Shown here piece after piece: positions 1-64,000 of a stretch of 64,000 bases of DNA. Each line of letters starts with the position of its first letter. The stretch's first letter is position 1. The DNA comes from Flectonema sp. DT1601 (taxonomy: Eukaryota; Euglenozoa; Diplonemea; Diplonemida; Diplonemidae), in contig OZ025794.1 of the NCBI GenBank assembly GCA_964019425.1, positions 496,001 to 560,000 on the forward strand, in the 5' to 3' direction. Below the pieces are notes generated by a model that saw nothing but the letters and a program-made list of their open reading frames with translations, searched no databases and was not told the origin of the DNA. A program made the position numbers and the translations under genes.

Positions 1-292
1 CTACTACTGCACTGGTTCGGTTCAATGTATTGTTTTTTTTCCTGATTTGTGAGTATTTTCAAAGCAGGAGGGGAAAGGGAAAAAAAAAAAAAAAAAAGGA
101 TGCTCCTCTTTTCCCTCATGCCTCCTTTTTCTTTATTCGGTCTCTTTTACGAACGAGTTAAATATTATTAATGCAGTCGTGTAATCTCATTCGTTATCTA
201 ACAGTAAACTATAACACAGATGAGATAAAGTATTTTAAATTTCAATAAACAAGAAGCTATTATCTTTCTTAACAACTTCATTCACTCAGTAG

Positions 293-1759
293 ATGAGTGA
301 CCCGTTCCGATGGCCAAATACTCACCTTCGAGAAGGAAGAATAAATTCAAAAAGAAGACGACTTCGGAACACATGTGACATGGTTGGAGTTGATCGTTAT
401 GGTGGGTTCACAAGAGGATTTGTGAATGGTGAGATGAATTTTTTAACTGGAAAACAGAAATTGTTTGAAGGACAGCAATCAGCTGGTATTTCAATGCAAA
501 CATCAATCCATTTAAAGAGATCTGTTTCACCAGTAAATATGAAAGTCATATCCCCTGCTGCAAGACTGACTACAGTGACTGAAGCAGCAGCACCCACAGC
601 AGAGTATCATTTGGAGAAGTCATTTATCGCAACAAAGCCGACATCAATTAGTTATTCAATACCACAATCACCTAGAGAATCTAAGACTAAATGCATTTCA
701 TCAAATACTAATCGTTTACAAGAAGTAACAGACCATCAGTCTAGCTATTGGACAACGACATCGATGAGTCAGAAATCATCTCCTTTTAGTTTAGCTATTG
801 GTAGATGTGCTCCTCAATTCTTTCAAATTCCTATTGCCGGAAAAGACTCTCTCCGACCTAAACAGTTTTCTGCAAAGGAAGACGACGTCGACTACAAACC
901 AATTCAAACTGAAAAAGAAAGAGAGCCGACTACTTCAGGAATATATTGGAATAGCTTGAGGGATGTTAACAGTGTAGCAGACTATTATGATGTTGCAAAG
1001 ATGTGGGAGAAGGAAGAGCCAAAGGAAACGACTGATACGCCAGCAGGGAGAGTGAGGAAACAAGGACTATCACTAACGGTAAGCCCAAGCACAGCAAAGT
1101 TAAATGGAGGCGGGTCATCTGGTGAGGCGGATGATGGAAGCGGTTGCGTCGCATCCATGTCAAATATACAAACAGAAGTTGAAGCACGAGCTGCAGCGTT
1201 TGCTAAACTCGGTTGGCGTGACACCGCTGCGGGTGATAAAGAAGAACGACTCCGCCGTCGTCGAATTCGTGGCCATGACTTTGCCATTTCTTCTGGAAGA
1301 AGTAGCCCTTTGTTCTTTTCAAATGTTCCAAATCAAACTGACTTACAATACAATTCATGTTCTCATCATCCTTTTATAAATCTAGGCAGCCATGGCAAGG
1401 CTCAATGCTGCCAACCCCTTGGCCGAGTCACAGGAAGACAAAAGCCCATCAACAACTGCGGACTTGATGTCAACCGTCTTCTTTCAAAGTATAAAAATAA
1501 ATATCGAACGTTACCAGAATGTAATTTCGATCTGACCGTCAACAAGGAAGATGATATTGTAATGAACCCATCTTCTCTTACAATAAATATAAACAAGTCT
1601 ATTAGTGAGGTATCATGGGCAGCAGGGCCATCGATGAATATTGGAATGCATACAGGAAGACATGTTGAAACACTTGGAACTTTACAGCAGAGAACGAAAA
1701 TGAAAAAAACTGTTGCTCCTGAATTAAAGTCTTCAGGAGCTTATCAAATATCCCGATGA
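293..1759 (+). CDS. Hypothetical basic, largely disordered protein (488 aa)
   Basis: I do not recognise this protein. It is rich in Ser, Thr, Lys and Arg, with Pro/Gly-rich stretches and no membrane segment or signal peptide. The N-terminus is strongly basic (about residues 7-27) and precedes a Gly/Phe/Arg patch (GFTRGFVNGEM). A second basic block (KEERLRRRRIRGHDF, about residue 320) follows an Ala-rich helical piece. This composition suggests a scaffold or cytoskeleton-associated protein, but that is inference. The start is chosen because a pyrimidine-rich tract ends in CAG at 289, three bases before the ATG, which fits a trans-splice acceptor. The open frame ends at TGA. It is the first gene of the window and points the same way as all others. 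Confidence 0.78.
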   Translation: MSDPFRWPNTHLREGRINSKRRRLRNTCDMVGVDRYGGFTRGFVNGEMNFLTGKQKLFEGQQSAGISMQTSIHLKRSVSPVNMKVISPAARLTTVTEAAAPTAEYHLEKSFIATKPTSISYSIPQSPRESKTKCISSNTNRLQEVTDHQSSYWTTTSMSQKSSPFSLAIGRCAPQFFQIPIAGKDSLRPKQFSAKEDDVDYKPIQTEKEREPTTSGIYWNSLRDVNSVADYYDVAKMWEKEEPKETTDTPAGRVRKQGLSLTVSPSTAKLNGGGSSGEADDGSGCVASMSNIQTEVEARAAAFAKLGWRDTAAGDKEERLRRRRIRGHDFAISSGRSSPLFFSNVPNQTDLQYNSCSHHPFINLGSHGKAQCCQPLGRVTGRQKPINNCGLDVNRLLSKYKNKYRTLPECNFDLTVNKEDDIVMNPSSLTININKSISEVSWAAGPSMNIGMHTGRHVETLGTLQQRTKMKKTVAPELKSSGAYQISR

Positions 1760-1994
1760 GGGATTTCAACCATATTGACCTTATAATTAAGCCCAACTAC
1801 ACTATTATTTTATTCTGATTACTCTCATCCAAAAGGTGGGAAAACCGTTTTGTTATTTGTTAGCAGAGCAGAAGTCTGAAATTACTTTCAAGGCGGGCTG
1901 CTCGCTAACACAAAATAAATAACTACTACTTCACTATGTCACTGTGATAAACTGTTTTTTTCTCTTAATTATCAGGCTCTGAATACACAAAAAC

Positions 1995-2660
1995 ATGGCC
2001 GAAGAGGACCAAACCGAACTCCTTTACAAGGTATTGGTTGTTGGGGATGTTGGAGTGGGTAAAACAAGTCTCGTAAAACAATACGCTCATGGTATTTGGG
2101 CTCCAAATTATAAAGCAACTCTGGGAGTAGATTTCAGCTTGAAAGAGATATTTGACGTCGGTCTCAACACAACCATCAGAGTACAGCTGTGGGATATTGC
2201 TGGACAAGAACGATACAAAAACCTTACTAGAGTCTACTACAACAAAGCAGTGGCGGCTGTAGTAGTATTCGATGCCTCAAACCCAGCAAGCTTAGCCGGG
2301 GCTGTTGAATGGCTGCATGATCTTGAGCACAAAGTAGTCTTACCAGATGACACTTCTATCCCTTGCGTATTAATGGCTAACAAGATTGACTTGTCAAATG
2401 CTGTCTCAAGAACCGCCTCTGAAGCCCAACGGCTATGTGAAAAACACGGTTTTAAAAGCTACTTCGAGGTGTCGGCAAAAACAGGAAAAAATGTCGACAA
2501 AAGTATGAACTGGTTAGTTCAATATGTGTACAATCATAATCTTGCTGCTGGAACTAAAAATCCAGAAAATCAACCGAGTCTAGCTGAACGAGGGATATTA
2601 TCCACGTCGCGTGATGCCATCCCACAAAAGAATAGACGCAAAGATTCCGGCTGCTGTTAA
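1995..2660 (+). CDS. RAB32: Rab32-family small GTPase
   Basis: Membrane-traffic switch that binds and hydrolyses GTP. All G motifs are visible: P-loop GDVGVGKTS (residues 17-25), G2 Thr in KATLGVDF, WDIAGQE (66-72), NKID (129-132) and SAK near 160. The double-cysteine end (residues 220-221) is the geranylgeranylation site. Ile in the DxAGQE box (WDIAGQE rather than WDTAGQE), together with the LTRVYYNKA stretch and a VVLPDD insertion, is the hallmark of the Rab32/38 branch. Rab32 proteins act in lysosome-related organelle biogenesis and at ER-mitochondria contacts in other eukaryotes. 221 aa is normal length. A T-rich tract ending in CAG at 1975 lies 19 bases upstream of the ATG. No introns. 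Confidence 0.95.
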   Translation: MAEEDQTELLYKVLVVGDVGVGKTSLVKQYAHGIWAPNYKATLGVDFSLKEIFDVGLNTTIRVQLWDIAGQERYKNLTRVYYNKAVAAVVVFDASNPASLAGAVEWLHDLEHKVVLPDDTSIPCVLMANKIDLSNAVSRTASEAQRLCEKHGFKSYFEVSAKTGKNVDKSMNWLVQYVYNHNLAAGTKNPENQPSLAERGILSTSRDAIPQKNRRKDSGCC

Positions 2661-3274
2661 GTTTCTTCAAAAGCAACTACAGAATGTGTCGTATCTCCGC
2701 TCCTATTGTATGGACAGTAACCAGCATGCCTACTACTGCATGTAAGGCATTTCTATGCCGGAAAAAAAAACACCGACAATGAAGAAAATGAAATTAACAG
2801 TTTTCTAGGATGGTATGAAGTGTAAATCTATTTTTGTAAAAAAAACTGAGTTACTTTCTGACGGGTGTCGTTAAACTTAAGCTGGGCTTGGTATTAAAAA
2901 AAAAAAAAATTAAAAAAAAAACAAAAAAACTGTACTTATCGTTTAGTTGCGCCGCGTGTCGTGATCGTTTCCTGTTGTGAAAGCCACTCGTGTGGAGTAG
3001 GAAAGGAAGGAGGAAAAAAAAAAAAAAAATAAAGTTAGACCACAGCACACGAAAAAATCACCCATTTTCTCAGCAGGGTGAATGTTAATGGTGTGACTTA
3101 TTAGTTTATTATGTTGACAATTAGATGTAAATTAGCACGTCCATTATTTGTTTTTTTTTCTTTTTCCACAGGGAAATTATCTATAAAAAGAGAACATTTC
3201 AAATTATTTTTTTAAAATTCTTATTAAGCTCTTTGTTATAAATAAATTATTCACCCAGTTCTCCACAAGAAGAG
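2661..3274. other. Gene-free spacer between Rab32 and TMTC genes
   Basis: No coding signal. It holds A-rich homopolymer runs near 2898-2930 and 3013-3030, and a T-rich stretch ending in CAG at about 3171. Near the downstream gene a CAG at 3258 is the likely trans-splice acceptor. A 9-bp tandem of pyrimidine tracts is the only structure seen. Confidence 0.6.
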
Positions 3275-5242
3275 ATGTCCCTCTTTGTTGATATTTTTAT
3301 TGTAATCATAGCAGCTGCACTTCCGTTCCTCAGCTCTATACAAGGTGAATTCGTTCTCGATGATGACAGAGCGCTAAGAGATAACTTAGACGTTAACTGG
3401 AATACTCCCGTCATTGAATTATTTAAAAATGATTTTTGGGGAACACCTCTGCACACTAACGCAAGCCATAAGAGTTGGAGGCCTATAACGGTTTTGTCAT
3501 TTAAGCTAACCAACTGGGCTTTTGGAATGTGGACACCGGCATACCATGCAGGAAATATACTATTTCATTGTATTGCTTGTGTAACATTGCTTTGTTTTAT
3601 CAACAACCACCTCTCTGTTTATATAGGACGCACCGGGCGGTTAGTTGCTGCAATCATATTTGCTGTACATCCGGCACATGTTGAAAATGTGGCTAGCATT
3701 GTAGGCAGGGCTGATGTACTTTGTTTTATTTTTATGTATTTGGGAATTCATTTTTTTGTTGTTGGAAGGCAAATGATGTTTTTATTTTGTTATGTTCTTT
3801 CAATAATGAGTAAAGAACTTGGGATATTGACACCGATATTATGTTTGGGATATGAACTCGTCGTGAAGTATAAAATAATAAGATTATTAAAAAATAAAAT
3901 TGACAACAATCCTTTTCCACTACTAAAATCGACTTATTTAATAATTCTCTTCGCCATTGTAGTTGTCGGATCACGAGTCATTAGAGGACATCGTTCATCA
4001 CCAAAAATGTCATTCGTCGATAATCCCATAATCCTAGACAACTCTGCATCTCTTTTAACAAAATTTTATTATTACCTATTCGTCCACTCATGGTATTTCA
4101 TTACGTTAGTGTTCCCTTACTACAGTTGCTCTGATTGGGGTTTTAATGTCTTTCCTGGAAAGTCTGCTGAGACATGGCTTGCTCCTGCCTGCTCCATACT
4201 AATTACCTACGTTACGGTAATTATAATTCCTATTGTGATGTGTATAAGAAATACACATGCTGAGAGTAAAGAGTTTGCAGTCATTTGCTCATGTTTGGTT
4301 ATTGTTCCGTTTTTACCGGCATCTGGTATTATTCCTGTCGGGACTGTTTTAGCAGAAAGACTGTTGTATATTCCTAGTGTTGGTTTTGCTTTGGTTGTTG
4401 GAAAATTTTTTGAAAATTTTTTATTAAAAACTGAAACTACCACCGCAGTCATTAGCAAGAAGAAGAAATCTGAAATAACAAAAACAACAACCAGCGTGAG
4501 ATACTCAGTCGTTGGTATTCTATTTCTGGTTATATTATTACTCTCATTTAGAACATGGAACAGAAGTGACGACTGGAACACTCCGGAGAAACTATTTAAA
4601 AGTACCATCGAATCATGTCCAGCTTCTGCAAAGGCTCAATTTAGTTTGGGTGTTGTGTTCATGCAGAGGGATGATCCAAAGTCAGCACTGCCATTTTTTG
4701 AAAATAGTCTTAAGATTCATCCAACATACGCTGAGTCACTTGTAGCCCTTGGAAGAATTCAAAGAGATTATAAAGGAAATGTTTCTTTGAGTGTTTCATA
4801 CTTTCAAAGGGCGCTTGAATCTGAAAAATCTAATCCGGAGGCACATGAGCATTTAGGAATATCCATGTCGATGGCGGGACAACCAGAACAAGGAATCAAA
4901 CTGCTAGAACGCGCTATACGAATTAATAAAAACCTCCGTCTTCCTCCTTCGGGTGAGGTTTACGGTAACTACGGCACTGCTTTGGGAATGGCAAAACGAT
5001 TTGAAGATAGTGCTGCGGCATACGCGGAAGCACTTTCTAGACCTGGATCTCCGTCGCAGAAATGCTCCTGGAGAAGGAATTATGTTATTATTCTAAAGTC
5101 AATCCCAAAAGTGGATCAGAGAGTTATACTCCTCCAACTTCAACAAATGATAAATAACTGTAAGGCATTCATTGATAAGCCTGAGATTGCTGGATACATC
5201 AAATCTGCTTCTGAATTGGAAGCCAAGCTTCGATCAGCATAA
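3275..5242 (+). CDS. TMTC-type transmembrane O-mannosyltransferase with TPR tail
   Basis: Predicted GT-C fold glycosyltransferase of the ER membrane. In animals TMTC1-4 transfer mannose from dolichol-phosphate-mannose to cadherin-type domains. The N-terminal helix is followed by a lumenal loop with the family's acidic motif (FVLDDDRAL, residues 27-35), then NDFWG, SHKSWRPITVLSF, and HPAHVENVASIVGRADVL near 131-148, all strongly TMTC-like. About nine hydrophobic segments run to residue 430. The DUF1736 region (DNPIILDNSASLLTKFYYY, SDWGFN) and AERLLYIPSVG are present. From about 445 to the end there are several TPR-like repeats (AQFSLGVVFMQRDDPKSAL and similar). 655 aa is slightly shorter than animal members because the TPR array is short. 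Its substrate here is unknown, since no cadherin is seen nearby. Acceptor CAG at 3258. Confidence 0.88.
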   Translation: MSLFVDIFIVIIAAALPFLSSIQGEFVLDDDRALRDNLDVNWNTPVIELFKNDFWGTPLHTNASHKSWRPITVLSFKLTNWAFGMWTPAYHAGNILFHCIACVTLLCFINNHLSVYIGRTGRLVAAIIFAVHPAHVENVASIVGRADVLCFIFMYLGIHFFVVGRQMMFLFCYVLSIMSKELGILTPILCLGYELVVKYKIIRLLKNKIDNNPFPLLKSTYLIILFAIVVVGSRVIRGHRSSPKMSFVDNPIILDNSASLLTKFYYYLFVHSWYFITLVFPYYSCSDWGFNVFPGKSAETWLAPACSILITYVTVIIIPIVMCIRNTHAESKEFAVICSCLVIVPFLPASGIIPVGTVLAERLLYIPSVGFALVVGKFFENFLLKTETTTAVISKKKKSEITKTTTSVRYSVVGILFLVILLLSFRTWNRSDDWNTPEKLFKSTIESCPASAKAQFSLGVVFMQRDDPKSALPFFENSLKIHPTYAESLVALGRIQRDYKGNVSLSVSYFQRALESEKSNPEAHEHLGISMSMAGQPEQGIKLLERAIRINKNLRLPPSGEVYGNYGTALGMAKRFEDSAAAYAEALSRPGSPSQKCSWRRNYVIILKSIPKVDQRVILLQLQQMINNCKAFIDKPEIAGYIKSASELEAKLRSA

Positions 5243-5440
5243 ACCGATTTCTATGAACTTTACTATTCGTTGGACTTCAGTTTGACAATATTTACCATCT
5301 TATGAAGTGACAGGTTTATACACATATGGTATGATAGTGATGGTTGTGCTTTTTTTTTTTTTTTAATTAAACTGTTTTTTTTCCCCTTCTTTTTTAATAC
5401 TTTTTTCTCAAAGTCAGTTGATCTATAAAACTATTATAAT

Positions 5441-5800
5441 ATGATAACAACGAGTGGGAAACCTTCGCGAAACAAACATCGAAGTCACAGCAAAACCAGA
5501 GCAACAGCAGCAGCTAAGAGCGTGGATTCTCCAGTCAGCATTACGCCAACTGAAGAAATAAAATTTCCGAAAAGTCTCATCCATCCTAGTTTTGTGTATG
5601 AGCTTCCTCGTATAACCTCAACGACGGAGGAGAGTTTGTACCTGACTGAAAAGGTCTTTCCGTCTCTGATTCCCTCTCTTGAATGCCTTCTTGAGTTCGT
5701 TAATAACCCGAAGGAGGAGGCTCCAGTTGATTTGAATCCAATAAAATGGTTAGCTGAAGATCTCAAAAAGAGAAGCATTTCTAATAAAGTAAACAGATGA
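5441..5800 (+). CDS. Small protein with C-terminal Dpy-30/RIIa-like docking motif (119 aa)
   Basis: Residues 66-110 carry a two-helix pattern: LYLTEKVFPSLIPSL, then a spacer, then NPIKWLAEDLKK. The phrase 'V.P.L...L...NPI.WLA..L' is the signature of the Dpy-30 motif, which dimerises and docks on amphipathic helices. Such proteins occur in histone methyltransferase complexes and in flagellar radial spokes and adenylate kinases. The N-terminal 60 residues are basic and disordered (GKPSRNKHRSHSKTR). An acceptor CAG at 5416 lies 24 bases upstream of the ATG. A second docking-domain protein lies at 15.6 kb. Role, whether flagellar or chromatin, cannot be decided from sequence alone. Confidence 0.7.
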   Translation: MITTSGKPSRNKHRSHSKTRATAAAKSVDSPVSITPTEEIKFPKSLIHPSFVYELPRITSTTEESLYLTEKVFPSLIPSLECLLEFVNNPKEEAPVDLNPIKWLAEDLKKRSISNKVNR

Positions 5801-6080
5801 GCTTTTATCACATTAAGAGTTTGGTAAAAGTTATTATTATTCGACAGTCTCGTGTCATGAAGATGAATGGTTTTTTTCCAATTCATTGATGGCATTCTAA
5901 TTAGTCACAGTTACACCTTCCCTATCCCACGACCCCATTCGAACTTTAATCGATAACGTTATTGTGTTGGATTGGTTTGGTTTTTAAACTCATTTTCAAC
6001 TCCCCATCAGATGAAATTAATTCATTTTTAACATATATTTTTATTTTATTATACTAAGCAATGAGCATGACTATTAAGTG

Positions 6081-7280
6081 ATGCATTTAAATCGTGTTTT
6101 GTGCTTCAGGGTTGTTGGATATGTGACTACCCTGAGTGATGTCCGAAATGACAACGATCTCAGTAAGTTTATTCGTCAAAACATGAAAGCTGGAAAACCA
6201 AAAGGACGAACATTAACAAAAGGAATCGACAAATACTGTTCTAAAGTCTATGAAATAATTTCTAATATTGAATCAGAAAAAGGAATTAGAGGAGTTAAAA
6301 GCCTGGAAGCAGGCTTAGAGGTTTGTGCCAGAATGGGGACAACAAGGTGGAGCAATATGTTATTTCAGAAATTCACAGAGTGGGACATTCCTCCATCAAG
6401 AGCTGCTTATCTCAATGCGATCCTACCACACGCAGTCATTGGTGATGTTGAGTCAGTAAGTCGTTTAATAAAGGAGTACCTTTTAGCAAATGGAAAAGAA
6501 ACTTTGATGGACCCTGAATTTTACAATTTATTACTCCGATCTCTTTCAACTTCTGCAACACCTATCCACCACAGCCTAGAAATATTAAACAGAATGTCAA
6601 CACTCGGTATCAGTTCTGTTAATTGTTATTGTGTTGTGCTTGATCAGGTTCAAACTAAACAACAGTTGACGACCGTCGTTGGGATGATGGGAAAATTTCG
6701 TAAAATTAATTCTGACAGCACAGTGTTGACACGTTCGTTTATAAAAGCTTATTCAAATATCGGATTATCTCATAGAATAATGAAAGTAATAACAGTTTTA
6801 ATTGGTAATACCCAACCAGTACCACTGACGTATTGGCACAGGTTAATGGAAAGTTATGTTAACTGCGAAAAGCTGAATCCTTCAGATGTTGAGGAAAAGA
6901 TTATTGATGCCTGGAAAAGGATGACCGTCTCGACTTATCCAGTTCCGGCAACGTATACAATCTTGTTGAGATTTCTCCGATCACGAGTTTCTAGTCGGGA
7001 TGATAAATTTATAATAACCGCTGAAAACACTTTCAATCACGGATGCTCTCTAAACCTCCATCTCAAAGATACTGCATTGTGGGAAGGCTTACTTCTTTGT
7101 TACCTTGCTGTTTCCGATGTTCAAAAAATTGCAGCTCTTTTATCATTATGCTCCAGAGAGCTGCGTTGGTCAATGAAAAGCACAACTGTTATTGCTGTTC
7201 GTGTTAAGTATCCAGAGCTATCTCTGTTTTTTAAACAACCAAGAAAACCAAAGACTCCCAAAACAACTCAAATTGAGTAA
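6081..7280 (+). CDS. PPR-like helical-repeat protein, probably mitochondrial (399 aa)
   Basis: The sequence is made of repeated helix pairs of about 35 residues with PPR-like phrases (RAAYLNAILPHAVIGDVESV, EFYNLLLRSLS, VPATYTILLRFLRS). Pentatricopeptide-repeat proteins bind organellar RNA, and in Euglenozoa many act in mitochondrial RNA processing or the mitoribosome. The short N-terminus (MHLNRVLCFRVVGY) is basic and hydrophobic and could be a mitochondrial signal. The start is the ATG at 6081, not the in-frame GTG three bases earlier. A T-rich tract ending in AAG at about 6058 would be the acceptor. A competing CAG at about 6109 lies inside the frame; if used, translation would start at Met near 6184. 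The PPR assignment is by eye and moderately sure. Confidence 0.65.
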   Translation: MHLNRVLCFRVVGYVTTLSDVRNDNDLSKFIRQNMKAGKPKGRTLTKGIDKYCSKVYEIISNIESEKGIRGVKSLEAGLEVCARMGTTRWSNMLFQKFTEWDIPPSRAAYLNAILPHAVIGDVESVSRLIKEYLLANGKETLMDPEFYNLLLRSLSTSATPIHHSLEILNRMSTLGISSVNCYCVVLDQVQTKQQLTTVVGMMGKFRKINSDSTVLTRSFIKAYSNIGLSHRIMKVITVLIGNTQPVPLTYWHRLMESYVNCEKLNPSDVEEKIIDAWKRMTVSTYPVPATYTILLRFLRSRVSSRDDKFIITAENTFNHGCSLNLHLKDTALWEGLLLCYLAVSDVQKIAALLSLCSRELRWSMKSTTVIAVRVKYPELSLFFKQPRKPKTPKTTQIE

Positions 7281-7388
7281 TTATTTTATTACATTGTTCG
7301 GTCCTTAGAGGCAAGCACAGCCACGGTTTCCTTCCCCAGAAAAGGTAAACTAATATCACATTTATTCAACAGTTATGTCTACTCATGT

Positions 7389-9512
7389 ATGTTGAGCGGC
7401 TTAGTGTGTGTGGTTTGTGGAAGGGACGATAGGATTGGAGAGCTTCGGAGGAGCGGTTTTAAGTGTACGCCATGCATCGGTACATCTCATAAAAAGGGAA
7501 AACGATCCAAGGGGGATACAATAAAGAAGATCAATACTGATATTCCTCTGGTTGTTGGACGAGATAAATTACTGAGTCCATCAAGGAGGAAGAATGGGGG
7601 AGGAAGTGAATTGTGTTCACCTTCACCAAGGAGGAAGAATGGCGGAGGAAGTGAATTGTGTTCACCTTCACCAAGGAGGAAGAATGGCGGAGGAAGTGAA
7701 TTGTGTTCACCTTCACCATCAGCCGTAACGGATGGTTCATCTCCACAAAACATCGTCCTTCAAATGGGACTTGATGAAGTTCGTTCAAAGCGTAAGGAAC
7801 TTGAAATACGAGGTGAGACTCTGAAGGAAACCACTGCTCGTCTTTATAATCCGAAATCCCTCCCTGAAGAACCTGAAATAACAAAAAAACCAGTTGACAA
7901 CATTGAATGGAATATGAAATATTCACTTCACTCTCGCAGTCAAGTACGAACAACGTCTCGTCGAACATCTCTGTCTGCACCTCCATGTACGAGGTCAAGT
8001 GAATCTGAGAGAGTCCCCATCGTTAAATGTCGTCGTCGTGAATATGTAAGTCCCATTCCTGTGAAACCAACGCGCCAGAAACCGTTGTTGCTGATTATAA
8101 GTTTTGATTCTTTGGCTGAATACTTTTCAGAAATTGTGAGTCCGTTTCGTGATCCTGAACGGGAAATACCAGTAGTTGACACTCCTCCTCTAAAGGGACC
8201 GCATTCGTCTTTTGCTCCGGTTCCGTTTCCAGTTGGACCGGATGTAAATAATTTTAGATCTTTCTCACCCAATCAACGAGTTCAATCTGAAGAAATGTCA
8301 TTTTCACCTGAAAGGGAACGAATGAAGTTATTCAAATCAGTAAGCACTGACCAAGAAGTTTCATTGTTAAAGGGCAAACATCGACGACGATCATTATCAA
8401 GACAACGACCACACTCATCATCACGTACGAAAAGTAATGATTCTGATAAACTAGAAACTCTATCAAGATCTAGACAAGGGGGATCCTCATTTAAAATATC
8501 AACTAGTGAATCCTTATCACCTTTAGCTAACCATCACTCACCTATTCGAACTACAACAGACAATCAACTTACTCAACAACAACGTCATTTAGATACTTTA
8601 GATTCGAAACTTCAATCAATGAAATTATTAAAACCTATTCGGGATTTATTAATATCAATATCAGATCAATATGATGTACAAATAATACTCTTGAGTGGAA
8701 CTACTAAAAGTAAAGACATTCCACTACTGTTTAGTACAACGGAAATAGTTGGAAGGGAACTTGGAGGTGGGGCAAAAGGAGTTTCTATTGCGAGACTCAT
8801 TAATAGAAACTCATCGTTGAAAAGGAAAAAACATCGCAAAGATACGAATGTAGTTTTTGTTGGAAGAAAAGAAGAGCTCGGGAGTGGATACGATTTCATT
8901 GAAAAATTAGTGTCACCCGGATGTTGGCACGTCATCTCTGATGATAACATTTTGAACTTAGTTTTAAAAATTAGAAATAAAATAACATCAATTTCGGGAA
9001 ATCATTTAACACAAAACCAGTTTGCCAACATGTCGTTGAGACAACTGGCTGGATCGGAACCAATGTGGCCTGGAGTTGTATACTCCAGCGGGTATCGAAC
9101 TGTTGATGCACCAGCAGCGTTATTACCTCCTAGTTTAGAATTATCTACTTGTAGGTCACCTGTTGTAAGGAGTGTTCCATTACCAGTATTTGGATTGCCA
9201 GTGAGGTCAGAATGTAGAAGTCAGTTTCTCTCTCACAATCCTCTAAATCCATTTGATAATTTGAGTCGCGATGATGATTCAGATTCTGATGTCAGTTCTG
9301 TTTCATCAGCTGCTTCAAAGACATGTCCATTAGCATCTCGTCACCGTCGAGCTCACAGTGCTACCGGACCAAATCTAACCCGTGGTTGGTATATTACTAT
9401 TCCATATCAACGAGTAGTTTCGAAGACTTCAGCCACAGTAGATAAATCACCAATGGGATTTAATTATGTTTCTGAAGGGGCGATACCAGGTCAGATTGTT
9501 TCTCGTAATTAA
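7389..9512 (+). CDS. Hypothetical Ser/Arg-rich protein with N-terminal zinc-ribbon-like cysteines (707 aa)
   Basis: Not recognised. The N-terminus has a CxxC-x15-CxxC arrangement (C7, C10, C26, C29), likely to bind zinc. Residues 62-111 are three near-identical copies of a 15-residue unit (SPSPRRKNGGGSELC) encoded by a 45-bp tandem repeat. The middle is Ser/Arg/Pro-rich and disordered. From about residue 410 to 600 there is a compact-looking segment (PIRDLLISISDQYDVQIILLS, then GYDFIEKLVSPGCWHVISDD) with alternating hydrophobic strands, possibly a conserved domain. The acceptor CAG is at 7372. A seven-codon upstream ORF (ATG at about 7375) lies between it and the chosen start, which may dampen translation. 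No membrane segments. Confidence 0.75.
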   Translation: MLSGLVCVVCGRDDRIGELRRSGFKCTPCIGTSHKKGKRSKGDTIKKINTDIPLVVGRDKLLSPSRRKNGGGSELCSPSPRRKNGGGSELCSPSPRRKNGGGSELCSPSPSAVTDGSSPQNIVLQMGLDEVRSKRKELEIRGETLKETTARLYNPKSLPEEPEITKKPVDNIEWNMKYSLHSRSQVRTTSRRTSLSAPPCTRSSESERVPIVKCRRREYVSPIPVKPTRQKPLLLIISFDSLAEYFSEIVSPFRDPEREIPVVDTPPLKGPHSSFAPVPFPVGPDVNNFRSFSPNQRVQSEEMSFSPERERMKLFKSVSTDQEVSLLKGKHRRRSLSRQRPHSSSRTKSNDSDKLETLSRSRQGGSSFKISTSESLSPLANHHSPIRTTTDNQLTQQQRHLDTLDSKLQSMKLLKPIRDLLISISDQYDVQIILLSGTTKSKDIPLLFSTTEIVGRELGGGAKGVSIARLINRNSSLKRKKHRKDTNVVFVGRKEELGSGYDFIEKLVSPGCWHVISDDNILNLVLKIRNKITSISGNHLTQNQFANMSLRQLAGSEPMWPGVVYSSGYRTVDAPAALLPPSLELSTCRSPVVRSVPLPVFGLPVRSECRSQFLSHNPLNPFDNLSRDDDSDSDVSSVSSAASKTCPLASRHRRAHSATGPNLTRGWYITIPYQRVVSKTSATVDKSPMGFNYVSEGAIPGQIVSRN
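7575..7719 (+). repeat. 45-bp in-frame tandem repeat, three copies
   Basis: Each copy encodes SPSPRRKNGGGSELC. Copies 2 and 3 look identical and copy 1 differs by a synonymous G/C change (ggggga versus ggcgga) and a missing codon, so the expansion is recent. It is a plausible length polymorphism between strains. Confidence 0.9.
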
Positions 9513-9769
9513 GGTTTGAATTACAATACTATTATCGACAACCTTTCCACGTGACTTCTTTACAGATGTACATTTGGTGGAATGTTTATTATTTTTTAAA
9601 AAAAAACGATTGTAAACAGTGTTTTTAATTGTTATTTTTCTCTTCACAGAAGCTGTAATTAAATATTTCATCATATCGCACACCACAATAAAGAAACACT
9701 TGTTCTATTTTTATCAACACATTATTTCTCCAAAAAGTAGGAACGTCAAAACCAATATAAATATAAATT

Positions 9770-10198
9770 ATGTCATATCTACTTCCCCATCTTAAGAGTG
9801 GTTGGGCAGTAGACCAAGCAATATTAGCTGAGGATGAAAAGGTTGTAGTGATGAGATTTGGTCATGATTGGGATTCTGATTGCGCAGAAATGGATGAAGT
9901 CCTCGCCAAGACAAGTGAAAAGTTAAAAAACATGGCAATGTTTTACCTGGTGGATATTTCAGACGTTCCTGACTTTAATAAAATGTACGAATTGTATGAC
10001 ACGGTTACTGTTATGTTCTTCTATCGCAACAAACATATTCTCGTTGATCTCGGAACTGGAAACAACAACAAAATAAATTGGCCACTAAAATCATCACAAG
10101 AATTTATCGACATAGTCGAAACAGTTTATAGAGGTGCTCGCAAAGGAAAAGGTCTCGTCGCATCTCCAAAAGACTACTCAACAAAATACAACTATTAG
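9770..10198 (+). CDS. DIM1: DIM1/TXNL4A, U4/U6.U5 tri-snRNP 15-kDa protein
   Basis: Thioredoxin-fold spliceosome protein (yeast Dib1, human TXNL4A) of the U5 snRNP. The 142-aa length is exactly that of the family. Diagnostic stretches are visible: SYLLPHLKSGWAVDQAIL at the start, VVMRFGHDWDSDC, YLVDISDVPDFNKMYELYD, VMFFYRNKHILVDLGTGNNNKINW, and the basic tail. As in all DIM1 proteins the thioredoxin CxxC is not present, leaving one cysteine (DSDC). Its presence agrees with active cis- and trans-splicing. A T-rich tract ending in TAG at about 9740 precedes the start. Confidence 0.95.
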   Translation: MSYLLPHLKSGWAVDQAILAEDEKVVVMRFGHDWDSDCAEMDEVLAKTSEKLKNMAMFYLVDISDVPDFNKMYELYDTVTVMFFYRNKHILVDLGTGNNNKINWPLKSSQEFIDIVETVYRGARKGKGLVASPKDYSTKYNY

Positions 10199-10673
10199 TC
10201 AAGGCTCCGTCATCTTAATCACTTTATCACGTGGGTATTCGGCCACGTTTATCAGTTTTGTTTTGTTTAATTTCTTTCTTTCTTTCTTTTTGTTGCACTT
10301 TAGCATGTATTGGCTTAAAAAAAAATGTTAGCAGCATACGTAAACCTCCTTTAGCTTTCTTCAGTTTAAGTCGGTTCACGGGTTTCGCTCATGAACAAGA
10401 AACATCAGCACGTGTTTTATTGCGAATTTCTGCATATTATTATTAATATATATTTTTTTTTTTTGCGAAAATGTCAATAAATTTAGTGTTGGTCAATTCA
10501 TTCACAATTTATTATTATTCACAGAAGGGAGGATGTTGTGAGATCGTTAGGCTTTACCACCGACCCAAGAATAATTCTTCACTTTATGTGATCACGTTTG
10601 AACAGGAACTTTCTATCTTGTGAACTGTATTTAATTAATTCTCATCCATTACTCTCCAGGTACCCACCGGCGG
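10199..10673. other. Spacer between DIM1 and F-box genes
   Basis: No gene is supported. The short open frames at 10.13-10.45 kb are low-complexity and lack acceptor context. Poly-T at about 10449-10465 is likely part of the 3' processing and trans-splicing signals. The acceptor for the next gene is the CCAG at 10659, preceded by a clear pyrimidine tract (CATCCATTACTCTC). Confidence 0.6.
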
Positions 10674-11519
10674 ATGAGGCTGTGTAAAGATGAATTATGC
10701 TCTATATTTCAATGTCTACAATTCAGTGATATCCTCGAATTCAGACTGAGCTGCGTCGTTTTCCACGAGACAAGCACCCGAACAGGGGTGTGGAGACAAT
10801 ACGTAAAGGGAACTCTTGCTACACAACGAAAACTAATAAAAGAAGGAAAGATTGACGAAGCTGAAAGTGTGATGCAAGATGCCATATCTTCGATGAAAAG
10901 TTGTAGGGTAGATGACTACTGGTGTAAAGCTAAAATGCATCTAGCAGAGTCGTGGGTCATCCATTGTAAGCATTGGAAATTAGAATACTGTCCAATGAGT
11001 CTTGGGTATCGAGCATACGCTGCTGCAAAGAAATCACTTGGAGTTGGGATTACTCAAAGTACTGAAGATCGTTTTTGGGGATTAATTTTATTAGCATGGA
11101 ATGGAGCCAGACATACTATGAAGATAGCAGGCGTGAGACGGGAAATGTTTGAGGAGTTCTTAGACGCATCTCGTGAGGCGCAATCTTTCACAAATCCGAT
11201 GTTTAAAGCCCTCGGAATGTTCACAGAAGGTTATGTTAATTTTGCAATTGGATTTTCTGGAAATAGTTCTGCTTTTGAATCAGCCTTCGCACTTCAAAAA
11301 GAAGGATTTCGATGTTGGATGTTATCACGTGCTGACTTAGATCCTGACGAAACTACAATTGAAATGATGGAGCGTCTTGCTAGAACATCGTTATTTATAG
11401 CACCTGCTAATGCTTTAAGTACATACACTACAGCATTAGATACTGCTCGTGTTGTTTTAAAGAGTCCTTATCATCCTTTACTTATATCAATTGAGAGGTC
11501 GATTGCTGCTTGTCCGTAG
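10674..11519 (+). CDS. F-box-like protein (281 aa)
   Basis: Residues 4-45 (ELCSIFQCLQFSDILEFRLSC, then VWRQYVKG) match the F-box pattern of three helices that bind Skp1 in SCF ubiquitin ligases. The remainder is all-helical, with phrases such as KEGKIDEAESVMQDAI that resemble TPR helices, so a substrate-binding helical-repeat domain is plausible. No WD40 or LRR repeats are seen. The acceptor CCAG at 10659 is 14 bases upstream. The start Met is close to the F-box, leaving almost no N-terminal extension. Assignment rests on the F-box pattern only. Confidence 0.62.
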   Translation: MRLCKDELCSIFQCLQFSDILEFRLSCVVFHETSTRTGVWRQYVKGTLATQRKLIKEGKIDEAESVMQDAISSMKSCRVDDYWCKAKMHLAESWVIHCKHWKLEYCPMSLGYRAYAAAKKSLGVGITQSTEDRFWGLILLAWNGARHTMKIAGVRREMFEEFLDASREAQSFTNPMFKALGMFTEGYVNFAIGFSGNSSAFESAFALQKEGFRCWMLSRADLDPDETTIEMMERLARTSLFIAPANALSTYTTALDTARVVLKSPYHPLLISIERSIAACP

Positions 11520-12709
11520 TAAGTAATTTTCTTAACATCCGTGAAACTGTTTATCAGGATCTTGTTGTGCAGTTTAGTGTGCTGTGAAGCAGCTCAGTCC
11601 GGCCTAACCTAAAAAGCGTTCAAGAGACCCTTTGAATGCTTTGTACCTCTCTCTGTGTTGTTTTCTTAGTATATGCGTTGGAAAAAACGTTTGTTTGTTT
11701 CAGTTAATTTTAGTATCACCTTTTTCGTGACCTCTGCCCGAACATGCACGTTGTTACCCGTCTCTGAAGCGAGCAGCTCCGCTCGGGTCAACGTTGTTTT
11801 GATTTTGAAAATTATTTTTTACCCTGAGAAGTGAAGTATTGAAATTGAGATACTTCTGTTTTTTTTTTATATTTGTTTTATGTTTTTCTTTTTTTGGGTA
11901 CAAAGAAGGTCCTTACTTTTTACACAGTAAGTATAAACTTATTACTATTAGTCGAAAACTGTTAATAATGTGTAGTAATTAAACCATATTCTTGCAACCA
12001 CGAAATTGGTCAATTCAATCAGGTCTGGTGGTAGTGCAATATTTATGTGTTTTATGCAGTAGAATAGCTATGTCGCTTTTTATTTTTTTTACACAGCGCT
12101 TTGTATCTTATTTTCCCTTTCCCTTTTTTTTTTTTTTTTTTTTCAGTATGAATAGTGCGATGCTCTCCTTTATTTACTATTTACTATTTCTTGCTATAAC
12201 CTTCATTGATAGGGGGTGTCGATGTATACAATGCCCTCCTGCAATTGGCTTTTCTTTTTGTTATTTTACCGCTTCGCTAATGTATAAATTTTGAATAGTT
12301 TACAAGCCTCGAAGGAGTGAGTAGCTCGCGAAACTTGTCGCTATTTCTTATTTTTTTTTAATAGAGTTGTTTGCTGTCAAAGGTAGAGCACACAACTCAC
12401 ACGGGATTGCGTTTTTTTTCTGTTTTGCGAAGCCAATCGATATTATATTTTTTGCTCTCTTTTTTCTTTTGTCTCAAAGAAGCATACGGTACTTGACTTC
12501 CGTTCTCCAGCGTTCGCAAAGAGAAAAAAAAAAAAAACTTTTTTCAATCTCTAACTTATTTTACTACTGTTCCTCCAGATGAATAATAATTCAGTATTTT
12601 TCATCATTCATGACAACTTTATTTGAAACAAAAAATGGAATAATTGTTGCTGTTTGTCGATTATGTTTTTTTTTTTTATGTCAGCTGTTTTTTTCAAAAA
12701 AAAAAAAAA
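11520..12709. other. 1.2-kb gene-free region upstream of alternative oxidase
   Basis: T-rich, with homopolymers near 11851, 12126-12143 and A-runs near 12522. The small open frames at 11992-12294 and 12367-12582 are Phe/Leu-rich translations of T-runs and are not believable. At the far end a T12 run followed by ATGTCAG (AG at 12684) is the likely acceptor for the oxidase gene. Confidence 0.6.
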
Positions 12710-13624
12710 ATGTTGAGACGTGCAGGTCTTATTTCGTTGCATTCTCAGATGAGATGTTGTGCCACCGAACTTAACTCTGAGCATTTTCGTTATTCGAATC
12801 AAAAGCATCCGTTGAAAGGAAAAGTTAAAGAATGGCCAAACCCAACACAAAATCACGTCTGGGCAGAAAACGAACTTAATAAGGTTCTGGAGAAAGAATC
12901 TGCAGAGGTAAATCATTTTAAACCAATCGGGTTTATGGACAGATTCATCCATATGATTGTTCAGGGGTGTTATCATGGATTTAATTATCTTACTGGATTT
13001 AGTAAGAGCGACCCAACTCCGAAATCGTTAATCTACCGAGTCCTTATCTTAGAATCTATAGCCGGGTGCCCTGGAATGGTTGCTGCTGGTGTTCGTCATT
13101 TTAGATCCCTTCGAAGAATGGAGCGTGATGGAGGTTGGATTCACACTCTTCTCGAAGAAGCTGAAAACGAACGCATGCATCTTCTTGTCTTTATGAGAAT
13201 GTTTCATCCAGGAATCGCTACCAGAGCTGCTGTCATAATCTTACAAGCTGTAGTTGTATCATGTTTGATTGCTGTTTATTGCGTCAGACCTGCATGGCTT
13301 CACCGTTTTGTTGGATACCTTGAAGAAACTGCTGTTCAAACTTACTTAACAATAATCGACAGACTTCAGGATCCTACTAAAAAACTTCACAAGGAGTGGA
13401 AAGATTTAAAGGCTCCGATTATCGCAAAGAACTACTGGAGGCTACCTGAGGATGCGATGTTCTTGGATGTCATTAAACAGATTTGTGCTGATGAAATGCA
13501 TCACAGAGATGTAAATCACGCTTTCGCATCTATGCAGAAATCCGACATCAACCCTTTTGTAAACCGTCATGCTAAGGACCAAGCTGATGCCACGTACGCC
13601 GCTGAATCTGATAAAAAAGCGTAG
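12710..13624 (+). CDS. AOX: Alternative oxidase, mitochondrial ubiquinol oxidase (304 aa)
   Basis: Non-proton-pumping terminal oxidase of the mitochondrial inner membrane; oxidises ubiquinol and reduces oxygen to water at a diiron centre. All ligand motifs are present: LILE (E115), ENERMH (E154, H157), GYLEE (E205/206) and DEMHHRDVNH (E262, H265). The flanking helices (ERDGGWIHTLLEEA, HRFVGYLEE) and the conserved membrane-binding regions match the family. The N-terminus MLRRAGLISLHSQM is a typical mitochondrial presequence. The start is the ATG at 12710. The frame is open upstream to a TTG, but the likely acceptor AG at 12684 lies within that extension. The 5' leader then contains a 14-A run directly before the ATG. 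Confidence 0.95.
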   Translation: MLRRAGLISLHSQMRCCATELNSEHFRYSNQKHPLKGKVKEWPNPTQNHVWAENELNKVLEKESAEVNHFKPIGFMDRFIHMIVQGCYHGFNYLTGFSKSDPTPKSLIYRVLILESIAGCPGMVAAGVRHFRSLRRMERDGGWIHTLLEEAENERMHLLVFMRMFHPGIATRAAVIILQAVVVSCLIAVYCVRPAWLHRFVGYLEETAVQTYLTIIDRLQDPTKKLHKEWKDLKAPIIAKNYWRLPEDAMFLDVIKQICADEMHHRDVNHAFASMQKSDINPFVNRHAKDQADATYAAESDKKA

Positions 13625-15557
13625 ATGGGTGAGGGTGTTTCGTGTATATTATTTATTTTTGTACAGTATCTGCTTTGGGAGATTGCAAAATGACTTTTTT
13701 TTTTTTTTTTTTTGTTGATTTTTTTCTATTTACTAATTATGCGAAGGGGAAAAATAATAATAATGATGATGATAGGGGGGCTCTATGTTTTTTTTAACGT
13801 TTTTTTAATATTAAAATTCAAACTGAATGAAAGTTGTACCGTCACATACCAATCTATAACTATCTTGAAGTGCTGCTATTCTCTACTCACGCGAATTAAC
13901 CGAAGGGTTGATTAGTCTCTTCTTCTACTAGGGAGGGGGGATTGAGGCAATTAGGATGTTGGCACGCTGATCCTCTCTAACTCTCACAATCCGATCTTAA
14001 TTTCGGTGCGTACAAAAAAAAAAAAAAATGGTATCACGGTTAAAAAAAAACTATTATAAAAATTGAATTGTCAATTAGCTTTGTGCACAAATAAATGACT
14101 CAAACCGTGTTGATACACGTTTGAATGTGTTAAGCTACTCTACTATTCTATTTGCATCGACAAGGTCGATATTCAGATTAATTAATTAAGAGACGTTATT
14201 CATTATGTCGATGTGATCTATTCCTCTGTGCTGTTAGTATTTCTGTCTACAATCAATAAAATATAAGACTTTCTCTGAATGGTTTTTTTTTTTTCCCTTC
14301 TTTTTTTTTTGTTTTAAACAGATATTTGATCTGAGTAAAGAACTGAAAGTTCGATGTTCTTTTTTTTTTTTTTTACTTCTCCTTTTTTTGGTGCGGGACA
14401 GTTATGACCTTAAACTGACTGTCATCTTACCTGATGCTTTTGTTTCATTTCATGAGTGATACGGCTATGTGCTGCCCTGTTGTTGTGGAACTTTTATAAA
14501 TTTTTTAGTAAGCCCGCAGTACGATTAGAGAACGATCCTCGGTACTGTTCCGGGGGTTTCTATTTTCTACTGTTTCTTCTTCTGTATGTGGGAATAAAAA
14601 AGATTTTTTATTTTTCACCTTCTCATTCCCAGATCATTTCTCTTTTATTTTCTTTAGTTGTTTTCAACCTGTTAGCCTCTGGGCAAGGTGGGAGCTGGGA
14701 GTCGATCACTTCCAGCCGAAGCTATAAAACTACAATTTTCGCGATTGGGTCGTTACTGATGCGGGATACCCGAACCCCTCATAGTCATCAGTTCTGTATT
14801 TTGTTAACAATCTCCTTACTTTCTTCACTGAAGAGGGCTAGGTAAGGAATGGTATGGGCTATTAATACTAACTCCATTGTAGGCAGTCAGCTGATTGTGA
14901 CAACTGACTGGCCTTCGCTTTCATTGGTGAGCATTTCCCGATGTTATCTAACTCGTTCTCTAAAACATTAAACAGAAAAGGAATAGAACCAAAAAAAAAA
15001 ATAAAAAAACTCGATGTTAATCTTTCTCTGCTTCCTGGTATTTACCCGTTAGCTCTTTCTCCTTATTCACTTTCAGAAAGGGGTATATTGACTTCGCATG
15101 TCACTTGTCTGGTAGTGTTTGCTTACTCTCTCCTTTTTACTTTTTTTTTTTGTTCCGACGTTGTCGGAGAAGAAACTGTTCAGATTGAAAGCTGTTATTT
15201 CTTGCGGCCGTGACTCATTTCTCCGTTCTGTCTGCGTTCAACGAAATATAAGGCTAAATCTGAATGGGGTTTTTTTTTTTCGTCATAAATTATTAAAAAA
15301 ATAAAATAAAATAATGAAATACTCACACTTTCTACCTCCTAAGGTGAAAAAAACCCTTTTTATTTTCGGATGTAATGACCGACACCTTTTCAGCAGTATT
15401 AAACTAACTTTGCTAACTAAACAGTATTCTATTCATCGAACAGGCTGAAGACACATCATGGAACTACTGCGTCATCATTGCATAACTTATTTTATGTTAT
15501 GAACGAATTGTTATAAAAGCATCTTTTTATTTCATTTAGCCTTAAAGCAGAATCTCA
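13625..15557. other. 1.9-kb gene-free region
   Basis: No supported gene. It contains many homopolymers (T-runs at about 13696, 14282, 14361; A-runs at 14012 and 14990). The open frames at 14456-14845 and 14941-15213 have random composition and no acceptor pattern. A purine-rich ATAATGATGATGATAGG stretch lies near 13755. The next gene's acceptor is at about 15539 (TTTAG) or 15550 (GCAG). Confidence 0.6.
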
Positions 15558-16106
15558 ATGGCAGATCCGAAGACTTTGTATCTACAACGTTATTGTATTC
15601 CAGAATTGATTGATGGCCTGGTAATGAAGTTAATGGATGAAGAACCTGGTGATCCCAGGACATTCCTAGCAAGGAATCTACTAGCTGGTGAGAAGTGTGG
15701 AGGAGATAACAGTTATTGTGTTCAGATGTGCGCTGATGTCGAAGCCGAAAGGCTATTCTCAAAGTTAGACTTTGACGCTATGAGTGATGCTAAAATTACT
15801 GGAGACGGTAAAGCCATTGGCTCCCTACGAGATCCAATAGGAACCACTAATTTGACTGAAAAGCAAATCGGTAGAAACATATCCGACTATGAACGCTCAT
15901 ACAAATACAGTCTTGGAGACACTAATGGTCTTGGTGTGAAAGGATTTATTGCATCAATGAGAGTATTGAACTCTACTCATGGTAAGACTTCTTGTTTTGT
16001 AAGTTGGACTGCCTCATGGGATCATCCTGGTGAGATTGCTTCCTTAAATCTGACTGAGTTCGTTCGAAATACAATTGAAGCAGCTATTGCTAGTTGTGGG
16101 CAATAG
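15558..16106 (+). CDS. RIIa/Dpy-30-type docking domain fused to START/SRPBCC-like domain (182 aa)
   Basis: Residues 8-44 (YLQRYCIPELIDGLVMKLM, then EEPGDPRTFLARNL) match the RIIa dimerisation-docking fold seen in PKA regulatory subunits and flagellar adenylate kinases: a proline-broken first helix, then 'P.DP..FL...L'. Residues about 55-180 alternate strand-like segments and end in a long helix (SLNLTEFVRNTIEAAIASC). With the GKAIGSLRD, RSYKYSL and CFVSWTASWDHPGE pieces this looks like a SRPBCC/START-like ligand-binding fold of the polyketide-cyclase/MxaD type. The combination would bring a lipid- or small-molecule-binding cup to an anchoring protein, possibly in the flagellum. Both assignments are by eye, the first firmer than the second. 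An acceptor CAG at 15550 lies seven bases before the ATG. Confidence 0.65.
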   Translation: MADPKTLYLQRYCIPELIDGLVMKLMDEEPGDPRTFLARNLLAGEKCGGDNSYCVQMCADVEAERLFSKLDFDAMSDAKITGDGKAIGSLRDPIGTTNLTEKQIGRNISDYERSYKYSLGDTNGLGVKGFIASMRVLNSTHGKTSCFVSWTASWDHPGEIASLNLTEFVRNTIEAAIASCGQ

Positions 16107-16356
16107 TAGTGGGCTTGCAAAAAAGAAAATTTACAGATGTTACACTCATGTGCCGTTGCGAAACGGACTGATGACTTTAATATTGCCTTCAGTCCTCGAA
16201 TGCAAAAAAATTTAAAATTTAAACCTTTGAAATGGGAATGTTAATTGAGAAACTTTTTTATTATTATTTCAGACAGGAATAATTGAAAACATGATAATAA
16301 TATAAGTATTCTTATTTCCTATAAATATATCATACAAACAGAGGGGCTCATTAATT

Positions 16357-18409
16357 ATGGAATCGTTCTTAAGAGAACCTTCACGTCTCGCTGGAGAACG
16401 TAGTCGGATCGTGAGTGAGATGGTCGACGTATCTGTAAAACACTATCCTTTATTTATTGGAGGTGCTAAGAAGTGTTCTGACATTCTTAAAGAAGCAGCA
16501 CAGGACGTTGAACTAACTGAGAGATTAATAAATGAAGAAGAAGAGTTAAAGAGTATGTTAGTAAGACTAACTGAAAAGGGTGACCAATGGAAGAAAGGAA
16601 AACATCAGCTTCTTGTACTAAGAACTAGTCAGGAACAGATTAGAGATTTGTTTGAGTTGCCAACTCTGTTAGAGAACTGTCTTCGTGATGGAATGTTTCA
16701 AGAGGCTTATCAAATTCAAGAAAAAGTTGAGAATTTAATATCTGCTGCACCTGGCATTCCAGTGATGCAAAGCATAGCAAAGGACACTGAAGAAACAATG
16801 CAGAGATGGATACCGCAACTTATCACAAAGCTATCATCGGATTTAAATGTTGTACAGTGTTACACAATAACAAATTTCCTCTCTAGGTTGAAACTTATCA
16901 CCGATACAGAGCTTCAGAAATTATACCTTGCTCGTAGGGTTGTATTTCTCGATTCTCTTTTTAAAGATTCAACGAGTCCGTTGAAATCTCTAAACAGCAT
17001 CAATACAATAATTGGTACCAAACTCCCAAATATAATAACCGAATACGACGCTTGTTTTAGAACTCGAGACGCAAGTAGTCGCCTTACACCTTTTGACACT
17101 AAACACGATGTTCCAGCGGCTGATATCTTAGGTTCTTGGTTGGCTAAAAGTTGTGCTCTTTACGTTGATTTAATTCGTAAAAACGTTAGTCAGATAACTA
17201 TGGGAGATGAGGTAAAATTGGTGATGGTGCAATCACTGGAGAGTTCGAAAGTATTGGCTAGTCGGGGAGTAGATATCAGACCAATTCTGTGTAAGATTTT
17301 CAGTGATCGATTTATCCAATTGTGGGATGAAAAAATTGATCACGCTTACGAAAGTTTTGAGATATCAATGTTGAACCATATTTGGTCAAGAAAACCTTCT
17401 TCTCATACTCATAGAAAGCAAGATAGAACTGCCCCTCCAAATAGCGTTAGACAATATTTACCTTTAGCCTACCTAACAAATGGTATTTTAGTTGCATTTA
17501 ATGAACTTCGTCGTTGTTGTTTGACATCGTTAGTTCCATCACTGCTTCAAAATCTATCAAAAATACTTTGCAAAGCTGTTAGTAACATCAAGGCGGTATA
17601 TCATACTCAGTCTCTTGATTCGGCAGAGCTGTCAGGATATTTAGAATTCGTTAAGGTATGTTTTTATCTACATAACAAATTAAACCTTTACCGAAGCAGC
17701 AAATAACAAATAAAAAGCAGACAACCATCGATGACTTCCTTCCATTCATAAGTCGAGGTGTTGATATCCTTTTAGGGTCACCCAAGGGTGTAGACGTTAA
17801 GGTATGATGATAGTTCATTGGGTAGCAGTTTATAAAGATAACGGACAATACATAATAAAAGAAAATAAATTACAGGAAATAAGCCGTCCTATTAGTGAGA
17901 TTTACCAACATCACGTGATGCCAAAGGAAACATCAATTGTAAAAGGGCAAGATCAAGAAGTTATTGACATGAGTACTCTTAAGCAGGAGGATAGTCATCC
18001 TGCCGTCACGGAACCTGTTCAGCAATACCAACAGCAGGTAGCCGAACAAACTGTACAGCAGCAGCAACAACAACAACAACAACCAGACTCTGCAGTACAC
18101 CAGCAGCAAAGTCAGCAGGCTGAACCGCCTCAGGTGCAATACCAACAGCAGGCGCAGTACCAGCAACCATCCCAGACGCAGTACCAGCAGGCGGACTCAT
18201 CCCAGCAGTATCAGCAACCGTCCCAGGTACAATACCAACAACAGGCGGACCCGTCCCAGGTACAGTACCAGCAGCCGTCCCAAATGCAGTACCAGCAGCA
18301 AGCGGATCCGTCCCAGCAGTATCAGCAGCCGTCCCAAGTGCAGTACCAACAACAAGCGCAGTACCAGCAGGCTGACCCGTCACAACAATATGTTGAGCCG
18401 CACCAATAG
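16357..18409 (+). CDS. COG8: COG8, conserved oligomeric Golgi complex subunit 8, with Gln-rich tail
   Basis: Tethering-complex subunit for retrograde vesicles at the Golgi. Three exons: 16357-17655, 17721-17801 and 17876-18409. Introns are 65 and 74 nt, donors GTATGT and GTATGA, acceptors AAGCAG and TTACAG, all phase 0; the product is 637 aa. The Dor1/COG8 signature is clear in exon 1: coiled N-terminus, FELPTLLENCLRDGMFQEAYQI near residues 110-130, and the long helical repeat. Exon 2 adds DFLPFISRGVDILLG. Exon 3 ends in an about 140-residue tail of Gln with QYQQPSQ and QADPSQ repeats, which is unusual for COG8. Splicing is supported because each junction restores the frame while each intron contains stops. 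The acceptor for the mature mRNA is the CAG at 16341. Confidence 0.86.
18010..18405 (+). repeat. Gln-codon-rich repetitive tract at the end of COG8
   Basis: Imperfect repeats of CAGTACCAGCAG-type units, often followed by codons for PSQ or ADPSQ. The tract alternates CAG and CAA codons, so it is partly protected from slippage. It encodes a low-complexity, probably disordered C-terminus. Confidence 0.85.
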
Positions 18410-19135
18410 TTAGCCGCTTATACGGAACAACACTGAGAATGCCTCAAGGACTTTCGCGCCATTGACAAGGAATACGAGCTCAACGTCACTACGAATACTC
18501 AAATATCCCAGAGTAGTCCCATGGGAAGACAAGATATAAGTTGTTAACATTTTAATTGCAATATCACGACGGCTGACACAGCTGAGCGCCAACAACAATT
18601 CCGTCAAAAACAACCTCAATAATAATATCCGATTACAGCTGAAGGTCAGCTCGAGGGAGTAGTACAAATATAGATGACCTTCAAAAAAAAAAGGGGGGTT
18701 TGTGACTGCCAACTTGCATTGTTGTTACATTTCACTTTCTTTTCTTCGTATTGTGACGTTGTTTTACTTGTATGGACTCATGCGAGTCTCATTTTCTTTT
18801 TTTTAAAAAAATATTTTATTGTTGGTGTCCCTTGATGCTGACCACAAAAGCAATAAAATAAATAACATTCAAATCTGTTTTTAAAATTTGGTCAGGACTT
18901 CTGTTTCTTATTCAACAGGTGTTTGGTAATTCTTATACTAGGCACCAAGACATTGATCGTACGAGAAAAAAAAAAAAAAAAAAAAAGAGAGAACAAAAAA
19001 TAAAAAGAAACTAAAACTAAAAGTGTGGAGAATTCCTAAAAAATTGAGAGATTTTTTTCTTTTTTTAAAAAATAAATTAAAATCGTCTCTCACCACAACA
19101 TGTGTATTTTTTCATGACAGGTTATTTTTTTAAAA
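18410..19135. other. Spacer between COG8 and EF-hand gene
   Basis: No gene. A 20-base A-run at about 18965-18985 and A-rich sequence to 19080 dominate. A minus-strand open frame (18410-18712) has no supporting features. The acceptor is CATGACAG ending at 19120. Confidence 0.6.
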
Positions 19136-21952
19136 ATGAATAAAGAAGAAGAAAGTAGAGTTGACGCAGCGTTCCAAGAACACTGTTTTCATGGAAACGA
19201 TCACGTACTGGATACCGTTGTTATGAAGGCCCTAAGAGAACTTGGCCTAACCCCATCTGAAGAGAGTCTATTACAATTAATGGCAGAAGGTGGAAGTAAA
19301 GAACAAATAACTTTTCAAAATTTCAGAAGAATGTACCTCGTGCTCAGAGACAGCGTACCAGAAGAAGAACAAGTTAAAAATGCTCTTAGAGTATTCGACA
19401 CTGATAATACAGGATTTATTGATAAAAGTATCCTTTATCACGCAATGACTACTTGTGGGGAATTTTTAACTGAAAAAGAAGCAGATTCTCTCTTTACAAA
19501 CGCCGAAAGGACGATGAGCAATGGATTCGGAGGAGCAGTCAGCATCGATGCCTTTGCAGCATATCTACTTGAGCGTCATCGTGAAGCTGCAAAAACTCAT
19601 AAACCGATGTCGGAACCATCAGAAGCAGAACAACCTGATGAGGCTGATAAAGAGATGAAAGACGCTGCTCAAAAAATTAGATCCCTGAGAGAAATTAGAA
19701 ACGATGAAATAACTAAGTCAGCTCAAGCTTTTCCACAACGTCAACAAGGTATTCAGGAATTGATACAAACTTGGTTTAGGAATAGTCATATTAGATTTTA
19801 TTCTTATGATGGACCCCAAAATGATTTAAACTCAACAACATCACTCAACGGATCTGGCAAAGAAGAATTCCTAATAGGGTTATCAGGAGTATGTGAGGCA
19901 CTAACTGATCCGATAGTACAATCTCCACAACTGGGTTTTCATCGCATTAGTTTTATCAGAAGTGATTGTAATTCTTATTCCACTACTATGTATATATCAG
20001 AACACGATGGTACCCTAACTGACATAAGACGTTTAGTCGCAATGCAATTAAGACTTTCAATCGATAATGTAGTTTTTACACTCCGTTATGCAAACACATA
20101 TAAGATAATAGCTGGTCATTCAGCAGAACGTGGTGGTGGTTCTTTTTTGAATCAAATATTCGCAGCGTACACAGAACTTACTGGGGATGATTGCCCAACT
20201 GGGTTTGAAATAATAATATTCAGACAGCCTGATATAGCTCAATGCCACTCATTGCAAGAAGGATATCCCATGAATGAAATAATTGTGTCAGAAGGACTCA
20301 AAACACCGATGATAACATTATCAAGAAGCCCAGGGATCAGTTTATCAGGTCAAACACCAGGTGATGCTATTCTATTTGCGGATAGGTTATCGAAACCTGG
20401 AGAGAGTAGACAGCCAGGCAACATTGTAACATTTGAAGCCTCACCTGTGACTTTGTCATATAAAAAAAAAATAATCGCTGTTAGAGTCACCTGTTCAAAT
20501 ACACCGTTTACATGTCGAGTTGCTCTGTCTGCCAATATATCAAATTGGGAATTTCAAAACAACGGACAACCACTATCTCTATATCAGTGGCACACAGAGG
20601 GTCCGAGTTCGTGGTCGGGATTTTCTCTGTCGGCATCCCCAGTAATGCTTCAGTGCTCAAAGGATAAAAAATACATAACTCACATTCTCTGTGAGTTTGA
20701 ACAGACAGGTTTATATTACATATCGAGTTCAGAACTTGAGGTAGTTTGTGATGAAAACTTCCTTCATGAAAAGAATAATAAAACCTTTGATCCTGATGGA
20801 AAACCACGTTCACACGGAGGACATCCATACCTAAGAGCGTGGGGATGGACAAGAAAAGGTATCAAAATAAGATCAAAGAAAGATCCGGAACCAGCTATTT
20901 CATATCTCGGGAGTGAATTCTGTATGCCTGACTGGATTTTAGCACCCACGAAAAAACATCAGAAACTCTCACAAGATCAAACCTCAGGTAGAAGAGCTCA
21001 GAGGGGAGATAGGGATACCTTGATAGAACTTTCACCAAGTATTCAGTTTGCAGCTCATAGTGTCTTTTTTAGATATTTTTCATTATTATTATCATGTGAT
21101 TCTCAATACCATTTTGAAACTGCTGCTACTCAACCCTGGGTTCACATCCCTGAAACACAGTCTGGTTCACTCATCCGACTATCAGTAATGTGTTACGCGA
21201 TGAGTAAAGATATGGCTCTTGAGAATCATCAGTTCTCACATGTAATTCCAACCTTCGATAAAGATATAATGGGAACTCTAGATACATATCGGATCCCAAC
21301 AGGGAAATGTAGAGGTGCTGGATTGTTATTAAAAAGATACTCTGAAGCTCCAGAGCATGCCCTTCGTAGACAAATTCCGCACTTGTTGTGTAAAGATGCT
21401 GGGTATCAGTTTTCAGTTATGGACTTTGTTAGAATGAGAAATAATATTGATGAGGTTTGGCAATTTGGATACGTCACCGACGTCGAAGGAAACGACCTCC
21501 GAGTGCAGTGCGATACTTCTACTGGAGCCTCAGTTGGTTATAATTATGTCATTCCTGATTTCAACAGAATTTTCGAGAAAAAGGGAGTTGCACAGCTTTC
21601 TGATACATTTGGTGGTTCATCACCAGCCGTGACCGACCCTTTCCTCAGACAGAGTGTTCCTCCAATTGATTTTAGTCCAGCTGAAACTGTCGGTAGCATT
21701 GAACGAGATTATCAACCAGCTACTTTTGGTATTACTACACCACAGGATATTACTTTACAAACAACGCTAAGTAATGATATAAGAAACAACACTTCAAGTA
21801 GTACTTTGGTAGGTAATCAAACAGCAAGCACTCCTCCTCAAGTCAGCAACGCTCCAGACTTTGAACCTCCACAGCAACCACAAACTACTCCGACGTCAAA
21901 ATCGAAACCTGAAGATGCGAAATCAGATGGATGTTGTTGTGCTGTATCGTAA
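19136..21952 (+). CDS. Large EF-hand protein with C-terminal CaaX box (938 aa)
   Basis: The N-terminal 155 residues look like a calmodulin/centrin-type EF-hand pair of lobes. One clear loop is DTDNTGFIDKS (about 86-97), and more degenerate loops lie on both sides. The middle, about 190-830, is a string of beta-rich segments I cannot assign (for example LSYKKKIIAVRVTC, TGLYYISSSELEVVC), with a PQNDLNS-type linker. A Pro/Thr/Ser-rich tail leads to the last eight residues, DGCCCAVS. The final CAVS is a CaaX motif, Ser-terminated and thus probably farnesylated, and the two preceding cysteines could be palmitoylated. A calcium-responsive membrane-associated protein is the natural reading. No membrane helix. 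Acceptor CAG at 19120. Confidence 0.75.
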   Translation: MNKEEESRVDAAFQEHCFHGNDHVLDTVVMKALRELGLTPSEESLLQLMAEGGSKEQITFQNFRRMYLVLRDSVPEEEQVKNALRVFDTDNTGFIDKSILYHAMTTCGEFLTEKEADSLFTNAERTMSNGFGGAVSIDAFAAYLLERHREAAKTHKPMSEPSEAEQPDEADKEMKDAAQKIRSLREIRNDEITKSAQAFPQRQQGIQELIQTWFRNSHIRFYSYDGPQNDLNSTTSLNGSGKEEFLIGLSGVCEALTDPIVQSPQLGFHRISFIRSDCNSYSTTMYISEHDGTLTDIRRLVAMQLRLSIDNVVFTLRYANTYKIIAGHSAERGGGSFLNQIFAAYTELTGDDCPTGFEIIIFRQPDIAQCHSLQEGYPMNEIIVSEGLKTPMITLSRSPGISLSGQTPGDAILFADRLSKPGESRQPGNIVTFEASPVTLSYKKKIIAVRVTCSNTPFTCRVALSANISNWEFQNNGQPLSLYQWHTEGPSSWSGFSLSASPVMLQCSKDKKYITHILCEFEQTGLYYISSSELEVVCDENFLHEKNNKTFDPDGKPRSHGGHPYLRAWGWTRKGIKIRSKKDPEPAISYLGSEFCMPDWILAPTKKHQKLSQDQTSGRRAQRGDRDTLIELSPSIQFAAHSVFFRYFSLLLSCDSQYHFETAATQPWVHIPETQSGSLIRLSVMCYAMSKDMALENHQFSHVIPTFDKDIMGTLDTYRIPTGKCRGAGLLLKRYSEAPEHALRRQIPHLLCKDAGYQFSVMDFVRMRNNIDEVWQFGYVTDVEGNDLRVQCDTSTGASVGYNYVIPDFNRIFEKKGVAQLSDTFGGSSPAVTDPFLRQSVPPIDFSPAETVGSIERDYQPATFGITTPQDITLQTTLSNDIRNNTSSSTLVGNQTASTPPQVSNAPDFEPPQQPQTTPTSKSKPEDAKSDGCCCAVS

Positions 21953-22336
21953 AAAAAAAAAAAAAAAAAAAAAATAACTGTAACGTACTGGTGTTTACAC
22001 TACCTTTTATTGTGCTGACTGGGTGTAGTGACACACAAAAAAAAAAAAAAAATAAAGAAAAAAATAAATAAATAATTAGTTTTAATTATTCAGTTCCGAG
22101 CGTTTGATACGGTTTCGTAGAATTTTAATGTCTTTTTTGTAATGAACCTGTTTTCTTAATTTATTTTTCCTCCACTAGATAATAATAGATGTGGTGTTGA
22201 TTCTTTTTGTTTTGAAAAAGAAACAAACTGCTATGTTTGACATATTTCCCCCCTTTTTTTTAATACCTAAAGTTGTTACTGTTTTACATTGTCAAAGTTT
22301 CACCCAGCTCTAAAAAACTTAAATACCTAAATTAAA
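21953..22336. other. Spacer with A-runs
   Basis: A 25-A-class run follows directly on the stop codon (21951-21975), and a second A/T-rich stretch lies at 22038-22070. No gene. The likely acceptor for the next gene is CACCCAG ending at 22307. Confidence 0.6.
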
Positions 22337-25063
22337 ATGAATAATATGCTAATTGAACATGTCCATAGCAAACTCGATAAGAGTATTGTTTCCGTGAAGA
22401 GGGTGTTAGAGAATAATAGAAACCCGCAACCTGCAGATGTAGTCAATCATAAGTACAGTGACAAGTATCTTTTGATAGATTTCTTAACAACAGCTGCATC
22501 ATCATCAGTTCTGATGTCTTTAGAAGTGCTGTCTGAGTTGACAAATGAACAGTTGAAACAGTCTCTTGACAGGATGGGAAATCGTTCAGCCACACTTCGA
22601 TTCAAACGACAATCAAAATTCAATTTTATTAAAAAAGAAGAACGTCAGGTTGAAGACTCCGTTAAAAACGTCACCAACATTTCCGGTGCAACAAATCTAC
22701 AGATCAGTACAGGAACGGTCACAACAATAACAACTTATTATTGGAACTACAACACTACTTGTGAGTATCTAATTTATTTTGGAAGCAATCCAGAGGACTG
22801 TATCAGTCTGAGTTCCAAATCGTTTGTAATACCACTTGAAACTCGAAGTGAGTCACCTCCACAATTAAATCAAAAAACAACTTGTGAAACAGATTTGAAC
22901 ATTAGCTGGTTGCTACGATTGTTAAATGATCACAACAAGATTGATTTCAATATTAATAGAAGTTTAAAAAACTGTTTTACTCCAAGACGTAATCCAGACA
23001 TCGACACAGCAGTCACATTCTTCACGGAATTGAACTTGTGGAGTGGGAGTATTAAAACTGAAATGACTGATTTAATAGAAATCAATCAACAAAATAACAA
23101 ATGCGATCTCAACGAGCTCTCTGGTGGAGACATTTTCATACCAGTTGTACCTCTCTTGGAAGACACTGAACAGGAATCTCCTGCTGTGCTGTCCTCTTCA
23201 GATTTACAATTGTTTTTAGATGAAGAGAATCGCTCGCTTAGATCAAAATTATCTGAAGTTCAAAAATGTTTTTCTAACGAAATTGGGAATATTAAATCGT
23301 CCATTGTGATTACGCAACATACAATAGATGTTTGCGGAGCATATGAGTGGAGTATTTCTATGGTTGAGGAAATGCTAAGAAAACAACTGATTTCTGCGAT
23401 TGGAAAAGAGATAACTCCTTCAGACTTCTCCAATTACATGTCTTGGCATGTCAAAAAGATCTTTAATAAGGAATATCTCCCACGAACTTTCTCATACGCA
23501 GTAAGAGTTCCTGGTCACCATCCTGAAGGAACTGTTAACTTTGAGCAAATCAATGCAAACGACATAGACGAACCTGTGTTGTCAGTTGTTAATAAGAAGA
23601 AAAATAATAAATTAATGAAATTTGACCTAAACGCTTCATCAGAAATTAGTTTTTCAGGTAACATCTACACTCACTCGATTGTTAATCATAGATTTTCAAC
23701 GCACACGAATCGGTTTAATTTGGTTGCAAATACACGTCAGTTTAGTAGTTTTATTATAATCTTGGGAACAATTGGATCGGGTGATGTGTTCCTTCCAAAA
23801 CACGCATTCATATTAAATAATAAAGATGAATTAAAAATCCCTCTCGACCTTGAAGAAGTTCCTTCACTAAAGCAGTTCAAATCCTCAATTGAATCTCTAA
23901 GTCCAGAACAGCAGAGATTCGCAAAAGCATATCGAAGTATGCAATTGGAAGCAACTTTATTTGGTGTTTGTGTTATTCAGACGAAACCTCAAATAGAAAG
24001 AGTACTCAACCTTCCAGTGGGTTCGTTAACGAAAGAGCTCGAATTATGTCAAAATGTGACTGAGTTATTTACAACATATCAAACATCAGCTGATCTGTTG
24101 TCATATCAATGTGATGACTGTGAGTCTGACACTGTCGTGACAGCAACAGTTAAAATTGATCAGGTTAAGGAAAGTGTTGCACAGATCAGAGACATAATAA
24201 AATCATCGAAGGAAGAGGAATTGGAAGAGCAACGGAGGATTGTGGAGGCTGAAAAATTACGACAACTACAACTACTGCATCAGCAACAACAACAGCTGCA
24301 GCAGCAACAACAACAACAACAACAACAACAGCTGCAGCAGCAACAACAACAGCTGAAGCATCAAGCGATCATTGCTCATAAAGACAAAAAACTCCAACGC
24401 CGACATCATCATCATCATCATCATCATTTCCAACATTGCCGTGACCTGTCTGAATCAAACACGATGGTGTTTTCAGGTTCAAAATACGGAAGTCACGCAC
24501 GCATGTCGAGCGTTTCATCAAATGATTACTCACAACGATCTAGAAAAGTAACCGACTCGTCACAACCTGTTGAGAAACCTCTTTTAGAAAGGAAACCTCA
24601 TCAACAACAATCAACAGAATTAATCAGTTCTATACCAAATCTCTTGGAAGCAAATTTCGAAAAACTTGATTCTGATGGTACCCTTCGACCAACTATTATA
24701 AAACCAACAACTGGTTGGTTAAGGACATACGTTAAAGGTTTGCTTGGCAAGCAGATGACACAAACACTTCACAAAGATGAACTACAAACTGAGAAAGAGA
24801 AAGCTCTTAACTTGTTAGATATCCTGACTAGGAGTGGAGAAATGGAAATCCCGGATGCTGAATTACATGTAGTAATGATGTCGACTCACTGTTTTGATAA
24901 GACGTTACTAGACACTGTTATAAAAGACAACGTAAACCCAATTGAAAAAGTTGAGAGATCAATTTTAATAGCGGCCTCTACCATACACGGTGAGCCTGTG
25001 CGAACTCTTTTAAACGCAGATCAGATAGAAAGAATTCAGAGTCACTCACCCCAGCTTTTCTAA
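22337..25063 (+). CDS. Large conserved protist protein of unknown function with polyQ and polyH tracts (908 aa)
   Basis: Function unknown, but several stretches look like a family shared by ciliates, oomycetes and amoebae as I recall it: YYWNYNTTCEYLIYFGSNP (about 135-155); SLSPEQQRFAKAYRSMQLEA then LFGVCVIQTKPQIERVLNLP (about 530-565); and a C-terminal block ELHVVMMSTHCFDKTLLDTV, then NVNPIEKVERSILIAASTIH. A region rich in Glu/Arg (about 610-645) leads into a Gln tract (about 645-680), then a run of eight to nine His near 693. Between this and the C-terminal block lies DSDGTLRPTIIKP. No membrane segment or signal peptide. The family recollection is from memory and should be treated as such. 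Confidence 0.78.
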   Translation: MNNMLIEHVHSKLDKSIVSVKRVLENNRNPQPADVVNHKYSDKYLLIDFLTTAASSSVLMSLEVLSELTNEQLKQSLDRMGNRSATLRFKRQSKFNFIKKEERQVEDSVKNVTNISGATNLQISTGTVTTITTYYWNYNTTCEYLIYFGSNPEDCISLSSKSFVIPLETRSESPPQLNQKTTCETDLNISWLLRLLNDHNKIDFNINRSLKNCFTPRRNPDIDTAVTFFTELNLWSGSIKTEMTDLIEINQQNNKCDLNELSGGDIFIPVVPLLEDTEQESPAVLSSSDLQLFLDEENRSLRSKLSEVQKCFSNEIGNIKSSIVITQHTIDVCGAYEWSISMVEEMLRKQLISAIGKEITPSDFSNYMSWHVKKIFNKEYLPRTFSYAVRVPGHHPEGTVNFEQINANDIDEPVLSVVNKKKNNKLMKFDLNASSEISFSGNIYTHSIVNHRFSTHTNRFNLVANTRQFSSFIIILGTIGSGDVFLPKHAFILNNKDELKIPLDLEEVPSLKQFKSSIESLSPEQQRFAKAYRSMQLEATLFGVCVIQTKPQIERVLNLPVGSLTKELELCQNVTELFTTYQTSADLLSYQCDDCESDTVVTATVKIDQVKESVAQIRDIIKSSKEEELEEQRRIVEAEKLRQLQLLHQQQQQLQQQQQQQQQQQLQQQQQQLKHQAIIAHKDKKLQRRHHHHHHHHFQHCRDLSESNTMVFSGSKYGSHARMSSVSSNDYSQRSRKVTDSSQPVEKPLLERKPHQQQSTELISSIPNLLEANFEKLDSDGTLRPTIIKPTTGWLRTYVKGLLGKQMTQTLHKDELQTEKEKALNLLDILTRSGEMEIPDAELHVVMMSTHCFDKTLLDTVIKDNVNPIEKVERSILIAASTIHGEPVRTLLNADQIERIQSHSPQLF
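24278..24427 (+). repeat. Gln (CAA/CAG) and His (CAT) codon tracts
   Basis: A CAACAACAG-type repeat encodes about 30 Gln broken by Leu (CTG). It is followed after about 40 bases by a CATCATCAT run encoding consecutive His residues within the 908-aa protein. Both are in frame. Confidence 0.85.
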
Positions 25064-25836
25064 TACCTGTTTTCTTTTCGGAAAATCGTTTTTTTTTTTT
25101 TTTCCCCCATCTCGAAGACATGTTTTACGATCGAAAGAGAATTGTGGCAGCGTAACGGTAACACCCTTCCTTCATCAACTATTTAGTGAGGTGTCGATTA
25201 TTTTTGTTTTATAAATCGATAGCTCTTCTTTGCGCTACACACGTCTGGATTGAGTGAGACGCGTAATGTTGATCTTGTTTTTTTTTTTTTTATCGCAGCA
25301 ATTTGCTGTGAGTTGACCATTGTGAAATGAAAAAACTGCTCCCTACTGAGGTTTATGTTTTTATGTTATCCTTTTCCCCTACCTTAATTTTTTGCTCAAT
25401 CGTTGACTGGCTTGCTTCTAAACCATAGCTGATGATGAGAGAAAGGAGATAAAGAGGTGTATGGATTACTCTCGAAACCTCCTAGTTACTTTCAAAAAGG
25501 CTAAGTTAAGCACCATAGTCATAGTCACTGTATCTTTAGCAGACGTTACATTAGCGTTTAGGTTATGTGATACAGTACAGTTACAAAGAAGAATACTCTC
25601 CAATTATCCAATTATCCTCCTTTTGAAATTCCTATAACTTTTTGGAATTCCCGTTTATTTTGTTTTGTTTAGCACCCTTACTAGCAAGCTTTAACAAAAA
25701 AAAAAAAAAATTTTTTTTTTTTCATTTTTATTTACCGAAACAATCCGTAGCTCACACCAACAACGTTAATTCATTTCATTAGTAAGATACGTTAGATTAC
25801 TTCAATAGTGTATTTCTTTGAAACAGATATTTTAAA
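25064..25836. other. Spacer between the 908-aa gene and eL34
   Basis: No coding signal. T-runs at about 25090 and 25279, and back-to-back A and T runs at about 25697-25722. A TTTCTTTGAAACAG acceptor ends at 25826, 10 bases before the eL34 start. Confidence 0.6.
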
Positions 25837-26345
25837 ATGGTTCAGCGTGTTGCATTCCAGAGGAGACATAAGTACAAGACTGGTGGTAATGGGTATGTTT
25901 TATCATATTAACATTATTTTTGTGTTTTTCGGTGGTTCTTGTTTTTAAAGGAAATCACAATAAACTAAACAACAAAAAAAAAAAAAATAATTCAGATCTA
26001 AATTCATTATTTGCCACATTCCGGGAGGAAACCTCCACTGCCAGCGTATTAAGAAAAAAGTAAAGGGACCACACACTCCGAGATATCTCGGTCATCAAAG
26101 AGTCGCTGGTACTCGTGCTCTTAGAGAAGGAGGTAGGCACGGTTCTTACCGCGCACCAAAGAGACACAAGACAGTCTCTCGTGCCTACGGTGGTGTTTTA
26201 AACGGAAGACAAGTCAGAGAGAGGTATGAATGCTTTTTTATTGTTCATCTTATACAACTTCAGAGTTACATAATTAAAAAACAGAGTTGTTCGTGCCTTC
26301 CTCATCGAAGAACAGAAGATTGTAAAGAAAGTCCTTAGAAAGTAG
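25837..26345 (+). CDS. RPL34: Cytosolic large-subunit ribosomal protein eL34, two introns
   Basis: Three exons: 25837-25892, 25996-26223 and 26285-26345, giving 114 aa. Introns are 103 and 61 nt, donors GTATGT and GTATGA, both phase 2. The first exon encodes MVQRVAFQRRHKYKTGGN, the standard eL34 opening. The end of the protein (KTVSRAYGGVLNGRQVRERV, then VRAFLIEEQKIVKKVLRK) is also unmistakable. In most eukaryotes the middle holds a zinc-binding CxxC pair. Here the region reads KGPHTPRYLGHQRVAGTRAL with no such pairs, which I recall as typical of trypanosomatid eL34 (HTPWVLGHKRLGGTKAL). This is one of the better phylogenetic clues in the window. The exons are short, so an ORF scan alone would miss the gene. 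Confidence 0.95.
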
Positions 26346-26724
26346 GCAACACATACCACAGTATGTTAGCCTATTAACAAGAGCGATCTCGTCACTGATG
26401 AGCGTCGATGCTTTCAGGAGTCTCGATTGTTGGTATTAGTGTGTTGCTATAGTGGCATTAAAAAGAAAAAAAAAGGTATATTCATCGAACTGCCTTAGAA
26501 ACTTATGTTTTTATAGCACCTGTCACAAATAAGCAACAACAAGAAAGCAACTACGACGATCCCTTTGAAAATGTTATTGCAGCTGACTAACGGGTGTTAC
26601 ATGGCTCAATGGTGTACTGTTGTTTCTCTGACTGTCAGGTATTGTCAGTAATGAATGTGTTCGGATGAGTAGTTTACGTATTTATTTCCAAAAAAGTTTT
26701 CCCCTGTTCATTAACTAAAAGAAA
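26346..26724. other. Spacer downstream of eL34
   Basis: No gene seen. Contains an A-rich run at 26461-26475. The acceptor for the next gene is unclear; the nearest AG after a pyrimidine-containing tract is at about 26721. Confidence 0.5.
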
Positions 26725-28173
26725 ATGGCTGACGAAATGACAATAAATTCTCCAACCGCGACAATGTTGGAAGCAGTAAATAATTTTGAACAAGTAGTAC
26801 GTGACAGTAGTGAGAAAGAAAGACAAGTGTTCAGGGCAACACGAAGACGAAGCAGCGCTAGTAGCCAAGCCTTACAATTGATTATGGAAGACGTGGCAAG
26901 GAGAGGGTCAAACGCCAGTCGAAGGGGTTCAGGTGGGGTAATAAAACGAGGAGGAAACTCACCAAAGCATGCCAGGATATTTTCTCCGGGAAAACAAAGA
27001 AGGAGAAGTATCCAGTCTCCTTCGCAGATAAGGCGTAAATCTAGTTTCTACGAAGGGTATGAGAGGAAAGTTCAAACCCGCCGAACAATACCGAATTTGA
27101 ACATCGTAGATGTAATGGGACAGTTGAAAGCAGCTACTAAAGAACTCGCCGAAACCAAAAGAATCTTGAAAAAGAATGACGGAGAGCGTGAAGGCCTGCA
27201 ACGTCAACTCCTTGAAGCCAACACAATAATCGAAAGTATGGACACGGCTAATCACTTTGAATGGCTTCAACGTGATAGCGTCTGCTGTGAAGAGCACAGC
27301 GTGCGAGATGTCATCAGTTGGGCTATGCAAGAAGGGTTTTGGGATTTAATCAGCTTGTTCGAAGTAGAGAATCCGAGAGGACTAAAACTGTCTGCAGTGA
27401 CAAACGAAAACGCAAAACAAAAGAGACGGCTGCAGTCGGAATTACGTTCCGAAGTACTCGAAAAAAGATCTCTCGAAAAACAACTCGAAGAATCAGAAAG
27501 AGAAAATCGAGAATACCACACCCAACAAACTGCAAGAGCAGAAGCAGAGATGAGAATAGTTCAACTTGAAACCTTATTATTTAATAAAGATATAGAAATC
27601 AACAGATTACAGTCCACACTTTCGCAAAGATCCGCACCCGTCTCCCCTGATGAGGGAACACTTGGAAACTCAAGCACTGGCGTGTATGAATTAATACAGC
27701 CTTTCAATGGATATAGGTGTTCAGAAACTCAGACTGAGTGTTGTCCAACAGAAACAAAGTCTTGGCTTATTCCTCCACAGAGTAGATCAATCGATACAAA
27801 GAGTTCATTCATTATTCCAAATGAGAACGGGTTGGCTGAAATAGTAATTGAGAGAATCCTTGATAGGTTCATGCCAAACTCTTATGAGATCGACTCACTA
27901 CTATCTGCATGGGAAGGTAGATTAGATGAGCTGATTTCATTATTCCAAAACACATTTGGTATAAGCAAGTCTCTTATGATTACTTATTGTAAAAGGAATT
28001 ATCATTCTCCAAAGCTTGATTCAACATCATCACCAAATATATCTCCTATTCTCAGATGTTCATTACCTCCTAGTCGTAATCCAACACGTAAGAGATACTT
28101 TAGAAGTGTTGCTGTGAAAAGTCCTCGTGATTTAAAAAAAAAAACCACTACACCTGCTAGTAAGAAGCAGTGA
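26725..28173 (+). CDS. Basic coiled-coil protein (482 aa), probably cytoskeletal
   Basis: Not recognised as a named family. Residues 1-120 are Arg/Ser-rich with many RRxS sites (RRRSSAS, RRGSNASRRGS, RRRSIQS, RRKSS), ideal basophilic-kinase targets. Coiled-coil heptads run over about 130-175 and 225-300 (KQRRLQSELRSEVLEKRSLEK is typical). A short helical segment near 390-412 (EIDSLLSAWEGRLDELIS) and a Lys/Arg/Pro-rich tail follow. This layout suits a microtubule- or flagellum-associated protein, but that is inference. The ATG is preceded by a weak acceptor at about 26721. Confidence 0.74.
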   Translation: MADEMTINSPTATMLEAVNNFEQVVRDSSEKERQVFRATRRRSSASSQALQLIMEDVARRGSNASRRGSGGVIKRGGNSPKHARIFSPGKQRRRSIQSPSQIRRKSSFYEGYERKVQTRRTIPNLNIVDVMGQLKAATKELAETKRILKKNDGEREGLQRQLLEANTIIESMDTANHFEWLQRDSVCCEEHSVRDVISWAMQEGFWDLISLFEVENPRGLKLSAVTNENAKQKRRLQSELRSEVLEKRSLEKQLEESERENREYHTQQTARAEAEMRIVQLETLLFNKDIEINRLQSTLSQRSAPVSPDEGTLGNSSTGVYELIQPFNGYRCSETQTECCPTETKSWLIPPQSRSIDTKSSFIIPNENGLAEIVIERILDRFMPNSYEIDSLLSAWEGRLDELISLFQNTFGISKSLMITYCKRNYHSPKLDSTSSPNISPILRCSLPPSRNPTRKRYFRSVAVKSPRDLKKKTTTPASKKQ

Positions 28174-29876
28174 AAACAGTTACTTTCCGTTCACTCCTTT
28201 AAACTATCTGCGTGCGGTGGCGGTGTACTAAAACTGTACATATAAGTATGCCGAAACTATTATTCCCCTTCCCCATTCGTACATTAGTTAACTTTGATAT
28301 GGTACACATGTTTATAAGTATACTCAAATAGTTAACCTTGATTTATTTATCCAAATCCCCCCCGAAATCTATTTGGTAGCAAGGCATATTATCTATTCAA
28401 GCTGTTTTAACTGGCTGAAAACAAATTAGGTAGTGGCAGTGCTTTCCTTGGGAAAAAAAAAAAAAAAAAAGAACGAAAGGAACGAACAGAACAAAAAAAA
28501 AAAACAAAAAAAAAAAAAACGGATTTTCTATAACGCTTACCTCTAGTGACAGTTAGTTGGAAGGTTTGCTTATTATGTGGGAAAACCACGAAAAAAAAAA
28601 AGTTACTTTTTAGTAGTGCTTTCAAATGTTGGTGATCCCGCTGAGGTTCATATTTCCATATTTTATGTTTGGGCCTCTTCAAAACATTTATATGTTGTTG
28701 TACTGTATCCTTTCTTTTTAATAGAGCTTAGTTCTCTACATAAAATACATTATCAAATTACATCCCCAGAATCTGTTTTTTTTTTTTTTTTTTTTGCACC
28801 GATGAAGTCGGGAGAACAAACCGTTCAAGGTTTAAGAGCCGTTTATTTATTATCAAAACTATTATCTATTTCTCTGTACTCCAGTTAATACTGTTTGCGA
28901 TCAACAACAAAAAATAAAAAATAAAAATAAAGATTTTTTTTTTTTTTTTTTTCATAATGTTATGTTGCATGGTAGTCATCGATAATTCCCTCTCTCGCTT
29001 TTATTTTTTTTACCTTTTTAAAAAAAATCATTTTAGTTTGATTATTCTCACTGATTACATATCTGATCCTGATATACATCACGCCGGAGCTAGTAAAGTA
29101 TTCCTTCGGCATTTGGTTCATTTTTTTCGTCCTGTTTGGTCATTCCAAACAGAAAAGATACACTTTTTACACAAACAGAAGAGCGCATTGCTTTTTTTTG
29201 ACTCCACCAATTCTCAAGCCACTTATGAATCATTTTCGGTTTAACTTTCCGATAAGTTTCGATCAGGTGGCTGACCCTCTGTTAGTTTCTTTGAAATCTC
29301 AACCTGAAAAAATAACCCATTTGGGGATGTTTTTTTTTTATCAGGTGTTTACAATCTTAGGCTTACTCACAGCAGCTATAATGATCAACTTTTGAAGCAA
29401 GGCTGAGATTCACTTAGTATTTTATTTTATTCCCTTTTTTTTTTTTTTTTTCATCCCATGAAAGCATAAACGCATTAGTGTGATACTCTGGGTGAGAATT
29501 CAACCTGGGGCTTGACGAAATTTAAAGTAAAAAAATTTATTTTAATGTATATTGTCAAAGTATAAATCTCATACTGCTTTCCGTTAGGCTCATGCATACT
29601 TTTCAATTGCACTATGTAATTACGTAATTATTATTATTTATATACGAATCCCAAAAAAAAAAAAAGGAAAAAGAAGTAGGGAGAACGCTCTCCGGTATAA
29701 CAAAGGAAGAAGGAAAAAATTATGTATTATTGTTTCATTGTTTTCCTGATAATTTTTGTTTACACACTCACTTTGATTTGTAGTAGTACAATTTACTAGT
29801 ACCTTGTTCTTGTTAGATGAAATGATATTTATTATTATTTTTATTTTCTATCATGTAGATCTTATTTATTCATCAT
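28174..29876. other. 1.7-kb gene-free region
   Basis: Homopolymer-rich: A-runs at 28451-28520 and T-runs at 28778-28795, 28934-28952 and 29433-29450. The small open frames here (for example 28957-29244) have no features. Acceptor for the next gene: TATTTTCTATCATGTAG ending at 29858. Confidence 0.6.
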
Positions 29877-30938
29877 ATGTCACTAAGAGCCTTAGCGGCA
29901 ATGGCGCTGGTTGGTAGCGCCGTGGGAGTGTTCGATCCGGACGTGATGAGAGTGTGCAATGTGGATGCTGATTGCCAGCTTGACGGAGACACAACAGCGA
30001 CCTGCAACCCAGAATCAGCAGCAGGAACTATCGCAACTGATATCGCTGGAATGTGCAAGTGTACGGCAACCACTCCAGCCACTACTAAAAAGATCACTAA
30101 ATCTGACCTTGTAGGTCTACCTGCTGGTGCCCAGACTATAAATCTGTGCGTACAAAGTACAGAAGATCTTGATCCTACCTCATACGCTAGACATATTGAT
30201 GTTCTTATTTTAATGACTTGGTATGAAGCACCATGCTCTGTTATTCCAGAAATCGCAGATGAGTTTTTCACCGCTAGTAGAGTTGTCCTTAACAGATACA
30301 ACAGCGGCTTTGAGTTGACTTCAATCACCAACATCACTCACACCTGTGCTGGTCTTCAGACTAACACCAGTAGCTCTATTATTAAGAACATGGGTGTTAA
30401 CACTGCCATCAGAGCAAAGTTAACTGCTGCTGACATCTTCGATGAGCGTATTGTTCTCTTCATGGACAACCTTATTAAGAAAATGGACACTGGAAAACTT
30501 CCTCTTCTTCAAAACCTTTACAAACACGAACGTGTCATCTCGGAGAAGGCTGCTGTGAGATTTTGCCCGCTTCAAACTGGTTCATTAATTATCGCTCCAT
30601 TTTCACCAGTCAACCACTTCAGTCGTACTTTTAACAACCCTGAGGACTGTCGCGCTGTTCTTTGCGCCAATGGATACTTCAACTCTAATGGTGTTTGTAC
30701 CTTAACTACTCCAACACCTCCAGTAACTGATGATGATATTGCCGACCTAGAGCCTGGTACATTCATTGCCATAGTTGCTTGCTCTGGATTTGTATTCTTG
30801 TGTGTTCTCATTATTATTATCTACTGCTGTTGTAAATGTTGCAAATCGACTGAGGAAGAGCCAACTAATGGACCAGACTCGGAATCCTCTTCCTCATCTT
30901 CTGACAAGAAGGACAAAAAGGATAAAGCAGAGATCTAA
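29877..30938 (+). CDS. Type I membrane glycoprotein, unknown (353 aa)
   Basis: Signal peptide about 1-18 (LRALAAMALVGSAVGV), a Cys-containing ectodomain with N-glycosylation sites (NITHT, NTSSS), one strong membrane segment at about 294-316 (FIAIVACSGFVFLCVLIIII), a juxtamembrane cysteine cluster (YCCCKCC) likely palmitoylated, and a short Ser/Lys/Glu tail with a poly-Ser run. Thr/Pro-rich linkers (TTPATTKK, TTPTPP) are probably O-glycosylated stalks. I do not recognise the ectodomain. Its signal peptide resembles those of the collagen-like proteins that follow, and the neighbourhood to 43.6 kb is rich in secretory proteins, so a surface role is reasonable. Confidence 0.76.
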   Translation: MSLRALAAMALVGSAVGVFDPDVMRVCNVDADCQLDGDTTATCNPESAAGTIATDIAGMCKCTATTPATTKKITKSDLVGLPAGAQTINLCVQSTEDLDPTSYARHIDVLILMTWYEAPCSVIPEIADEFFTASRVVLNRYNSGFELTSITNITHTCAGLQTNTSSSIIKNMGVNTAIRAKLTAADIFDERIVLFMDNLIKKMDTGKLPLLQNLYKHERVISEKAAVRFCPLQTGSLIIAPFSPVNHFSRTFNNPEDCRAVLCANGYFNSNGVCTLTTPTPPVTDDDIADLEPGTFIAIVACSGFVFLCVLIIIIYCCCKCCKSTEEEPTNGPDSESSSSSSDKKDKKDKAEI

Positions 30939-31613
30939 GTATCTTTATTGTATGTAGGCTATTGTGTATTGCTGTTGGTGCATGTTACATGCACCTACAG
31001 CCATCTCCCCTCCCCCGTTTTCTTTTTCTCTCCGTTCCAGTGGATCGGTTCCTGAAACCGGCTTAGAGATTGGTGCGGCTCATTTGTGAGCAGCAACTGT
31101 CCTTATTGCTGTGTTGGTGTGTGCGAGTTTTTAGTTTCCTGTAAGTGCCGTGCACTGTAAGAATATGGAAAAAAGAAAGTGAAGAAAAAAAAGAAAAAAA
31201 AATTGAATTTGAACCTTTTGTCTTGGTCAGTAGTGCAACTCCACAAGCTTTCATTTGGAGCATGGTTTATTGGCACCACCTGTACCCCCACATATTCACA
31301 TAGAAGGCAATAGTTTACGTACCTTGGTTCAAACGATCTCCTTCCATGTCTTCTTCTCATGTTTTGTGTTTTTCATTTTGTTTCAACAGTGTACCCTCCC
31401 CCCATTGTTTTTCAAAGTACTTATCAGTTGCTCTGCGCGTCGATTATGTGTGTACCTTTTATTATTTGATAATCAATTCTATTCTGTCTCTAAAACAGTA
31501 AACAATTATCAACATCCGATGTAACAATCGAAACTTCATTAATAATAATAATAATAATAATAATTACTTAATGTGAAGTGTGAAGTGTGTACTATTATTT
31601 GTTGACAGGTCTA
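30939..31613. other. Spacer with hairpin and AAT microsatellite
   Basis: Beyond the hairpin at 30971-31001, an (AAT)n run of about eight units lies at 31540-31564. No gene. The acceptor TTTGTTGACAG ends at 31608. Confidence 0.6.
30971..31001 (+). promoter_or_regulatory. Perfect-type hairpin in the 3' untranslated region
   Basis: GCTGT-T-GGTGCATG-TTA-CATGCACC-T-ACAGC: 5 bp, a T/T mismatch, 8 bp and a 3-base loop, 33 bases after the stop of the type I membrane protein gene. The symmetry is read directly. A role in mRNA stability or processing is inference. Confidence 0.6.
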
Positions 31614-32207
31614 ATGGATGAAGATCGAAGAGTTGATGTTGGGGAGGAATTGGCAGAGCTGCTGCCGCTGACGATTTCTAATTTAAGAAAAGAACTTCAA
31701 GAAAAAGAAGAAATAGAACTACGATTACTAATACTAACCGGAAAGGTTGTGATGTGGAACCCGGGAATAGCAATAAGCACCACCGTTTCCACTACGTCTG
31801 ATAGAAGTTACGAGGAAAGCGATAATTCTGAGGATGAGGATGAAGACGAAGATGAAGGAGAGTGGTTACTACAAAACGACGGTTGCACGAGTACTGAGGA
31901 CTCAGCAGATGTCGGTGCGTGGCTTGATTCAAATGATGTACCTACCCATACATTTGCTGTCGGAGAAAAATTATTTGGTAATTTAGATTCCTTGTGGTCT
32001 CCCTGTACAGTTTTATCAACACAATCAACCCGAACATATATCGTAATTAGACAGTCTGATGAGAAATCATTTACGGTATCCGAAGATTTGCTCCGAGTTT
32101 CCCCTCCTCATAATCAAATAGAACGCTCATCTATTCGTCCTGTTGGAGTGACGACTCGAAGTTATGAGGTTCCTAACTTTGAAACTTTTGAAAATCCTAA
32201 TCTCTGA
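31614..32207 (+). CDS. Acidic protein with possible Tudor-like domain (197 aa)
   Basis: The N-terminal 50 residues are helical and charged. A very acidic stretch (EDEDEDEDEGEW, about residues 74-86) follows. From about 110 to 155 the sequence FAVGEKLFGNLDSLWSPCTV, then a stretch ending KSFTVSEDLLRV, follows the Tudor pattern 'vG..v.a....W..A.V.......y.V.....e...v....LR'. Tudor domains bind methylated Arg/Lys in histones or RNA-processing proteins. The match is by eye and uncertain. The start is the ATG at 31614, five bases after the acceptor CAG at 31608. An in-frame GTG upstream lies before the acceptor and is not used. Confidence 0.62.
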   Translation: MDEDRRVDVGEELAELLPLTISNLRKELQEKEEIELRLLILTGKVVMWNPGIAISTTVSTTSDRSYEESDNSEDEDEDEDEGEWLLQNDGCTSTEDSADVGAWLDSNDVPTHTFAVGEKLFGNLDSLWSPCTVLSTQSTRTYIVIRQSDEKSFTVSEDLLRVSPPHNQIERSSIRPVGVTTRSYEVPNFETFENPNL

Positions 32208-32568
32208 CACCATATTACTTAGACAACCCCTACTTACTAATAACTTACTTACGCACTAAAGCGAGATAAGGCAATCAATAGAAGATATTCTACGTGTCTG
32301 TCAGGTGGTACTTGATCTCACTCATTAGATCTGATAAAAAGTAATAGCAAACTCGTAAGCTGATGATCTGACACAAGTCGGTTTATGCTGCTTCAATTAT
32401 TCTCTTGTATTCGTCAAGTTCTATTTTATTATAGAAATGTAGTACTGCTTTACTCTTGCTTTCATCCGGCTCCTTCTAGCTGGTGTTGTGGATGGATGAA
32501 ATAATAATCATAAATTGTAAATAGTTATGTTCGTTACTGTTGTTATTATTTCAGATTAACAAATACAA
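32208..32568. other. Spacer before first collagen-like gene
   Basis: Nothing coding. The acceptor TTGTTATTATTTCAG ends at 32554, 14 bases before the next start. Confidence 0.6.
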
Positions 32569-33531
32569 ATGAAGCGCGTTATTGCTATCGCTGCAGTAGG
32601 TTTCGCTGTTACAGTTGGAGCACTGGATCCATGTTCTAAACCAGTAGGGCCAGCAGCAGAAGTTTGTAAGTGTGAATGTGACAAGGGTATAGACGGTCCA
32701 CCAGGACCAGCTGGAATTCAAGGTGATGCTGGAGTTGATGGAAAACAGGGTGATCCAGGAATTGGAATTCAAGGAAAGCAAGGTCCACAAGGGCCGGATG
32801 GAGAATCAGGACCACAAGGGCCAGAAGGAGATAAAGGAAACACTGGTCCTGATGGAAACGAAGGACCTGCTGGAAACCCAGGACCTGCAGGTGAAGACGG
32901 TTTTAGGGGTTTCCCTGGATTTGACGGAGCGCCAGGACCCGAAGGTCCTCCTGGACCGCAGGGCAACCAGGGTAAGAATGGTCACAATGGAGATGATGGA
33001 TATAATGGGGATACCGGACCAGATGGTCCTACAGGACCAAAAGGTGACGATGGCCCAACTGGAGTTCCTGGCAGTCAGGGTCCGCCGGGTCCTGATGGAC
33101 CGCAGGGTACTCACTCACTTGAAGGTGGTGGCGAGAGGCACAACAACATGCAGCCATTCCTCACTATGTCTTACATCATTGCACTTACTGGAGCCTTTCC
33201 TTCTCGCACGGAGAGGGCGGCGACAACACTTGCCTCTGAACCATTCATTGGAGAGATTCGCATATTTGGGGGAAATTTTGCTCCACGTGGTTTTGTATTC
33301 TGTGATGGACAGCTGCTAACCGTTAACTCCAACCCATCACTATTCTCAATTGTTGGAACGACTTACGGGGGTGATGGCAGAACAACCTTTGGTGTTCCAG
33401 ACTTAAGAGGCCGTGTTCCCATCCAACAGGGCCTAGGAGCTGGGCTGACCAACAGGATACTCGGTTCCAAGTTTGGGCAGGAATTTGCAACTTTGTCGGA
33501 AAACACCATGCCTAATCATAATCACATTTAA
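32569..33531 (+). CDS. Secreted collagen-like protein with circularly permuted phage-tail-collar head, paralog 1 (320 aa)
   Basis: Signal peptide 1-18 ([18 protein letters not shown]), then a cysteine cluster C22, C33, C35, C37 in the frame CxKPxGPxxxxxCxCxC. About 45 Gly-X-Y triplets (residues 40-180) with one visible break (GIGIQ) form the collagen stalk. The C-terminal head has two parts. First, residues about 185-212 ([20 protein letters not shown]) match the segment that ends bacterial MdpB/tail-collar proteins. Second, about 222-320 ([40 protein letters not shown], ending MPNHNHI) match the collar domain that opens them. The order is thus reversed. The head probably trimerises and nucleates the triple helix, and the cysteines may cross-link chains. 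X/Y residues are rich in P, D, Q, K and N. Stop directly after NHNHI. Acceptor CAG at 32554. Confidence 0.9.
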
Positions 33532-33740
33532 TCTTTACATTTGTTCACGTGATTGTTTTCTATTTTCCTTTTTCTTTTTAGAAGTCAAGTTTTTTTCAGG
33601 AAAGGAAAGTTACCGTTTTTTCGTGTGCAAAAAAAAAAAAAAAATTCTCTAAGCAATCGTTTCACTACTAATTTTATTATTGTGACACAGAAAAGAAAAA
33701 AAAACAAAACAAAAACAAAAATCACGCGGTAACCATAAAG

Positions 33741-33772
33741 TATATCAGTCATTCCTTTTTTTTGCGACCAAA
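33741..33772 (+). repeat. Left terminal inverted repeat
   Basis: TATATCA-GTC-ATTCC-T8-GCGACCAAA; pairs with 35070-35100. Confidence 0.6.
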
Positions 33773-34336
33773 TTCTGGACACTGAAATTTTTTTTCAAAA
33801 AGAAATGGTAAAAGTTTCGATCGAAGCGGCATTTTAATGCGCTGCATCGTTGGGTTCATTTCCGTCCGAAATCGGGAGGTTGGCATCACATACTTGTCAC
33901 CCAAATTGAGAAAAGAGATTTTGTGGTTTACTAAATCAGCTCAGCCGTGGACAAGTACCAAAACTAAAAATTAATCGAAGGGTGTAATTTTACACTGCTG
34001 GCCCAGCGGGATCCAGAAAAAATAATCGAGCAAAAATATATTAAAGAGTACTAAGCATGTGTCGGTGAGGCAGATTGTTACTACCAGTCTTTTTGGACCT
34101 ACTTTGATACTTAATGAAAACACTTGTACAACACTTTCTTTATATGAAGTCGCAACTTATGATGAATTATGAGATAATGAAAAGTCTGAGTGTGATTGCA
34201 GGTTTGCTGCTTAACCCTTTTTATTACTGGTGTTGATGGAGGGTCCCTCTTGCACTTTGCGGCATTTCGCAAGTGCGAATAACACGTAGTGCAAATACAG
34301 TTTTCAGGGAGCTTCCTGTAGCATGCGAGATGCCAC

Positions 34337-34681
34337 CTACAGTGGCAACGAGTTGAGCCTGGTAGTTGAGCTTGGTATCCTACAAATATTCCGTGGTCTC
34401 AATGAAATGAAATATGAGTAGGATACCTCACTGCGATATTTGCAGTACTCACTCCAAGCATGTTGATACGGGTGTCTGCACCACCTCCTAAAGACTTTAA
34501 TTCTTTCCCCGTCTCTTATTATCCAGCGTTCTTTGCATGACTCGTCTGGTTCTGATGCCTCGGACATCCACCATTCGGTGATATCCTGAGTGAGGCTCTG
34601 GTTTCCTGATTTACACGTTGGTGATGGTGACACGTGACTCGGAAGCAACATTCTCAGCACGTCGAACCAATGTTTTGACAA
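34337..34681 (-). pseudogene. Transposon-derived ORF remnant (about 114 codons)
   Basis: Only minus-strand frame in the window with protein-like composition: Trp/Arg/Cys-rich, with RIKVFRRWCRHPYQHAWSEY and FISLRPRNICR. The second phrase recalls a 'SLRPRNV' stretch I remember from uncharacterised transposon proteins, which is weak evidence. The opposite orientation to every host gene, the lack of an acceptor, and the position between the inverted repeats all argue for a mobile-element relic rather than a host gene. Whether it was ever a transposase is unknown. Confidence 0.4.
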
Positions 34682-35069
34682 CTACTTCAGGGAAGCTTCC
34701 AACAAGTGGGCCATTATCACCACCACAGATGCAACATTTTCCTTACATAATTGCTACTAGGGTTGATTAGTTAGCAAAAAAGTGCATATCTCTTGAGTGC
34801 GGGAAAAAAAAAAAATAGTAAAAAAAAAATATTAGGGGTGTTTTTTACTCAGATTTTCTCGATCTTTCCATTCCAGGTCCATCATTGAGTAGTACCAAGG
34901 AAATCTTGTAAAGAGACGTTTATCTCTTTTTAGCAGCACTTACCATGTTTAAAAGTATATCCCTATGCCTAATTTTACAGATCGCACCCTCCCCGATTCC
35001 AAAAAATAAAAAATCGAGCAAAAGTAACATATCGTGTAACCTTGCTCAGGCGGTGAGAAAATGGTGTTT

Positions 35070-35100
35070 TTTGGTCGCAAAAAAAAGGAATATTGATATA
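35070..35100 (-). repeat. Right terminal inverted repeat
   Basis: Reverse complement of the left end with a two-base instead of three-base linker between the TATATCA and ATTCC blocks. Confidence 0.6.
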
Positions 35101-36391
35101 TAGTCTATCCTTTGCTGCTTGAGAGCAGTGAACAAAAATTTATACCTCTTATGTTGTTTTCACATTCGAAAGGACTGGGGGACCAGTACAAAAATTTCGA
35201 AACACAGGAATTCTTTTTTTTTAAATTTTTAATTTTTAATTTTCCTTCCCTTCTTCGTTATAATTTCTCTTCCCTTTAACCCAGGTATCAAAGTGACCCC
35301 CTATTTTTTTTTTTTTTTATTGATTTATTTTTTTAAAATTCTTTTTTTTCATACACTCCTTATTAATCATGAATCCCTTTTGCACGGCCCAGCCGAGAAA
35401 TCTGCACAATAACTATTACCTTGTTAGTAGTTGGTTATTTATATGTAAACAGCCTACAAGTGAGAAATATTGTGTGATAAGGTGACTGGGCAATATAACA
35501 CCATTGATGATACGTTTTAGGCAGAGCAGAAAATCGCGTAAGCAATTTTCTGTTTTAGCTGTTCTCTTTCCTTGTTTTCCCAATATTTCGAAAGCAATTA
35601 TGCGCGTCGCATAATAAACACAGACTCGCCAATCGCGTACTGCAACATAGGTGTTTCTCTCTCTCTATTTCAATCTTCCCTTTGAGAGGCGTGTTTTAAA
35701 TAATATTTTGAGACGTAATGATGAATCGTGATAGAGGCGAAGCAAACAAGGTTTTATTTTTGATATTCGTAAACCCCAGTAGATTTTGTCGTGGCTGTCA
35801 TTTGGTAGCCAATGAGACTATTGTCCCGGTTAGCTCAGCAGTCAGGGCAGGCTTTTCCCATCGCTCCACTTTTTCAGTTTTCTTTTCTTTCCTTTTTTTT
35901 ATTTTCTCGACCATTTATAAAAATAAACTCAAAAAAAAAAAGAAAAGATTAATCGTCTTATTAATACACATTATGGTTGGGGCTATAGAACTTTCCTTAT
36001 TAGCAATGTATGGGTCTTTGTGACTGTTTACTGCCGATTGGCATGTTACCTCTCAACATCCTACCTCTACCGTAATGCTATTCTATTCCGCAACGACTTT
36101 TTTTCGTTAGTAAGAGAAAAATGAGAAGTCTTGACTCTCGTACCAACAGAAGCCAGGTCCTCATATAGTCATTTGCAAAATTTGGGCAATCAAGGCTGCA
36201 TGCTGTGCTCGTATTTTTTTTATCCTCCCTTATTAAAAGAACTTGGATCTTGATGGAAAAGTGATTCCTAAGTTTCTACATCTGTGTACCGATTAACACT
36301 ATTCCTTTCTCAGATAGTAAGCACCGAAGACAATGCGTGTACGCGTGATAGTTGAATTACGTATATTCTCTTTCAAAGTTACGCAACACAA

Positions 36392-37357
36392 ATGAAGCGT
36401 TTCTGTGCTATTGCTGCAGTGGGACTTGCTGTAAGTGTGGGAGCAAATGACCCTTGTTGGAAACCTACTGGGCCGCACGTACCAGTTTGTCCATGTGTAT
36501 GTGACAAGGGTGATGACGGTGCAGTTGGTCCTCAAGGTCCACCAGGTGGTCAAGGTGATGAAGGTCCAAAAGGTATTGAGGGATTAGGAGCAGATGGAGA
36601 GCAGGGTCCACCGGGACAGCAAGGGCCACAAGGAATACTTGGACCAGAGGGACCAAAGGGTAACACGGGAGCGCAAGGTCAAGAGGGAGCTCAGGGACCC
36701 GACGGTCCGAAAGGAATGCCAGGTGGCAAGGGACAAAATGGATTACCTGGGGTGGATGGAGACAAAGGACCGGATGGTCCCCAGGGAATTCCGGGTGCCC
36801 GCGGTATAGATGGAAGCGACGGACTCATCGGAGACCAGGGGGATCAGGGATTACCTGGACTAATAGGTGATGATGGACCACCTGGCGATGTGGGTCCTAC
36901 AGGACCTATTGGGAATGATGGGCCTGCTGGAACACCTCCTGTTGCAAAGGGAGGTTCACAAGCTTTCTCAAACATGCAGCCTTCCCTTGCTATTAATTTC
37001 ATTATAGCGTTACAAGGAACTCTTCCATCAACCACCGCAAGGGGCGTGGAAACTCAGGGCTCGGAACCCTACATTGGAGAGATACGCATGTTTGCAGGAA
37101 ACTTTGCTCCGAGGGGCTGGATGTTCTGCGATGGGCAGTTGCTAGCAATTTCAAATCACGGATCATTATTTTCAATCATCGGTGGGGTTTACGGTGGTGA
37201 TTTCCAAACCACATTTGCTCTTCCAGACTTTCGCGGACGCGCCGCTATGCATGCAGGTCTTAATGGTATTGGTGTAACTCCTAGATCTCGTGGTAATGTA
37301 GGTGGTACTGAAACGGTGACGTTGGATGTGGATAACTTGCCAAATCACGATCACTAA
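36392..37357 (+). CDS. Secreted collagen-like protein with permuted tail-collar head, paralog 2 (321 aa)
   Basis: Same plan as paralog 1. Signal peptide MKRFCAIAAVGLAVSVGA; cysteines C22, C33, C35, C37 within CWKPTGP and VCPCVCD; Gly-X-Y stalk from about residue 40 to 185 with several breaks (GLGADGEQG, GGKG). The head begins with SQAFSNMQPSLAINFIIALQ (bacterial C-terminal segment), then SEPYIGEIRMFAGNFAPRGW, GGVYGGDFQTTFALPDFRGR, and ends LPNHDH. Here the second half is especially close to bacterial MdpB-type proteins (FAPRGWMFCDGQLL). The head keeps the single Cys in FCDGQLL common to all three. Lies 2.9 kb after paralog 1, with the candidate transposon between them. Confidence 0.9.
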   Translation: MKRFCAIAAVGLAVSVGANDPCWKPTGPHVPVCPCVCDKGDDGAVGPQGPPGGQGDEGPKGIEGLGADGEQGPPGQQGPQGILGPEGPKGNTGAQGQEGAQGPDGPKGMPGGKGQNGLPGVDGDKGPDGPQGIPGARGIDGSDGLIGDQGDQGLPGLIGDDGPPGDVGPTGPIGNDGPAGTPPVAKGGSQAFSNMQPSLAINFIIALQGTLPSTTARGVETQGSEPYIGEIRMFAGNFAPRGWMFCDGQLLAISNHGSLFSIIGGVYGGDFQTTFALPDFRGRAAMHAGLNGIGVTPRSRGNVGGTETVTLDVDNLPNHDH

Positions 37358-37537
37358 GTTTAATTTGCTCTGGAGTTTTTTGCCACTCTTACGTATAACA
37401 TGAAAAAAAGTCAGAAGGTTACTCGTATTACTTGGTCTCTTTTTTCCCCCCCTCCTTGGCGCATCCAACCTAACAAGTGTGCTTCTATAAACGTGACCTC
37501 TTCACCTTGGTTAGCTCGTTCCGAGCTCATGCCGACC

Positions 37538-37579
37538 TACCTCGTTTCCTCACGAAAGTACCTCGTTTCCTCACGAAAG
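37538..37579 (+). repeat. Exact 21-bp tandem duplication
   Basis: Two head-to-tail copies of a unit starting TACCTCGTTTCC and ending CACGAAAG, in the 3' region of paralog 2. Confidence 0.9.
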
Positions 37580-38333
37580 TAGGGAATTTTTTTTTTTTGA
37601 ATTTTTATTTTAGTAATTTAGAATTTTACAAAAAAAAATAAAAAAAAATAAAAAGAACTCTATAATTACTGATAAAGTAATTGATATTACAGCCTGCGTC
37701 CATTAATTTTTTTTTTTCTTTCTCTCGCCCCTGACATCAGGGCGGGGGGTTTTCTAAAAAAAGATATCTCGCTCATCTCAAGAGCTCAGTAGACACGTTT
37801 GGATAGTGGAGAAAAAAGAAAAAAAGAAGGAAAAAAAAAACGGGATTGAAAGACATAAATCTGTAGTACTTCACATTTAGTTTCAATTCGAGCTCCAATC
37901 GGCACTACATGTGCTGATACTAAGTTGTTGATTTTTGTTTTCTCTTCCTCTCCTCCTTTCCCCGTTTTATTTAATACTGTAGAAGGTTGCTTCGAGTCAC
38001 CGCTTGTATTCCAACGCAATGTTTTCGATTTTTATTGCTATTCAGCGGGTTGAAACATCACACGGTGGAAAGTGTGTTTTCACTCTCATTCTGCTACAGT
38101 CGATTACAGCCTGTAACTTTGCTCATTGGTGCACTCGCAAAAACCGTTTTTTTTGCATCATTCCTTTAAAAAAAAAAAAAAAAAATCCACTGATACAATT
38201 CATATTTAAATCATAAAATAAAATAAAATAATCTTTTCCCACTAAAATCTTTCCCCGTTCTTTTTTAACCCCTTCCTTTTCTTTTTATTAAAACAATAAG
38301 TAACTAAATTGTTACCGTTGAAATGCAGGTTAG

Positions 38334-38381
38334 CACCGTAGATTGCATACAAATACAGGCCTGTAATTGTATGTATCGGTG
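38334..38381. repeat. Imperfect palindrome, about 20-bp stem
   Basis: Centred on ACAGGCCTGT. Outer arms CACCG/CGGTG pair exactly. Inner arms CATACAA and TTGTATG pair, with an A/A mismatch near the centre and a small left-hand bulge. Could be a hairpin in RNA or a protein-binding site. Confidence 0.65.
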
Positions 38382-39276
38382 TCTTAGATAATGGCATAAA
38401 CCTGTAAGAAGAAGAAGAAGAAGGAAAAAAAAAAAAAAAAAAAAAGCTGTTGCTTTGCGATCAAAAGTTTTTTTTAAAAGAAACAAATGAGGTAAAGCAA
38501 GTGCAACACCACTCCCTTGAATCACGGCCCTATTAGCTGGCGCCTAGTCATTAATTCCTCCCGAATCCCTTCGTTTGAAGAACTGAGCCTCTTACAGTAG
38601 GTGAAGTACCAATTCAGCGTTATGTTTATTTTAATATATCATTAGTATTATTATTAATTTTTTCACCCCCGTTTTCATTTTTTTTTTTCCTCTTTTTTTT
38701 TCGCAGTGCTATCTCGATAACGTCCGGTGTTTGCTTTTCGGCTGCAAAACATTTTAATGATTTTTTAGTTTTCTGCGTTGCTCAGGGCGAATTCGAGTTT
38801 TTTTTTTTCTTCGAGACTTAGAATGGGATATAATCTGGTGTCTCATATGGTCCAAAAAAGTAAGTTCTTTTTAGGTGAAGGCAGCTAGTAGTGTTTTACG
38901 AGAAAGGTTCATACAACCTTCTGCGTCAACTTCTAACTGACAGTTGGCACGGAAACCTAGGCGGTGACAGAATTTAGACGAGACTAGAACTCAACTAGCA
39001 GCTTAAGCGGATCTGAGAAAGCCTTTCCCTCCACCAAGACCCCAATTAAATTCTTCGTTTTGAAAAAGCAAGTAACGCTGCACTTTTTGTTTTTTTATTT
39101 CTGCTTTTAGTTTGCAAAATATAAGGATTATTTTTAAGGCACAGGTTTATGTATTGGTCAGTGAGAGAGTAGCCAAAATATCAGTAGTTGTATACAGACT
39201 ATTCTTATGATGTTGTTGAGGTGGTTGTTGTTCATTAAATTCTTATAAATTCAGATATTATCGGGAAATAAAAAAA

Positions 39277-40239
39277 ATGAGGCAACTCTGCGCACTTGCG
39301 GCGATGGGTCTAGCTGTTTCTGTGGGTGCTGATCCGACATTATGTTGGAAGCCAACCGGACCGAGCTATCCTCTTTGTAAGTGCAACTGCGAGCCTGGTG
39401 ATGTGGGACAACAAGGTCCTCAGGGATTGCAAGGAGGTGAGGGACCTCAAGGAGTTAATGGTGATTCTGTTAAGGGACCAACTGGACCTCCAGGACCACA
39501 GGGCCCGGATGGAATTGAGGGACAGCAAGGACCGCAGGGACCTGATGGAGATCAAGGTTCACCAGGACCTGCAGGTGCTGATGGTGATCGGGGAAAGATG
39601 GGAAAGGATGGTCCGGATGGTGACGATGGTCCGGATGGATCCCAAGGTCCCGTGGGAGACATGGGACCAGTCGGAAATGATGGAGCAGACGGTCAACAAG
39701 GCCTCGATGGAGCAGAGGGACCTGCGGGAGGAGTTGGTCCAAAAGGACAAATTGGAAACGCTGGAAGTACCGGCTCAGTAGGTCCGCAAGGAGCAACAGG
39801 AAATCCAGGACCATCTGGCATCGTGGCAGAGGGTCGCAGTACTCCTTTCAATAATGTGCAGCCATTCGGTGTCGTTAATTACATCATCGCTATTTCTGGA
39901 ACATTCCCTTCACGAAATGAAAGAGAAGCATCTACGTTAGGATTGTCTGAGATCCTTGGAGATATTTCGATGTTTGCTGGGACGTTTGCTCCAGCTAATT
40001 ATGCTTTTTGTGATGGTCAACTACTTCCAATAAATAACAACCAGGGTTTGTTTTCTTTACTCGGTACAACTTATGGAGGCAATGGACGTACTACTTTCGG
40101 TCTTCCTGACCTTCGCAGTCGTGTTCCTATCCACCGCGGGCAAGGTGCTGGATTGACTAACAGAAGGTTGGGATCATTCGGTGGTGAAGAGACACACACC
40201 CTTGAAATAAATGAGATGCCAAGACATGACCACTTTTAG
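39277..40239 (+). CDS. Secreted collagen-like protein with permuted tail-collar head, paralog 3 (320 aa)
   Basis: Signal peptide MRQLCALAAMGLAVSVGA, cysteines at about C23, C34, C36, C38 (CWKPTGP, LCKCNCEPG), and a Gly-X-Y stalk from about residue 40 to 183, rich in GPQGPDG, GDDGPDG and GADGQQG. Head: STPFNNVQPFGVVNYIIAIS then FPSRNERE, then LSEILGDISMFAGTFAPANY, GTTYGGNGRTTFGLPDLRSR, ending MPRHDHF. The head is the most diverged at the junction (LSEILGDIS instead of SEPFIGEI) but the permuted order is the same. Stop directly after the MPxHxH block, as in the other two. Encodes a separate gene, not a continuation: 1.9 kb and an acceptor separate it from paralog 2. Confidence 0.9.
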   Translation: MRQLCALAAMGLAVSVGADPTLCWKPTGPSYPLCKCNCEPGDVGQQGPQGLQGGEGPQGVNGDSVKGPTGPPGPQGPDGIEGQQGPQGPDGDQGSPGPAGADGDRGKMGKDGPDGDDGPDGSQGPVGDMGPVGNDGADGQQGLDGAEGPAGGVGPKGQIGNAGSTGSVGPQGATGNPGPSGIVAEGRSTPFNNVQPFGVVNYIIAISGTFPSRNEREASTLGLSEILGDISMFAGTFAPANYAFCDGQLLPINNNQGLFSLLGTTYGGNGRTTFGLPDLRSRVPIHRGQGAGLTNRRLGSFGGEETHTLEINEMPRHDHF

Positions 40240-40694
40240 AGTACACATATTCATTTAGTAGGTGTGTTTGCAGGTGAGTAGTAACAAACAACGTAATTTT
40301 CTCGTTTCTTTGTTTCTTTTTATTTTCCCTCCTCCTCTTTTTTTTTTTTTTTTTTTTTTTGGATAATTATCTCTAAAATAAACTAACCCGGAAGAATGTT
40401 ATCAATCTGATATCGGTTTCATATGCTAGAGTTGAGGTTATGCCTTGTTATATATGAACCTGATTGTGTTTTTACCTCCCTTAAACAAGTGATGTTTTAA
40501 AAAGCTGAACTATTTCCCCCCTTTGTTTTCTTCTATTGTTTGCCTTGGGAATAAAATTAATCGTATCTATAACTCCTCAACACATTTTCCCCTTTATATA
40601 CAAGTCAAACAGCTTCTTTTGTTTGTTAAGAAAGACTGATGGCGACATAATTCGCGTTCACGCAGGGAAACAAACAAAATTGAAAAAAAAAAAA

Positions 40695-40727
<33 letters not shown>

Positions 40728-41499
40728 GACAGGGTAAAAACGTATTGTAAGGAAAATTTGATACGAAAAAATAATTATTAGATTATGTCTATCAAAGAAC
40801 AAAAACTTACGACCCAATTATTTATAAGTTTGTTCAACCCCCTGAAACGTGTTCGGGGGTTTGACTCCACCTAAAAGTAGAAAAATTACCTCCCTATTTT
40901 CCCCTATTTTTTAAGGCACTTCAAGCCATGAGTAGGCTGAGCATGGTTAGTCGAATATCAGCCTTTTTTTTTTTTTTAATATAGGTTTTTTTTTAATTTT
41001 TTTTTAATTTTTATAAATTTTTTATTTTAAGAAATGTGTAGATGTTAGTTTACCCCCTGAAACAGTCGTCGAGTAATTGACGACGAATTCACACGGGTAA
41101 AATGAGCTTTTAATTCGTTGGTATTAAAGTCACATAGTTGGCAAATTCTCTCCTTGTTACGCAACCTCTATTAGCTCGTTGAACTGACAAAATGATAGAA
41201 GAAATAATATCCGATCACAAAAAAAAAAAAAAAAAAAAAAATTCCAGGCAGCACTCAGCCGATGCTGTGTCTGCTATTATAATTACAAGGATACAAGTTT
41301 CTCTCGTTCCCCCGTTTTTTTTATTATTAAAAATTTCTTTGAAAGTGCTGATGGATTGTTGGCGCTTCGAAAACCTGTCAATGCCCCCTTCTTAATCGTT
41401 TCACTGGTATTCTTTGTAGCTCGTCATACAAATAAAACCTATTCCCCCGATACAAGTTACTAATTAATAAATATTAACATAGTCATACCATAATATCCA

Positions 41500-41539
<40 letters not shown>

Positions 41540-41646
41540 AAAAACAAAAACAAAAACAAAAAACGATTGCAATTTCCCATTTAATTGTTTACAGTACTTC
41601 ACTTCGATGTATTATTTTCTTTATCAGTGAAACTACTGTTAGAATT
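40240..41646. other. 1.4-kb spacer with long A tract
   Basis: No gene. Contains T-run at 40338-40360, (AAT)n at about 40695-40723, an A-run at 41219-41240, and a 38-A run at 41501-41538 followed by four CAAAAA units. Acceptor TTATTTTCTTTATCAG ends at 41627. Confidence 0.65.
41501..41562 (+). repeat. A38 homopolymer plus (CAAAAA)4
   Basis: The longest homopolymer in the window, directly followed by CAAAAA repeats. Could be a slippage product or the tail of an old retroposed sequence; no body of such an element is visible upstream. Confidence 0.8.
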
Positions 41647-43164
41647 ATGATGAAGGCAGCGACGGCAATTTTGCTGTCCCTGTGTATGATCACAGAAGGT
41701 GTAATTCATGGTGGAAAAGTTGACTTAACATGGACTGAGAAGAAGAATGATTGGGGTAAGCTGGGTGTTTTTGGTTATGGTGAACAAGGCGGGTGTAAAG
41801 TAAAAGTTAAAAGACAAGAAGACAGCGGTGATTTAGTAATTCACAAAAAGGGATCAACCGACGGTATTGGTTTTATGTTTAAAAAGATGGCAACAACAGA
41901 AGACCCAAAAGCGGACGGTCTCCTCGCTAAAATATGCACAGGAGGAGAACTAAACTACAACGAGAAGATGCTATCACTTGAACCAGTAACTGACGACCCT
42001 GACTGGGACTACTCAGGTATTGCAACCTTCACTGAAGATCCGGGTTTTTGGTGGCTTCTTATCTACGAATGTGATTCAAGTTTGAATGCAACTGCGAATG
42101 CAACAATTAGAGAAGCGCATACATTAGATGGTGGAGATGACAATAAAGATAACAAAGACAATAAAGACAACAAAGACAATAAAGACAACAAAGACAATAA
42201 AGACAATAAAGACAACAAAGACAATAAAGACAACAACGACAACAAAGACAATAAAGACAACAAAGACAATAAAGACAACAACGACAACAAAGACAATAAA
42301 GGAAACAAAGAAAACAAAGCAGATGATACTAAAGAAGACAACACAGCAGCTCCAGTACCTACTGGAGCAGCACCAGTACCTACTGGTTCTCCCCCAAAGG
42401 ATAATCGACCTGTAAGAATTAAGATAAAATATTCTGAATACAATATGGATGGAGGAGTTAAGAATTATCTTCAAGTCGGAGACAATCAACTTCCGCTGAT
42501 ATTCTTAGTATTCGCACTGTTACATACTGCAGCAGCTGTGAAGTGGGGAATGTGGATGAAAGAAAACAAAGAACACGTCAGTAAGATCCATTTCCTTATG
42601 GGATTCTTCTTACTGCTGAAGGCAGGGTCACTCTTCTTTGAGTTTCTGAGATATCACTACTACAAAGATCACGGTAGCGAAGCTTCTTTTTATGATGTGA
42701 TGTACTATTGTTTCCTGGCAATGAAGGCGACAATCTTATTTACTGTCATCGTGTTAATTAGTTCTGGTTGGTCAATTCTCAAACCCCACCTCCAAACTAG
42801 AGATCGAAACATTCTCTTAGCGATTATCCCCTTACAGATATTAAACAACATTCTTGGGGTTTACGTAGATCATAAGAAGGAATATGATAGCAGTTGGAGA
42901 GAAGGTGAGGTATGGATCTTAAATTTAAGCGATTTTTCTAAATTTTTTTTAAATTTTTTTTTCAAAAAATAACTTAACAACAGGATATCGTCAAATTGGT
43001 AAATCTAATTTCATGTGTGTTGGTTGTGTTCCCAATCGCGTGGAGTATGAAAAATCTCAAAAACGCTGAAGCAGGAGGAGCTGTTGCTAAGAACTGGGTG
43101 CGCATGAAGCAGGTTTGCATTGTTTTTTTATTCACTTCCAAAAAAAAAAAAAAAAGTTTCTAAG

Positions 43165-43196
<32 letters not shown>

Positions 43197-43577
43197 CAGT
43201 TTCGTACTCTATACGCTGCAATGGTCATCTACATATATTTCAAAATTATAATCTGTGAGATGTTCGCCGCCACTATTGTTTCTTACAAACACACTTGGGT
43301 GCCTCCATTGTTGGGTGAGGCAAGTACTATCATGTGTTTTGTCTACGTTGGACTTCGCTTCAGGCCAATGAAAGACAACCCATACAACAATCTTGAGGAG
43401 GAGGACTACGAAGAAATGGGCGTCGTCCTTGAGCACGAAGTTTTAGACTCTCTAAAAAGACAGAAAGAAGATGGTGAAGCTGAGGTAGTAGCCTCTTCAG
43501 TGGTTGAAAAGAAAGATCGAAATGACAAGAAGGAAGGTGCAGTAGCAGTAAAAAGAGTTCAGGAATCAGACTTGTAG
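41647..43577 (+). CDS. GPR107/GPR108-type seven-transmembrane (Lu7TM/GOST) protein, two introns
   Basis: Golgi/endosome membrane protein with a GOLD-like lumenal domain and seven helices. Exons 41647-42909, 42984-43112 and 43200-43577; introns 74 and 87 nt, donors GTATGG and GTTTGC, both phase 0; 589 aa. The helical part is unmistakable: LPLIFLVFALLHTAAAVKWG, KIHFLMGFFLLLKAGSLFF, GWSILKPHL, LLAIIPLQILNNI, SCVLVVFPIAWSMKNLK, then FRTLYAAMVIYIYFK and GLRFRPMKDNPY. Signal peptide about 1-18. Between the lumenal domain and helix 1 is an about 60-residue acidic/basic Asn-Lys-Asp repeat, peculiar to this copy. Intron 2 ends in about 26 A's directly before CAG. The acceptor for the mRNA is TTTATCAG at 41627. 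Confidence 0.93.
42139..42318 (+). repeat. Asn-Lys-Asp codon repeat (AAT/AAC AAA/AAG GAT/GAC)
   Basis: In-frame DNK/DNKDNKDN array of about 60 residues inside the Lu7TM gene, encoded by 9-bp units AAAGACAAC and AAAGACAAT. Antisense translations of this tract give artefactual Leu/Ser-rich frames. Confidence 0.9.
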
Positions 43578-44248
43578 TTTCATAACCACATGTACAAGGA
43601 GATAAGCTAATTCTAAAGCTTTGACCTATTTATTTAGTTTAGGGTGTTTAGGCACTGGAAAAGTATAAAGACTTTTTTGAGACAAAATATCACTTTCCTA
43701 TCCTGCCATTTCTAACTTCGAGGTAAGTGATTTTTTAAAGATGTATTTCAGCTAGCTTAATTTTTTTTTTTTTATATTATTATTTTATGTTCTGGCCATT
43801 CGAAGACTTTCTTTTTTTTGATGAGTAGCAAGCTAAGCTTTTGTGTAGAATAACCAAACCTCTTCTTAAGTACTATGTTCTGTTGGTTGTAGAAATATCT
43901 TGAAGAAGTTGGGTTTTTTTTTTGCTTTTTTGTCTTAAAGTTAGACGTAACAGAAAAATGAGACTTACTCATAGTTACTACTAATAAAGAAAAGGAAAAA
44001 ATAAATTAGAGGAGAAAATAGAAGTGGGGACAAAAAAAAAAAAAAAAAAAAGACTAATCCTCACAAGTGTGTCCTTAGTAACTGAAATCCGTGAGAGGAA
44101 CTTTCAATTAGCAAACTACTACATCCTGAGCTGAGCCCACCTCTACATCTATTTAAGTGAGGGTCTTTGAGGGATGTTTTTATTGTATGTGAAAAAAAAA
44201 AAGGAGCATAATTATTTTCTCAGAAAGCGTGACGGGTAGCACAGCAAG
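43578..44248. other. Spacer downstream of the Lu7TM gene
   Basis: No gene. T-run at 43760-43773 and A-run at 44031-44051. Acceptor ATTATTTTCTCAG ends at 44223, 25 bases before the next start. Confidence 0.6.
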
Positions 44249-45088
44249 ATGTTGAGACGCACGGCGTCAATTCTCGCGGGGCATGAAGAAAAGCTGCTTG
44301 CGCAGTACACTTCGAAGTTTGTGTGGACACCAGAAATCCGTATGCTCGATAAGGATGAAAAGCTGCCTGAGATTCCGATGGAGCAGGTTATCAACCACAA
44401 CTTCTTTTCAATAGCGGGTCACTCAGAAGGGTATGCTTTGGCTTACAATTTCTTTTATCTTCTTTTACCATTATTAAAATAATAAACAAACAGAGCTATA
44501 TGGCCTCCAATGGATCCGATGAACCCAACTAAAGAACAAAGACGTGTTGCTAACACCGTCCAATACAGAATGCCAGATAGGTTTACTAGTCCTCATCATA
44601 TGGGATTTAGAACTATTCCTCCAGAGTTAATCGATTGGAGGACAACTCAATATGGAGACTTTTTGCAGGAGCTTCCAACACTTAATGAGAAAACAACTTA
44701 TTCGTTTCCCGACTACACTCTCGCTGGTTTATTGTACACAGCATCTGAGACTAAAGCTCTCTCAGATAGTGTCCCACAAACTGTTGAGGAAACTCCATTT
44801 GGAAGATTAGAAAGTCCTAAGCACGCTGCGTGGAACAAATTTAACGGTGCGGCAGCTCTTAAGAATCTTAGAACAACACCAACCCACTGGTTACTTATAT
44901 TTATATGGGTTTTCATATCATACAAGATTACACAAGTGTTCTTTAGGCAGTACGAGGCCGCTATGAGACAACAACGTATATGGTGGGATGGTGCGAATGC
45001 TGGGACTTGGAAGTATGCTGGTACCCGTACGCAATACTGGGGACAGGCATTGTCTGGTGGTTGGGTCATTCCAGTGTTGGAGTGGTAA
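44249..45088 (+). CDS. Mitochondrial membrane protein of unknown family, one intron (258 aa)
   Basis: Two exons, 44249-44430 and 44494-45088; intron 63 nt, donor GTATGC, acceptor AAACAAACAG, phase 2. The N-terminus MLRRTASILAGHEEKLL is a plausible mitochondrial presequence. A single membrane helix lies at about 195-213 (WLLIFIWVFISYKITQVFF), followed by a basic, Trp/Tyr-rich C-terminus ending VLEW. The conserved-looking Pro-rich segment WPPMDPMNPTKEQRRVANTV follows the intron. This layout is that of accessory subunits of respiratory complexes, several of which are specific to Euglenozoa, but I cannot name it. It is expressed in the same cluster as other mitochondrial genes. Confidence 0.8.
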
Positions 45089-45816
45089 TCTCAATACTTT
45101 GTTACCATTATTCAATCTTCAGGTAGAAATTAAGTTCATGACCCCCCCAATGTAATAAAAAAAAAAAAAGTTTTAGTGACAAGAGTTGAGACCAAGCGCA
45201 GCGATCTCACGTTTGGGATCCTTCACGTTTGTTTTCCCCTCTTTTTCCCCCCTTTTCTTTTTACATATTTTACGACTACCACGGTTAGCTGTTAGGCCTA
45301 GGGTCTGTGTTTTCTCCAGCTCTGATTCCTGGCTCATTTCTAAAAAGAAATATTCTCGTCAAGCAAGCTAAGATACCTAAATTACTATGGCGCTTGTACA
45401 TCGCAATGCCATAAGTGCTACAAGGTATACGGTCCTGAGTGAAAAAGCATAGAACAGCCCTTTTTTTTGTTTGGCAAACTTTGCAATCTTTTGGGAAGAC
45501 TTGCAAAGAAACGGAAAAAAAAAAAAAAAAAAAAAAACTTTTTTTTCAGTGTAACTCACGCAGTAAAATAAGCTCTGCTTTTTACTGTTTTATTTCTGTA
45601 GTGTGTAGGTTCGTTTTTCTTGTTGTCTTATTAAAGGAGGTTCATTCTCCAATTAGTGTATTGGTATAAGGATCAGCTCAACTGTGATCTGTTTGATGGT
45701 TTCGTAACCTTTATTTTCTATCAAAAACAAACAAAATATAATGACGAGGCTTTTGAATTAATTATGATAGAAATGATTCGTACACAACTAAATAACATTT
45801 CCCAACAAATAGAACT
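45089..45816. other. Spacer before the RING gene
   Basis: No gene. A 23-A-class run at about 45516-45537. Short frames at 45.4-45.9 kb overlap it and are not believable. The upstream AG context of the RING gene is weak (ACATTTCCCAACAAATAG, ending about 45810). Confidence 0.55.
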
Positions 45817-46650
45817 ATGGACAACGAAGACAAAGGTTTATCACGATTTCAAGAATTGTGGGCAGCAGTATGCGTCACCGTATTCTTTTTTACGCTGTTG
45901 ATTCAAGTGCTGTATAGATCCAAATTGAGACAAGCAAAGCTTCACATGGTAACCAGAAATAGCAAGTTGGACGTGTTTGATGAACGGAAATGTAAACAGG
46001 GACAGAAACGAAATGAAATTGCGAAAGCCAGTGTAAAACTATTTTCAGAATTTACACCGTACATTCCGTACACTGGAAGAGAGGTATCTGGGATGGTGTG
46101 CATGGGGAATATTGAAGCAAACAGGCATCCTAGAACTGAAGACTGGCTCGATTTCAGAGAATACGCCCGTTGGGTATCATACGCCATCAGACATGAAGTC
46201 CAGAGTCTTGCTGGAGAGGGAGTTTTAACAACACCAAAGAAGAGCCTGTGCTGCTTCACACTTAGAGAAGTGTTATTGTACCTTTTAAATATAGATGGTG
46301 TCCTTCCTCTGACACTAAAAGCAGAAGAAGGATGTCCTGACGTTGAAACAGTTGATGCTATCAATTGGTTAGTATCGATACATGATCTCTGGAGGTATGG
46401 TCTCAGACCTGGCAAGGAACTAACTGACCCCAGTACAATGCTTCGATTTCGTGCTTTTAGTGAAGATATTATTTGTCATTTGCAGCACTTGTTCCCAGGT
46501 TGTGTTATTTGTAATTCTGCTCCTAAAACAGTTGCATTTGACCCCTGTAAACATGTTCATACTTGTGATCCATGTTCAATCGCATTGGATCGTTGTACTC
46601 TATGCAAAACTAGAATACGAAATAAGTTTCCATCTCACGTTCAATCTTAG
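45817..46650 (+). CDS. Membrane-anchored RING-finger E3 ligase candidate (277 aa)
   Basis: An N-terminal membrane segment (VCVTVFFFTLLIQVLY, about 17-32) is followed by a cytosolic helical region, and a C3HC4-type RING at about 229-263: CVICN at 229-232, then DPCKHVHTCDPC, then CTLC at 260-263. The loop is somewhat short, close to the RING type used by mitochondrial and vacuolar ligases such as MUL1 and the MGRN-like group. Between them lies an uncharacterised region with ARWVSYAIRHEVQSLAG and FTLREVLLYLLNIDG. Substrate unknown. The start is the ATG at 45817; the acceptor is weak. Confidence 0.82.
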   Translation: MDNEDKGLSRFQELWAAVCVTVFFFTLLIQVLYRSKLRQAKLHMVTRNSKLDVFDERKCKQGQKRNEIAKASVKLFSEFTPYIPYTGREVSGMVCMGNIEANRHPRTEDWLDFREYARWVSYAIRHEVQSLAGEGVLTTPKKSLCCFTLREVLLYLLNIDGVLPLTLKAEEGCPDVETVDAINWLVSIHDLWRYGLRPGKELTDPSTMLRFRAFSEDIICHLQHLFPGCVICNSAPKTVAFDPCKHVHTCDPCSIALDRCTLCKTRIRNKFPSHVQS

Positions 46651-46838
46651 TGTCATATTCACTTTGTATCTGTTTTGTGTTATAGTCTGCAGGCAATAGT
46701 TTAGTTTTGTTTTAGAATAGTTTTGTTTTCGTATTTTATATTAGAGAGTTCATATCTGTCTGTCTCTATTTAAACTCACTATAGGAATAGATGTTGTGCT
46801 GTATACTAATTTTATTGTTTGTCAGGTACCGTCGTAAA

Positions 46839-48372
46839 ATGGCATTCTCAGACTCGGATACATCGACAGTCGACATGATGAGTGACGCAGAGGAGGATGC
46901 CCCACAACATACTCGTCAACGGTCAAGTGGTAACTTTGACAACATCGTCGGTACTCCACGAGGAATACGCAATAGTTGGAGCTCGATAGGAAGAAGAGGA
47001 AGTTTTAGTGGAAAGAGAAAACCAGAACCCAACTTAGCACAGCAAGTTTCTGACTTAGACTCAAGTGGAAGTGATGGCATACCAAGTTACATACCTCAGT
47101 GTAAAAGACCTCCAATTTGTCCTCCAAGTACTCCTCCAGCAGTAAAAGGAACTGGTATCCGAATTGAATTCTGTAGAAGAAGTTCTGCGGGTACTTCATC
47201 CGCAGGTTCGCCACTCAACAGCTCATCCAGAGATAAGAAAGGGAAAATTGGAGCAGCTCCATTTCATCAGGACCCAGAGCAGGTTAGAACGATACCGAAA
47301 CTAGATCTGAAAACCGTTTCAAAACCTCTCCCACCAGTACCTTCTATTACTGTGAATCCAATACTAGGACTTGCTGGAGGTGGTGATCAACATCAGAGTC
47401 AGGACTCAAAGTCTGTCGATTCTAAATCTGCTGACACCCCAAGTATGAATGAAGTTGGTGATCAGATGGTTTTTTCAGAACCTGGATCTCCGAAGGTTAA
47501 TTGTTTCTCTGATGTAGACATGGACGACGACTGTAATACAACTGATCGTCAACCAGCTAATGATCTCACTGATATTGCTTCTTCTGCAGGTAGTTCTTGT
47601 TCTTCAAGTCGTACATTCCCTGATGATGATGATATGTCATTACCGCGTTCTAATCCGCCGAACCAGCGTCGTCGCAATAGTCCAACGGACCTCTCTATAG
47701 AACTTTCTGAAAAAGATAAAATTATATCTGATTTAAAGGCCACAAACGAAACACTTTCACAGAAGCTAAATAAGTCAGAAGAAGAAACCCGACTAGTCAT
47801 CACCAAGTACGCCGAGTGCATGGGAAAACTATCAGGTGAAGGGGCCAGCATGATTATCTCTCCTCGCAACAGCGGCAGCATTGAACAAGAAAAGAAGATT
47901 TCAGAGATGAGTGAGTTGATGAAGTCCCAAGAGGTATGGAACTTTTTATATTCCACAACAACTATGATCAATAAAAAAATATAAACCAAAAAAAAAACAG
48001 ACTGAAATACGTCAATTGAGAGACAAATTACGTGAAGTCTGTGAGAAAGCGAAGGCACAGCAAAGAGAAGCTCAAGAGACTTGCCGTGATGCTCAACGAG
48101 AAGTGCGTTGCTTAACAGCGCAGTTGGAGAGAAAAGATGAGGATGTTCCTTGTTCAGATGACATAGAATGTGAGCGCAGCAGATATTTAGTTGAAAATAA
48201 TCGACTGATGGGAGAACTATCGGAAATAAAGATCAGTCATGTTTGGGCACTTGCGGCTCTCGATCGACTAGACATCAGAGTCCCTGACAGCTGCTGCGTT
48301 GCAACTAAACTACCTGACGACATGGTTTGTTCAGCAAAATTAAAAATGAAATATATTCGAGTTTGTGGATAA
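46839..48372 (+). CDS. Ser-rich coiled-coil protein, one intron (488 aa)
   Basis: Exons 46839-47933 and 48001-48372; intron 67 nt, donor GTATGG, acceptor AAAAAAACAG, phase 0. The first about 290 residues are Ser/Pro/Asp-rich and disordered, and a coiled coil starts at about 290 (SEKDKIISDLKATNETLSQK) and continues after the intron (TEIRQLRDKLREVCEKAK). The last segment has several Cys and a short helix. Family not recognised. The start is the ATG at 46839 because the acceptor TTTGTCAG ends at 46824; an upstream in-frame ATG at 46791 precedes the acceptor and would put a hydrophobic run (CCILILLFV) at the N-terminus, which is less likely. Confidence 0.78.
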
Positions 48373-51300
48373 GTAAAGACTTGTCTCTGACACGGAATTC
48401 ACTATTAGATGAGGCACACAACCTGACGACGCGATGCTGCAATAAAACTCTTGCGCTTTGATACTTTATTGAAGCAATACCGTAGACGATCATCATACCA
48501 ACTAACTACCATCATCGTCTTTCAGCTAGTTTGATTTATTTTATTTCTTTGAATCAAATTTAGCAGTTGTAAAAAAAAAAAAAAGAAAAAATGAACACAA
48601 TCCTAATTCTGTTTCTTTTCTATCTCTTTTACCCCTTCCCTCCCTCAAACTACACTCCAGACTTGCTAACTGGAGTGGTTCAGTTCTCAAGTTGTTGACT
48701 GATTGACCGCACTGACCTAATAGTTACTTCAAAAGGTTAAGTTGGTCATTCTATCGTTAACAAGACGTTTGAATTTCTCGTTATGTTATGATACGTCAAA
48801 CGGTTAACCCTTTAAATTTCTTTTTCCCATTTAATTTATAGTTCAGTCCCATACGGCTTTCATTCACCACAAGATATAGCGAAATATATCAGTGTGTTTA
48901 TCCTTTATTTTATTTTTGAAGAATTAAGGTGCATTCTTATCTACTGGAAAAAAAGAAGTGTGCTATTCGGGTAGGTAAACAAATAAAATAAATAAATAAA
49001 TTCAGCAGAGTCTTTTTTTTCTTCTTTTTGCTTATGCAGCTTTTGTTGGCTTCAGCTTGACAAAATCAAACCGCCGAATAAGTAGAAGAAGCACCTGCAT
49101 GAATCAATCAATTTGTAAAACTGATCTACAAAGACAATTTGTTAAGTTAGCCGTGGAAAAAAAAAATGAAAAAGTGAAGAAGAAGAAAATTACAGACTTT
49201 TTCCCTCTTTGTTGATTATGGCGTTTTGGCTGTTATGTATTTTCCTTTTTTTTGTAACTCAACAAATTAAAATAGACAGAGGGTGCTAGCAGTCTGCGTG
49301 TTTATAAATTATTCCCAAATCCCTATCTTGTAAGGAGATCCTTTGTATAATGTTCTTTGTGTTGAAAACCCTTTCTTCCTTTTTAATGTCACAAAGTATT
49401 GTTCTTCGATTCTGTTTTTATTTCGATCATAACAATGGATTTGTTGTTGTCATTTTTTTCCCCCTCAGTTAAGATTATCCGAGAGAGGGTCGATAATTGG
49501 CATTTTCTCAACTGCATTTTGTTGGTCTCTTTTCATTGCAAACCAAGTTTAGCCGATTCTGGTTTGCAATGAATGCTTAATGGTGTTGCCGATTCTCACA
49601 ATTTCAAGGGGGGGAAAGAAGATAACAAATTGATTAATTGTTATGATAATTTAAAAAACAGATATTTTTGTCAGTTTGCGTTGTTACTATTCTGTGTGGT
49701 AAATAACAACACTCACCTTAGCATTACTATGGTTCACTGTAAACCAATACCCGTTTTTAGGCTACTAAGTGGCCTGTTGCTGAATTATTATGTTTTTTTT
49801 TTTTTTTGGAAAAAAAAAAAAAAAAAATTGAGCAAGATTCTTGTCAGAATGTAAAAAAACAAACAAACAAAACAAACGTACAAACTTCACTTTTTTTTCG
49901 TTTGTTTTGCATACTGTCGATCCAAAAAATTAATAAGCTACCTCCTAGCAAGATCGGGTCTACTTAAGTTACTGTTGTCCTCGTAGCTCATGGAGTAACC
50001 CGGTACTCTTCAGTTGGTTGTTCTATTTAACGATTCGTAATGTGCTATGTAATAGACTTCTTCTTATTTATCCATCTTTCTAATAAACTGCTTAAGGAGA
50101 TTATGCTGCAAAGTTAATTCTCCCTTTCAAGTAACCCGTTCGCCAGAAAAAAAAAAAAGAAGAAAAAAAAAACGACCCCCAAAATGCGGTAGTGCCCACA
50201 TCAGTAGTTACCCGATCTCTTTGTTGGTATGTTGATATCGATTAGTTATACTGAAGGTTTCCCTGATTCAAGGAAAAAGACTGTGATTTTTTTCCCTTTT
50301 ACGGGCACAAACGTCGTAGCTATCTGCCCCGTTTTTTTTTCTCTCTCTTGTTTTTTTTCCCCTCCCGTTTTTTTTTCTTTTTTTTTTTTTTTTGAAAAAG
50401 GAAAAATTCCCGATGCCGCAAGTTTTCTTTTTTTGGCTGGCAGCTTTTCACAATGTTAACTACTAGCTCGGGGTAAACAACGTTTCCCTTTTTTTTTTTT
50501 TATTATTATACTAAACAACACGCACATAAAACACAACACTCCATAACGATACTACGCACGATCGACCTGTTCCGTATGAGGCAGTTATGTATCTTTGGTG
50601 ATGTAAAGCGTGTAAACTCTAACTATTTTTCCCCCCTCCTCCCGTCGTCTAGAGTCTGGCATTTTGTTTTGTTATTTTATTAGGGAACTGTAGGTAGCTT
50701 AGTTTGACGGATGAAATGGAAGAAGAAAATGAAACTCGTATGCGACCGTCTTTGCAATTGATAGCAGCCGGTCTCTGGTGGTGAAGTGCCAACCCCAACT
50801 CTCTTCTTGCTCTTTTTTTGTGTGTGACACACGAAGTTGCTCATGTCTTGGTTATATTTCTTTTATATTATATGCCGATGATTTATTGTACCAATTTTTC
50901 TGGGGAGAAAGAAAAAAAAAAGAAAAAAAAAAAACCAGCTAATCTCTCTTTGCGTACCTAACTTCCCTTCCCCCAACTGTTGGTCTTTTTACATGGCAAC
51001 CAAGGTTTGGCCGAGCCCAATTAGTTTTAGCCAGTTGCTTTTTTTTTTAATTGCAGTATCAAGTTACCCACCCACCCATTTTTCTTTTTTTTGCTTGGTT
51101 GTTCTTTAGTTGTAGTATTTGCTAACTATTTGAAAGAGAATAAAATTACCCACCCAGGGCAGTGCTCAGCAGCTTGTCTTTGTTGTGTATTTTTTATCAG
51201 CTGAATTCCCAGCTTGGTACCCCTCTTCTCAACTATTTAAGACATTAAATCGGAAATGCAATGATTTAACTTTTATTTGGTTATTCCCCCTACTTCCTTT

Positions 51301-52530
51301 TTTGTTTAAAAAATTGTGTTATTTGAAATTCCTTTCCCTTTCCCTTTCCCTTTTTTTTTTTTTTGTTGTTTTTTTTTGTTGAAATAATTTCCGACTCATT
51401 TTGATTATAAAAAAAAGATATTAATTAAGTTTCAGTACGATTACCCAGCATCCAACGTATTACTCTTAAGCAATAGTCACTAAACAAGGTAGGTATTAAT
51501 CGTAAGAGTACCAACCAGATGACAGTTGGCTTCGGGGTAAAATCAAAATATTCCTTTTTCAGATCATATCCCACCCAGCTCCTCTTCAGCAAAGAAACTA
51601 AGGGCGATACGATTAGTGAGAGTCAGACCTGAGTAAGTTATGTTTTACGGTATTTCTGTTTCTGTTTTTTTTTTTTTTTTTTTGTTGTTGTGTGTGAATT
51701 TGACTTGTAGTTTAAAAGTTATAGAATTTGTTTTTGTTAAATAGTTAGGAGTTTTTTTTTTTTGTCACATAGATTTTGTATGGAGGAAAAAAAAAAAAAA
51801 AAAAATAGAAGAAAGCGGTGAAATAATATCAAAGCATACATCCTTTCCTTCTTTCTGCCAATCTTGAAGAGGACATACTCTTAGTAGTTGTTTAGATATT
51901 TGTAAGAAAAAAAAAAAAAAAGAGTGGGAGTAATTTTCGGAAAAAGGAAATTATAATCACGTGTCTGTGTGCCATAATTTTTAACAGCGCTTGACACTTC
52001 ATAGGTTACTATTTCACTCAAATAAATGTTTTTTTTTTTTTTTTTTTTTTTTTTGTTAGAGATTTAGTAGAAACAAAAAAAAAAAAAGAAACGAAAGGAA
52101 AGGAAACGAAAGGAACAGGAAGGGAAAAAACACTCAGTAGTAGGGAATGGTATCAGAAAAAAAAAAATCAGAGAGAACATCTTATGTGCCCTGATACTTC
52201 TGCAGTGGGCCTAACAGTCTGCTTGAACCTTGAGCTGAATAGTTAATTACGACATGTTGATGAAATGGAAGAAAAAAAAAGAAAAAAAAAAGAATAGTTC
52301 ATTTCCTTCTCACAGTTGTTACATTTCTCTTTGCTTCCCTGCATGAGGAGAATTCTGGTAAGTACTTTGTCTTTTTATACTTCGCGACGGCGATTTTTTT
52401 TTAAAAAAAATATATTTATCACAACACATAACTCATTTTTCATCAGGTCAGCTACAATAAAACTATTAATACAAAATCGGAATAGCTTTCTGTGTGGTTG
52501 ATTACTTTTCTATCAGGTGGTACATAAAAC
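48373..52530. other. 4.2-kb gene-free region
   Basis: The longest gene-free stretch. No coding frame is credible. It is full of T- and A-runs (for example 49793-49827, 50377-50393, 51353-51364, 51666-51683, 52028-52054). Two short segments, 51563-51632 and 52316-52357, are bounded by an AG acceptor and a GTAAGT donor and could be non-coding exons, but GTAAGT also occurs by chance here. The acceptor of the next gene is CTTTTCTATCAG at 52515. Confidence 0.6.
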
Positions 52531-53526
52531 ATGAGTGACAGAAACGCACTTTTACGTGATATTAAACGAGGTTGTTGTCTACGAAAGACTACGACATTAG
52601 TTAAGAATTCAATTTCCGTTGATTTGGAAATTACGAAAAAACGGAAACCTGCGACAAAAGAAATTACCATGTCAGGTGATGTGAGAGATCGATCTAACTT
52701 ATTAGAATTGAATGGGTGTGATTTCGTGTTGCGATATCAAGATGAAGACATTGGTTTTCATGGAGTATTTCTAATGGGGCAATCTGGTTACTTTGACTGC
52801 ATCATTGATACGGATTGCAGTGAGCGCACCCTTCGAACTATTGAACTAGGCCCTATTGACGGAGTTACAGTAACTCATCTTCGTATAATGATTCAATACA
52901 TGTACGGAAAGCCTCTCAATAATATTAATATAGATGCCCTTGGTGGATTGTATGCAGCAGCAAAGTATTTTCAAATTAATAAATTAAAACAAACAATCCA
53001 ACAAATGGTGAAGAAAATAATAACAAAAGCAACAACACTGATTGAACTGTCGCAGTATAAAATATTACACTCAATTATTGATTATGAGAATTTGGAACTA
53101 GATGTTGATAGCAAACAGTTATCTGAACTACTATCATTTCAGTATCCTGATTTAGACTTTCGATGTGGTGAGCAATTAGCTTCGACTGAAGAAGTGACGT
53201 GGAGTGATTTGAAAGAATTTAGTTTTAATGTTACAAGAGGTTTCTTTTCTTCACAGACAATCCTACGATCCAGTCTTGGAGGTTTTTCTTCTGAAGATGA
53301 TGTGCTGAATTCTATGATTAAGTTTTCAACTATGACTGAACTCGATTTATCGCATCAAAGAGAACTCGCCTCCCAACTTCATCTTCACCACCTTTCAAGA
53401 GAAGGTGTTATTATTGCTAAGGAATGGGAGGCAGTTCATCTCAACAATTTAATTAGTTCTCTATGTGATAGAGTATTCAGCAAACAAAATTCACATTATC
53501 GCTGCTTCCCTGCCTCTCATAATTAA
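52531..53526 (+). CDS. BTB/POZ domain protein (331 aa)
   Basis: The BTB fold lies at about residues 59-155: NGCDFVLRYQDEDIGFHGVF, then GYFDCIID, IELGPIDGVTVTHLRIMIQY, MYG, and LYAAAKYFQINKLKQTI. This is the classic 'D..f.......f..Hk..L...S.yF..........L......f..ll.y.Y.......l.....A....l..L' pattern, although the usual HK is replaced by HG. BTB proteins commonly act as Cul3 substrate adaptors. The rest is helical, possibly a BACK-like region. There is no Kelch repeat. The N-terminus is basic. Acceptor CAG at 52515, 15 bases upstream. Confidence 0.85.
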   Translation: MSDRNALLRDIKRGCCLRKTTTLVKNSISVDLEITKKRKPATKEITMSGDVRDRSNLLELNGCDFVLRYQDEDIGFHGVFLMGQSGYFDCIIDTDCSERTLRTIELGPIDGVTVTHLRIMIQYMYGKPLNNINIDALGGLYAAAKYFQINKLKQTIQQMVKKIITKATTLIELSQYKILHSIIDYENLELDVDSKQLSELLSFQYPDLDFRCGEQLASTEEVTWSDLKEFSFNVTRGFFSSQTILRSSLGGFSSEDDVLNSMIKFSTMTELDLSHQRELASQLHLHHLSREGVIIAKEWEAVHLNNLISSLCDRVFSKQNSHYRCFPASHN

Positions 53527-53769
53527 ATACCACTCTTGGTTGATCCCTTGCCCTACAGGTAGTCTTTTTTGTATTCTCTGTAAACCTTCCCTTGCCTTTT
53601 ACTATTTTAGAATAGTTTTATAATTATTGTAAGGTATTCATCTCCCTTGCCTTTACCTTGTGGTTGATCTGATTGGATTACAGTAATCAGGCAACCGAGT
53701 ACAATATTTACATATATTTGTGTAGCAAGGTATTCGGTCTTATATTTTTACAACAGGAGATGAGAACTA

Positions 53770-55134
53770 ATGACTTTATTAGTCGCAGCATATCTTCCAA
53801 GAAAGCCAACTTGCGAACCTAGCAATACGGATGTAACCGTGTCTGGTACTGTGGAATCAGTTGAAAGTGAGTTTCGTTCATTTTATGTTAGAAATGAACT
53901 CCTTCTGAGGACCAATATCGAAAAACGAAAGATGACAGCTACCACACGGTTTCTTGAGCAACAGGTGCTCTTCGATAATGAGAAGAAGAAAAGATCTTTA
54001 ATAGTTTTTGAAATTACACGGGACCAGACATTAATCGACAATACCTTCTTATCATACGGACAATGGGCTTCATCAAGAAAACAACGGATAGCAGCGTTAA
54101 AAGAAGAAACGAGTAGAAGATTTCATCAAAAACATAAACACCAACAACAAAAGAAGATACACCAATTTAACAAACAAGTAGACACACTCTTTGAAGAGTG
54201 GCAGCGATTACAGAGCTACACAGCTGTTCAAGAGAGGAAAGCATCACTTTTATTTGGTCATGTGCAATATATTAGTAAACAATATTGCAAAGTATTGCGA
54301 ATATTTAGCGACATCTGTAACTACAAAGAAATTAATATCAACATCCTGAGGAGACAAAAAAATGAACGTCGAAAACGAGAAGACTCAGAACTTTCAATCC
54401 GAACCCAAATAGAACAGCAACAGGAGTTTCAATTCTCAATATCTATTTTTTGTACAATTCATATGTCGGGTCATGCAATTATTAAACAACGTGAGCATGA
54501 TGACTTTCAGTTTTTTCTTGACCAACAATCCTGGTCGCTATTGCGTCATAATAGAAACCTTGAAGAGCGGAATATCAACAATCAATACACAACTTACGTT
54601 TCATCTATTCGAAGTATCTGTTCTCAACGTTTGTTAGAAAAGGAAAGCTCAGAACAATCTAATCGCAACAAACTATCAAATGAGGAAAGCGTTTTTAGAA
54701 AAAAATTAGTTGGAGAAGAAGCAGGAAAGTGGTGTCGATCTAGAAAGAGAGAAATAGAAATACAAACAACCATTGAGGATATTAATAAAGCTTTAGATCG
54801 TCTGGTTGATATGTTCTACAGAAGTAGAGTGACCGTCGTACGGAGTGAGATATCATCTCGTTCTTCAATTCAAAATAATTTTGACATAGCAATGATGTTT
54901 TTAATGTCATACTTGCAATCAAAACAAACAACTGAAGTTGCAATGGCGTTACATCACGAGGAAACAGTTTCCAACACTCAAATACTCCCTCTCGTGGAAT
55001 TAGGAAAGAGAGGACAACATATTCACACTCAAGGTAAGGAAAGGAGGGCAATCTATCGCTTATTTAAGAGAGAGAAATTAACGCTTAGAACTGCCGAGGT
55101 ACTCGACCTGATAAACAGAAATAAGTTTTTATAA
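53770..55134 (+). CDS. Long helical, basic coiled-coil-like protein (454 aa)
   Basis: Not recognised. Nearly the whole length is helix-rich with high Gln, Arg and Lys. Coiled-coil-like stretches appear near 110-165 (RRFHQKHKHQQQKKIHQFNK) and in the region around RRQKNERRKREDSELSIRTQ. The layout suits a structural or filament-associated protein of the cytoskeleton or flagellum. The acceptor is TTTTTACAACAG at 53756. An upstream ATG at about 53760 opens a 20-codon ORF in another frame, which could reduce translation. No signal peptide or membrane segment. Confidence 0.72.
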   Translation: MTLLVAAYLPRKPTCEPSNTDVTVSGTVESVESEFRSFYVRNELLLRTNIEKRKMTATTRFLEQQVLFDNEKKKRSLIVFEITRDQTLIDNTFLSYGQWASSRKQRIAALKEETSRRFHQKHKHQQQKKIHQFNKQVDTLFEEWQRLQSYTAVQERKASLLFGHVQYISKQYCKVLRIFSDICNYKEININILRRQKNERRKREDSELSIRTQIEQQQEFQFSISIFCTIHMSGHAIIKQREHDDFQFFLDQQSWSLLRHNRNLEERNINNQYTTYVSSIRSICSQRLLEKESSEQSNRNKLSNEESVFRKKLVGEEAGKWCRSRKREIEIQTTIEDINKALDRLVDMFYRSRVTVVRSEISSRSSIQNNFDIAMMFLMSYLQSKQTTEVAMALHHEETVSNTQILPLVELGKRGQHIHTQGKERRAIYRLFKREKLTLRTAEVLDLINRNKFL

Positions 55135-55435
55135 CAAAACTGATCACTAGAAGATTTTATTAATTAAAATTACCATCTGTCTTGATACTTTACAGTTCCA
55201 GACGTCGTTATATTTCGTTACGTATTTGATAAATTTAACTTTTTTTTTTCTGTTATTTTGACAGGCAGTAATTCACAAACAAAAAAGCATAAGAACAGAA
55301 AACGATATACTCAATGCCGTAATGCTATATTAAGTCGGGTTTGACTAATGCAAAAGGGGAGTGGTGATGTCAATCCCCCCCCCTTTTTTTTTTTTAAATC
55401 CTTTCTACAGGTTCTCTGATTCCGTTAAAAATAAA
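55135..55435. other. Spacer before the EEP gene
   Basis: No gene. A C7T11 run at about 55377-55395 supplies the pyrimidine tract for the acceptor TTTCTACAG at 55410. Confidence 0.6.
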
Positions 55436-56389
55436 ATGAAACTCAGAATAGCAACTCTCAACGTCGGTTGTTTTATAAGCCCACTAACAGATTTCGAGTC
55501 ACACATCGATAAAGAGATTAATATTTTGTGTATTCAAGAAGGAAGAGATGACCGTACCGTTCGAGAGTTTGCAGAACTTCTTGGTATGGAAATCGTTGCA
55601 AGTGGAGTAGCAGATTTCAACCTAACAAATGCAATTCTTGTTAGAAACATCCCAGGGTTAGTCACAGCAACCTTTCCAAGAAAATGGGATTTATTAGCAT
55701 CGTGGGGTGAGAAGAGAGTGGCATCGGTGTCTAGAATTCACCTTCATGAAATAGACATTTGTTTTGATATTATTAACACACATTTAGACGCCTATCGAGA
55801 ACAATGTCGACTCGAACAACTTGAATTACTAACCAGGTATATATCTGAAGATCATAGTCGTGATACAGAAGACCATCCTGAACTGTCATCAGTTAAAGAA
55901 AATTGTTTAATGAGCAGTAAATTATTCGAAATGAAACAAAAAGGTTCTATTTCAGAACAGGGTTATCAAGGAGCAATGTCCGCAATTTATGTTAAAGAAG
56001 CCGATAAAGCAATCAAACAAAAACCAATACAAAAGCAACCAGAAGGAACCATAATAGTAGGTGACTTAAACAGCCTAACAGTATCAGACTATCCTGGGGA
56101 ACTCTTATCAAGATTACGTGATTTACGATATCGAGCAACAGTTGAAGCTCCTCGGTTTTCAGTAACATCATCACTCTCAACTCTTTACAATTACACTGAT
56201 TCTCTCGCATTAGCAACGTCTTTAGTTGGTGATCGCTATACGACACCTCATTCGGTTAGAGTTGATTATGTTTATTTTAGTAAGTCTCTCACTCCTTTTA
56301 TAAAGGAACTCTCACAGACACATACGTCAATGAAATGCACTGACCATTCCATGGTTGACGTCTCTATTATATTTCAGAAACAACTTTAG
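55436..56389 (+). CDS. Endonuclease/exonuclease/phosphatase (EEP) superfamily enzyme (317 aa)
   Basis: The whole EEP catalytic set is visible: N9 (ATLNVG), E35 (CIQEGRD), N114-T-H116 (INTHLDAY), D210-L-N212 (VGDLNS), D in RVDYVYFS, and D303-H304 (CTDHSMVD). These residues bind a metal and carry out phosphoester hydrolysis in sphingomyelinases, inositol-5-phosphatases, deadenylases and AP endonucleases. The sequence lacks an obvious signal peptide or membrane helix. An insertion rich in Lys/Gln lies around 180-200. The specific substrate cannot be told. The ATG at 55436 follows the acceptor CAG at 55410; the open frame upstream runs through a C/T tract and is not used. Confidence 0.88.
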   Translation: MKLRIATLNVGCFISPLTDFESHIDKEINILCIQEGRDDRTVREFAELLGMEIVASGVADFNLTNAILVRNIPGLVTATFPRKWDLLASWGEKRVASVSRIHLHEIDICFDIINTHLDAYREQCRLEQLELLTRYISEDHSRDTEDHPELSSVKENCLMSSKLFEMKQKGSISEQGYQGAMSAIYVKEADKAIKQKPIQKQPEGTIIVGDLNSLTVSDYPGELLSRLRDLRYRATVEAPRFSVTSSLSTLYNYTDSLALATSLVGDRYTTPHSVRVDYVYFSKSLTPFIKELSQTHTSMKCTDHSMVDVSIIFQKQL

Positions 56390-56652
56390 ACGTGATTCTG
56401 TAACAATACTGAATTATTGTCCTTCGCTTCGTTTTTTTTTTTTTTCCCCCCCGATGTTTTTTTTGAAACAAAAAACAAGCAAAATAAAAAAAAACCCCCC
56501 TAACCCAGAATATTTTTTGTTTCATTGACATTGGAGATGCTTTATTCTTATTCTAACTTTAGCAATGTCTCTTTTCTGTTGTTTAAAGCTGTTGTGTTAT
56601 TTTTTTTTCTTCCACTCTCTCAGAAAAAAAGATAGAAAAAAAAAAAGTTTAT

Positions 56653-58349
56653 ATGCTACGACGGTTTAGCGTACTCAGACCAGCCAACAGGGGACTGTTG
56701 AAAATATCAAATATTAGTGTGAGACACGCATCGAAATTTATACCATTAAGAAAAGAGAACAATGTTATCAGAGAACCGACGTTGTTAATGCAAGCGGTTG
56801 GGAATCCATTGCTGTTGTATTTTGTGTTATTTGCATCTGCGATAACAATTCTGTTTGATAGGTACTTTGGAATGGCACTCGCTGATGCAGCATCACGAAT
56901 AACTAGAATGTCATACAACGCGTGTATAATATCAATGTACTATAGTCTTATAGATTATATTACTTGGAATGGCTCAGCTGTTGATAAGGTATTGGCTAGG
57001 TGTCGATGCCACGAAGTAGCCTCAGAGAGGATCAGAGAATACATTCTAGGTTTTACTGGTATCTACGTGAAGATGGGTCAGCTTGTAGCATGCATGCCTC
57101 AGATATTCCCTTTAGAATGGTGTATAAATATGAAACCCTGTCTTGACAATGGTCTCGGGATGAGTATTCACGACCTCCGACGCGCAATAGAAGCAAAAAG
57201 ACCATTCGGTTTAGGAGAAATTCTGAATGATGTTTTTGATGATTTCAATATCACTTCTGTTAAGGCAGCTTCACTTGCTGAGGTCCATCAAGCAAGACAC
57301 AAAGACACAGGAGAACGGCTTGCTGTAAAGGTTCAATATATTAACCTGCCAACACAGGTATGTTTTCCCTTCATTATCATCACATTTCTTTCCGAGAAAT
57401 TATTCCTTTGATAACAATTCATAACAAACAGTTAAAAGCAGATGTTACGGTGTTAAGAAAATTACTTTACTTATTGGGATGGCAAGTGGGTCATGATTTA
57501 CAATGGGTTGGTGAGATTTTAACCAAATCAATGGAAGAAGAATTAGACTTCACAAAAGAGGCTGACAATTGTGAAAGGTTTAGAGAAATGTTCTCTGATT
57601 GGGAACAAGTCTCGTCACCAGCTGTTTATCGGTCTCTTTCATCAGAAAGAGTTTTAACAATGGAGTACATTAATGGATTTAACATAAATCAATTGAAGGA
57701 AATTAAAAAACGCAAAATCAATCCTGCGGCTGTCGCTAACCTTGCTGCGGAAGTCATGGCGAGTTCTATTTTTGAACATGGATTTCTACATGCGGATCCT
57801 CACCCTGCAAACATATTCATAGAACCAACGACTTCTGAAGGAGGATGGAGACTTCAGTGGTTAGACCACGGATTGTATCAAAAAATATCACCCGACTTTC
57901 AAAAGAAATACGCAAATCTGTGGTACGCTATTGGAATAAACGACAGACCAAACATTGAAAAAGCCTGTACCAGTTTAGGAGTTAATAATGCTGGACTACT
58001 ATCTGAGCTTCTCAGTGGAAGTCCAAAACCTGTTGAAGGTATTGCTGCACATGATCCGATTGGTAAAAAGGACTTCTTTGTTCCTCACGTTGTTAACAGC
58101 GACGTATCACTTGGATTCTTAGAAGTAATGCACGACATCCCAACAGAAATGGTTTTAGTATTGAAGTGTAATGCTCTACTACAATCCTTACAAAAAGATT
58201 TGAATGTACCCATCACGTTTAATCAAGTAATGTCGAGTGCTGCTCTGAGACATTTGAATCATCTTGAATTCGGTGCTAATCCAAGTTCAAGGACAAAAAG
58301 AATGTGTGAAGATAGAATGAATAATCTTAGAAAACACTTCGAGGAATGA
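56653..58349 (+). CDS. COQ8/ADCK (ABC1 family) atypical kinase-like protein, one intron (540 aa)
   Basis: Exons 56653-57357 and 57432-58349; intron 74 nt, donor GTATGT, acceptor AACAAACAG, phase 0. The UbiB/ABC1 hallmarks are in order: KxGQ (YVKMGQLVACMPQIFP), an Ala-rich nucleotide loop (KAASLAEVHQARH), the VK lysine (LAVKVQY), LDFTKEADNCERF, MEYINGF, the catalytic HADPHPAN and the metal-binding WLDHGLY where others have DFG. Members act in the mitochondrion in ubiquinone synthesis or lipid homeostasis. The N-terminus MLRRFSVLRPANRGLLK is a presequence, and a membrane segment follows at about 55-72. Closest in feel to the ADCK1/5 branch because of the DHG motif, which I hold loosely. Confidence 0.92.
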
Positions 58350-58465
58350 TAAAAACCCTATTGTGGTGAGTATTCATTCTCAATTACTTGTTCAGTTTCT
58401 ATTTATATTAGTTTTTTACCATCAAAAGTGATAATATTTTTTATAACTCAGGCCATTCCAACAAT

Positions 58466-60358
58466 ATGACGGCCGAAAAGAAATTCGCTCGTCTGGCAGC
58501 TCCTTGTGGTGATGCAGTTGAGCTAGCAAACGGAGTGAGATTACAACCGGGGACAAAATTATACTTAATGTACCAGAACTTGTTAGGAACAGCTGAGAAA
58601 GATGAAATAACAACAGAGAGAGATATTCGTGATATGCATTTTCAATTACAACAAAGTATATCAATGTTTGGAAGTACTTGTGATACTTCAAGAAGACTAT
58701 CAGAAACATGGACTCTATACCTCGATAGACTAACAAGTATTAACAGGGATGTTTCAATTAATGAATTGGATATGAGTAGCGTCGTACTTGGTGACTTCGA
58801 TTCTGTTGAAGGATTTATGACTTTGTGGAATCAAATCCCTATAAGAGACTTAGAAGGTAACGTCAACGTTAGAATATTTAAGAAGGATATTGTACCTTCA
58901 GTAGAAGACATTCAAAACGCTGATGGTGGTAAGTGGATTACTAGAACCCCATCAGCTGAACGTTCAACTCTCTGGTTAAACATGGCATTACTAGCAATCA
59001 GTAATGAATCCCTCAGAGGTGTTATGATAAATGGTTGCGTCATGATATCCAACAGCGTAACTCAAGCCAAAGCCGATTCTCTTCAACTTTGGGTATCTGG
59101 ACGGTCTCCTGGAACGGAGCAGCACACTTCTATATTGTCAGAGGAGTTACAGAGTGGATGTAAAAGACCATTTCATTTACATTTTACATATCAAATTAAC
59201 ACTCCACAAGCATCTCAGCAGTTCGTATTGAAGAAATTTAATGCTTCGTCAGAACCCTCTAAAAGAGGATCAGAATACGGAGGTAGTAACGGAATTCCTT
59301 CACTGATGTCAGCACCATCAACACCAGGCGGATCATATCAACACAATCCTTATGGGGGACTTGAACATGCTATGGCTAACAGCACAGGAGTAGCTGTTTA
59401 TCCAAAGGCTCCAGGTGGGTATGGAGGTTGGCAGTCTCAGCAAGGTCCTAACAGTGCAACGTCAAACTTCAATTATCAGAGTGCTGACTACGCTCCTCTC
59501 CAAAGAAACAATTCCGCCAACTGGAGTGATGTTGGTAGGCGTGATGCTTCAGCACCTCAATCTCCACCTCATGACATTAAAGGTCCACAAGTTCAAGGTG
59601 TTCTTCGTCAGGTAACAGCAAACCTATTGGGATATAACAAAAACCAGCTTCAGTACCCAAGACAACCTCCATCATGGCCTCACGATCAAGATCCTAGTGA
59701 ATTACAAAGTATCCCAGATTATACAACAACTGGTTCAGTACCAGAAAGGAAAAAGAAAAGAAACAAACCTGACAAGTATCAAAGAGAGAGAATTAGAAAG
59801 AAGAAGGCTAAACAAGCTGCTTTAGAACAGGCGATGCTTGAAATGGCTGGTGTCAAGTGTTGTGAATGTGAACTGCAACTGTCTGCTGTAAAATGCAGCG
59901 AGTGTCCCGAAAGTAGAATGCAATTCTGCAATGACTGTTTTACGCTAATTCATAAAGTTGGAAAGAGACAAAGTCACACGCAGTATATCGTTTTTGAAAA
60001 TCCTGGAGAACCACCTTCAGGAGGTTCATTAGTAAACCAACCGAGTGATGAATTAATTCGCACATATAATCCAAGTTCTGATAGTGAAACAAACAACACT
60101 GGTGCTGATCAGTCTGCTTCTACACCTCCTTCGGATAAAACTGACGAACCTCTTACTTTCTTAAGATATTTCGACATCCATCAAGATGCTTTAGTAAATT
60201 ACATCGAAGAATCACTCGATTCTTTCAACGAGCTCAAAGGATTTTCAGAACCCGACGTCGTTCGTGTTCTGGACGAGTTCTTCGCTGACAAAACATTCTC
60301 CGCTCTTAAACGCGGACGAGCAACTAGAGAACTATTGACTTGGATCAAAGCGGAATAA
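58466..60358 (+). CDS. Divergent eIF4E-like domain fused to a B-box zinc finger (630 aa)
   Basis: Residues about 75-235 follow eIF4E: ETWTLYLDRL (W82, position of human W43), FDSVEGFMTLWNQI, GGKWI (W157, human W113), STLWLNMALLAI, LQLW (W209, human W166). But the two cap-sandwich tryptophans are replaced: human W56 aligns with L101 and human W102 with V146 (the next E147 is kept). Human W73, which docks eIF4G, aligns with M118. A Ser/Gly/Pro/Gln linker (270-420), a basic stretch (RKKKRNKPDKYQRERIRKKK) and then a B-box-type zinc finger (CCECEL, CSECP, CNDCF and later His, about 465-508) follow. The last 70 residues form a helical domain. Alignment is by eye. Start at ATG 58466; acceptor CAG at 58451. 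Confidence 0.8.
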   Translation: MTAEKKFARLAAPCGDAVELANGVRLQPGTKLYLMYQNLLGTAEKDEITTERDIRDMHFQLQQSISMFGSTCDTSRRLSETWTLYLDRLTSINRDVSINELDMSSVVLGDFDSVEGFMTLWNQIPIRDLEGNVNVRIFKKDIVPSVEDIQNADGGKWITRTPSAERSTLWLNMALLAISNESLRGVMINGCVMISNSVTQAKADSLQLWVSGRSPGTEQHTSILSEELQSGCKRPFHLHFTYQINTPQASQQFVLKKFNASSEPSKRGSEYGGSNGIPSLMSAPSTPGGSYQHNPYGGLEHAMANSTGVAVYPKAPGGYGGWQSQQGPNSATSNFNYQSADYAPLQRNNSANWSDVGRRDASAPQSPPHDIKGPQVQGVLRQVTANLLGYNKNQLQYPRQPPSWPHDQDPSELQSIPDYTTTGSVPERKKKRNKPDKYQRERIRKKKAKQAALEQAMLEMAGVKCCECELQLSAVKCSECPESRMQFCNDCFTLIHKVGKRQSHTQYIVFENPGEPPSGGSLVNQPSDELIRTYNPSSDSETNNTGADQSASTPPSDKTDEPLTFLRYFDIHQDALVNYIEESLDSFNELKGFSEPDVVRVLDEFFADKTFSALKRGRATRELLTWIKAE

Positions 60359-63267
60359 AGTGTGTTTTATAACTTTATAGTCGCCTGCTACTGTATCAAT
60401 ATTGTATTACATTGTCATAGTGTAAACACCTTCAGCTATGAGACATACGTATTGTCAATGCTTCATGAAGAGTAGTCAACAGTTATGTTATTCTAAGGTA
60501 GTGAATCGATCCTAAAGAGCCCTTCACCGGCCAGACATTTTCCACTTAGAATCATGCTGTTTCGTTGTCTTCTTCTTCATTTTGATTACTGCAAAGCAGT
60601 AAAAAGGAGTTAAGAGGAAAAAATTCATAACTGATATCAAGTTTTCGACTTATACTACACGTCTGATGGAGAGAGGAAAAAAAAAAAAAAAAAAAATGAA
60701 GCCCGCAAAATCCAGTTGTTACACTGTTACACCTCCCTATGGGGAGTTTGCATTTTACTGAGAGACTTGTTGATTGTGTGGTGAGTGACAGAGTGCCCCT
60801 GGTTTGATAAAATAAGTAGACAAGAAGTAGATTCCCGTAATTTGCTCGGAGAGAAATACTCGTCGACAGCAGAGAGTATATAAATGATGTCTCTAATACT
60901 GGAGAAAAAAAGAAAAAAAAAGAAACTTGAAAAAAAAAAAAAAAAAATTTAATTCATCAATTCTTATACAAAAAAATAAGAAATAAAAAAAAAATGAGTG
61001 TTTATTCCCAGGTAAGGGAATCTTTTTGTACTCTGTGTCCGAAGACTTCTTTTCAGGTGCAATCGACTAACACTACGGAGATCAATGGCCACTGCTAACG
61101 CTTTCTGTTTAAATTCGAACACTAAGCCCGCCTCTCAACACCACTTGATCAGCCTTGTTGTCGGTGATATGCACCTCTATTTTTTTTTTTTCTTTTTTTT
61201 CCACTTCCCTTTTTTCTTTTCTGAAGTCAATTCCTAATAATACATTTGTACGGCAGAGCACTCATTCGATTTCCTTTTCCTGTCCATCTTTTTTCTTTCT
61301 TTTTTTATTGGTTTTTTTCTTTCCCCCCTCTTTTTTTTTTTTTTTTTTTTGTTTTTTTTTGCATAGAATGTGAGATGCAAAATAAAAAGAATTGAGCGCC
61401 CTTGAGCTTTCTTATGATCAAAAAAAAAAAAAAAAAAAAAAAAGAAAAAAGAAAAGGAAGTTGAAGATACAAAGCCAGCTATGTTTTACTATGTCCTACG
61501 TGAATAGGTACTGCCTGCTAAAGTTGTCTTCATTTTTAGAGTGGGTAGGGAGATATACAGCCTCACCCCTCAATAACTAACTACTGTTGAAATTTCCCCG
61601 CCCTCTCCCCTTCTTTTGACTGATAACCATTAATACTAACTACTGTGGACACATATTTTACATTTTTTTTTTGTTTTTTTGACACAGAATTTATCCTACT
61701 GGCAATGAGCCACTCCGGGCTACAGCAAATTAAGGAATAGTTCTGAGGGTGTCACCACTCTGTCGGGAAGGATAATGGAGGAGGTAGTGTGTTAGATCTT
61801 GCTTCTGCTCACTCTGTTGTTTTTATTTCTGTTTTATAACAGCTAGTTTTTTTTTCCCCTCACTTTCCCACCCTTGTGCCACTGAGTGTCTTGGTTTTTT
61901 TTTTATTCTTTTGTTTTCACTATTGTAGTATTGCTATTTTGATGTGATGAATTTACATCAATTTCTCTGTTAGGATTGGTCTTTGTTGTTGTTGTTGTTT
62001 TTTCTCGCTTTTTTTTATAGGAGAAAAAAAAAAAAAAAGAAAACAAAAGGTTATGTATAATCCTGTATCAGTTTTTCCTTTTGAAAGATAAAACTAATTA
62101 AAAAAAAAAAAAAAAAAAAAGAAAGTGATAATACCACGAATCTCGAGAAGTTACTATACAGAACGTAAGGATTCTTACATAATGAAATCTAGACGTGTTG
62201 CTATCGAACCGCACCCAATTCGATCGATGCAAAAACACATCTATTTTTTTTATTTTATTTTTTTTAAATATTAGTCAATGCTTAAAAAAACTGTTTTATT
62301 TGACTCTCGCTGATTCTTATTACTTTACTTTCGTCCCTTTTTTTGTAAACATTTCTCCGATATGCAAGTTCTTCGACTTCGATGAACATATTAGTTATAA
62401 TTATCATTGATCAAGTTGAAAGTTACAGATCTCTAGTGGTGTTCAAAGAAATAACCAGTTCTCTTCGAGCGTCCACTTTACACAGAAATCTAGTACGCCT
62501 ATCTGTAAACAAAGTTTTTTATTGTTTTTTTTTTTTTTTTTTTTTTTTTTATCAATTCTTTCTATTTTGTGTTGTAGATACCAAAATGCGGGATTTTTGA
62601 TTATCGAAAATTAAAAAAAAAAAATAAAATAAAATAACCACCTGTTATTCCAAGCTGTGAAGTTATTAATGCAGCTTTCCCCCGAATATCACACTCACTA
62701 AAACTAATTAAATCACAAAAAGCCGTTCTTTTTGCTTGTGTGTCACTCAGTTATGTATTCATTAATTAGAGTTAAATCTTAATAAAAAGAAAATAATATA
62801 TTTCCCGGTTTCTGGATATATAGTGTTTGTTTGGTTTTTCCCCCCCTCACACCTTTTTCATTCCTTTTTTCCCCTTCAAAATAATAATATAAAAAAAAAA
62901 AAAAAAAAATTTAAAATTTAAAAATAGAATGCCTTTCTACTAAGAATCAACAAACTTAATGTAAAAAGGTAACCCCAAATTGTATAAACAAAACGTTCAC
63001 TTCTGCATTGACGGTAGCCGACAAAGCAGAAGGGAGAAAGCCCAAAAAACGATAAAAAAAAAAAAAGAAAATTATTCTGTTAAAGAATAGCAATCTGAGT
63101 TAAAATCCGTAGGGAAGAAAAAAATGTACTCAACTGTGTTTCTGGATGTGTGTGGTCTGCAATTCTCGTCTGATTCAGTACAGGTATTGCTCGTTTATTG
63201 AAAGGGGATTAAAAAAAGAGGGAAACATGGGAAAAAGTGCTACGAAGAATGGCAGAGAGCAAGTAAG

Positions 63268-63299
<32 letters not shown>

Positions 63300-63459
63300 C
63301 TTACTCGCTATCGCTGGTTCAATAATCCGAAGCACAACCATGTAAATACTACTGATGTTGCAATAAAACTGTTTTGGGCAGCAGGGCAAGTTTCGTGCGT
63401 GCTTTCACCCCCATCGTGTCGGGGTTCAATTCCTTTTTTTCCTTTTGTTCTTCGCGAAA

Positions 63460-63490
<31 letters not shown>

Positions 63491-63899
63491 TTTTTTGTTT
63501 TTCACGTTCCCCGATGTCTCTCCTCTTATTTGCCAGTCATCCCAAATACCCTTCACTTGATACGAGACGTCCTAAGCAGTCGTTTCAAACTCGTCACCAT
63601 TTGCCTCGTTTAGCGTATGCCTGCCAGACTGAAATTGCACTTGTTTTCATACCGTGTGATAACAACAGAAATGAAGTTGTTTTCTTTTTGCGGAGCGAAA
63701 AAGTAAGCTTTGCAGCAGGTGAAGGGGATTCTTGGTTTGTATCACTCAAAGCCAGCAATGGACAACTGTTATTTTCCTTCACAGAAATCAAATGGAACAT
63801 CATGAGTTCTGAGAGTGTTCTGATAATAATAATTGAGATTTTCTTATTAAGTCTCTTGTTGAGAGGTTTCTTTATTAACAACATTCTCAGGTGTACACA
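60359..63899. other. 3.5-kb gene-free region
   Basis: No supported gene. Homopolymer-dense: A-runs at 60675-60697 and 61421-61445, T-runs at 61320-61350 and 62525-62550, (ATT)n at about 63459-63491. The frame 63445-63942 starts in the ATT repeat as a run of Tyr and then has random composition, so it is rejected. An acceptor TTTATTAACAACATTCTCAG ends at 63890. Confidence 0.6.
63459..63491 (+). repeat. (ATT)n microsatellite
   Basis: About eleven ATT units followed by a T-run. Confidence 0.9.
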
Positions 63900-64000
63900 A
63901 TGGAAGACCTCTTCTCAGAATGGTTACCAGAATCTTGGATGAAAACAGTTGAAAGCACAGCGAATACAGTCAGTGAACAACTTGAAGGTACTGAAGAAGA
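63900..64000 (+). CDS. Start of a gene truncated by the window end
   Basis: ATG at 63900, 10 bases after an acceptor CAG at 63890 with a strong pyrimidine-containing context. The frame reads MEDLFSEWLPESWMKTVEST, then an acidic/Gln-rich continuation (ANTVSEQLEGTEEE) and is open to the last base. The sequence looks helical, possibly coiled-coil. Family not recognised from about 33 residues. It keeps the + strand and acceptor pattern of all other genes. Confidence 0.6.
   Translation, partial: MEDLFSEWLPESWMKTVESTANTVSEQLEGTEE

Follow-up and report, generated by a model that had tools for sequence, protein, structure and literature searches.

Circularly permuted tail-collar heads on collagen stalks in three tandem euglenozoan genes and their counterparts in bacteria and archaea

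The short tail fibre protein gp12 of phage T4 is a trimer in which histidines bind metal on the trimer axis, and it carries a large receptor-binding insert. Collectins, ficolins, C1q, Scl, Lcl and BclA have a common layout of an N-terminal segment, a collagen rod and a C-terminal trimeric head. The microcystin-dependent/tail fiber proteins (P0129, P0226) have both sequence blocks in common with the heads described here, and with them the motifs PxHxH and NNMQP. P0129, which has the native order, was 70% identical to the head of paralog 1 over 70% of that head. The native P0226 runs from the B block through a 40-residue insert to the A block, whereas the three paralogs run from the A block through a linker to the B block. 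Literature searches found nothing on a microcystin-dependent protein with collagen or on circular permutation of a tail fiber collar domain, and for a collagen-like protein with a phage tail collar only a virophage paper was found.

Three neighbouring genes, all intronless with uninterrupted ORFs, were identified in a tandem row on the + strand of the window (the whole 64-kb stretch of DNA that was analysed). The initial annotation had read the order of parts as signal peptide, Cys cluster, Gly-X-Y stalk, a first block, linker, collar block and stop, and ORFs, Pfam and profiles returned this order in 3/3 genes, with the first block being A (NNMQP) and the collar block being B (PF07484). The features were as follows:
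32569..33531, + strand, paralog 1, complete CDS with stop, 320 aa (ORF list, Pfam)
32569..32622, + strand, paralog 1, signal peptide, residues 1-18 (by eye)
32626..32679, + strand, paralog 1, Cys box, residues 20-37 (box present in 5/346 fetched proteins)
32686..33114, + strand, paralog 1, Gly-X-Y stalk, residues 40-182, 47 triplets with a single break (Pfam, triplet count)
33124..33207, + strand, paralog 1, A block (native C-terminal block), residues 186-213 (58.1 bits, native bacterial model)
33208..33234, + strand, paralog 1, linker TERAATTLA joining the former C- and N-termini (gap between A and B matches)
33235..33525, + strand, paralog 1, B block (collar to PxHxH), residues 223-319 (Pfam, profile match)
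36392..37357, + strand, paralog 2, complete CDS with stop, 321 aa (ORF list, Pfam)
36449..36502, + strand, paralog 2, Cys box, residues 20-37 (Cys box count)
36509..36937, + strand, paralog 2, Gly-X-Y stalk, residues 40-182 (triplet count)
36950..37030, + strand, paralog 2, A block, residues 187-213 (45.1 bits)
37061..37354, + strand, paralog 2, B block, residues 224-321 (Pfam, profile match)
39277..40239, + strand, paralog 3, complete CDS with stop, 320 aa (ORF list, Pfam)
39331..39390, + strand, paralog 3, Cys box, residues 19-38 (Cys box count)
39397..39825, + strand, paralog 3, Gly-X-Y stalk, residues 41-183 (triplet count)
39838..39918, + strand, paralog 3, A block, residues 188-214 (41.1 bits)
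39952..40233, + strand, paralog 3, B block, residues 226-319 (Pfam, profile match)

The Cys box contained four Cys (CX10CXCXC) in all three paralogs, and each stalk had 47 Gly-X-Y triplets with one break at a near-equal position (9+38, 9+38 and 8+39). The Pfam scan gave Collar (PF07484) at 87.8-93.3 bits against a cut-off of 24 and Collagen (PF01391) at 70.0-79.3 bits against 27.2 in 3/3 paralogs, and detected no lectin C-type, fibrinogen-like or C1q head in them. All three ended at the new cut point, as had been noted earlier, with the stop codon 0 or 1 residue past the last His of PxHxH. The 0.9 kb or so past each stop was inspected visually in the three forward frames for a hidden downstream exon with the native A block, and none was seen. 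Identity between paralogs was 52-54% for the whole protein and 50-59% for the heads, and pN (0.29-0.41) was lower than pS (0.63-0.81) in all comparisons.

The A-block model and the native profile were built solely from bacterial proteins of native order (B then A). The observed arrangement is not a chance effect: the A-block model hit exactly the three paralogs among the 684 stop-to-stop frames of at least 40 aa in the window (E 1.2e-17 to 2.3e-12; next best 0.15), and block scores in the three were 41.1-58.1 bits for A and 137.0-161.0 bits for B. The alignment of native against re-ordered columns that had been proposed earlier was run. The native B-A profile fell into two pieces in reversed order (larger piece 172.9, 146.1 and 153.8 bits in paralogs 1-3), whereas the re-ordered A-B profile gave a single-piece match over 127/127 positions (199.2, 167.7 and 174.3 bits). 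The two native pieces of paralog 1 together reached 209.4 bits, no less than the single re-ordered piece; the argument for permutation therefore draws on the order of the pieces and their fit from end to end and not on total bits. None of the three had the native order of B, insert and A. Because the native profile splits into reversed pieces and the re-ordered columns fit end to end, the heads are, on sequence grounds, a circular permutation of the microcystin-dependent/tail-collar arrangement, as initially claimed. Profile comparison also showed that the variable insert between PxHxH and NNMQP of the native proteins was missing from the three heads.

A probable role of the head is to bring the chains together as a trimer and to initiate folding of the collagen. 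The three chains would meet through the C-terminal head, and the PxHxH histidines would coordinate a metal along the axis of the trimer, like those of T4 gp12. Since the stalk now enters next to the PxHxH site, the head may act as a compact trimerising cap from which the triple helix would start C-terminally. The N-terminal Cys box would link trimers by disulfides, and the predicted product is a secreted rod or bouquet of collectin/ficolin/C1q layout for matrix, adhesion or prey capture. A head that mainly binds ligand is a somewhat unlikely alternative; the proteins would then be secreted, lectin-like molecules for capture (bouquets serving as opsonins or in prey adhesion) and not a structural rod. 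It would suit the collectin-like sequence of Cys box, collagen and C-terminal head, the place of phage collar proteins as tail-fibre parts and the divergence of the three heads, but the heads lack the variable insert that follows PxHxH, and in T4 gp12 this insert binds the receptor. It would also suit a predatory D. papillatum and a few seemingly bacterivorous diplonemids, as reported in PMC10161547, where diplonemids are described as little known in nutrition and ecology. A swapped arrangement, in which the A block closes the collar of an adjacent chain of the trimer instead of that of its own chain, is rather unlikely. The chain that supplies the A block is indistinguishable from sequence, but a single A-B chain carries one copy of either block and no test result favoured exchange. 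With one of each per chain, the permutation of the closed unit holds for the chain with or without strand exchange.

The 346 fetched proteins were the best 120 per search, scored among the 8000 candidates sharing most words. Single A-B units were found in 45/346 among the matches listed, and one of these (P0127) resembled a multi-unit fragment. A Gly-X-Y run of at least 24 aa was present in 38/45 single A-B proteins, three of them from the window itself, and a run of 24 aa in 0/152 native single-unit proteins (both among the matches listed), a comparison that overstates the link between collagen and the A-B head since the seed of one search combined collagen with an A-B head and only proteins of 0.55-1.75x its length were admitted. 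Viral contig L091 does encode a protein of native order that has a Gly-X-Y stalk upstream. Collagen-stalked A-B proteins were found in the archaea Methanolobus sp. WCC4 (P0264) and Methanococcoides orientis (P0278), in a Verrucomicrobia MAG whose flanking genes look bacterial (L008) and in many metagenome proteins. Single-unit A-B proteins occurred in Bacteroidota, and bacterial secreted proteins with three units (P0001 and others) also had the A-B order. HxH was present in the last 45 residues of 40/45 A-B proteins, and the last HxH was 0-6 residues from the end in 37/39 with HxH among the 44 A-B proteins listed; 5/45 had no terminal HxH, so the metal site is not universal. The three paralogs fit the group as defined here, of collagen-stalked single A-B proteins ending near PxHxH, with secretion judged by eye. 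As regards a phage origin, a total of 505 phage records matched the head, all with less than 60% identity, and 39 covered at least 80% of the query. The architecture had been put forward as new and eukaryotic; on sequence it is not new to the eukaryote, and A-B heads on the same kind of collagen stalk, with a cut point no more than a few residues away, are already present in bacteria, archaea and metagenomes.

Native bacterial genes were found to follow one another in the same direction, and at 76/80 loci among the matches listed the stop was followed by another collar block at a median distance of 21 nt, in a search with an A-B query that may favour tandem genes. The in-frame short-gap excess was 101/150 in the main loci (among the matches listed), 5/17 in loci L155-L180 and 17/28 in loci L181-L209. 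This head-to-tail arrangement makes duplication and truncation a plausible source of the permuted order; that part of the earlier proposal was retained and its placement in the eukaryote was not supported. The permuted order would be of prokaryotic origin. Its simplest route would be the joining of adjacent native genes through loss of a stop, together with trimming of the outer pieces, which would have taken away the variable insert too. It would be a case of permutation with a likely genetic intermediate still visible as native genes about 21 nt apart.

The presence of the same permuted collagen-borne form in bacteria and archaea indicates that the eukaryote most likely acquired it and did not invent it. 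It is likely that a ready-made secreted prokaryotic gene, with collagen stalk and permuted head already joined, was acquired by the euglenozoan and then duplicated to three tandem copies, the permutation itself being prokaryotic. The head tree (133 columns; 89/118 rows used, multi-unit and native rows subsampled twice) had 4/86 inner branches starred and gave neither the direction of the transfer nor the donor. The Cys box was found in 5/346 fetched proteins (the three paralogs, P0256 from EukProt and P0265). These five were in two places in the unconstrained head tree, and a single clade of their heads was not rejected (p-AU 0.586).

Acquisition of the permuted head alone and its fusion to a collagen stalk evolved in the eukaryote is improbable. 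The absence of the Cys box from the other 341 fetched proteins and Gly-X-Y-like simple repeats elsewhere in the host genome speak for such a fusion, but prokaryotes have collagen with the same head and a near-identical end point, and no comparable collagen gene was found among 22 collagen matches in the host genome, of which one under the cut-off (C16) was left unread. These points also argue against the eukaryote as maker of the fusion, as first supposed. Candidate collagen donors rejected were GYD/GMT repeats (C9), a 15-residue GPPGVVGVFGTVGFV-type repeat (C37), a match antisense to a formin-type Pro-rich frame (C17) and a short GAD/GTD repeat within a large membrane protein (C18). Two of the searches scored at most 8 candidates per genome. 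The host genome gave 3 collar matches, which were the three paralogs themselves, and a search for further Cys-box N-termini in it gave 3 matches, again these three. Bacterial contamination of the assembly is highly improbable, although the best head matches were prokaryotic or metagenomic (among the matches listed), given that the genes are lined up with others of protist type, among them one for a GOST-type membrane protein, share the Cys box with P0256 and have whole-gene third-position GC (0.315-0.329) inside the 0.26-0.40 of the 19 other window ORFs; the head of paralog 1 was above that range (0.435).

The host is a euglenozoan, with 718 spliced-leader-core matches in its genome against 0 in the reversed control. 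The lineage is probably diplonemid; the leader ACCAACGATTCTAAAGCTACAGTTTCTGTACTTTATTG, which we take to be diplonemid, was read in three loci, all isolated copies rather than array copies. It was close to 'Euglenozoa 14' in PMC3795323 and was not found in the parts available of PMC2663770 and PMC2664479.

A bolder reading, less probable than not, takes the permuted head as a compact, metal-locked cap at the C-terminus on which collagen folds. It would derive, in one or more events, from tail-collar genes in tandem, with the receptor insert lost when the ends were re-cut, and would have spread through archaea, bacteria and at least one lineage of eukaryotes, in which it would form, with the Cys box, a collectin-like secreted bouquet. 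If true, a natural permuted trimer domain on collagen stalks in archaea, bacteria and a eukaryote would offer a new class of cap for collagen nucleation, of use in making recombinant collagens. It would also point to a possible secreted molecule for capture or for matrix in one euglenozoan lineage, probably the diplonemids.

Compared with known systems, the likeness to collectins, ficolins, C1q, Scl, Lcl and BclA is in layout only, with unrelated heads, and the paralog stalks matched Scl/Lcl models far below the cut-offs. The collar regions of T4 gp12 (1ocy, E 4e-5) and of the long tail fiber 8kec (E 1e-9) matched the A-B profile, but both differ from the paralogs in being phage fibres. The three-unit bacterial proteins (P0001) have A-B units soon after the signal peptide and their last unit ends in PxHxH plus an anchor tail; they differ in having three units, no collagen and a PEP-CTERM-type tail (PF07589 was annotated in several, and the tail of P0001 was read by eye and gave no PF07589 match when searched). 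The collagen-stalked P0264, P0278, P0178 and L008 differ in their N-terminal segments, with no CX10CXCXC box in the fetched ones, and are like the paralogs in having a Gly-X-Y stalk, one A-B head and an end within about 20 residues of PxHxH.

The three collagen-stalked collar genes of the window (paralogs 1 to 3, in coordinate order) were arranged in tandem, all on the + strand:

32569-33531, + strand, paralog 1 gene, intronless ORF of 320 aa
36392-37357, + strand, paralog 2 gene, intronless ORF of 321 aa
39277-40239, + strand, paralog 3 gene, intronless ORF of 320 aa

The initial annotation had read the sequence accurately. Each protein showed an apparent signal peptide (by eye), four cysteines spaced CX10CXCXC (Cys box), a stalk of 47 Gly-X-Y triplets with a single break at a nearly equal position, block A (NNMQP), a short linker and block B (the collar, PF07484); in all three, PxHxH was followed by at most one residue before the stop. 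Proline occupied 32-40% of X and 6-17% of Y positions in the stalk triplets. Pairwise identity was 52-54%. Synonymous change was close to saturation or past it and non-synonymous change was lower, and the paralogs therefore look old and maintained.

The annotation had further proposed that the heads (A-linker-B) are permuted from the native order (B, insert, A) of microcystin-dependent/tail-collar proteins. Alignment columns from 30 bacterial native-order proteins were made into profiles, in native order and, for comparison, re-ordered to A-B. Against each of the three heads the native profile split into two matching pieces whose order was reversed, whereas the re-ordered profile gave a one-piece match over positions 1-127 of 127 in each, so that a single end-to-end match was obtained only after re-ordering. 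The re-ordered profile scored 199.2, 167.7 and 174.3 bits for paralogs 1, 2 and 3, and the larger native piece 172.9, 146.1 and 153.8 bits. For paralog 1 the two native pieces summed to 209.4 bits, not below the one-piece score, and the argument for permutation thus lies in the block order and in a match that runs from end to end. Among 684 window frames, a model of the A block alone matched paralogs 1-3 and no others. The window heads lacked the insert that separates PxHxH from the A block in native proteins, which is 40 residues long in P0226. On these alignments the permutation of the heads is real.

The proposal that the architecture is a eukaryotic invention did not hold, as A-B heads were found in bacteria and collagen-stalked ones in archaea (P0264 and P0278, single A-B) and a Verrucomicrobia MAG. 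Among those listed, the best head matches (P0001, P0003, P0009, P0020) scored up to 482 bits vs 301 for the protein itself and carried three A-B units after a signal peptide. A PEP-CTERM model was precomputed for several three-unit proteins; such a tail was seen by eye in P0001 and was not found by a model search of that protein. Single A-B heads ended Bacteroidota proteins at L028, L033 and L035, and likewise at L186 and L190 from the phylum sample of L035. The MAG locus (L008) encoded a single A-B protein with a collagen stalk, its N-terminal part spread over two frames, beside genes that by eye resembled a sulfatase and a subtilisin-type protease; P0178 was also a single A-B protein on a collagen stalk. 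Matches at E 1e-30 or better, both orders counted, occurred in 18 of 387 sampled genomes of the phylum of L008 and in 65 of 395 of that of L035. Open frames of 2276, 1715 and 1760 aa with internal A-B-A-B-A-B arrays were observed in the former (L156, L163, L165). Single A-B proteins made up 45 of the 346 fetched, and a Gly-X-Y run of at least 24 aa was present in 38 of these 45 (three being the window's own) vs 0 of 152 native single proteins, a comparison that overstates the link since one search was length-restricted and seeded with collagen plus A-B head. No description of the permuted, collagen-borne form was found in the literature searched, which lay mostly outside subscription journals. 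Overall, collagen rods with a permuted tail-collar cap form a wider, apparently unnamed group across archaea, bacteria and a euglenozoan, and the interest resides in this group, not in eukaryotic novelty.

Native genes stood in tandem at 76 of 80 loci listed (L007-L086), which came from an A-B query that may favour tandem genes. In 153 adjacent native pairs at the loci listed, the next B block started a median of 21 nt past the stop. Of the 150 gaps no longer than 200 nt in L007-L086, 101 preserved the reading frame; this in-frame excess was absent from L155-L180 (5 of 17). Judging from this gene anatomy, loss of one stop between tandem native genes may have produced A-linker-B directly, and trimming of the outer B and A would then leave the permuted unit.

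The Cys box was common to paralogs 1-3, P0256 (EukProt collection) and P0265 (1.37 Mb ENA contig) and was absent from the remaining 341 fetched proteins. The stalks of P0256 and P0265 were shorter (24 and approximately 6 triplets). The five heads fell in two places in a quick tree; a tree holding them together had a likelihood 11.2 units higher and was not rejected. A single transfer would fit these results.

The host genome comprised 89.5 Mb in 92 contigs, with 718 matches to the euglenozoan spliced-leader core vs 0 in a reversed control. Among the places listed, cores formed regular tandem arrays with a period of approximately 623 bp at G000:C16:1432461-1446807 and approximately 610 bp on G000:C20 from 1248666. 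The leader in three isolated copies was ACCAACGATTCTAAAGCTACAGTTTCTGTACTTTATTG. The leader labelled 'Euglenozoa 14' is presumably that of Diplonema. It is given as AACCAACGATTTAAAAGCTACAGTTTCTGTACTTTATTG in a table of PMC3795323, alongside leaders beginning AACT. Genes adjoining the paralogs resembled protist genes. Third-position GC of the whole paralog genes (0.315-0.329) fell within the range of 19 further ORFs of the window (0.26-0.40), and that of the paralog 1 head alone (0.435) exceeded it. Just 5' of the three genes, window 29877-30938 encoded an apparently secreted protein that had no Pfam match and carried a transmembrane-like stretch close to its C-terminus; 41647-42972 encoded a transmembrane protein of the GOST type, in which a long Asp-Asn-Lys repeat precedes the membrane part. 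Elsewhere in the host genome, a large membrane protein with N-terminal GAD/GTD and ADAN repeats (L123 1-3033, - strand) scored as collagen.

T4 gp12 holds a metal at PxHxH-type histidines and, by likeness, the PxHxH of the head may bind one. Three chains would trimerise, the triple helix would zip starting at the C-terminal head, and the Cys box would provide disulfide linking in a putatively secreted product that would serve a structural or capture role. The terminal HxH was missing in 5 of 45 A-B proteins (P0281, P0287, P0304, P0322 and P0343), and the metal site, if it matters, is thus not universal on these sequences. Of the five, which may be incomplete, all but P0287 stopped soon after the conserved G-G-x-E region, three of these four in a single His. 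The abstract of PMC10161547 suggests a predatory habit for D. papillatum, and according to the background section of that paper a few species of diplonemids seem to be bacterivorous; neither 'collagen' nor 'collar' appears in its main text.

Finally, PHROG tail families aligned native P0129 in native order, the match extending almost to the C-terminus of the phage protein (residues 392-543 of 545 for phrog_1800), and the viral contig L091 encoded a head in native order whose A block lay at the extreme C-terminus. Because of this alignment and head, native order is, by sequence, present in phage-type tails also. The L091 head was preceded by approximately 120 residues of GPTGATG-type repeats. 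Block order, stalk and ends were observed directly in the paralogs, as was the sequence kinship that T4 gp12 and fibre 8kec share with the permuted head.
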